Origin: an uncultured Clostridia bacterium
Lineage (GTDB): Bacteria; Bacillota; Clostridia; Oscillospirales; Ruminococcaceae
Reading direction: 5' to 3'
Assembly (NCBI GenBank): GCA_947626755.1
Contig: CANQTP010000027.1
Location: 1 to 33,424, forward strand
Length of the DNA stretch: 33,424 bases
Shown here: positions 1 through 33,424 of the stretch, in pieces
How positions within the stretch are numbered: position 1 is the stretch's first letter
How the letters are laid out: each line of letters begins with the position of its first letter
Program-made: the position numbers and the translations under genes
The notes under the pieces: model-generated
The model's database searches: none
What the model was told of the DNA's origin: nothing
Seen by the model: only the letters and a program-made list of their open reading frames with translations

Positions 1-35
1 ACCGTATCCGCCTCGTAACTTGATACTTCGGGCAA
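1..35 (-). CDS. Rpn-family nuclease/transposase-like protein, 5' fragment (runs off window)
   Basis: This is the first 11 codons of a minus-strand gene that continues beyond base 1. It starts at TTG (33-35), with an AAGGAG ribosome binding site at 45-50. The encoded start MPEVSSYEADT is identical to that of the complete gene at 57-1142. The first 50 bases of the window match bases 1107-1156 with a single synonymous difference (GAG versus GAA for Glu8). It is therefore the downstream member of a tandem paralogue pair, beginning only 21 bp after the stop of its neighbour. No function can be read from the fragment itself; the family is inferred from its twin. Confidence 0.75.
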   Translation of the reverse strand, partial: MPEVSSYEADT

Positions 36-56
36 CGGGATCAGCTCCTTAAAATG

Positions 57-1142
57 TTATGAAAGTATGCTTTTGCGAATTTCTTCTACTTCTTTTATAG
101 GAAGGTGAAGTATTGATGATATTTCCTGAACAGTTCTGTTATCATCAAGCATAGTCTTGATGATCTCAACCTCTCTTTCGGCTCTGCCTGTGGCTTTGCC
201 TTCGGCTCTGCCTTTTGCCATGCCTTCCGCTCTGCCCTTAGCCATGCCTTCGGCTCTGCCCTCTGCTCTGCCCTTGGCTAAACCCTTTGCTAAACCTTTA
301 GCTAAGCCGCTTGCTTCGCCGTCTTCGTAGATACCTGCACTGATATTACACATATTGATCATCCTTTCCGAGATCTCTCTGGTCATGGGGATTCCGTACT
401 GTTCCCCTAATATCTTCTTTAAGTCTCTTTTATCGTTCTGCAAAAGCGATATATCCAGCATATGGATAAGATCATTCTCCGACAGACCGTGCTTATCTTC
501 ATTTTTCAGACATACAAGTATAAGCGATATAAGATCATAATTTTCTGCTTCTTTCGCTTCAATGTCTTCGCTTGACCTTTCTCCGTAAAGCATTTCCTTT
601 TTAAGGGAATATACGCGGATACTGTCCTCAAATTCTTTCACCGGGTGGGTACATATCCATATGGAATAGACTTTCTGTATTTTGCCGTAGTCCATATGTT
701 CAAAGACCGTTCCATACTGTCCGGAAATAAGTCTGCTGCAATAGTATATCCCGCGTTTTATAAGGGAATATGCGGCGTCAAACTTATTCTGCGCTTCAAT
801 GTTGATTATCATCTGAACATACCCGCTGCCTTTGGGGACTCTTGCGGTAAAGCGTATGTCATAGAAGCGCGTTCCGTCGTCTATGGAAACGTCCTCACTG
901 TTTCCGGTATGTAATACGGGAGACGGGACATCGGGGTCAACAGTGTTTTCGCTTACCTGCGGTTCGTCCATAAGCGAGATGATCTCGTCTATTTCCAACG
1001 GCATATATTCTTTTGCAACGGCTTTGAGAATGCGTGCCGTTATCTGTTTCAGCGCGAGGAACATCTTGCAGGCTTTGTCCGCTTCTGCGTTGGTTTTTAT
1101 CCTCTCGACCGTATCCGCTTCGTAACTTGATACTTCGGGCAA
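57..1142 (-). CDS. Rpn family recombination-promoting nuclease / PD-(D/E)XK transposase-like protein
   Basis: The 361-residue protein looks like the PDDEXK_2 (Rpn, formerly YhgA-like) family. These are DNA endonucleases of the restriction-like fold that act in RecA-independent recombination in E. coli and are often multicopy. Asp95 in YDIRF and Glu116-Ala-Gln118 in NIEAQNKF match the catalytic D...ExQ pattern. Residues 279-322 are a low-complexity run of A(K/E)G triplets, typical of the family's C-terminal linker. Residues 325-360 form a short helical tail. The start is TTG at 1140-1142, chosen because AAGGAG lies 9 bp upstream and a strong promoter (1169-1197) precedes it. A near-identical 5' end at 1-35 shows a tandem copy downstream. 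Family is fairly sure; activity is inferred. Confidence 0.8.
   Translation of the reverse strand: MPEVSSYEADTVERIKTNAEADKACKMFLALKQITARILKAVAKEYMPLEIDEIISLMDEPQVSENTVDPDVPSPVLHTGNSEDVSIDDGTRFYDIRFTARVPKGSGYVQMIINIEAQNKFDAAYSLIKRGIYYCSRLISGQYGTVFEHMDYGKIQKVYSIWICTHPVKEFEDSIRVYSLKKEMLYGERSSEDIEAKEAENYDLISLILVCLKNEDKHGLSENDLIHMLDISLLQNDKRDLKKILGEQYGIPMTREISERMINMCNISAGIYEDGEASGLAKGLAKGLAKGRAEGRAEGMAKGRAEGMAKGRAEGKATGRAEREVEIIKTMLDDNRTVQEISSILHLPIKEVEEIRKSILS
177..308 (-). repeat. In-frame short tandem repeats coding A(K/E)G units
   Basis: Degenerate 12-15 bp units encode alternating GLAKG, GRAEG and GMAKG blocks inside the Rpn-like gene (residues 279-322). Unit length is a multiple of three, so slippage would change repeat number without breaking the frame. 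Confidence 0.8.
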
Positions 1143-1168
1143 CGGGATCAGCTCCTTCCCTTTACTTT

Positions 1169-1197
1169 ATTATATCACAATATATACGCAAAATCAA
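1169..1197 (-). promoter_or_regulatory. Sigma-A promoter for the Rpn-like gene
   Basis: On the minus strand there is a -35 TTGATT (1192-1197), a 17-bp spacer and a perfect -10 TATAAT (1169-1174), 27 bp ahead of the TTG start. Confidence 0.8.
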
Positions 1198-1245
1198 GGG
1201 TCGGGACGAATTTACGGCAAATGCAAAAATTATGCTTTACGGGTA

Positions 1246-1274
1246 TTGCAAAATAAAAGGAAATGTGATATAAT
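1246..1274 (+). promoter_or_regulatory. Sigma-A promoter for the ABC transporter operon
   Basis: A -35 TTGCAA (1246-1251), a 17-bp spacer and a perfect -10 TATAAT (1269-1274) sit 48 bp before the permease ATG. The promoter is divergent from that of the Rpn-like gene, so the operon begins with the permease. Confidence 0.8.
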
Positions 1275-1321
1275 AACAATGTATTTCCAAAATAAATTAT
1301 TATTTCTACAGAGGTCTTTTT

Positions 1322-2218
1322 ATGGATATACTTATGAACGTCTGCCGTGTAACTCTTGAAGAAGGGCTGATGTACGCTCTTTTGGCTATCGGCGTGTATA
1401 TTACCTACAGCATTCTCGATTTCCCCGATTTGTCCGTGGACGGCACTATGCCTATGGGTGCTATTGTTACCGCTGTTCTTATTATAAACGGCGTTGATCC
1501 GTGGCTTTGCCTGCCAATAATTTTCATTCTTGGAATGATCTGCGGCGCGGTAACGGGACTGCTCCATGTAAAACTGGGTATCCGTCCGCTGCTTTGCGGT
1601 ATCATCATTTATACCGCAATGCTGTCGGTGAATCTCGTCATACTTTTCAAGGGCAACGGCGGAAAGACTGTTGCGTCCTTCTTCCGCAAGCCTACCATAT
1701 TTAACAGCGGCATTGCAAACATTTTCCCCGAAGACTGGCGTATAGTAATTGTGGGACTGATACTTGTCATTGTCTGCAAAATTATAATGGATCTTTACAT
1801 GAAGACCAAGTCGGGACTTCTTCTCCGCGCTACCGGCGACAATGAGAAATACGTTACCATGCTTGCCTGCGATCCCGGTATCAGCAAGATCCTCGGTCTT
1901 GCTATCGGAAACGGCTTTTCCGCGCTCTCAGGCTGTGTTATCGCTCAGCAGAAAGGCTCCGCCGATCAGCAGATGGGCGTTGGAATGGTAGTTCTCGGGC
2001 TTGCTTCGGTAATTATCGGACTCAGCATTTTCAAGAACGTCAAATTCATGAAACCTACTACTATGGTAATTTTAGGAAGCATTCTCTATAAAGCCTGCCT
2101 GTCGGCGGCGCTTGCCATGAATCTTCCCACAGAGTACCTGAAACTGCTCATGGCAGTCCTGTTCACCGCGGCTCTCGTGTTCAGCGAGAAGTTCAGCGGC
2201 AAGAAAAGGAGGTCCTGA
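1322..2218 (+). CDS. ABC transporter permease, TrpY/COG4120-like
   Basis: The 298-residue protein is highly hydrophobic with about eight or nine membrane segments. It resembles the BPD_transp_2 permeases of the COG4120 group, which includes TrpY of the streptococcal tryptophan importer TrpXYZ. The N-terminal stretch GVYITYSILDFPDLSVDG is characteristic: members of this group have a conserved (D/S)FPDL-(S/T)VDG segment after the first helix. The start ATG is supported by GAGGT at 1311-1315. The gene lies 2 bp before its ATPase. The periplasmic-type substrate-binding protein (COG2984) that normally heads such operons is absent, because the promoter lies directly upstream. Substrate cannot be told from sequence; tryptophan, another amino acid or a nucleoside-like compound are all possible. 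Confidence 0.85.
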   Translation: MDILMNVCRVTLEEGLMYALLAIGVYITYSILDFPDLSVDGTMPMGAIVTAVLIINGVDPWLCLPIIFILGMICGAVTGLLHVKLGIRPLLCGIIIYTAMLSVNLVILFKGNGGKTVASFFRKPTIFNSGIANIFPEDWRIVIVGLILVIVCKIIMDLYMKTKSGLLLRATGDNEKYVTMLACDPGISKILGLAIGNGFSALSGCVIAQQKGSADQQMGVGMVVLGLASVIIGLSIFKNVKFMKPTTMVILGSILYKACLSAALAMNLPTEYLKLLMAVLFTAALVFSEKFSGKKRRS

Positions 2219-2220
2219 AA

Positions 2221-2994
2221 ATGCTGGAACTCAATAATATTACCAAAATTTTCAACATCGGCACTGTGGACGAGACAAAACTTTTCGATGATTTTACCTT
2301 TAAAGTCGAAAAGGGAGAATTTGTTGCGGTGATAGGTTCAAACGGCAGCGGAAAGACAACTCTGCTGAACCTTGCCTGCGGAACTATCCGTCCCGAAGGC
2401 GGAAGTATCATTTTCAACGGGAACGACATTACAAAACTTCCCGAATTCAAGCGTGCAAAGTCTATAGGACGTGTTCTGCAGGATCCGCGAATGGGTACCT
2501 GCGGGAATCTTACTATCATCGAAAACATGGCTCTTGCGGACAATAAAAACAAGCCTTTCGGACTTGGCGCGGGAGTCAGCAAGAAACGCCTTGACTACTA
2601 CAGAACCCTTCTTGAAAGCTGCGGAATGGGTCTTGAAAACAGAATGAACATTCCAGTGGGAAACCTCAGCGGCGGTCAGCGTCAGGCAATTGCCCTGATG
2701 ATAGCGTCCATGACGGATATTGATCTGCTTGTCCTTGACGAACACACAGCGGCTCTCGATCCGAAATCTTCCGAAACGCTTATGGAAATTACCGACAAAG
2801 TCGTTAAGGAAAAGAACCTTACAACTTTAATGGTAACTCATAATCTTCGCTTTGCGGTGGAATACGGCACGCGAATGGTCATGATGCACGAGGGGAAATG
2901 CGTTCTTGACATAAAGGGCGAGGAAAAGAAAAACGCCAAGGTGGACGATCTGTTAAAGATATTCAACGAGATAAGCATAGAAGTGGGAAATTAA
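2221..2994 (+). CDS. ABC transporter ATP-binding protein, COG1101-like
   Basis: The 257-residue ATPase is the partner of the upstream permease. All core motifs are visible: Walker A GSNGSGKTT (near residues 39-47), Q-loop VLQDPRMGT, signature LSGGQRQAI, Walker B LLVLDEHTA with catalytic Glu, and H-loop VTHNL. The arrangement fits the COG1101 group that energises COG4120 permeases. A strong AAAGGAGGT (2205-2213) lies inside the end of the permease gene, so translation is likely coupled. The following HD-domain gene begins 2 bp after the stop. Confidence 0.9.
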   Translation: MLELNNITKIFNIGTVDETKLFDDFTFKVEKGEFVAVIGSNGSGKTTLLNLACGTIRPEGGSIIFNGNDITKLPEFKRAKSIGRVLQDPRMGTCGNLTIIENMALADNKNKPFGLGAGVSKKRLDYYRTLLESCGMGLENRMNIPVGNLSGGQRQAIALMIASMTDIDLLVLDEHTAALDPKSSETLMEITDKVVKEKNLTTLMVTHNLRFAVEYGTRMVMMHEGKCVLDIKGEEKKNAKVDDLLKIFNEISIEVGN

Positions 2995-2996
2995 GC

Positions 2997-3581
2997 ATGG
3001 AAAGCAAGTTTTTCGGGATAATTTCAAGAATGAAATATATCCGCAGATGGGGACTTATGCGCAGCGTCATGTCCGAAAACATCAGCGAACACAGTCTTGA
3101 AACGGCTTTTATTGCCCATGTTCTGGCTTTGTATCGGAACGTGCGGTTCGGCGGGAATGTTGATCCCGAGCGTGCGGCGCTTCTTGCAATGTACCACGAT
3201 GTTACGGAGGTAATAACAGGGGATCTGCCGACTCCCGTAAAATATTACAATCCCGACATAAAAGCCGAATACGGCAAGATCGAAGAATTGGCAAAAAACA
3301 AGCTGACGGACTGTATCCCGGAAGATCTGCGGGAATATTATAAGCCGCTTTTCGGGAAAACGGACGAGGAAGCGGAGTTATGGCTCCTTGTAAAGGCGGC
3401 GGATAAGCTTTCCGCGCTGATAAAGTGCATGGAAGAGCGGCTCATGGGAAACAAAGAATTTGTCAACGCCGAAAAAGCCACTCTTGATTCCATACACGCA
3501 ATGGCACTTCCCGAAGCGGAGGAGTTTATAAAAGAATTCCTTGCGTCCTACAGTCTGACTCTTGACGATCAGGTGCTTTAA
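2997..3581 (+). CDS. HD-domain 5'-deoxynucleotidase, YfbR-like
   Basis: The 194-residue protein aligns along its whole length with E. coli YfbR (199 residues), a metal-dependent phosphatase that releases deoxynucleosides from dNMPs. Metal ligands His32 (ENISEHS), His67-Asp68 (AMYHD) and Asp136 (KAADK) are in place. Glu71 and Arg17, which correspond to YfbR substrate residues, and the TGDLPTPVKY signature at 74-83 are also present. It is fourth-base coupled to the ATPase gene (2-bp gap), with only a weak GTGGGA upstream, implying reinitiation. Being in an operon with an importer suggests, but does not prove, that the transported compound relates to nucleotides. Confidence 0.9.
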   Translation: MESKFFGIISRMKYIRRWGLMRSVMSENISEHSLETAFIAHVLALYRNVRFGGNVDPERAALLAMYHDVTEVITGDLPTPVKYYNPDIKAEYGKIEELAKNKLTDCIPEDLREYYKPLFGKTDEEAELWLLVKAADKLSALIKCMEERLMGNKEFVNAEKATLDSIHAMALPEAEEFIKEFLASYSLTLDDQVL

Positions 3582-3597
3582 GAAAGAGGCGGGAGTC

Positions 3598-3804
3598 TTG
3601 GAAGTTTACAACTACTATTATATAAAGCTTGACAGCGGGGAATTTGTCTATAAAACCAGAGCCTGCGTAAAGGACGAGGAACTGGCAAGGAAATTTGCAA
3701 CGAAAATTCAGGCTGACAGATACGCAAAGAAATACCTTGACGGCAGACAGTACGAGATCCTCGGCGGCGGAGGTATCAAAGAGATACTGCCGTATGAATA
3801 TTGA
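3598..3804 (+). CDS. Small uncharacterised protein (68 aa)
   Basis: I do not recognise this protein. It is a 68-residue soluble, charged protein starting MEVYNYYYIKLDSG and ending in a Gly-rich segment (EILGGGGIKE). The TTG start at 3598 is preferred because GAGG (3586-3589) lies 8 bp before it. The in-frame ATG at 3562 would overlap the deoxynucleotidase gene and has no ribosome binding site. It follows that gene by 16 bp on the same strand and ends just before a terminator, so it is the last gene of the ABC/YfbR operon. Confidence 0.6.
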   Translation: MEVYNYYYIKLDSGEFVYKTRACVKDEELARKFATKIQADRYAKKYLDGRQYEILGGGGIKEILPYEY

Positions 3805-3809
3805 AATTT

Positions 3810-3840
3810 ATGGGACGCTCTCTTTTCGGGAGCGTCCCAT
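3810..3840. terminator. Bidirectional terminator hairpin
   Basis: A perfect 11-bp stem (3810-3820 with 3830-3840, core GGGACGCTC/GAGCGTCCC) has a 9-nt loop. It lies between convergent genes ending at 3804 and 3843. The U-tracts are poor on both sides, so efficiency is uncertain. Confidence 0.7.
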
Positions 3841-3842
3841 TA

Positions 3843-4100
3843 TTACAGGCATATCAGAAGGTATATCAGCAGAGTAACAGCCACAGCGGAAACTGCCGCT
3901 GTTCCAAGCTTCAGTGCAAGCGGGATCGGCTGCGGTTTGTCATGCGGAGCGATCCTGCCCATGTATTCTCTTGCTTCTTCCTCAAGGCGGGCAGGGGGAA
4001 TATCCCGCTTGTCTGATTTTACATACAGAACGGCTTTTTCAAAGTATTCGCTGTCGGTGCTTGTTATTTCAACTACTCTCCTGTTTATTCCCTTTATCAT
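3843..4100 (-). CDS. Small C-tail-anchored membrane protein (85 aa), unknown function
   Basis: This 85-residue protein has a charged N-terminal domain (MIKGINRRVVEITSTDSEYF onward), a helical basic/acidic segment (PPARLEEEAREYM) and one C-terminal membrane helix (about residues 62-84) that ends the chain. The start at 4100 is fixed by AAAGGAG seven bases upstream; a longer reading frame to 4205 has no ribosome binding site. I know no characterised homologue. The topology implies a cytoplasmic domain anchored by its C-terminus. It is monocistronic and converges with the ABC operon. Confidence 0.7.
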   Translation of the reverse strand: MIKGINRRVVEITSTDSEYFEKAVLYVKSDKRDIPPARLEEEAREYMGRIAPHDKPQPIPLALKLGTAAVSAVAVTLLIYLLICL

Positions 4101-4483
4101 GGGTATGCTCCTTTCGGCATCTGAACTGCGGATATTTTTGATGTGAAATTGTACAAAACCTGCTTTTTTACGGTATGTCGGACGGGTTTTCAACATTTCT
4201 TCCACATTCTTTTAAACTTCAGTTTCCTTAGTATTATAGCCGTTTTGTGGGTATATTATACCATATGTAATTATGAAAATGTGGAAAACTTTGTGGAATT
4301 CTGCGGTTTTTAAATAACGTGTTGAAAAATCGGTGGAAAAGGTTTAAATATAAAGGGTTTCAGGGGACTTTGGGTAAATTTTGGGTGTGGAAAGTCGATT
4401 TACAAATGGTATTATGCAAATAATAGGTAAAATTATACGGTATCACGGACAAAAATTTGCACAAAACATTTCATGTCTTATCG
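4101..4483. other. AT-rich intergenic region without recognisable gene
   Basis: This gap separates two divergent genes. On the minus strand it holds two TATAAT-like -10 boxes (4233-4238 and 4255-4260) without convincing -35 partners; one of them probably serves the gene at 3843-4100. Several GTGGAAAA-type words occur (about 4280, 4291, 4332 and 4386). I see no RNA gene or conserved structure here. Confidence 0.5.
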
Positions 4484-4512
4484 TTGACTTTTTTCTTATA
4501 AAATGGTATGAT
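4484..4512 (+). promoter_or_regulatory. Sigma-A promoter for the GH3 gene
   Basis: A -35 TTGACT (4484-4489), a 17-bp spacer and a -10 TATGAT (4507-4512) are present. The -10 overlaps an in-frame ATG at 4508, which therefore cannot be the translation start. Confidence 0.85.
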
Positions 4513-4546
4513 AATTAAAATGCTTCTTATGAAAGGGTGCTTCGAT

Positions 4547-7294
4547 ATGGGAAAAATAACGCTTGACTGGGATAAATACCTTGATACTGCGCGGAGAGCC
4601 GCTGCGGAGGGTATCGTGCTTCTTAAAAACGAGGGCGGCGTGCTTCCTCTGGATAAAAACTCCGTTACTGCCGTTTTCGGGCGGATACAAAGCAATTACT
4701 ATAAGAGCGGAACGGGTTCGGGCGGTCTTGTGAATGTCTCCAAGGTCTGGAATATCACGGAGGGACTTGAAGAAGCGGGCGCAAAACTGAATACCCGTCT
4801 TGCGGAAGTTTATGCCGAATGGGAAAAGTCCCACCCCTTCAGCCATGGCATGGGTTGGGGAGAAGAACCATGGTCACAGGAGGAAATGCCGTTAGATGAC
4901 GAATTTGTAAAGGAAATTGCTCAGACTTCCGATACCGCGCTTGTAATTATCGGACGTACCGCAGGCGAGGAACTGGACAGTTCCAACGAGCCGGGTTCGT
5001 ATCTGCTGACTTTCAAGGAAACGGATATGCTTGATAAAGTCCGTAAGCATTTCAAGAAGATGGTGGTCGTTCTCAATGTGGGCGGCATAATCGATATGAA
5101 ATTTGTTGACGAGGTGAAGCCCGATGCCGTTCTGTATGTATGGCAGGGCGGAATGGTGGGCGGTCTTGCCGCTGCCGATGTGCTGCTCGGAAAGGTAAGT
5201 CCAAGCGGAAAACTTGCGGACACCATTGCAAAAAATATCGAGGACTATCCCGCATCCCCATATTTCGGAAATAAGGAGCGGAATTTCTACTCGGAAGATA
5301 TTTATGTGGGCTATCGGTACTTTGAAACATTTGCCAAGGACAAAGTGCTGTACCCCTTCGGTTTCGGAATGTCCTATACGGATTTTAAAATAAAGATAAA
5401 TTACGTTTCACATGATAAGAAAAACGTCCGCATAGGTGCGCTTGTAAAGAATATCGGAAAGACTGCGGGAAAAGAGACCGTACAGATATACTGCGGAGCG
5501 GCGCAGGGAAAGCTGGGCAAAGCGGAGAAAGTTCTCTGCGGCTACGAAAAGACAAAGGAGCTTTCTCCCGATGCGGAACAGCTGCTTTCCTTTGAGATCC
5601 CGTTTTATGCATTTGCATCATATGACGATTCGGGTGTTACGGGTAACCCCCATTGTTACGTTCTCGAAGCGGGAAAATACAGCATTTTTGCGGGAACGGA
5701 CGTCCGTTCAGCAGAATGTATATACAGCTTTGATATTGCGGAGACGATGGTTTGCGAAAAGCTTTCCGAAGCCTACGCGCCCGTTCAGCCATTTGAGAGA
5801 ATGAAGAACAGCGGCGGGGAAATTGTTATGGAAAGCGTTCCCACCGCAAAGACCGATATGGATCAGCGCAGGAAGAAATCTCTTCCCAAAGAGATCAGGC
5901 AGACCGGCGATAAGGGAATAAAACTTGCGGACGTTATTAGCGGCAAGAATTCTATGGACGAGTTTATCGCACAAATTTCCGATGACGGACTTGCCTGCAT
6001 TATCCGCGGCGAGGGTATGGGAAGTCCGAAAGTTACTGCGGGAACTGCTGCTGCTTTCGGAGGAGTTTCCGATGAACTGAAAGAACTGGGGATCCCCTGC
6101 GGCTGCTGTGACGACGGTCCTTCGGGAATGAGACTTGACTGCGGAACGAAAGCTTTCAGCCTGCCTAACGGAACGCTTATTGCCTGCACATTTAATAAGG
6201 AACTTATAACCGAACTTTTCGCACTTACGGGCATAGAAATGGCTGCAAACAAAGTTGACTGCCTGTTGGGTCCGGGAATGAACATTCACCGCTATCCGCT
6301 GAACGGACGTAATTTTGAGTATTTCAGCGAAGATCCGTTCCTGACGGGAACTATGGCGGCGGCAGAACTGAAAGGTATGCATTCCGCAGGAGTTACGGGA
6401 ACCATAAAGCATTTCTGCGGAAACAATCAGGAACTTTGCCGCAGGACTGCGGAGAATGTCATTTCCGAAAGAGCGCTTCGGGAAATTTACCTGAAAGGCT
6501 TTGAAATTGCAGTCAAAGAGGGCGGCGCGACAACTGTTATGACAACTTACGGTCCTGTGAACGGACTCTGGACAGCAGGCAGCTACGATCTGAATACCAC
6601 GATCCTCCGCAGCGAATGGGGCTTTGAAGGCATTGTAATGACCGACTGGTGGTCCACTATGAACGAGCGGGGAAAGCCCGCTTCGCAGAACGATTTCGCA
6701 TCAATGGCAAGAGCACAGAATGACGTCTACATGGTCTGCGCCGACAGTTCAAAGAACACTCACGGCGACAACACTCTTGATTCGCTGAAAAATGGCACGC
6801 TTACCCGCGGCGAACTCCAGAGAAACGCAAAGAACATCTGCAAAATGCTTATGGGAACCCTTGCCATGAAGCGGCTCTTAGGCACTGCCGATGAGATAGA
6901 AATTATCAACCGTCCCGATGACGGGGAAAGCTTTGACGCTTCGGACGTGGAATTCCACAAGCTGGACGGAACTGTCACAATTCCTCTTGAAGGCGTAAAC
7001 ACCGAAAAGGGCGCAAGCTATGTTTTCGGTCTGGACATTGTCCGCACGGGAAAATTCAAGGCTACGATCACTGCCAAGTCCGACAGCGGAGAAGTTGCGC
7101 AGATGCCCGTTACGCTTTTTGCCCTCGGAACGCCGACGGGAGTTTACACCTTCAACGGCACAAACGGGGAATGGGCTTCCATTGACAGAGAAGTAATAAT
7201 GTTCTCGCGGTTCACGGCGTGCAGGCTGTATTTCGGACAAAGCGGACTTACCCTGCGGGATATTAAGTTTGAGATAACGGAAGAATTCAAGTAA
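4547..7294 (+). CDS. Glycoside hydrolase family 3 beta-glucosidase with permuted domains
   Basis: This 915-residue cytoplasmic enzyme (no signal peptide) probably hydrolyses terminal beta-glucosides such as cellodextrins. The domain order is reversed relative to ordinary GH3. The alpha/beta sandwich (GH3_C-like) comes first, about residues 10-260, opening with the EGIVLLKNEGG signature. A fibronectin-like domain follows (about 272-400, with PFGFGMSYT). The TIM-barrel GH3_N domain comes next (about 455-770) and carries Lys621-His622 (TIKHFCG) and the nucleophile Asp700 in VMTDWW. A beta-rich C-terminal domain (about 785-915) resembles a carbohydrate-binding or jelly-roll module. R. albus and Butyrivibrio beta-glucosidases are known with this permutation. 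The start at 4547 follows AAAGGGTG (4532-4539). It is monocistronic, with its own promoter and terminator. Exact substrate is unknown. Confidence 0.88.
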   Translation: MGKITLDWDKYLDTARRAAAEGIVLLKNEGGVLPLDKNSVTAVFGRIQSNYYKSGTGSGGLVNVSKVWNITEGLEEAGAKLNTRLAEVYAEWEKSHPFSHGMGWGEEPWSQEEMPLDDEFVKEIAQTSDTALVIIGRTAGEELDSSNEPGSYLLTFKETDMLDKVRKHFKKMVVVLNVGGIIDMKFVDEVKPDAVLYVWQGGMVGGLAAADVLLGKVSPSGKLADTIAKNIEDYPASPYFGNKERNFYSEDIYVGYRYFETFAKDKVLYPFGFGMSYTDFKIKINYVSHDKKNVRIGALVKNIGKTAGKETVQIYCGAAQGKLGKAEKVLCGYEKTKELSPDAEQLLSFEIPFYAFASYDDSGVTGNPHCYVLEAGKYSIFAGTDVRSAECIYSFDIAETMVCEKLSEAYAPVQPFERMKNSGGEIVMESVPTAKTDMDQRRKKSLPKEIRQTGDKGIKLADVISGKNSMDEFIAQISDDGLACIIRGEGMGSPKVTAGTAAAFGGVSDELKELGIPCGCCDDGPSGMRLDCGTKAFSLPNGTLIACTFNKELITELFALTGIEMAANKVDCLLGPGMNIHRYPLNGRNFEYFSEDPFLTGTMAAAELKGMHSAGVTGTIKHFCGNNQELCRRTAENVISERALREIYLKGFEIAVKEGGATTVMTTYGPVNGLWTAGSYDLNTTILRSEWGFEGIVMTDWWSTMNERGKPASQNDFASMARAQNDVYMVCADSSKNTHGDNTLDSLKNGTLTRGELQRNAKNICKMLMGTLAMKRLLGTADEIEIINRPDDGESFDASDVEFHKLDGTVTIPLEGVNTEKGASYVFGLDIVRTGKFKATITAKSDSGEVAQMPVTLFALGTPTGVYTFNGTNGEWASIDREVIMFSRFTACRLYFGQSGLTLRDIKFEITEEFK

Positions 7295-7301
7295 AAATCA
7301 G

Positions 7302-7330
7302 AGGAGCGCAGTTCGCGCTCCTTATTTTTA
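7302..7330 (+). terminator. Rho-independent terminator after GH3 gene
   Basis: An 8-bp GC-rich stem (AGGAGCGC, 7302-7309, with GCGCTCCT, 7315-7322) with a 5-nt loop is followed by TATTTTTATTT, 8 bp after the stop codon. Confidence 0.9.
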
Positions 7331-7377
7331 TTTGTCATTTTTAACATATTTAAACGCGGTCAATTGTGCATTATTAC

Positions 7378-7408
<31 letters not shown>

Positions 7409-7409
7409 C

Positions 7410-7436
7410 TAAAGTTTTTTAAATTGCTGCCGATAT
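7410..7436 (+). promoter_or_regulatory. Sigma-D (sigma-28, FliA-type) flagellar promoter
   Basis: TAAA (7410-7413, continuing GTTTT), a 15-bp spacer and GCCGATAT (7429-7436) match the Firmicutes sigma-D consensus TAAA-N15-GCCGATAA at 11 of 12 positions. It precedes the flagellin start by about 44 bp. Confidence 0.9.
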
Positions 7437-7479
7437 ATATGATGTAAGGGGAAGAAATACATCATGGAGGTATCATTAA

Positions 7480-9990
7480 ATGATCATCGCACATAATATG
7501 CCTGCTTTCAATGCTAAAAGATCATATAATAAAAACAGCAGCAAACTTGCTAAATCTCTTGAAAAACTTTCTTCAGGCTATAGCATAAACAGAGCTGCCG
7601 ATAATGCGGCAGGTCTCGCTGTTTCCGAAAAAATGCGCTCGCAGATCGTGGGAATAAAACAATCCGTACATAACTGCGAAGACGGCATATCTCTTGTACA
7701 GACGTTTGAAGGCGCTCTGGGCGAAACTGTCTCCATAATCCATCGCGCTAAATCACTTGCAGTTCAGATGGCTAACGGTTCTTATCAGGATCAGGTAGAC
7801 CGTGAAGCTGTTCAGATAGAATATAACCAACTTTGTGATGAAATAGATCATATCGCCGATACGGATTTTAACGGTCTGGTAATGCTTAACGGACGTAAAA
7901 TGGCTGACGGCTTTACTTTCCTTACCAAAAACGGCACAATGTGGCTCACTCCTTCAAAATGTGAGTTCCGCGAAGGCAGCTTTATAAATAATTTCGATGT
8001 GGCAGCCAAATCCTTTGAAAATGTTCCCGACCCCGAAATGAATATACGTATCGCTCCGGGCATAAAAGAAAAAATGACAGAAGATAAGGAGCTTATGGAA
8101 GCTCTCAAAGCCCTCAACGAAGCAAGCGTAAGAGCTTCTTACGATCATGTTATACCAAAGTTTTCTCTTGAAAATCTTCCCGAAGAGTTCAGGGATAAAA
8201 TAACCATAGAGACTTCAGGAAATAATGGCGTTATAAGAGTTACGACCGAAAAGAGCGGTACTGTTGACGTTGCGTATGTTGAATGCAGTGAACTGCCGCA
8301 CTATGCTTCCAGCAGTGCAAGGGGCAAGTGGGTCGGCGGATCTGCTGCAAGCGGCTCATACCTTAGTGTTACCGATCCATACACGGAAAGTTACGACGGA
8401 AATGCAAAATGGCTGGAAAACGGTTCCCTCGAAAAATGGACAGAAAGCTATGTTAATCAGACAAACGATAAGGGCGTTACAAGAGCGGAAAGAGAGCGCT
8501 ATCTTGAATGGGTAAAAGCTACACCTTCTCAAAAAGCGAATATGACCCATGACGATACGTTTGACAGAGATCTTGATGATTTTCTGTATACATGGACTCA
8601 GGACGGTCAGACATACAAGAATACTATGCCGGAAAGCCGTGATCCGCAAGCAGTCAGAGATCCTTCCGATAAACTCAAAGTTTACGGCGATGATTATGAC
8701 GGAGGTCCTCAGATATTTTTCCATAATGTTGACTTTATCTATGAAGATGAAGATGTAAGAGACGATGCGTATCTTGAACTTTACGTTACCTCCAGATCAT
8801 GGTCGGCAAGCACTACCTACGGCGGAAAGCAGTATGTCGGCGGCGGTGACTATTACGATACGGATTTCTACACCGAAACATGGCTTGATCATGGAAGCGT
8901 AAGCCTTACTCTTGAATATGACCGCGATACGGATATGTGGAAAGACAGCATTACCAATGAATGGCACGACTGGGATTATTACGGGCTCGATAACAGATAC
9001 TATAATTATTCTAAGGAACTTATCGAAAGGGACAGTTATTACCGTAATCTTGATGCTAAGAATCTGTATCATATAGAAGATGCAAACGGCGGCAAGCTTC
9101 CCGATGGATTTACACTTTCCGTAGGTTCTCTGTCAGCCCCGAAATACAGAACATACACCTCAAGCGCTACGCATTTTGATGAAAACCGTGCGCACACCGA
9201 CTATACAAACGGCGGTATCAACTACAATGATCTTAAACTTGAAGAATATGATCCTGCGGATCCTTCAAAAGGCGGCGTAGACTATACCGTTGCGCGCGAC
9301 GGAGCGGTATACACCTATGACGGAGTAAAAGGTGCATGGACAGATGAAGGCGGAAATATTGTTGATCTTGCGGCGGAAGGAGTTCATGTTCCCAACAGCC
9401 TTGACGGCGATATCCAGCCTTTCCATGACGGTATGCAGATAACAGTTTCAAATCCTACTCAGATAGGCGGCATATATATGCAGGCGGATCTGAAGATCTT
9501 CGATGACCGCACTGCAAACGCATTTTCAGGCATATACGATAATCTGACTTATTCAAATAACCTTATTATTCAGGCAGGTGCACGTACAAAAGATGCTGTA
9601 AACTTCACGTTCAGTTATGCTTCAACAAGTATCGGAGGTCTGGAAAGCGATCTGAACTGTACCGCGGAGGGACTCGGTCTTGACAAGCTTTCGCTTGCAA
9701 GTCAGGAAACCGCAAATAATGCCATTGACAAGCTTGACCGCGCTCTTAACAAAGTTACGCTTGTAAGATGTACTTTCGGTTCTGTTCAGAACAGACTTGA
9801 ACATAAGATCGACAACCTCAACAACAACTATGAAAATATCTCCGCGGCTGAATCCCGCATAAGAGACGCGGATATGGCAAAAGAATGGATGGATTTCACA
9901 AAAGAGCAGATACTTACAAATGCTTCACAAAGTATGTTTGCACAGGCAAATTCTCTGCCTAACGGCATAATGAGCCTGTTGAGCGGGTAA
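7480..9990 (+). CDS. Flagellin, unusually large (836 aa)
   Basis: This is the filament subunit. Residues 1-140 form the conserved N-terminal D0/D1 (LSSGYSINRAADNAAGLAVS, EDGISLVQTFEGAL, DFNG) and about 745-836 the C-terminal D1/D0 (FGSVQNRLE, AESRIRDADMAKE, and a hydrophobic end SLLSG). Common flagellins have 270-500 residues. Here about 600 residues are inserted, rich in Tyr, Trp and Asp, with two similar WLxxGSxxL stretches (about 310 and 470). No HEXXH motif is present, so it is not a flagellinolysin. Cys66 and Cys764 replace the usual Ala in the NAEDG and RAxFG helix segments; Cys119 is also in D1. GGAGG (7466-7470) fixes the start. It has its own sigma-D promoter and terminator, and no other flagellar genes lie nearby. 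Confidence 0.93.
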   Translation: MIIAHNMPAFNAKRSYNKNSSKLAKSLEKLSSGYSINRAADNAAGLAVSEKMRSQIVGIKQSVHNCEDGISLVQTFEGALGETVSIIHRAKSLAVQMANGSYQDQVDREAVQIEYNQLCDEIDHIADTDFNGLVMLNGRKMADGFTFLTKNGTMWLTPSKCEFREGSFINNFDVAAKSFENVPDPEMNIRIAPGIKEKMTEDKELMEALKALNEASVRASYDHVIPKFSLENLPEEFRDKITIETSGNNGVIRVTTEKSGTVDVAYVECSELPHYASSSARGKWVGGSAASGSYLSVTDPYTESYDGNAKWLENGSLEKWTESYVNQTNDKGVTRAERERYLEWVKATPSQKANMTHDDTFDRDLDDFLYTWTQDGQTYKNTMPESRDPQAVRDPSDKLKVYGDDYDGGPQIFFHNVDFIYEDEDVRDDAYLELYVTSRSWSASTTYGGKQYVGGGDYYDTDFYTETWLDHGSVSLTLEYDRDTDMWKDSITNEWHDWDYYGLDNRYYNYSKELIERDSYYRNLDAKNLYHIEDANGGKLPDGFTLSVGSLSAPKYRTYTSSATHFDENRAHTDYTNGGINYNDLKLEEYDPADPSKGGVDYTVARDGAVYTYDGVKGAWTDEGGNIVDLAAEGVHVPNSLDGDIQPFHDGMQITVSNPTQIGGIYMQADLKIFDDRTANAFSGIYDNLTYSNNLIIQAGARTKDAVNFTFSYASTSIGGLESDLNCTAEGLGLDKLSLASQETANNAIDKLDRALNKVTLVRCTFGSVQNRLEHKIDNLNNNYENISAAESRIRDADMAKEWMDFTKEQILTNASQSMFAQANSLPNGIMSLLSG

Positions 9991-10005
9991 AAGAGCCAAA
10001 TATAA

Positions 10006-10048
10006 AATGCCGCACAAAGCCATTAAAACTTTGTGCGGCATTCTTTTT
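10006..10048. terminator. Bidirectional terminator after flagellin
   Basis: A perfect 14-bp stem (10006-10019 with 10029-10042, AATGCCGCACAAAG and its complement) with a 9-nt loop is followed by CTTTTTATC on the plus strand. It separates the convergent flagellin and membrane-protein genes. Confidence 0.9.
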
Positions 10049-10049
10049 A

Positions 10050-13000
10050 TCACCATGTCCAGTCGGACATAAAACGGGTCAGCTTTGTTTCCTCGCCGCT
10101 TCGCTTCTGCTGTTTCTTTATCTCGTTCATAACTCCGAGGGCAATGAGCGCCGCACCTGTCAGAGCAAGATAGATAAGCCATGCAATGCTGTCAAGCTGA
10201 CGAAGGCTTAACATTGCCGCTGAGACTACCATTGACGCCACCGCAAGCACGAACCAGCGTTTCCGTTTTATAATAAACGATATTGCAAGCATTATCAGAA
10301 GCACGATGCCGATAAACACCGAGTCAAAGCTTTCTCCCGAAACAAGGGCATCTATGAACAGTATCACTATGCAGACTATTGCCGCGCCGAAAGAGAAATT
10401 ATACACCCTTTCCGGCACATCTTTATGTATGATCCTTAAAAGTATGCAGAATATCACCACCGGGAAAAGGTCGAATTCAAGCCTGATAATATCGGGGATC
10501 TCAAAGAACGGTATCGTCCACCAGATGGGGAATATCCCCGCCGCGGAAACTGTCATTATAAGTTTTCGTGCGGCGGGCGTCTGTTCGCGGCGGACAAAAT
10601 TCAGCACCACCGCCGTAATAAGCAGACAGCCTATCCATGTTCTGACATCTCCTCCGAATCCCAGCAGGAACACTGCCGAGGTGAAGATCGAACCCATGGA
10701 GAAAACGTCTATCCAATATTTTTCTTCAAAAATTTTCTTCGGGAAGAGCAGCCGTCCGAAAAATGCAAATGCCAATGCGAAAATTGCCGCAGGGTCGCTG
10801 TCAATGCTTCTTAGAAATACAACGTCAAGAGCAAATATGGGAAAGATCAGATCAAGTGTATTTCTCCTGAAAATGCTTAGCAGCACCGAGCATACCCCGA
10901 GGATCGCTGCGAAAATGTACATAATAACGCTGTCGTTGTCCTTTGCCATAAAAAGCATTATTCCCGACAATACAGGCATAACGTTCCAAAGGAAAATTTC
11001 CGAGGATCTTTCTATCTTTTCAAAATTTCCCATGGCGGCGAAAATGGTCTGCACCGCAAATATCAGCAGTAACAGCGCCGCAGGGAAACATATGAAGTAA
11101 ATGCTGTCGGTGAATTCTCCGCCCATGAAAAGCGATGTCAGCAGCAGCGATGTGTAGAAAAGCCATATCCGCTGATATTTTCCCTGCGGGAACGCTTTTT
11201 TCAGAAGATAAACAAGCGAGCAGACGGCAACAGCAATAAGCGGCACGAACAGGTAGGTTTCCGCAGCAAGAGCTATGATGCAGTATACCGAAGCTGCGCC
11301 AATTACCCCGATGCCGTAAGCTTTTGCATACTTTTCCGCTTTGGAAATGAACATCATCACTGCCGCGATAATGCACATCAGCATAAGCGTTACCGCTGCC
11401 GCGCAGACGATCCCGGGATATTTTTCCGTTTCTGTAAATAATACTATGAACGGGAACAGCGTTAAAGCGGTAAGCGAAACGGTTATTATGTGAGAGAATT
11501 TTTCCTGCTTTGAAAATACCGCAAGCAGGATCCCAACAACAAGTATGCCGAGCCCGATAATTCCTTTGGTCATATATGTCCCCGGGTCGGCGTTTATGGA
11601 GATCAGCGAACAGATAAACGCATACAACCCGATGATAATTTCATTTGCCGAGGAGTAAAGGCGTTTTCTGAGCGGCGTGAATCTTGCCGCCGCAAAGTAT
11701 AAAGCCATGAAAAGATATGCCGCCGCAGCGGAAAAGGATCCGCTTAACTCAAGCTTTCCGAAAACATACAGGGAAATTTCCGCCGAAAGCCACAGTGCCG
11801 CCCCGAAAGACATTGCCCTGAACTCGCTTTTCCCGCTTCGGAGCGCAAGTATAAGAAGCTGTGCAAATATCGCCGCAGCCGCGCCGATAAGAGTCAGGGA
11901 CGGAAGTTCATTGTCGGCAATAAGGGAAATATTCTCAATTATCCCTGTAAATACCGTAACTCCCGCGGCAATTATCCCCAGAATTTTCATTATCTTTTTT
12001 ATGGGATCGGGGAAAATGCCCATTATGGACAGAACTGTGTAAATAAGTGCCGTTGCGGCAATTATTGCCGTAAATCCCGACATTCCGTCAGGGTCGAATC
12101 CCGCAAACAGCGCGGCAGTTATGAAGAACGCAAAGGCAATAGTCCCGCCTGCACCGTTTTTGTCGGAAACGGACTTCCGCAGGAAACATACCGAGAATAT
12201 CAGGAACGCCGCAAGAGAGATAAACCCGTCCTCCGCCGCGAAAAGCGATATTATGCTTAAAACCCAAACATTCAGCGCGGAAAAGCGTTTCCATTCGGCG
12301 GTAAATATGGTTTCTTCCCCGAAAATGTTTGTAAAGAACCTGCTTACAAGGGGTTCGGTGAGAATTATAATCATCGAGAATAACGCCATTCCCAGAGCGG
12401 CAGCATCTCCGCCCTTTGTGAACTGCCATATCAGCGATACCACAGCCGCCGAAAGTCCCGCAAAGGACACCGCGGCAAAACTTCTGAATTTATAGTCGTG
12501 TGCGCCTTTGAAAAATGTTATAAACACACTGAGGAACATCGCCGCAAAAATAAGTGCCTTTCCTCCGCCGCCAAAGGAAAGATATTCCCCGAAAATTCCA
12601 AGCGCGCCCGCAGCCGCTATTGCCGCGGGAAGGAAGATACTTCCCAGTATGTAGAATATCCGTCCCGTCTGGACAAGTTTCAGTTTCCGCTCCGCAAGGG
12701 AATGTATCCCGAAGAATACCGCCGAGAACGACAGCAGCAGGACGGCTCTGAAAAAGTTATTCATTATTTCCCATGCCGCAGCCGCAAATATGAATCCTGC
12801 CAGCGAAAGCAGCAGCGCGCCGAGGATAAGTATTATATTTATCGTGCTGATACTCTTTTTTTCGGAAACTTTTTCCGCCGTTTCCAAAACCGTTTCGGCT
12901 GAAATATTTTCTACTTTTGGAATTTCTGCCATTTCCGCAGGAAGCGTCCGCGGCGTTTCAGCCGCCTGCGTAATAAACGGCATATCATAAGGCAAAGCGG

Positions 13001-13241
13001 CAGGCTTTTCGGGAATTTTCCGCTCGGGCATATCTTCGGGAACATTCTTTTCCGTTTCCGCGGGAGTTTCCGTTTCTCCGCCCGAAATTTCCCTGATCTG
13101 CTTCAGAAGCGCATCATTCTGCTCTTTAAGAGCGGCGTTCTGCTTTTTCAGTTCGGAATTTGCAGTCAGCTGCACAATATACAGTATCAGCAGAACTATT
13201 GGCGAAACCAGCCATATCAAAATAAAGATCAAAAGCGGCAT
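10050..13241 (-). CDS. Giant polytopic membrane protein, DUF2157-like
   Basis: This 1063-residue protein has roughly 30 predicted hydrophobic helices spread over residues 130-1040, an unusually large number. An N-terminal membrane helix (about 5-25) is followed by a short heptad-like coiled coil (SELKKQNAALKEQNDALLKQ, about 30-50). A Pro/Glu-rich linker runs to about 130. The segment around 135-200 (ILGALLLSLAGFIFAAAAWE, then YILGSIFLP) resembles the DUF2157/SCO7613-type membrane proteins, whose function is unknown. I see no transport or enzymatic motif. The start at 13241 is preferred over ATGs at 13250 and 13247 because GGAG (13251-13254) is 9 bp from it and too close to the others. The gene is monocistronic, with its own promoter. 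Confidence 0.75.
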   Translation of the reverse strand: MPLLIFILIWLVSPIVLLILYIVQLTANSELKKQNAALKEQNDALLKQIREISGGETETPAETEKNVPEDMPERKIPEKPAALPYDMPFITQAAETPRTLPAEMAEIPKVENISAETVLETAEKVSEKKSISTINIILILGALLLSLAGFIFAAAAWEIMNNFFRAVLLLSFSAVFFGIHSLAERKLKLVQTGRIFYILGSIFLPAAIAAAGALGIFGEYLSFGGGGKALIFAAMFLSVFITFFKGAHDYKFRSFAAVSFAGLSAAVVSLIWQFTKGGDAAALGMALFSMIIILTEPLVSRFFTNIFGEETIFTAEWKRFSALNVWVLSIISLFAAEDGFISLAAFLIFSVCFLRKSVSDKNGAGGTIAFAFFITAALFAGFDPDGMSGFTAIIAATALIYTVLSIMGIFPDPIKKIMKILGIIAAGVTVFTGIIENISLIADNELPSLTLIGAAAAIFAQLLILALRSGKSEFRAMSFGAALWLSAEISLYVFGKLELSGSFSAAAAYLFMALYFAAARFTPLRKRLYSSANEIIIGLYAFICSLISINADPGTYMTKGIIGLGILVVGILLAVFSKQEKFSHIITVSLTALTLFPFIVLFTETEKYPGIVCAAAVTLMLMCIIAAVMMFISKAEKYAKAYGIGVIGAASVYCIIALAAETYLFVPLIAVAVCSLVYLLKKAFPQGKYQRIWLFYTSLLLTSLFMGGEFTDSIYFICFPAALLLLIFAVQTIFAAMGNFEKIERSSEIFLWNVMPVLSGIMLFMAKDNDSVIMYIFAAILGVCSVLLSIFRRNTLDLIFPIFALDVVFLRSIDSDPAAIFALAFAFFGRLLFPKKIFEEKYWIDVFSMGSIFTSAVFLLGFGGDVRTWIGCLLITAVVLNFVRREQTPAARKLIMTVSAAGIFPIWWTIPFFEIPDIIRLEFDLFPVVIFCILLRIIHKDVPERVYNFSFGAAIVCIVILFIDALVSGESFDSVFIGIVLLIMLAISFIIKRKRWFVLAVASMVVSAAMLSLRQLDSIAWLIYLALTGAALIALGVMNEIKKQQKRSGEETKLTRFMSDWTW

Positions 13242-13272
13242 TGTCATCATCTCCGATATTTTCTCAATTTAC

Positions 13273-13301
13273 ATTATATCATATGTTTCCGCGGATAGCA
13301 A
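13273..13301 (-). promoter_or_regulatory. Sigma-A promoter for the giant membrane protein
   Basis: On the minus strand there is a -35 TTGCTA (13296-13301), a 17-bp spacer and a perfect -10 TATAAT (13273-13278), 31 bp before the start at 13241. Confidence 0.75.
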
Positions 13302-13381
13302 GCATTTTATCCTTACTTTGTGTCGCTCTGCCGCGGGCGCGCATAGAATATAAACGAGAATCTACATAAGGAGTGATAGCT

Positions 13382-15523
13382 TTGGGTCTTACCGCCGAGT
13401 CCGTCGGGAAAAGTGCCTGCGGCGGAAACTTTGTTCTTGATATAAAGGACGGCGAGAAAGTCGTTGCCCTTGCGGGCAATCCCAATGTCGGCAAATCCAC
13501 CGTTTTCAACGCGCTGACGGGCATGAAGCAGCATACGGGCAACTGGACGGGAAAAACCGTTCAAAATGCGCAGGGACACTGCACTTCCGGGGAAAACAAT
13601 TACCTTATGGTGGATATTCCCGGAACGTATTCCCTGCTTGCGCATTCAGCCGAGGAGGAAGTTGCGCGGGATCTTATATGTTTCGGCGGAACGGACGCGG
13701 TGATCGTTGTTTGTGACGCGTCCTGCCTTGAACGCAACCTGAATCTTGTTTTGCAGACAATTGAAATTACGGAGCATACTCTTGTCTGCGTAAATCTTCT
13801 GGACGAAGCGAAAAAGAAGAAAATTTCCGTTGACCTTGAAAAACTTTCGGAAAAATTAGGAGTTCCCGTCTGCGGAACTTCCGCAAGGAGCGGCGCGGGA
13901 ATTTCGGAAATGATGGAAATGCTTCCGCAGGCGTTTTCCTTGCAAAAAAGAAATGCGCCGCCTGTTATCTATCCCGAGAAGATAGAAAACGCGCTGCGCA
14001 TTGTCGAGCCTGTTCTTGAAAAGAAACCGGGCGGAAAGCTTTCGTCCCGCTGGACGGCGCTGAGACTTCTTGACAGGGACGAGAAACTGAACGCTTCAAT
14101 AAGCGGATATGTGGGCTTTGACATTGAGACGGACGAAGAAATTTCCCACGCTGTTTCGGAAGCAAAAAAATATCTCGCCGAAAATGACATTTCCGAAACG
14201 GGATTTAAGGACATTATTGTAACTTCAATAGTTTGTCAGGCGGAGAGGATCGCGGCGGAATGCGTTGAGTTTGAAAAGCCCGATTATTACGAGCGTGACA
14301 GAAAAATAGACCGCATACTTACCCACAGGATATGGGGCGTTCCCATAATGGCGGCAATGCTGCTGCTTATCTTCTGGATAACCATTGAGGGCGCAAATTA
14401 CCCATCGGAACTGCTTTTCGGAGCGTTATTCTCACTTGGCGGAAAACTTTCGGGAATGCTTTCGGCTTGCGGCGCGCCCGAGTGGCTGAACAGTATGCTT
14501 ATTGACGGAGTGTACCGCGTTCTTGCGTGGGTAACGGCGGTAATGCTGCCGCCCATGGCGATATTTTTCCCACTGTTCACGCTTCTTGAAGATGTGGGAT
14601 ACCTGCCGCGGGTGGCGTTTGATCTTGACAGATATTTCAAAAGTTCCAACGCCTGCGGAAAGCAAGCTCTCACCATGATGATGGGCTTCGGCTGCAACGC
14701 TGCGGGAGTTACGGGCTGCCGCATAATAGATTCCCCTCGGGAACGGCTTATTGCCATACTGACAAACAGTTTTGTGCCGTGCAACGGACGTTTCCCCACG
14801 CTTATTGCGGTAATAACCATGTTCCTGACCGCGGGAACAGCAGGGTTCGGGCAGAGTTTCCTGTCGGTTCTGATACTTACGGGAGTGATAATTCTCGGCG
14901 TGATTCTGACATTCATCATGTCGAAGCTGCTTTCCTCCACAGTGCTGAAAGGCGTACCCTCGTCCTTTGCGCTGGAACTTCCGCCGTACCGTATGCCCCA
15001 GATAGGAAAGGTCATAGTCCGATCCATATTTGACAGGACAATATTTGTTTTAGGCAGAGCGGCTTCCGTTGCCGCGCCTGCGGGGCTGCTTATCTGGCTT
15101 CTGGGAAATATCCGCATTGCGGACGGTTCACTGCTTGCCGTTTGTGCGGAATTTCTTGACCCGTTTGCACGTTTCATAGGACTTGACGGAGTTATACTTC
15201 TTGCGTTCATATTGGGATTTCCCGCAAATGAAATAGTAGTTCCCATAATGCTGATGATGTATCTTTCCACGGGAAAGATCGTTGAATACGAGGATCTTGA
15301 TTCCCTGAAAAGCATACTTATCGACAACGGCTGGAACATCACGACTGCCGTTTGCATGATGATATTCATGCTTTGTCATTTTCCGTGTTCCACCACCTGC
15401 ATGACGATAAAAAAGGAAACGGGCAGCATAAAATGGACGCTGACAGCGTTCCTGCTCCCGACGGTAACGGGTGTGATACTTTGCGCCCTGACGGCAAATA
15501 TAATGCGGATATTTACGGCATGA
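13382..15523 (+). CDS. feoB: Ferrous iron transport protein B (FeoB)
   Basis: This 713-residue protein is the inner-membrane GTP-dependent Fe2+ importer. The N-terminal G domain has G1 GNPNVGKST, G3 DIPGTY, G4 NLLDEAK (NxxD) and G5 SARSG. A helical spacer domain follows, then about eight membrane helices with two Gate segments (MMGFGCNAAGVTGC and NSFVPCNGRFPT) and a Cys-rich C-terminal helix (LCHFPCSTTC). The switch I region reads GNWTGKTV instead of the common GNWPGVTV. The start is TTG at 13382, 8 bp after AAGGAG (13368-13373); the GTG at 13373 overlaps that site. No feoA gene or FeoA-like SH3 domain is present on either side, so partner genes must lie elsewhere or be missing. Confidence 0.93.
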   Translation: MGLTAESVGKSACGGNFVLDIKDGEKVVALAGNPNVGKSTVFNALTGMKQHTGNWTGKTVQNAQGHCTSGENNYLMVDIPGTYSLLAHSAEEEVARDLICFGGTDAVIVVCDASCLERNLNLVLQTIEITEHTLVCVNLLDEAKKKKISVDLEKLSEKLGVPVCGTSARSGAGISEMMEMLPQAFSLQKRNAPPVIYPEKIENALRIVEPVLEKKPGGKLSSRWTALRLLDRDEKLNASISGYVGFDIETDEEISHAVSEAKKYLAENDISETGFKDIIVTSIVCQAERIAAECVEFEKPDYYERDRKIDRILTHRIWGVPIMAAMLLLIFWITIEGANYPSELLFGALFSLGGKLSGMLSACGAPEWLNSMLIDGVYRVLAWVTAVMLPPMAIFFPLFTLLEDVGYLPRVAFDLDRYFKSSNACGKQALTMMMGFGCNAAGVTGCRIIDSPRERLIAILTNSFVPCNGRFPTLIAVITMFLTAGTAGFGQSFLSVLILTGVIILGVILTFIMSKLLSSTVLKGVPSSFALELPPYRMPQIGKVIVRSIFDRTIFVLGRAASVAAPAGLLIWLLGNIRIADGSLLAVCAEFLDPFARFIGLDGVILLAFILGFPANEIVVPIMLMMYLSTGKIVEYEDLDSLKSILIDNGWNITTAVCMMIFMLCHFPCSTTCMTIKKETGSIKWTLTAFLLPTVTGVILCALTANIMRIFTA

Positions 15524-15534
15524 AAATATGTTAA

Positions 15535-15581
15535 GAGCGCACATTTTACAATTGATATAAAATGTGCGCTCGGCTTTTTTA
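15535..15581. terminator. Bidirectional terminator after feoB
   Basis: A 14-bp perfect stem (15535-15548 with 15558-15571, GAGCGCACATTTTA and complement) with a 9-nt loop is followed by GGCTTTTTTAA, which overlaps the stop of the convergent lipoprotein gene. Confidence 0.9.
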
Positions 15582-16850
15582 ACTCTTTGCCTGCTCCGCT
15601 TCATCGGGAACAGCCGAAAACTGATTATTTGCGGGATCGTATTCATAGCCGATCTTTTTCATGGACTCGGCGATCTTCGCAGGATCGGCGTCCATATCAT
15701 CGCAGAGCGCTTCAAAATTCGGGTAAATGTCCCGCAGTTTCATGTTGAGAACGCTGAGCAGCATATACGGGTCTTTCGGAAGAGACATATCTTTTACCTC
15801 CTGTGGCTTGATTGTGATCGAAACGTAATTTCCATGAGCATCATCTTCTATCAGCTTGTCGGAATACTTTGCAATAAGCAGGGAAAGCTTCCCGAAAAGG
15901 CGATATTCTTCCGTGCCTATAACGAGCATATCAAAATTTGCCATTATGGACAGCAGATAGTCTTTCTCCCCGCGTATAACGGCAAGATCGTGAAAATTTC
16001 CGCCGTGCCAGCCGTATTTCCTTATGACTTCCGAACCTTCTCCGCCAAGTATCATAGCATTTCGGCTGTGCGTAAGATGATCTTTCAGATTTTCGGAATA
16101 GATGTTGTTTTCCTCAATAAAATCATATATTGCTTCGGATATTGTCAGAGCCGAACCGCAGCAGATCTGCGGTTGATTGAACGCTTTTGAATCGTCCTCA
16201 TGGGAAACGCCGAGTTCTTTCATGAACTCTGTGTAGCCGTCCTCGGGGAAAAGCTCCCGCAGCATTGCAAAAGCGGAATTGTCGCTTTCTTCAAGACAAT
16301 ACCCGATAAGTTCTTCAACGGTGAATTCCGTTCCCGCTTCCATATTCCTGAGTACGCCCGTGCCTTCGCGTTTGTATGCTTCGGTGTAAGTGACCTTGCG
16401 GTCCAAGTCGGCTTTTCCTTCAAGCGCAAGGCGGTAAATGTACAGCATATACGGTGCTTTCATGACCGATGCGGAGAAAAAGTGATCGTCGGGATCGATC
16501 GTAAAGGTGAACCCGCTTTCAATATCCTTATACGCAAGCGCTATGTCGTAATACAGGAAATGCGGAAATTCAGCGAATATCCCGTCAAGTTCTTCATAGA
16601 ACTCCTGCGGGAAATTGTATCTTTGTTCGGTCTTTTCGGCTGTTGTTCCGGAAATGCTTGCAGAAGTTTCGGCTGCCGATGTTGTTTCTGACACCGATGC
16701 AAGGGAGGTTTCCGTCTGCGGCGTATCCGTAACGGAAATATCCTCATATACATATACGGTTTCCGACTCCGTAATATACGGTTCGGTATCCGCTTTGCAG
16801 CCGCAGAGCATTGCAAGAGCCAATGCTGCGGATATAAAACTTCTGCGCAT
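15579..16850 (-). CDS. Lipoprotein with class A beta-lactamase-like serine hydrolase domain
   Basis: This is a 423-residue surface lipoprotein. It has a basic start (MRRSF), a hydrophobic stretch and lipobox LCGC with Cys18. A Ser/Thr/Glu-rich linker follows (about 19-75) and then a Beta-lactamase2-type domain (about 85-350). The active-site serine motif Ser128-Val-Met-Lys131 and Ser189-Asp-Asn191 are present. The third motif reads Lys278-Tyr-Gly280 instead of KTG, as part of KYGWHGGNFHD. Such domains occur in D,D-peptidases, beta-lactamases and esterases, so I do not call it a resistance gene. Residues 350-423 are an extra C-terminal tail. The start at 16850 follows AAAGGAAG 11 bp upstream; a longer frame to 16889 overlaps the promoter. 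It is 63 bp behind the SOS-type gene on the same strand, with no terminator between. Confidence 0.85.
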   Translation of the reverse strand: MRRSFISAALALAMLCGCKADTEPYITESETVYVYEDISVTDTPQTETSLASVSETTSAAETSASISGTTAEKTEQRYNFPQEFYEELDGIFAEFPHFLYYDIALAYKDIESGFTFTIDPDDHFFSASVMKAPYMLYIYRLALEGKADLDRKVTYTEAYKREGTGVLRNMEAGTEFTVEELIGYCLEESDNSAFAMLRELFPEDGYTEFMKELGVSHEDDSKAFNQPQICCGSALTISEAIYDFIEENNIYSENLKDHLTHSRNAMILGGEGSEVIRKYGWHGGNFHDLAVIRGEKDYLLSIMANFDMLVIGTEEYRLFGKLSLLIAKYSDKLIEDDAHGNYVSITIKPQEVKDMSLPKDPYMLLSVLNMKLRDIYPNFEALCDDMDADPAKIAESMKKIGYEYDPANNQFSAVPDEAEQAKS

Positions 16851-16888
16851 GATGCGTAAGACTTCCTTTCGGTGCAATTGTATCCACA

Positions 16889-16917
16889 ATTATACCACAC
16901 AAACGCTTCTGGGTCAA
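16889..16917 (-). promoter_or_regulatory. Sigma-A promoter for the serine-hydrolase lipoprotein
   Basis: On the minus strand there is a -35 TTGACC (16912-16917), a 17-bp spacer and a -10 TATAAT (16889-16894). The -35 overlaps the stop codon of the upstream small gene. Confidence 0.85.
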
Positions 16918-17171
16918 GATTTACTTTGCGTTTTTTCCGAAAATATTCCGAAATCCATTATTTTTTCCTTGGAAAAGACGGCGGCAAGCGCCATAGGAGC
17001 AAGCACAGCGGCTGCGGAAAGTTCACCGCCCACCGTTACCATGAAAACTATCACCGCAAGCATCATCAAGCCTGCGATCTTTTGCGGCAGAAGTTTATTT
17101 CTCCTTGAAATACGGGTCATTACTATTTCTTTCTTTTCCGTATCGATTATTTTTGCGGCAGATCCCTGCAT
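16914..17171 (-). CDS. Small membrane protein with SOS-type (LexA) promoter
   Basis: This 85-residue protein has a basic N-terminal half (TRISRRNKLLPQK, about 19-31) and two adjacent hydrophobic helices (about 32-48 and 51-66), ending in a short charged tail. It is not YneA-like, as there is no LysM domain, and I know no characterised homologue. The ATG at 17171 has AAAGGAAG (17178-17185) six bases upstream. A consensus promoter holds a LexA box in its spacer, which predicts DNA-damage induction. A small SOS-induced membrane protein could act in division arrest or envelope stress, but that is speculation. The lipoprotein gene follows on the same strand. Confidence 0.7.
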   Translation of the reverse strand: MQGSAAKIIDTEKKEIVMTRISRRNKLLPQKIAGLMMLAVIVFMVTVGGELSAAAVLAPMALAAVFSKEKIMDFGIFSEKTQSKS

Positions 17172-17191
17172 ATATATCTTCCTTTCTTTTT

Positions 17192-17252
17192 AGCACGTTT
17201 GTTCTGAACATTCGTTTTATTTTATTATAAAACACTTGTTCGCGTTTGTCAA
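17192..17252 (-). promoter_or_regulatory. Consensus sigma-A promoter with LexA (SOS) box cluster
   Basis: The minus-strand promoter is perfect: TTGACA (17247-17252), a 17-bp spacer and TATAAT (17224-17229). Inside the spacer CGAACAAGTGTTTT (17229-17242) matches the Bacillus LexA/DinR box CGAACRNRYGTTYC at 13 of 14 positions. Two weaker, adjacent matches (11 of 14 each) follow: AAAACGAATGTTCA (17205-17218, over the start site) and AGAACAAACGTGCT (17192-17205). Repressor binding here would block RNA polymerase. Confidence 0.75.
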
Positions 17253-17304
17253 GGGAATTTGAAAAAATTTGTTCGGGTAATTCTGCACAAAAATTGCGCA
17301 AAAT

Positions 17305-17352
17305 TTTCTGCAAAATAAACAGTCCGTCGGGAATTTCCGGCGGACTGTTTAT
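17305..17352 (-). terminator. Terminator after the dehydratase-subunit gene
   Basis: A 12-bp stem (17315-17326 with 17341-17352, ATAAACAGTCCG/CGGACTGTTTAT) is extended by an inner CGG/CCG pair. On the minus strand it is followed by TTGCAG after a TTTATTT run. It overlaps the stop codon of the gene ending at 17352. Confidence 0.8.
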
Positions 17353-18572
17353 CATTTTCTTGCATTGGCAAGCATGAGTTTTATTCGGTTTTCCTGATTT
17401 ACACGAGTTGCGCCGGGATCGTAATCCACCGCAACGATATTTGCCTGCGGGAACGCTTCCTTTATCACCCGGGACATTCCCTTGGCGACAATGTGATTCG
17501 GCAGACAACCGAAAGGCTGTGTGCAGATGATATTTTCCACTCCGCCGTGGGCAAGGGCAGCCATTTCCGCGGGGATCAGCCAGCCCTCCCCCATTTTAAC
17601 GCCTTGGTGCATATATTTGTCCGCATAATGCCGCAGATCCTCAAAATCGTGGGGCGGGTCGAACTCGCCGTGCTCCTTCACAACGGCAATAAGCTGCTTC
17701 TGCATATGGTAAATAAGCTTGTAGGCTATCCCGAAAATTTTCGTTGTGCTGTTGCTGAAATTGTATATTTTCCCGTCGTTTACCGTGTTCACCGCACAAT
17801 ACAGGCAGAAATCCAGAAACGCAGGAACTACAGGTTCGCAGCCCTCTGATATGAGAAAATCTTCCAGATGATTATTTGCTAACGGAGAATATTTTACATA
17901 AATTTCCCCGACAATGCCCACGCGTATCTTCTTTTCCTTTGAACGTTCCACCGCGGAGAAATCCGCAAGGATCTCCCGATAAATTTTCTTTGTCCGTCTG
18001 TAGCCGCCTTTTGAGAACATCTCCGCGATCTTCTTCTGCCACTTTTCCAGAACGGCTTTGCTGTCGCCCTTGTGAATTTCATATGCCCGACAGGTGTTGT
18101 AAAGGCTCATCAAAAGGTCGCCGTAAAGCACGGCGTAAAGCATTTGCAGGAACATTCCCGCAGTTATGCTGAACCCGCTGTCCTTTTCCAGACCGCTGAA
18201 ATTAAGCGACAGAACGGGTATCTGCGGAAATTCCTCGTCCAGCGCTTTCCGAAGCAGGTGGATATAGTTTGAAGCGCGGCAGCCGCCGCCTGTCTGCGAA
18301 ATAAGCAGTGCGGTCTTGTCAGGATCGTACTTTCCGCTTTTCAGCGCGTCAATGAATTGTCCGATAACAAGCAAAGCGGGGTAACAGGTGTCGTTGTGGA
18401 CGTGCTTCAATCCCTCGTCCACAACATTCCGCGTGGAAGTGGTAAGAAGCTCCATTTTATAGCCGTTATTCCGGAAGATCTCCATTATCAGTCCGAAATG
18501 TATCGGCAGCATATCCGGAATGAGTATTGTGTGGGTCTGTTTCATTTCCGGCGTAAAAACAGCATTTGACAA
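17352..18572 (-). CDS. 2-hydroxyacyl-CoA dehydratase-like (HgdB/COG3581-type) subunit
   Basis: This 406-residue protein corresponds to the C-terminal part of the large (about 1400-residue) BadF/HgdB proteins of Firmicutes. Conserved Cys residues that could hold an iron-sulfur cluster are visible in HNDTCYPALL (about residue 63), TGGGCRASNY (about 98), FCLYCAV and CTQPFGCLPNH. The last is a hallmark of this family. The start is TTG at 18572, 8 bp after AAAGGACAG. The gene follows the two-ATPase activase gene by 61 bp with no terminator, so the pair forms one operon. Physiological substrate is unknown; these large proteins are not the classical fermentation dehydratases. Confidence 0.85.
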   Translation of the reverse strand: MSNAVFTPEMKQTHTILIPDMLPIHFGLIMEIFRNNGYKMELLTTSTRNVVDEGLKHVHNDTCYPALLVIGQFIDALKSGKYDPDKTALLISQTGGGCRASNYIHLLRKALDEEFPQIPVLSLNFSGLEKDSGFSITAGMFLQMLYAVLYGDLLMSLYNTCRAYEIHKGDSKAVLEKWQKKIAEMFSKGGYRRTKKIYREILADFSAVERSKEKKIRVGIVGEIYVKYSPLANNHLEDFLISEGCEPVVPAFLDFCLYCAVNTVNDGKIYNFSNSTTKIFGIAYKLIYHMQKQLIAVVKEHGEFDPPHDFEDLRHYADKYMHQGVKMGEGWLIPAEMAALAHGGVENIICTQPFGCLPNHIVAKGMSRVIKEAFPQANIVAVDYDPGATRVNQENRIKLMLANARK

Positions 18573-18633
18573 TATGATTACTGTCCTTTCTTTTAAACTA
18601 TAAGTAATTTATTTTGCTATATTTACAAAATGT

Positions 18634-21558
18634 TTATTTCCCCATGGCGGCAACAAGGCTGCGGAGACGTATCTTAGCCGCGCCGAGGTTGTTTATCTCG
18701 TCTATTTTCAGCTGTGTGTAAAGCTTTCCGCCGCTTTCGAGGATAGAACGCACTTCGTCTGTAGTGATGGCGTCAATTCCGCAGCCGAAAGACACAAGCT
18801 GAACGAGCTGCATATCAGGCTGTGTGGTAACGTACTTAGCCGCACGGTACAAGCGAGAATGATAAGTCCACTGGTTCAGAACGTGGAGAGTAGGCGTTTC
18901 CGCAAGGTGCGCAACGCTGTCCTCGGTGATAACCGCAAGTCCCAGACCTGTGATAAGCTTCTGTATGCCGTGGTTGATCTCGGGGTCGATGTGGTACGGA
19001 CGTCCCGAAAGTACGATTATAGGCATTTTCTGCTCACGGGCTTTTCGGATTATCTCTTCGCCCTTTTTGATAACGTCTTTGCGGTAGCTTTCAAGGGCGT
19101 CCATGGACTTTTTCCATACGTCTTTTGCCTGTTTCTTGGTAACGCCGTACTTTTCCAGAGCCTTGCTCATGGCTTCCCCGAAATGCTTTTCAAGATTTAT
19201 GTCGATATAAGGGTGAATGAAATTTTCATCATTAAGAACGGGAACATTGGCTTTCAGAAGTTCGGGATAATATGCAACAACGGGGCAGTTATAATGGTTA
19301 TCGCTGCCGCCCTCATCAACGTTGTAGCTTTCGCAGGGGTAGAATATGAAGTCCGCGCCCCGCTCGAAAAGGCTTAAAATATGTCCGTGGGCAAGTTTTG
19401 CGGGATAACATACCGTATCCGATGGAATGGTGTGCTGTCCTTTGTAATATGTGCCGCGGGTGCTTTCCTCGCTGATAACAACTTCAAATCCAAGTTCCGT
19501 AAATGCTTTGTGCCAGAACGGCAGCTGCTCATAAAATCCCAGACAAAGGGGAAGTCCCACTTTTGCCTTGGGTGAGGAGGGCTTTTCACGGACAACGCCG
19601 AGAAGCCTGTCATATTTGTATTCGTAAAGGCAGAGCCGTTCCTTGTTGGTCTGAAGTCCCGCGCCCCGCTCGCAGCGGTTTCCGCTGACAAATTTGTGAC
19701 CGTCTCCGAAGCTGATTATTGTCAGGCTGCAATGTGCCGTACAGCCGTTGCAGTTTGCTTGCCTGGAAACATATGTAAATTTTGCAAGCTGTTCTTCGGT
19801 AATAAGCGTGGAATTCTCCGTTCTGTGTTCCATGGCGTAAAGTGCGCAGCCGAACGCTCCCATAAGTCCTGCAATGGCAGGGCGGGTAACATTTCTGCCA
19901 AGTTCCATTTCAAAGGAACGCAGAACTGCGTCATTAAGGAATGTTCCGCCTTGTACGACAATGTGTGTACCAAGCTCGTCCACTGATTTCGCACGGATTA
20001 CCTTGTAAATGGCGTTCTTGATGATAGAAGCGGACAGCCCTGCGGAAATATCCTCCACGGAAGCGCCGTCTTTCTGCGCCTGTTTTACCGAACTGTTCAT
20101 GAAAACTGTGCAGCGGGAACCGAGATCGACGGGTTTTTCCGCAAAAAGTCCAAGCTGGGAAAATTCCGCAATATCATATCCCAATGCAAGGGCAAATGTC
20201 TGGATAAACGAGCCGCAGCCCGAGGAACAGGCTTCATTCAGCATAATGCTGTCGATAGCCTTGTTTTTTATCTTAAAGCACTTGATGTCCTGACCGCCTA
20301 TGTCGATAATGAAATCCACATCGGGTTCAAAGAAACTTGCGGCTTTGTAGTGAGCGACAGTTTCGACAATGCCGTGATCTATGCCGAGACCTGCTTTTAT
20401 CAGGTCCTCGCCGTAACCCGTTACAGCGGAAGAAACTATCTTTATCCTGTCCCCCGCGAGAGTGTATATCTCTTTCAGCTTTTCGGAAATAATGTCAAGT
20501 GGTCTGCCCATGCTGGAGCAGTAATGCTGATACAGAAGTTCGCCTTTCGGGGTTATGAGAACAAGTTTTGTGGTGGTAGAGCCCGCGTCAATGCCAAGAT
20601 AGGCTTCGCCGCTATACTTGGAAATATCCGCGTATTTCAGATCACATTCCTTGTGGCGTTCCACGAACTTGTTATATTCTTCCCTGGAAGTAAACAGCGG
20701 TTTTCCCGTGACAATATCGTCTTTCATCTTTGCATTTTTCAGGCGTTCGGTAATTTCGTCAATTTTCATGGGTTCACTGTTGTCCTTTGCGTAAAGCGCG
20801 CAGCCGAACGCCATAAAGCATGGCGCGTTTTCGGGGAAAATTGCATTTTCCTCCGAAAGTTTCAGAGTATTTACAAATGCTTTCCGCAAGCCTTTCTGGA
20901 ATGACAGCGGTCCGCCGAGGAAAAGAACTTTTCCCTCAACGGTACGTCCCTGAGCAAGTCCCGAAACGGTCTGATCCACAACAGCCTGAAATATGGAAGC
21001 GGCAATATCCTCACGTTTTGCGCCCTGATTAAGCAGCGGTTGAATGTCGGATTTTGCGAAAACGCCGCAGCGGGAAGCGATAGGATAGACTTTTTCCGCA
21101 TTTAAAGCAAGTCTGTCAAGCTCGTCCGTAGTGATTCCCAGAAGCGTAGCCATCTGATCTATGAATGCACCCGTTCCGCCTGCGCAGGAACCGTTCATTC
21201 GCTGTTCCACGCCGCCTGTCAGGAAAATTATCTTTGCGTCCTCGCCGCCAAGTTCTATAACAACGTCCGCATCGGGGTAGCTGTGGTTTACGGCAATAAA
21301 CGCGCCGAAAACTTCCTGAACGAAGGGAAGTCCCGCGGCGTTGGCAAGTCCCAGTCCCGCCGAACCCGTAATACTCAGGCGGAATTCGCAGTCGGAAAAT
21401 TTCTGCGCAATATCCGAAAGCTGTTCCGCAACGGTCTCGCGGACTTTCGAGAAATGCCGCTGATAACAGGAATGTATAATATTGCAGTCCTCATCAAGTA
21501 TGACCGTCTTTACCGTTGTTGAACCAACGTCGATACCAAGTGAATATACTTTACTCAT
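18634..21558 (-). CDS. Double-domain acyl-CoA dehydratase activase-like ATPase (BadF/BadG, COG1924) with DUF2229
   Basis: This 974-residue protein has two ASKHA-fold activase domains. The first (about 1-280) starts GIDVGSTTVK and has GSCAGGTGAF. The second (about 320-590) has GIDAGSTTTK and CSSGCGSF. Their Cys residues match the positions where dehydratase activases bind a bridging [4Fe-4S] cluster. A Cys-rich segment follows (CNGCTAHCSL, about 605-640), and then a DUF2229/COG3580 domain (about 665-960, with SDTVCYPAKLAHGH). Activases use ATP hydrolysis to drive one-electron transfer to a dehydratase-type partner, probably the protein encoded just downstream. In many relatives both genes are one open reading frame of about 1400 residues; here it is split. 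The start ATG at 21558 has AAAGGG nearby. The MITE-like palindrome lies directly upstream. Confidence 0.9.
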   Translation of the reverse strand: MSKVYSLGIDVGSTTVKTVILDEDCNIIHSCYQRHFSKVRETVAEQLSDIAQKFSDCEFRLSITGSAGLGLANAAGLPFVQEVFGAFIAVNHSYPDADVVIELGGEDAKIIFLTGGVEQRMNGSCAGGTGAFIDQMATLLGITTDELDRLALNAEKVYPIASRCGVFAKSDIQPLLNQGAKREDIAASIFQAVVDQTVSGLAQGRTVEGKVLFLGGPLSFQKGLRKAFVNTLKLSEENAIFPENAPCFMAFGCALYAKDNSEPMKIDEITERLKNAKMKDDIVTGKPLFTSREEYNKFVERHKECDLKYADISKYSGEAYLGIDAGSTTTKLVLITPKGELLYQHYCSSMGRPLDIISEKLKEIYTLAGDRIKIVSSAVTGYGEDLIKAGLGIDHGIVETVAHYKAASFFEPDVDFIIDIGGQDIKCFKIKNKAIDSIMLNEACSSGCGSFIQTFALALGYDIAEFSQLGLFAEKPVDLGSRCTVFMNSSVKQAQKDGASVEDISAGLSASIIKNAIYKVIRAKSVDELGTHIVVQGGTFLNDAVLRSFEMELGRNVTRPAIAGLMGAFGCALYAMEHRTENSTLITEEQLAKFTYVSRQANCNGCTAHCSLTIISFGDGHKFVSGNRCERGAGLQTNKERLCLYEYKYDRLLGVVREKPSSPKAKVGLPLCLGFYEQLPFWHKAFTELGFEVVISEESTRGTYYKGQHTIPSDTVCYPAKLAHGHILSLFERGADFIFYPCESYNVDEGGSDNHYNCPVVAYYPELLKANVPVLNDENFIHPYIDINLEKHFGEAMSKALEKYGVTKKQAKDVWKKSMDALESYRKDVIKKGEEIIRKAREQKMPIIVLSGRPYHIDPEINHGIQKLITGLGLAVITEDSVAHLAETPTLHVLNQWTYHSRLYRAAKYVTTQPDMQLVQLVSFGCGIDAITTDEVRSILESGGKLYTQLKIDEINNLGAAKIRLRSLVAAMGK

Positions 21559-21585
21559 TTACATTACCCTTTACCTTATATTTTC

Positions 21586-21742
21586 AATGCGTAATTCGTA
21601 ATGCTTAATGCGTAATTAAATCAGTAATTCCCGATTTGTAATTAATAAAATTACTTGAAATTGCAAATTCCGAAATTAGTAATTAATATGTTATTGCAAA
21701 AATAATAATTAATTACGCATTACGAATTACGCATTACGCATT
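21586..21742. mobile_element. AT-rich MITE-like palindromic element with 33-bp inverted repeats
   Basis: About 157 bp is bounded by two 33-nt imperfect inverted repeats (21586-21618 and 21710-21742), both beginning AATGCGTAAT and ending TAATGCGTAATTA when read inward. Each is built from degenerate GCGTAAT/TCGTAAT heptamers. The interior is about 80% A+T with more TAATTA words and no ORF. It fits a non-autonomous palindromic repeat (MITE). It fills the gap between the nadC stop and the activase gene start, so it may supply terminator-like or promoter sequence to these genes. Confidence 0.65.
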
Positions 21743-21752
21743 TGAAATAGCT

Positions 21753-22610
21753 TTACTTTTCAATTCTAAGTGAAATATCAAACGCCTTTACCGAGTGCGT
21801 CAGCGCACCGACGGAAATAATATCCACACCCGTTTTTGCCACGTCCGCAGCAGTTTCAAGAGTGATGTTTCCCGAAGCTTCTATTGGCGGGCGGAATTTT
21901 CCCGCAGTTGTTTCGTCTACTATCTTTACACATTCGGTCATTTCAGGAACGGTCATGTTGTCAAGCATGATAACGTCCGCACCGCAGGCAAGGGCTTCCC
22001 TGAGTTCGTCCTTGCTGCGCACTTCGACTTCTATCTTTACCATGTGTCCTATCTTTTTGCGGAGCGCGGCAACGGCGTTGGTAAGACTTCCGTATGCGTC
22101 AATGTGGTTGTCCTTTAACATTGCACCGTCCGAAAGGTTGAAACGATGGTTCTTTCCGCCGCCGACGGTAACGGAATATTTCTCTAAAGCGCGGAGTCCG
22201 GGAAGCGTTTTACGCGTTTCTGCAACGGAACAGTTCGTTCCCTCACAGCATTTTACATATTTTGCCGTTTCCGTGGCAATTCCCGACATATGCTGGAGAA
22301 TGTTCAGAGCAGTCCTTTCGCCTTTGAGAATTGACTTTGTTTTTCCGCGCACAACGGCAATGCAGTCGCCTTTTGAGACTTGTTCTCCGTCTTTAAGGCG
22401 AATGTCGTATTTTACATCTCTGTCAATGAAAGTGAACACCCGCAAAGCTTCGTTTATGCCGCAGAGAACGCCGTCCGCCTTGGCAATAAACGCCGCGGAG
22501 GTGGTGTCGTCATCATCAAGAAGATAGTCGGTTGCAAGGTCGATATAGTTAATATCTTCCTCCAAGGCTCTTTTTATAATATCGTCAACATAAAAATCAG
22601 GTAAATTCAT
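21753..22610 (-). CDS. nadC: Nicotinate-nucleotide pyrophosphorylase (quinolinate phosphoribosyltransferase)
   Basis: This 285-residue enzyme converts quinolinate and PRPP to nicotinate mononucleotide in de novo NAD synthesis. Typical NadC signatures are present: AETRKTLPGLRALEKYSV, GGGKNHRFNL and DGAMLKDNHI in the phosphoribosyl-binding region, with VEVRS and DVIMLDNM in the barrel and EASGNI and SVGALTHS at the end. Length is usual for the family. GGAGG inside the last codons of the sirtuin gene serves as ribosome binding site, and only 3 bp separate the two genes, so they are coupled. nadA and nadB are not in the window. It is the last gene of the thyA operon. Confidence 0.95.
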   Translation of the reverse strand: MNLPDFYVDDIIKRALEEDINYIDLATDYLLDDDDTTSAAFIAKADGVLCGINEALRVFTFIDRDVKYDIRLKDGEQVSKGDCIAVVRGKTKSILKGERTALNILQHMSGIATETAKYVKCCEGTNCSVAETRKTLPGLRALEKYSVTVGGGKNHRFNLSDGAMLKDNHIDAYGSLTNAVAALRKKIGHMVKIEVEVRSKDELREALACGADVIMLDNMTVPEMTECVKIVDETTAGKFRPPIEASGNITLETAADVAKTGVDIISVGALTHSVKAFDISLRIEK

Positions 22611-22613
22611 CTT

Positions 22614-23351
22614 TTATTCCTCCGTTTTACCGTTTACCGCAAAGTCAAGGGCTTTGCCTATGCTGTCGTGAATAAGCAGATCAGCCATGTCGTCCCTGTC
22701 GGTGGGAGTCTTGTTTATGAGGACAAGCTTGTTTCCTGTGTAATATTCAATGTAACCCGCCGCAGGGTAAACGGAAAGTGAAGTTCCGCCTATGATGAGC
22801 ATATCCGCTTCGCTGATAGCCTTGATCGCGCCGTTTACCGTGTCGCTGTTGAGCCCTTCCTCGTAAAGAACAACATCGGGCTTCACAAGACCGCCGCATT
22901 TCAGGCAGGGCGGAGGACCGTCCACACTTTTTATGTACTCGGCGGTGTGGGGTTCGCCACAGCGGAGACAGTAATTCCTTAAAATAGAACCGTGAAGCTC
23001 GTAGACCGTTTTGCTGCCTGCCGCCTGATGAAGTCCGTCTATATTCTGAGTTACAACGGCTTTAAGCTTGCCCATTTCTTCAAGCTTTGCAAGGGCAATA
23101 TGCGCCTTGTTGGGTTTGGCGTCAAGGCAAAGCAGTTTGTCACGGTAGAATTTGTAAAATTCGTCCAGATTGTGAACATAGAAAGTTCTGCTTAGGATAG
23201 TTTCGGGTGGATATTTGTACTTTTGGTTGTAAAGACCGTCCACACTGCGGAAATCGGGTATGCCGCTTTCGGTGGAAACTCCTGCTCCGCCGAAAAATAC
23301 AATGTTCTCCGATTCCTCTACCCAATTTTTAAGCTGTTCTAATTTGTCCAT
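22614..23351 (-). CDS. NAD-dependent protein deacylase (sirtuin, Sir2/CobB family)
   Basis: This 245-residue sirtuin removes acyl groups from lysine using NAD and releases nicotinamide. The NAD-binding motif GAGVSTESGIPDFRS (about 21-35), TQNIDGLHQ (about 117-125) and the catalytic His in ELHGS are present, as is the zinc knuckle CLRCG...CLKCG. The start ATG at 23351 follows AAAGGAG. It sits between DHFR and NadC in one operon, which places an NAD consumer beside an NAD biosynthesis gene. Confidence 0.95.
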   Translation of the reverse strand: MDKLEQLKNWVEESENIVFFGGAGVSTESGIPDFRSVDGLYNQKYKYPPETILSRTFYVHNLDEFYKFYRDKLLCLDAKPNKAHIALAKLEEMGKLKAVVTQNIDGLHQAAGSKTVYELHGSILRNYCLRCGEPHTAEYIKSVDGPPPCLKCGGLVKPDVVLYEEGLNSDTVNGAIKAISEADMLIIGGTSLSVYPAAGYIEYYTGNKLVLINKTPTDRDDMADLLIHDSIGKALDFAVNGKTEE

Positions 23352-23371
23352 GATTGTCTCCTTTTTATTTA

Positions 23372-23875
23372 TTAGTATATTAACACTTCATTGCCTGTGT
23401 TTTCATATGTGCAGAAACGATATGTAAGTCCTTCATATGTAAATTCTTCCGACTGATCGGTAAGCACCCAATTTGCATCATTGTCAAGATCTGGAAAAAA
23501 CGTGTCTGCATCGGGAATGCTGCCTACTTTGGTAATTATTGCCTTTGCGCAGAATGGAAGCATAAGGCGGTAAATTTCCCCGCCGCCTGCCACGAAAGCG
23601 TCCTCATTTTTCACGATTTCAAGAACTTCCCGCAGGTCGTGACAGACCGTAACGCCATCGGTGGAAAAGTTCCTGTTCCGCGAAAGGACAATATTATTCC
23701 TGTCCTTGAACGGTTTCCCGTTCGGCAGGGAATCAAGAGTTTTCCGTCCCATAATGACGGTGTGGTTCAGGGTCGTCCTTCGGAAAAATTTCTTATCTTC
23801 GGGGATATTGAAAAGCAGATCGCCGTCCTTGCCTATGCCCCAATTTCCGCTGACTGCCGCAATTGCTGTAAGCAT
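23372..23875 (-). CDS. Dihydrofolate reductase
   Basis: This 167-residue enzyme reduces dihydrofolate to tetrahydrofolate with NADPH and is essential to recycle the cofactor after thymidylate synthase. The N-terminal AIAAVSGNWGIGKDGDLLF has the Met20-loop pattern, followed by the active-site acid in NIPEDKKFF, VIMGRKT and the nucleotide-binding VAGGGEIY. AAGGAG precedes the ATG at 23875. It is third gene of the thyA operon, 11 bp after the small membrane gene. Confidence 0.95.
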   Translation of the reverse strand: MLTAIAAVSGNWGIGKDGDLLFNIPEDKKFFRRTTLNHTVIMGRKTLDSLPNGKPFKDRNNIVLSRNRNFSTDGVTVCHDLREVLEIVKNEDAFVAGGGEIYRLMLPFCAKAIITKVGSIPDADTFFPDLDNDANWVLTDQSEEFTYEGLTYRFCTYENTGNEVLIY

Positions 23876-23886
23876 ATGTTTTCTCC

Positions 23887-24105
23887 TTAAAATACGCCAA
23901 AAATTATTGTTCCGACAAGTATGAGCGCTATTATTATCCCGACCACGCGGATATAAATTATATTTGCGTCTGTAGGTTCAAGGTCTTTATATTTCCAGCC
24001 CGTAGACAGCCACCATGCGTATTCGGGAAATACCGCCGCAAGAACAGCTATAAGCGCAATTATTCCCAGAAATATTGCAACTCCCGGTTCGCCTTTGATA
24101 TTCAT
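23887..24105 (-). CDS. Small two-helix membrane protein, DUF6199-like
   Basis: This 72-residue protein has two membrane helices (about 8-27 and 51-71) around a conserved-looking loop with GWKYKDLEPTDANI. That loop resembles the DUF6199 pattern (GWKYKDAEPSD) of Firmicutes. No function is known. Ribosome binding site AAAGGAG is eight bases before the ATG. It is inserted between thyA and the DHFR gene (14- and 11-bp gaps), so it is cotranscribed with them. Confidence 0.75.
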   Translation of the reverse strand: MNIKGEPGVAIFLGIIALIAVLAAVFPEYAWWLSTGWKYKDLEPTDANIIYIRVVGIIIALILVGTIIFGVF

Positions 24106-24119
24106 AACACCAGCTCCTT

Positions 24120-24950
24120 TTAAATAGCCACGGGGAATTTCACTTCATCGGTGTTGTATTTGTAATTTTTCAGTTCAAAACTGTCAACAGTGAATTTGTA
24201 GAAATCCTTTACCGACTTGTCAATGACAAATTCGGGCGCGGGGTAGGGCTTGTTTGCAATTACTTTTTTTATAATGGGAACGTGCCTGTCGTAAATATGC
24301 GCGTCCGCAATAACGTGAACAAGTTCCCCCGCTTCCAGACCGCTGACCTGCGCCATCATATGTACAAGCACGGCATATTCGCAGACATTGAAGTTGTTCG
24401 CCGCCAGCATATCCTGCGAACGCTGATTGAGGATAGCGTTCAGCTTTTTACCCGAGACGTTGAATGTCATGCTGTAGGCGCAGGGATAAAGGTGCATTTC
24501 CGACAGATCGTGATGATTGTAAATATTTGTAATAATTCTTCTGCTTGCGGGGTCGTGTTTCAGGTCGTACAGAACTCTGTCCACCTGATCGAAATCCCCT
24601 TCGGGGTAGTGATGCTTTATCCCCAGCTGATAGCCGTAGGCCTTGCCGATAGAACCGTATTCGTCCGCCCAGCTGTCCCAGATATGCGCGCCGAGGTCGT
24701 TGATATTGTTGGATTTTTTCTGCCATATCCAGAGAAGCTCCCTTACGGCGGTCTTGAAGAACGTCCTGCGCAGGGTTATAACTGGGAATTCCTTGGAAAG
24801 GTCATAGCGGTTGACTATACCGAATTTCTTTATAGTATGCGCGGGAGTGCCGTCGCTCCATCTGGGGCGGACTTTCATATCCTTGTCGGAAATACCGTTC
24901 CTGAGAATATCCCGTACATTATTGACAAAAACATCATCTGCGTAGCTCAT
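24120..24950 (-). CDS. thyA: Thymidylate synthase
   Basis: This 276-residue ThyA-type enzyme methylates dUMP to dTMP with methylenetetrahydrofolate. The catalytic Cys157 lies in HLYPCAYS, where the residue after Cys is Ala instead of the common His. The phosphate-binding RSRR-like DPASRRII (134-141), NQRSQDMLAANNFN and the DAHIYDRH region are intact. The start at 24950 (ATG) is preferred over TTG at 24971 because GGAGAG lies eight bases upstream of the ATG and inside the longer frame. It heads the thyA-DUF6199-DHFR-sirtuin-nadC operon. The likely promoter is about 230 bp upstream, beyond a palindromic element. Confidence 0.95.
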   Translation of the reverse strand: MSYADDVFVNNVRDILRNGISDKDMKVRPRWSDGTPAHTIKKFGIVNRYDLSKEFPVITLRRTFFKTAVRELLWIWQKKSNNINDLGAHIWDSWADEYGSIGKAYGYQLGIKHHYPEGDFDQVDRVLYDLKHDPASRRIITNIYNHHDLSEMHLYPCAYSMTFNVSGKKLNAILNQRSQDMLAANNFNVCEYAVLVHMMAQVSGLEAGELVHVIADAHIYDRHVPIIKKVIANKPYPAPEFVIDKSVKDFYKFTVDSFELKNYKYNTDEVKFPVAI

Positions 24951-24985
24951 AACTTTCTCTCCAAACAGCAAATTTTTGAATTTTC

Positions 24986-25162
24986 AAGGCAACACCGCAC
25001 AAAGATTGTCGTGCAGATGCGCCGTCAGATTTTTTGTCAGATTGGCTGAAAATCCCGCAGGAATACTAAATGTATTTCAAGGGATTTTCAGACAATATGA
25101 CGAAAAATATGCAAGCAGATGTGCGGCAAAGCCGTAAGGCGGTCTTTGCGCGGTGCTGCCTT
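24986..25162. mobile_element. MITE-like long palindrome upstream of thyA
   Basis: About 177 bp folds end to end. The termini AAGGCAACACCGCACAAAG (24986-25004) and its near-complement at 25144-25162 differ at 3 of 19 positions. The inner arms CTGAAAATCCC (25046-25056) and GGGATTTTCAG (25081-25091) pair perfectly around a 24-nt loop. Intervening arms are imperfectly complementary, with CAGATG and CGTCA-type words on both sides. There is no ORF. The shape fits a palindromic MITE. The terminal word resembles repeats I recall from Ruminococcus-group genomes, but I cannot confirm copies. Confidence 0.7.
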
Positions 25163-25178
25163 AATATACTTATAATTA

Positions 25179-25207
25179 ATTATATCACATTTCCGCAAAA
25201 ATTTCAA
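25179..25207 (-). promoter_or_regulatory. Sigma-A promoter, probably of the thyA operon
   Basis: On the minus strand there is a -35 TTGAAA (25202-25207), a 17-bp spacer and a perfect -10 TATAAT (25179-25184). Transcription would start near 25172, so the palindromic element would lie wholly in a roughly 220-nt thyA leader. No comparable promoter is visible in the 35 bp between element and gene. Confidence 0.8.
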
Positions 25208-25325
25208 TGGTTTTTGAATGGTTTTTCAAGGTAAATGATACAATTCGCACCTTGTCCGTCCCACAAATACAGCAGTTTGCCGTAAACGGACAATTTTTCG
25301 CGTGAAAATTTGTCTTATATTCCTA

Positions 25326-25354
25326 TTGATTATTTCCGCGGATATATTTATAAT
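25326..25354 (+). promoter_or_regulatory. Sigma-A promoter for aspartokinase
   Basis: A -35 TTGATT (25326-25331), a 17-bp spacer and a perfect -10 TATAAT (25349-25354) lie 34 bp before the ATG. The leader is too short for a lysine riboswitch. Confidence 0.85.
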
Positions 25355-25388
25355 AAAGGTATATGTTATTTTGAAAGGAATATTTTGT

Positions 25389-26714
25389 ATGAGAGATTGT
25401 AAAGTAGTAAAGTTCGGCGGAAGTTCCCTCGCCGATGCGGGACAGTTCAGAAAAGTCGCGGACATTATCCTGTCCGACCCCGAAAGACAGTATGTTGTTG
25501 CTTCTGCCCCCGGAAAACGTTTCAAAGATGATATTAAAGTAACGGATATGCTTTATGCCTGCTATGAAAAAGCATCTAAAAGCGAGGATTTTGAATCGGA
25601 TTTCTCCGCAATTGAAAAACGTTACAACGATATAATTTCCGAACTGGGGATAGAACTGTCGCTTGAAAAGGATTTCAAGAGGATAAAGGATTCATTTGAA
25701 CATATGGCAGGACGTGACTATGCAGCTTCAAGAGGGGAATACCTTAACAGCAAAGTCCTTGCCGCATATCTGAAATTTGATTTTATTGATCCTGCGGGAT
25801 ATATCAAATTCAAGGAAAACGGCACTTTCGATCTTGATACTACCATAATGCTTCTCCGCCCAAGACTTGCGGAAAGCGAACACGCAGTGATCCCCGGATT
25901 TTACGGTTCAATGCCCAACGATACTATCAGGACATTCTCCCGCGGCGGTTCGGACGTTACAGGCTCGATAGTTGCAAGAGCGGTAAATGCAAAGATCTAC
26001 GAGAACTGGACGGACGTTTCCGGCTTCCTTATCTGCGACCCGAGGATCATTGACGATCCTGCGCCTATCACAACAATTACCTATCAGGAACTCAGGGAGC
26101 TTTCCTATATGGGAGCGGGAGTTCTCCACGAGGACGCTATTTTCCCTGTCCGCACTGCGGGGATCCCCATAAATATCAGAAATACCAACAAGCCCGAGGA
26201 CAGCGGCACAATGATCGTTGCTTCTTCCGATGAGTCAAGCAAGTATGTCATAACGGGAATTGCAGGCAAGAAGGGACTTTCCGTAATCAACATTGAAAAG
26301 GACATGATGAACAGCGAACTCGGCTTCGGAAGGAACGTTCTCCGAGCACTGGAAAAGAACGGCGTCAGCTTCGAGCATATGCCTTCGGGTATCGACACCA
26401 TGAGCGTTATTGTTGCCACAGACGCGTTAAAACCCGTTCAGCAAAGTGTTCTGGACGAAATAAATTTCCGCGTTCACCCCGATCATCTTTATGTTGAGGA
26501 CGATCTTGCGCTTATTGCCGTTGTGGGACGCGGCATGAGAAAGAACCGCGGTACTGCCGGAAGGATATTCTCCGCGCTTGCACACGCTAAGATAAATGTC
26601 AAGATGATAGATCAGGGATCATCGGAGCTGAATATAATCATCGGCGTCAGTGAGGAAGATTTTGAAGCGGCGGTAAAAGCCATATATGATATTTTCGTAA
26701 TGACTCAGGACTGA
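25389..26714 (+). CDS. Aspartokinase
   Basis: This 441-residue enzyme phosphorylates aspartate, the first step to lysine, threonine and methionine. The kinase domain (about 1-290) begins VVKFGGSSLADA and holds FSRGGSDVTGS and NWTDVSGF. Two ACT regulatory regions occupy about 300-440 (including LSVINIEKDMM and GRGMRKNRGTAGRIF). Length and the GSDVTGS motif fit monofunctional aspartokinases; which amino acid inhibits it is not visible. The start ATG at 25389 is preferred over the frame to 25302 because AAAGGA (25374-25379) is nine bases upstream and the promoter overlaps the longer frame. It stands alone and converges on leuA. Confidence 0.92.
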   Translation: MRDCKVVKFGGSSLADAGQFRKVADIILSDPERQYVVASAPGKRFKDDIKVTDMLYACYEKASKSEDFESDFSAIEKRYNDIISELGIELSLEKDFKRIKDSFEHMAGRDYAASRGEYLNSKVLAAYLKFDFIDPAGYIKFKENGTFDLDTTIMLLRPRLAESEHAVIPGFYGSMPNDTIRTFSRGGSDVTGSIVARAVNAKIYENWTDVSGFLICDPRIIDDPAPITTITYQELRELSYMGAGVLHEDAIFPVRTAGIPINIRNTNKPEDSGTMIVASSDESSKYVITGIAGKKGLSVINIEKDMMNSELGFGRNVLRALEKNGVSFEHMPSGIDTMSVIVATDALKPVQQSVLDEINFRVHPDHLYVEDDLALIAVVGRGMRKNRGTAGRIFSALAHAKINVKMIDQGSSELNIIIGVSEEDFEAAVKAIYDIFVMTQD

Positions 26715-26724
26715 TAAAAACTTG

Positions 26725-26752
26725 CGGCGGCGCAAATTGCGCCGCCGATCTT
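26725..26752. terminator. Bidirectional terminator between aspartokinase and leuA
   Basis: A very GC-rich 9-bp stem CGGCGGCGC (26725-26733) pairs with 26739-26747 around a 5-nt loop and is followed by ATCTTTTATTTTA. On the minus strand the tail reads CAAGTTTTTATC. Confidence 0.9.
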
Positions 26753-28414
26753 TTATTTTATGAGACCGCTGTTGTTTATTGCCGAAACTAAAGCATTTAC
26801 GGAAGCAACGATAATATCCGTGTGTATTCCCGCGCCCCAGAAAACGCCGTCCGCAGTTTCTATGCCCACATATGCCGATGCCTGTGAACTTGAACCGTGT
26901 TCAAGCGCGTGTTCCTGATATGTTGTAATAGTATATGTTATGCCCAGAGCGTCCTTGACGGCATTTGATACCGCGTCAAGACGTCCGTTTCCGCAGGCTT
27001 CGCGGGTGATGGTCTTTCCGTTCCTGAGTATGGTAACTGTGGCGGTTATGCCGTTCTTCTGGGCATAATGCGCTTCGTCAACGGTGAAAAGATCCGTCTT
27101 GTTAAGATATTTCTCCTTGAAAATATCGTAGATCTCATCGGGCATAAGTTCCTTGTGAGCATGATCGGAAACGCTTTTGACAGCATAGCCGAAATTCTCC
27201 CGCATTTTAGGCGGCATATCTATGCCGAACTTCTGCTCCATAAGATAGCCGATGCCGCCTTTTCCCGACTGGCTGTTTATGCGGATAACATCGCCTTCAT
27301 ATTCTCTGCCCACGTCTTTCGGGTCAATTGCAAGATAGGGAACGTTCCAGTGATCGGGATCCTTTTCGTCACGCCACTTCATGCCCTTTGCAATTGCGTC
27401 CTGATGAGAACCCGAGAACGCTGCAAATACCAATGCTCCGCTGTACGGCTGGCGTTCGTAAACGTGCATACGGGTGAGTCTTTCGTAAACTTCGGTAATT
27501 TCGGGAAGATTTGAAAAATCCAGCTTCGGGTCAACGCCGTGTGTGAACATATTCATAGCAAGAGTTACAATATCAACATTTCCCGTGCGTTCGCCGTTGC
27601 CGAAAAGCGTTCCTTCAACGCGGTCCGCCCCTGCAAGAAGTCCCATTTCCGTGTCCGAAACAGCGCAGCCGCGATCGTTGTGGGGGTGCAGGGAGATCAC
27701 GAGATTTTCGCGGTTTTTCAGGTGCTTGCACATATATTCCACCTGACAGGCATAAACGTGAGGCATACTTTCCTCAACGGTAACGGGAAGATTTATGATA
27801 ACTTTATCGTTTTCGGACGGCTGCCAGATGTCTATAACAGCGTTGCAGATCTCAAGCGCAAACTCGGGTTCCGTTCCCGTAAAACTTTCGGGAGAATATT
27901 CAAAGCGGAAGTTTCCCTCGGTCTTTTCGCGGTACTCTTTGCAAAGCTTCGCGCCGAATGTTGCAATATCTATGATCTCCTGCTTGGATTTGCGGAATAC
28001 CTGTTCTCTCTGCGCCACGGAAGTGCTGTTGTAAAGGTGAACAACGGCGTTTTTGCAGCCTTTCAGCGCCTCGAAAGTCTTTGCAATGATGTGTTCGCGG
28101 CTCTGTGTCAGGACTTGTATTGTAACATCATCGGGAATGAGATCCTTTTCGATAAGAGTGCGGCAGAACTCGAATTCCGTTTCGCTTGCGGCGGGGAAGC
28201 CTATCTCTATCTCCTTGAATCCGACTTTTATAAGATATTTCCAGAATTCCAGCTTTTCTTCCAGAGACATTGGTATGATAAGTGCCTGATTTCCGTCACG
28301 GAGGTCAACAGAACACCACACGGGTGCTTTGTCGATCTTCTCTTTTTTTACCCAGTCATAGCATGGTTCGGGGGGCATAAAATAACGCTTCTGATAGTGT
28401 TCAAAATTTTTCAT
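26753..28414 (-). CDS. leuA: 2-isopropylmalate synthase
   Basis: This 553-residue enzyme catalyses the first committed step of leucine synthesis from 2-oxoisovalerate and acetyl-CoA. It is the long form related to LeuA of Corynebacterium and yeast. The catalytic segment DLRDGNQAL is at 37-45, metal ligands His243-Pro-His245 are in HPHNDRG, and NGERTGN is at 273-279. The C-terminal allosteric LeuA-dimer domain (about 430-550) is complete. The ATG at 28414 follows AAAGGAAC. The upstream T-box with a Leu specifier and its consensus promoter indicate control by uncharged leucyl-tRNA. No other leu genes lie nearby. Confidence 0.95.
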   Translation of the reverse strand: MKNFEHYQKRYFMPPEPCYDWVKKEKIDKAPVWCSVDLRDGNQALIIPMSLEEKLEFWKYLIKVGFKEIEIGFPAASETEFEFCRTLIEKDLIPDDVTIQVLTQSREHIIAKTFEALKGCKNAVVHLYNSTSVAQREQVFRKSKQEIIDIATFGAKLCKEYREKTEGNFRFEYSPESFTGTEPEFALEICNAVIDIWQPSENDKVIINLPVTVEESMPHVYACQVEYMCKHLKNRENLVISLHPHNDRGCAVSDTEMGLLAGADRVEGTLFGNGERTGNVDIVTLAMNMFTHGVDPKLDFSNLPEITEVYERLTRMHVYERQPYSGALVFAAFSGSHQDAIAKGMKWRDEKDPDHWNVPYLAIDPKDVGREYEGDVIRINSQSGKGGIGYLMEQKFGIDMPPKMRENFGYAVKSVSDHAHKELMPDEIYDIFKEKYLNKTDLFTVDEAHYAQKNGITATVTILRNGKTITREACGNGRLDAVSNAVKDALGITYTITTYQEHALEHGSSSQASAYVGIETADGVFWGAGIHTDIIVASVNALVSAINNSGLIK

Positions 28415-28539
28415 TGATGATCGTTCCTTTCATTCTTACTTTTGCGGCAGAGAACCACGGATCCGCATTTTTAAAATTTTCACGGAACCGCGCGCAAATA
28501 TCCCGGAAAAATTTTGTTTTCGGATCACGAGAGCCATAC

Positions 28540-28820
28540 GGAAAATAAAAAAGCTTTCATCTCATAAAGAGATGAAAGCATAACTTCCACGGTACCACTC
28601 TTGTTCGGACAGCACTGTCCGCACCTCGCCGCATCTCAATCAAAAGATATCCAATGCGTATCTCTGTAACGGGAGAACCCGTTCCAACCTACTTGCAAAC
28701 GCTTTCAGCGGACTGCTCAAGGACGAGTTATGACCGTAAGCCTTTGCCGCCTTGCACCAAACGGCGGCTCTCTGCGAAAAACCAACGGCTTTTATTCCTG
28801 TCAGCGCATTTTGATATTGT
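28540..28820 (-). promoter_or_regulatory. T-box leader (leucine-responsive) of leuA
   Basis: On the minus strand the leader has a stem I with the AGAGAGC motif and GTTTGGTGCAAG apical region (about 28746-28770). A CTC triplet (28725-28727) in AACTCG is the likely Leu specifier. Further 3' lies the T-box sequence AGAGTGGTACCGTGG (28587-28601), which includes the tRNA-acceptor-binding TGGTACC antiterminator core. A terminator (28553-28579) follows with a T-rich tail. The leader begins near the promoter at 28825-28853 and ends about 125 bp before the leuA start. The class is certain from the TGGTACC core; specifier placement is by eye. Confidence 0.9.
28553..28579 (-). terminator. Intrinsic terminator of the leuA T-box
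   Basis: An 11-bp stem GCTTTCATCTC/GAGATGAAAGC with a 5-nt loop is followed on the minus strand by TTTTTTATTTT. It competes with the antiterminator. Confidence 0.92.
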
Positions 28821-28824
28821 TATA

Positions 28825-28853
28825 ATTATATCACGGCATATATTATATGTCAA
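28825..28853 (-). promoter_or_regulatory. Sigma-A promoter for the leuA T-box leader
   Basis: A perfect -35 TTGACA (28848-28853), a 17-bp spacer and a perfect -10 TATAAT (28825-28830) are present on the minus strand. Confidence 0.9.
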
Positions 28854-28892
28854 TAGATAATTTTTAAATATTTTTCATCAAGTCCGCAAGCA

Positions 28893-31565
28893 TTATGTAT
28901 CTTCTTTAGCGGCAGGCGCAAGAGCCTGCAATAACGGCGCGGATGCCGACAGTCCGAGGGCAATGAGAAGTTGTTTCCCCGTAAGCGGAACGGTTTCAAA
29001 TATCATCTGCAAAGGCGGGAAATATATTGCCGCCATAAGCACGGCTATTGAAACAAGAACTGCGCCTATGAGCTTTGGATTGTTAAGGTATGGAACAGTA
29101 AAGATGTTTTTCCGCTCGGATTTGCATTCAAATACATGGAAAAGCTGCGACACCACAAGTGTGAAAAGCGCCGCCGTCCGCGATGCGGCAATATTCCCCG
29201 AAAGGCTGTGTATTACCGAAAAACTTCCCAGAGTGCAAAGTCCGATAAGAACGCCGCGGATAATTATTTTCTGCATAAGACCGTCCGAAAAGAAGCTTTC
29301 GTCCGATCTGCGCGGCGGCTTTTTCATGTTCTCACGCTCGGGCGGTTCAACGCCGAGGGCAATTGCGGGAAGTCCGTCGGTAACAAGATTTACCATAAGT
29401 ATCTGTGTGGGCAGTAAAACCATGGGCATTCCCATGATTATCCCGAGGAACATGGTGAGAACTTCCCCGATGTTGCAGCTTAACAGATAGCGGACAAATT
29501 TGCGGATATTTGCGTAGATCCCGCGTCCCTGCTCCACTGCGCTCACAAGTGTAGCAAAATTGTCATCAAGCAGTACAACGTCCGCCGCCTGTTTGGTAAC
29601 GTCCGTTCCCGTCAGACCCATGGAAACGCCTATGCTTGCTTCCTTTACGGCAGGCGCATCGTTTACGCCGTCTCCCGTCATGGTGACGATCTCGCCTTTG
29701 CGCTTGAAAGCTCGGACTATGCGAAGTTTGTCCGCGGGACTTACCCGCGCGAACACCGCCGCTCTCCCGATAACGCTGTCAAGTTCGTCGTCGGACATTC
29801 TTTCAAGTTCCGCACCTGTGAAAACCAGGTCGCCTTCCCGCATTATCCCCGCTTGTTTTGCAACTGCGGCTGCGGTGTTCCTGTGGTCGCCCGTTATCAT
29901 TACAGTGCGGATATGTGCGCTTCTGCAAAGGCGGACAGCTTGTTTCGCTTCCGCGCGGGGCGGGTCGGACATTCCCACAAGTCCGAGAAATACCATTCCG
30001 CTTTCAAGGTCGGAATTTCCCGTAACTTCCTTTTTGCAAAGCGCAAGCACCCGCAGGGCGTTTCCCGTAAGCCGTTCCTGAACTTCCGAAATTTCTCTGC
30101 GCTTTCGTGCGGTCATGGGAACTGCTCCGCTGTCGGTCATGTAAAATCCGCAGCGTTTCAGGATAACGTCGGGCGCGCCTTTTGTGTAAGCCGTTCTGCC
30201 GCCGTTTTCGGAAAAGATCACCGTCATGCAGCGGGATTCGCTGTCAAAGGGGATCTCGTCCGCTTTCTTGTGCGCGGAAGCAAGGCTTTCGGCGGTAATT
30301 CCGCATTTTGCGGCGGCGATAAGTATGGCAAGCTCGGTGGGATCGCCCGAAACTTTCCATTCCCCACCAGAAATGAGCCGCCCCCTGTCGCGGGAGGAAA
30401 TTTTCCTGTCAGAAGTTATGGACGAGCCTGTGCAAAGTGTTCCGCAGATGAGCATTTCCCGAAGTGCGGTCTCCGAAGCGGGATTTATCCGCGAACCGTT
30501 AAGGGTAATTTCTCCCGCTATGCGGTAACCGTTCCCCGATACGGAATAATTTTTCCCGCCGCAGTAACATTCGGTAACGGTCATTTTGTTTTCTGTGACA
30601 GTGCCTGTCTTGTCGGTGCAGATCACCGAAGTGCAGCCGAGGGTCTCCACAGAGTGCAGCTTGTGGACGAGAGCGTTCTTCTTTAACATTCTGCCAACGG
30701 CAAGGGCAAGAGCAATTGTCACCGTTGCGGGAAGTCCTTCGGGAATCGCAGCGATAGCAATTGTAATTCCCGTCATAAGCATATCAAAAGGCGGTTCTCC
30801 GCGGATTATTCCCGCGGCGGTAACGATAACGCAGACTGCAAGACAGATAAGGGCAATAACTTTTCCCAGTTCCGCAAGACGTTTCTGGAGAGGAGTCATT
30901 TCTTCCTCTATTTCGGTGAGCATTCCCGAAATTTTCCCTACCTGCGCGTTCAGTCCCGTGGCTGTGACTTTTACTTCCGCCGCGCCTTTTACAATGACCG
31001 TTCCACTGTAGACGAATGTTGCTTTTCCTATGGAATTGTCCGTGTCGGAAGGTTCGCCCGCTGTTTTGGAAACGGCGGCGGACTCGCCTGTGAGAATACT
31101 TTCCTCCGCAAGAAGTCCTTTGCAGGAAAGGATAACGCAGTCGGCGGGAACTTTGTCTCCCGCTTCAAGGCGGATAATGTCCCCGGGGACAAGTTCCGCG
31201 GCGGGGATCGTAACAAGTGAGCCGTCACGCCAGCATTTTGCGGAAGGTGCGGTCATGTTTTTGAGAGCGATAAGAGTCTTTTCGGTGCGGTATTCCTGAA
31301 TGAAGCCCAGTATGGCATTCAGAAGCACGATAATTACGATAGTCACCGCATCGTAAATTTCCCCGAGAAAAAAGGAAATTACCGTTGCGGCAAGAAGTAT
31401 CATTATCATAACATCGCGGAACTGTCCGAGGAAAATTTTCAGCGGTCTTGCCTTTTTCTCCTTAGCAAGGGAATTTTCTCCGTACCGTTCAAGGCGTTCG
31501 GCGGCTTCCGATGAGGAAAGTCCTTTCGGGCTTGCGGTGTAAGGCTTATCAAGAATTTCAAGCAT
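28893..31565 (-). CDS. P-type Ca2+-transporting ATPase (P2A/P2B-like)
   Basis: This 890-residue cation pump has the actuator motif TGES (159-162), the M4 motif PEGL (275-278), phosphorylated Asp318 in CTDKTGTVT, and a hinge TGDGVNDAP. The N-terminal cation-ATPase domain and a C-terminal six-helix bundle with NIGEVLTMF and NLVTDGLPA are both complete. PEGL together with NIGE and NxxTD are the site I/II Ca2+ ligands of SERCA-type pumps, so calcium export (or Ca2+/Mn2+) is likely. GGGAGG precedes the ATG. It lies 74 bp downstream of sigF on the same strand with no terminator between and no strong own promoter, so it may be cotranscribed with the spoIIA operon. Confidence 0.92.
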   Translation of the reverse strand: MLEILDKPYTASPKGLSSSEAAERLERYGENSLAKEKKARPLKIFLGQFRDVMIMILLAATVISFFLGEIYDAVTIVIIVLLNAILGFIQEYRTEKTLIALKNMTAPSAKCWRDGSLVTIPAAELVPGDIIRLEAGDKVPADCVILSCKGLLAEESILTGESAAVSKTAGEPSDTDNSIGKATFVYSGTVIVKGAAEVKVTATGLNAQVGKISGMLTEIEEEMTPLQKRLAELGKVIALICLAVCVIVTAAGIIRGEPPFDMLMTGITIAIAAIPEGLPATVTIALALAVGRMLKKNALVHKLHSVETLGCTSVICTDKTGTVTENKMTVTECYCGGKNYSVSGNGYRIAGEITLNGSRINPASETALREMLICGTLCTGSSITSDRKISSRDRGRLISGGEWKVSGDPTELAILIAAAKCGITAESLASAHKKADEIPFDSESRCMTVIFSENGGRTAYTKGAPDVILKRCGFYMTDSGAVPMTARKRREISEVQERLTGNALRVLALCKKEVTGNSDLESGMVFLGLVGMSDPPRAEAKQAVRLCRSAHIRTVMITGDHRNTAAAVAKQAGIMREGDLVFTGAELERMSDDELDSVIGRAAVFARVSPADKLRIVRAFKRKGEIVTMTGDGVNDAPAVKEASIGVSMGLTGTDVTKQAADVVLLDDNFATLVSAVEQGRGIYANIRKFVRYLLSCNIGEVLTMFLGIIMGMPMVLLPTQILMVNLVTDGLPAIALGVEPPERENMKKPPRRSDESFFSDGLMQKIIIRGVLIGLCTLGSFSVIHSLSGNIAASRTAALFTLVVSQLFHVFECKSERKNIFTVPYLNNPKLIGAVLVSIAVLMAAIYFPPLQMIFETVPLTGKQLLIALGLSASAPLLQALAPAAKEDT

Positions 31566-31639
31566 AATTTTTCCTCCCGTATCTTTTCGGCTTTTTACCT
31601 TAATATATTCGGGAGCAAGTCCGATTATGCAAAATGCCG

Positions 31640-32332
31640 CTACTCCGCTATAAGTTCGTTCCGCAAACGGGTGAGAAGCTTCTTCTCCCGCCGCGAGACC
31701 TGCACTTGGCTCATGCCCATGAGCCTTGCGGTGTCCGTCTGGGTAAGTTCCTTGAAATAGCGGAAATATATCAGCTTTCTGTCGGATTCTTCAAGCCCGC
31801 CTATCGCCTGACGGAGCGAAAGTATGTCAACAAGTTCGTAGTCGGGGGACGGAGCTGCAACGTCTATCTGTCCGCCGTCATCGCCGTCCGAATTATCCGT
31901 AAGTGAAACAGGCGGAAGATTTACCGTCATGGCTTCTGCCGCGTCCTCGGGAGAACAGCCCGCAAGTTCAGCAAGTTCTGAAATTGTGGGTTCTCTGCCG
32001 TTAAGACGGCGGAATTTTTCTCCCGCCGCCGACAGCTTCATTCCCAGTTCCTTTACCGAACGGCTAACCTTCACCGATCCGCCGTCACGGAAAAGACGCT
32101 TTATCTCTCCGAGTATGACTGGAACGGCGTAGGTGGAGAATTTTACTCCCCGCTCGCTGTCAAAGGCGGAGACGGCTTTTACCAGACCGATACAGCCTGC
32201 TCCGTAAAGATCTTCGTATTCTATGCCGCGCCCGCGGAAACGGTTTGCGCAGGCGTGAACAAGCCCGAGATTGTCCTCCGCGCGGGGAGCGGCTTCGGGA
32301 GTGCTGCTTTTTAATGCGTTCAAATCAGGCAT
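31640..32332 (-). CDS. sigF: RNA polymerase sporulation sigma factor SigF
   Basis: This is a 230-residue sigma-70 family factor. It has region 2 (about 20-90, with YEDLYGAGCIGLVKAVSAFD and FSTYAVPVILGEIKR), region 3 (about 95-150) and a region 4 helix-turn-helix (LTQTDTARLMGMSQVQVSRREKKLL). Alone it could be SigF or SigG; the upstream spoIIAA-spoIIAB order identifies it as SigF, the forespore-specific factor. The ATG at 32332 has AAAGGA only two bases away. A TTG at 32323 would have better spacing, so the start is uncertain by three codons. It is coupled to spoIIAB with a 17-bp gap. Confidence 0.93.
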   Translation of the reverse strand: MPDLNALKSSTPEAAPRAEDNLGLVHACANRFRGRGIEYEDLYGAGCIGLVKAVSAFDSERGVKFSTYAVPVILGEIKRLFRDGGSVKVSRSVKELGMKLSAAGEKFRRLNGREPTISELAELAGCSPEDAAEAMTVNLPPVSLTDNSDGDDGGQIDVAAPSPDYELVDILSLRQAIGGLEESDRKLIYFRYFKELTQTDTARLMGMSQVQVSRREKKLLTRLRNELIAE

Positions 32333-32349
32333 ATCCTTTCTATTGGGAT

Positions 32350-32799
32350 CTATGTATCTGTTTCTTTGGAAAGGATCTTCCTTTTCATGGTAACATCTGT
32401 GCCTTTGTTTAAAACGCTTTTAACGGTGACTTTGTCCATAAATGATTCCATCACTGCAAATCCCAGTCCCGCCCGCTCCTCATCGGGAGCGGAAGTGTAA
32501 AGCGGTTCCATGGCTTTTTCTATGTCGGCTATGCCGCAGCCTTTGTCGCGGACTTTTATGCAAAGGGTGTTACCCGGTTCTTCGCGGAGGATAAGTTCTA
32601 CACGTCCTTTTTCCTTTACCCCGCGGTATGCGTGTACGATGCAGTTTGTGACCGCTTCGGAAACGGCTGTCCTGATCTCGCCTATCTCGCTGACGGACGG
32701 GTCGAACCTTGCCGAAAATGCCGCTGCCGCCGAGCGCGCAAAGCTTTCGCTGCGGCTTTCGGCGGGAAATGTTATTTTAACTTCGCTCAATGGTTTCAT
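32350..32799 (-). CDS. spoIIAB: Anti-sigma F factor / serine kinase SpoIIAB
   Basis: This 149-residue GHKL-fold kinase binds SigF and phosphorylates SpoIIAA. The N box EAVTNCIVHAY, G1 DKGCGIAD and G2 GLGFAVMESF are all present. Length is close to the Bacillus protein (146). The start at 32799 is fixed by AAAGGACAG upstream; a longer frame to 32907 overlaps spoIIAA and has no site. It is the second gene of the operon, 14 bp after spoIIAA. Confidence 0.95.
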   Translation of the reverse strand: MKPLSEVKITFPAESRSESFARSAAAAFSARFDPSVSEIGEIRTAVSEAVTNCIVHAYRGVKEKGRVELILREEPGNTLCIKVRDKGCGIADIEKAMEPLYTSAPDEERAGLGFAVMESFMDKVTVKSVLNKGTDVTMKRKILSKETDT

Positions 32800-32813
32800 T
32801 TTAACTGTCCTTT

Positions 32814-33119
32814 CTATCTTATGACTGCAAGCCTGTCCAGACCCGCAAGGCGCATGACCTTTCTGATCTGGCTGCCTGTGTTTTCGATTATGACCGATCC
32901 GCCGCAAAGTTTTACGGCTTTGTATCTTCCCATAACAAGTCCTATCCCCGAGCTGTCCATAAACGTCACGCCGTCAAAATCAAGTATAAGTTTTTCGGGA
33001 CGGAAACGCTCTATTGCAAGATCAATATCGCTGCGCATTTCCTTTGCGCTGTGGTGGTCGATCTCCCCCGAAAGTCGGGCAATGACCGTTTTTTCTTCGG
33101 TGTCTATTATGACAGGCAT
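32814..33119 (-). CDS. spoIIAA: Anti-sigma F factor antagonist SpoIIAA
   Basis: This 101-residue STAS-domain protein releases SigF by binding SpoIIAB when dephosphorylated. The conserved phosphorylation segment FMDSSGIGL is at 53-61; Ser56 aligns with Ser58 of the Bacillus protein. GEIDHHSA near the N-terminus and the C-terminal helix are typical. The protein is about 15 residues shorter than Bacillus SpoIIAA at the C-terminus. AAGGATGTGAT precedes the ATG. It heads the operon; I could not identify a clear sigma-H promoter upstream. Confidence 0.95.
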   Translation of the reverse strand: MPVIIDTEEKTVIARLSGEIDHHSAKEMRSDIDLAIERFRPEKLILDFDGVTFMDSSGIGLVMGRYKAVKLCGGSVIIENTGSQIRKVMRLAGLDRLAVIR

Positions 33120-33228
33120 TTTATCACATCCTTTTTATCAATTTTAACGCCGTCGGCGCGTGGTTTTTGTCGAAAACGGAAATTTTTGATAAGAAAATTT
33201 TATTATAAAAATATTGGTAAATATAGTT

Positions 33229-33365
33229 CAGCCTGTCGAAAAACATATATTAAATTTGTTTTGAAACAGTCCACCGGACTGTTTCAAAAGGCAAAAAATA
33301 AGCAAGTTTGTCTATTTAAGGGGAACGCTCTCTCTTGCAGAGCGTTCCCCTCAGTCTGTCGAAAA
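33229..33365. repeat. Direct-repeat-flanked hairpin cassette (intergenic)
   Basis: The word CAGCCTGTCGAAAAA (33229-33243) recurs as CAGTCTGTCGAAAAA (33352-33365, edge approximate). Between the copies are two perfect stem-loops. One is a 14-bp stem with a 3-nt loop (33259-33272 with 33276-33289, TTTTGAAACAGTCC arms). The other is a 13-bp stem with a 7-nt loop (33319-33331 with 33339-33351, AGGGGAACGCTCT arms). Neither has a good U-tract on the plus strand. No ORF is convincing. The rest of 33120-33228 is AT-rich spoIIAA upstream DNA without a clear promoter. Confidence 0.6.
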
Positions 33366-33390
33366 AGTCAGCCGAAGGGCTGGCTTTTTT
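33364..33390 (+). terminator. Plus-strand rho-independent terminator
   Basis: A stem AAAGTCAGCC (33364-33373) pairs with GGCTGGCTTT (33378-33387, one G-U pair) around the loop GAAG and is followed by TTT. The plus-strand transcript it would end is not obvious; a small RNA from the hairpin cassette is possible. Confidence 0.65.
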
Positions 33391-33409
33391 GAATAGAATG
33401 TGGTATAAT
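33381..33409 (+). promoter_or_regulatory. Probable promoter of a gene starting beyond the window
   Basis: A perfect -10 TATAAT (33404-33409) has a weak -35 (TGGCTT, 33381-33386) at 17 bp. It is followed by AAAGGGTG (33413-33420), which resembles the ribosome binding site of the GH3 gene. A plus-strand gene likely starts a few bases after 33424. Confidence 0.5.
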
Positions 33410-33424
33410 GATAAAGGGTGATAA

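Follow-up and report, generated by a model that had tools for sequence, protein, structure and literature searches.

Organization of the locus

The locus lies on the minus strand of a 33,424-nucleotide window (the whole stretch of DNA that was analysed) from an uncultured Clostridia bacterium. An open reading frame at 16914..17171 (ATG at 17171, stop codon 16916-16914), preceded by the Shine-Dalgarno-like GAAAGGAAGA, encodes an 85-residue protein with two predicted membrane helices. Its sigma-70-type promoter, TTGACA-17-TATAAT at 17224..17252, matches all 12 consensus positions (-35 TTGACA, 17252-17247; -10 TATAAT, 17229-17224), and the spacer holds a LexA-type box whose 14-base form, CGAACAAGTGTTTT (17242-17229), contains the core GAACAAGTGTTT (17230..17241) with 7/8 core positions matched. 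Two more LexA-type boxes follow on the same strand downstream of the -10 element, AAACGAATGTTC (17206..17217) and, 13 bp past it, GAACAAACGTGC (17193..17204), each likewise matching 7/8 core positions.

The LexA box consensus of Bacillus subtilis is CGAACRNRYGTTYC; by hand count the spacer box agrees with this form at 13 of 14 positions and the two downstream boxes at 11 of 14 each. These counts equal those of an initial annotation of this DNA, and its description of a perfect promoter with one LexA-type box in the spacer and two beyond it, serving an 85-residue two-helix membrane protein, was recovered on re-reading the minus strand. The box core GAACN4GTTC is quoted in PMC4234289. A weak box-like site farther upstream, GAACAAATTTTT (17263..17274, minus strand; 6/8), is tentative; for 10 of the 17 orthologues described below, the highest-scoring upstream site is one of 6-7/8 at this distance (-21/-22).

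The next gene on the minus strand (15579..16889, from a TTG at 16889) encodes a lipoprotein with Beta-lactamase2 and DUF4250 domains (Pfam), which we do not count as part of the system. Read from a later ATG, near 16850, the lipoprotein has 423 residues, and 64 bases separate the small gene from that start. The lipoprotein gene has its own promoter, TTGACC-17-TATAAT (16889..16917, minus strand; 11/12 consensus positions), whose -35 element overlaps the stop codon of the small gene. As first annotated, the lipoprotein gene comes next on the same strand, and nothing resembling a terminator was seen between it and the small gene.

Conservation of the gene and its promoter

The small gene is present in 17 of the 21 genomes of the genus, the window's own included, and in 9 of the 10 with completeness of 90% or more and contamination of 5% or less. 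The four genomes without it are G016 (96% complete) and three others that are 55-78% complete; two weak matches in G019 (L019 and L020) were left out. Within the genus the orthologues are 44-60% identical to the window protein. The TTGACA-17-TATAAT promoter is kept in all 17, together with a spacer box of 7-8/8 and a downstream pair of 6-8/8 exactly 13 bp apart, so that boxes and small reading frame are conserved as one arrangement across the genus members.

The specificity of this arrangement was assessed in 372,690 control bases, made up of the loci around the small gene and those retrieved by the recA and lexA searches. These contain 58 promoters with a 17-bp spacer and no more than one deviation from consensus. 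Scored in a fixed register, the 17 promoters of the small gene reach 7-8/8 for the box, versus at most 5/8 for the other 41; the control is informative on those other promoters only, since many loci were picked for holding the small gene. The bare GAAC-N4-GTTC word occurs at 50 places in the 3.3-Mb genome, versus 140 for the reversed control word, and a single occurrence therefore means little (surroundings were inspected for 15 of the 50 places, picked by eye, and for three one-off places). What exceeds chance is the placement and conservation of the boxes, not the bare word.

Fourteen relatives were found in named records, all of them metagenome-assembled genomes of uncultured Clostridia, Oscillospiraceae or Ruminococcus; the titles point to the gut of goat, roe deer and water deer, and 'Lapin' in a title suggests rabbit. 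A profile search of 396 genomes of the family gave 13 matches at E <= 0.001: six from the genus itself, five from sister genera (G429 of g185; G587, G636, G679 and G717 of g14), and two unrelated proteins without a box (G503 and G647), which were dropped. The five sister-genus homologues are only 21-27% identical to the window protein. The promoter is kept in all five with a spacer box of 6-7/8, and the 13-bp pair in four, G429 lacking it.

A search of 197 family genomes with the promoter alone found matches in 26. In one of these, G337 (g14), a promoter with one mismatch to the pattern and a box pair precede a further member of the family, which is absent from the matches of the profile search although G337 was in its sample. 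The promoter thus predicted the protein in one case; other promoters from this search front other genes. Together, the six diverged members from the two sister genera retain the promoter in 6/6 and the box pair in 5/6.

At the level of the order (394 genomes), six weak matches to the protein had no credible box within 400 bases upstream when scanned with one pattern; for one of them, L130, AAACTGAGGTTT lies within the preceding reading frame. Two of these six, the distant look-alikes L131 and L129, align with the family profile at hhalign probabilities of 96 and 92. GTTCTATAAT with tandem boxes behind it was searched for throughout the order and turned up in 6 of the 394 genomes, corresponding to five Y-family polymerase genes (assigned by eye) and one phage-type regulator, and no further small membrane protein was found in this position.

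The probable regulator

The genome encodes a LexA (TIGR00498, with an S24 domain). Across the genus, all 18 recA loci examined have GAA(A/T)-N4-GTTC, a 7/8 box (recA was matched in 19 genomes; five recA rows, L192 and L194-L197, and one lexA row, L217, were left out as partial or weak), and in a sister genus (G515) GAACGTTTGTAC lies in the promoter spacer of a recA. Within the genome studied here (G000), GAACAATTGTTC precedes a small reading frame together with a Y-family polymerase gene, another Y-family gene carries a one-off version, and a 7/8 one-off box, GAACATTCGTTT, lies just upstream of a putative repair radical-SAM gene (TIGR03916; L113 on contig C11). In relatives, too, Y-family polymerase genes have the box in their promoter spacers (L166 by Pfam, others by eye; the Pfam IMS model matched L115, L125 and L166). 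Since recA and the Y-family polymerase genes have the same or a one-off box, control of the small gene by LexA, as initially annotated, is very likely.

The same annotation had named the recA and lexA promoters, and conservation upstream of orthologues, as checks on this box. It is conserved upstream of the orthologues, as described above, and is present at recA in a one-off version, but the best site within 250 bases of lexA scores only 4-6/8 in all 20 genus loci (L051, L198-L216). In each of these loci lexA sits directly behind murC, with a gap of 15-42 bases and of 262 in one. As no box exceeds 6/8 in the 250 bases scanned, autoregulation from within this stretch seems to be absent. The small gene is not adjacent to lexA in this genome, being on contig C27 and lexA on contig C12.

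Other LexA-type sites were seen in the lineage. In genus g245 (L155 1512-1803, and L174), tandem LexA-type boxes precede a protein of 76-78 residues that is hydrophobic by eye. This protein resembles that of the window in its size, hydrophobicity and position behind tandem boxes, and comes from the same family of genomes, but it is unrelated in sequence (hhalign probability 0.4%). Elsewhere in G000 (C2:14603-14673; L127, L234), a 136-residue phage-type transcription regulator (phrog_36) is preceded by three perfect GAAC-N4-GTTC boxes at intervals of 33 and 26 bases, a spacing much like that at the small gene. In G018 a LexA-type promoter site is common to two divergent reading frames of 327 and 439 residues, DUF262-type by eye (L101), and in G551 GAAC-N4-GTGC promoter sites lie before relaxase-like and serine-recombinase-like genes, both assigned by eye (L152, L172).

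The 85-residue protein

An AlphaFold2 model based on 22 family members predicts helices at residues 28-48 and 51-66; the model is modest (mean pLDDT 71.8, pTM 0.49), with a block of pLDDT 82-89 over residues 31-70. In these 22 members the first 31 aligned residues contain 5-12 lysines or arginines and the loop between the helices 0-1. Given this charge pattern and the positive-inside rule, which we used to assign topology, both termini are probably cytoplasmic and the protein would form a two-helix hairpin with a basic N-terminus. Q30, G34 and P59 are invariant in the 22 members. Close pairs are under purifying selection: dS is below 1 in 11 pairs, nine of which have a dN/dS of 0.19-0.29, and L003-L004 and L003-L016 reach 0.63 and 0.67. 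The pairs used are among the 14 least diverged of 136, most of which are saturated.

Nothing credible was matched by the protein family in Pfam, PHROGs, PADLOC, PDB sequences or, for the two members scanned, NCBIfam. With 17 members, Pfam gave no credible family, and LysM was not among the families matched; the vertebrate Podoplanin model matched two members (best E 0.00027), which was taken as chance, and all other matches had E 0.014 or weaker. PHROGs returned twelve matches for the same 17 members, each to a single member (best E 0.046), and PADLOC two single-member matches for 22 members (E 0.012 and 0.015). NCBIfam gave no credible match for the window protein and one sister-genus member, and the family profile none among PDB sequences to E 10. 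The best Foldseek result, E 7 to pieces of pilins, is uninformative, and no Rfam family reached its gathering score within 15000-19000.

Origin from a phage or plasmid was considered and set aside as far as direct similarity goes, as neither the 17-member alignment against viral contigs nor the window protein against phages and plasmids found a relative; the distant look-alike L129 had no match in phages, plasmids or viral contigs either. Our searches of the open-licence literature turned up neither a description of the family nor, for Oscillospiraceae, an SOS division inhibitor.

Proposed function

We propose that the small gene is a LexA-repressed, DNA-damage-induced single gene that would act as the SOS division checkpoint of this lineage by blocking septation, and we place the probability of this reading at about 0.5. 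In the undamaged cell, LexA bound to the spacer box and to the two downstream boxes would keep a promoter of consensus strength switched off. After damage, RecA would trigger self-cleavage of LexA and transcription of the small gene would rise. The 85-residue hairpin, with its basic N-terminus and both ends probably in the cytoplasm, would then enter the membrane and bind the septal wall-synthesis complex there (FtsW or its partners), so that septation would be delayed until repair is done. A consensus promoter under several operators fits a product that must stay silent until damage occurs. Against this explanation stand the absence of the small gene from 4 of the 21 genus genomes, one of them 96% complete, the missing box within 250 bases of lexA and the one-base difference at the genus recA, the lack of a credible box at distant look-alikes in other families, the higher dN/dS of two of the 11 least diverged pairs, the modest confidence of the structural model, and the contrasts with described inhibitors given below.

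PMC6851548 portrays the SOS division inhibitors of Gram-positive bacteria as small membrane proteins that share little homology, and those described have one transmembrane segment, an extracellular C-terminus and usually a place beside lexA. Sections of PMC13396833 propose FtsW binding through a transmembrane helix as a shared mechanism: YneA is described there as binding FtsW through its transmembrane segment, blocking septal wall synthesis and needing LysM for inhibition, and SosA, ChiZ and SidA are placed on FtsW by models that the authors rate as not of high confidence. YneA of Bacillus subtilis and ChiZ are SOS-induced small membrane proteins, as the window protein presumably is, but they have one transmembrane segment, an extracellular LysM and a place beside lexA, whereas the window protein has two predicted helices, no LysM, and lexA elsewhere; the family searches showed no sequence relation to either. 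Closer in form is SosA of Staphylococcus aureus, which is 77 residues long, LexA-controlled, free of LysM and conserved in staphylococci (PMC6851548, in part). SosA differs in its single predicted transmembrane segment, its gene divergent from lexA and its extracellular C-terminus, whereas the charge pattern of the window protein suggests, as a prediction, that its C-terminus is cytoplasmic. SidA and DidA of Caulobacter are small membrane proteins that contact FtsW or FtsN after DNA damage (PMC13396833, in part), but belong to another phylum, and DidA is SOS-independent (PMC4211646).

The initial annotation had suggested that SOS read-through could link DNA damage to remodelling of the wall by way of the beta-lactamase-like lipoprotein. 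The shared strand, the 64-base distance from the ATG start and the lack of a recognizable terminator would allow read-through, and the next same-strand gene is lipoprotein-like by eye in 5 of 17 loci (the window's, L055 and L057-L059). These five comprise the lipoprotein of the window, a VanY D,D-carboxypeptidase in G004 and mutually similar proteins in G003, G006 and G011, but they fall into three groups without BLAST similarity between them. The whole lipoprotein is downstream of the small gene in none of the 16 other orthologous loci, judged from the sequence retrieved around each; at the corresponding place G019 matches DUF4250 alone, and in G018 a homologue lies on the opposite strand, some 2.4 kb off. 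Reading frames downstream were called crudely, and some contigs stop nearby; as far as these calls go, neighbours vary, some being common to close relatives (downstream in G002 and G010) and not to distant ones. Because neighbours vary except among close relatives, we take the unit to be the promoter and one small gene. Transcription may possibly continue into the lipoprotein gene, although not as a conserved design; with its 11-of-12 promoter and no conserved adjacency, we reject an SOS-lipoprotein operon and rate damage-driven wall remodelling through it as very improbable. About as improbable is the reading that the boxes are LexA-like sites of another repressor, with the gene answering to a signal other than DNA damage. 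The missing box near lexA and the one-base difference at the genus recA could be read in this way, but the same GAAC-N4-GTTC/GTGC box also fronts, in the family and the order, both recA and Y-family polymerase genes, all of them classic SOS genes.

Two further readings assign the product another role. TisB is about 29 residues long and controlled by an antisense RNA, and class II holins sit with lysis genes; both resemble the window protein in being small, tightly controlled membrane proteins of hairpin or amphipathic form. An SOS-induced hairpin could act as a pore or depolarising toxin that lowers the membrane potential, leading to dormancy in the manner of TisB or to lysis in the manner of a holin, and both the predicted two-helix form with its basic N-terminus and the multi-operator control would suit a toxic product. 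We nevertheless regard this as unlikely, as 85 residues far exceed TisB and neither an antisense RNA (in one Rfam scan) nor a lysis-gene context was seen at the small gene. Of the features of a class II holin the hairpin is predicted, but the neighbours vary, no lysis gene was recognized by eye among the adjacent reading frames (crude calls, most without a family scan), the PHROGs matches are confined to single members, and no relative was found in viral contigs, phages or plasmids. Somewhat less plausible is a product that assists repair from the membrane, or a gene domesticated from a mobile element, in neither case acting directly on division. The look-alikes L129 and L131, which occur in other families without credible boxes, speak for this reading, but no repair or mobile gene recurs as a conserved neighbour by eye, and the search with the look-alike retrieved nothing from phages, plasmids or viral contigs.

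If the checkpoint reading is correct, the protein might represent a new architectural class, namely a two-helix hairpin SOS checkpoint with no extracellular domain and a locus independent of lexA, in which intramembrane contact alone would stop septal wall synthesis. This extension, which would also entail repeated invention in Oscillospiraceae genera of small membrane proteins under tandem LexA operators (at least two unrelated ones, this protein and that of g245), is tentative and we consider it rather doubtful as a whole.

For these gut commensals, we found no SOS division checkpoint in the open-licence literature. The promoter has stayed static while the protein has diverged to below 30% identity, and it provides a sequence handle on SOS effectors. 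A two-helix inhibitor without LysM, if that is what the small gene encodes, would test whether intramembrane contact with the septal synthase suffices to stop division.
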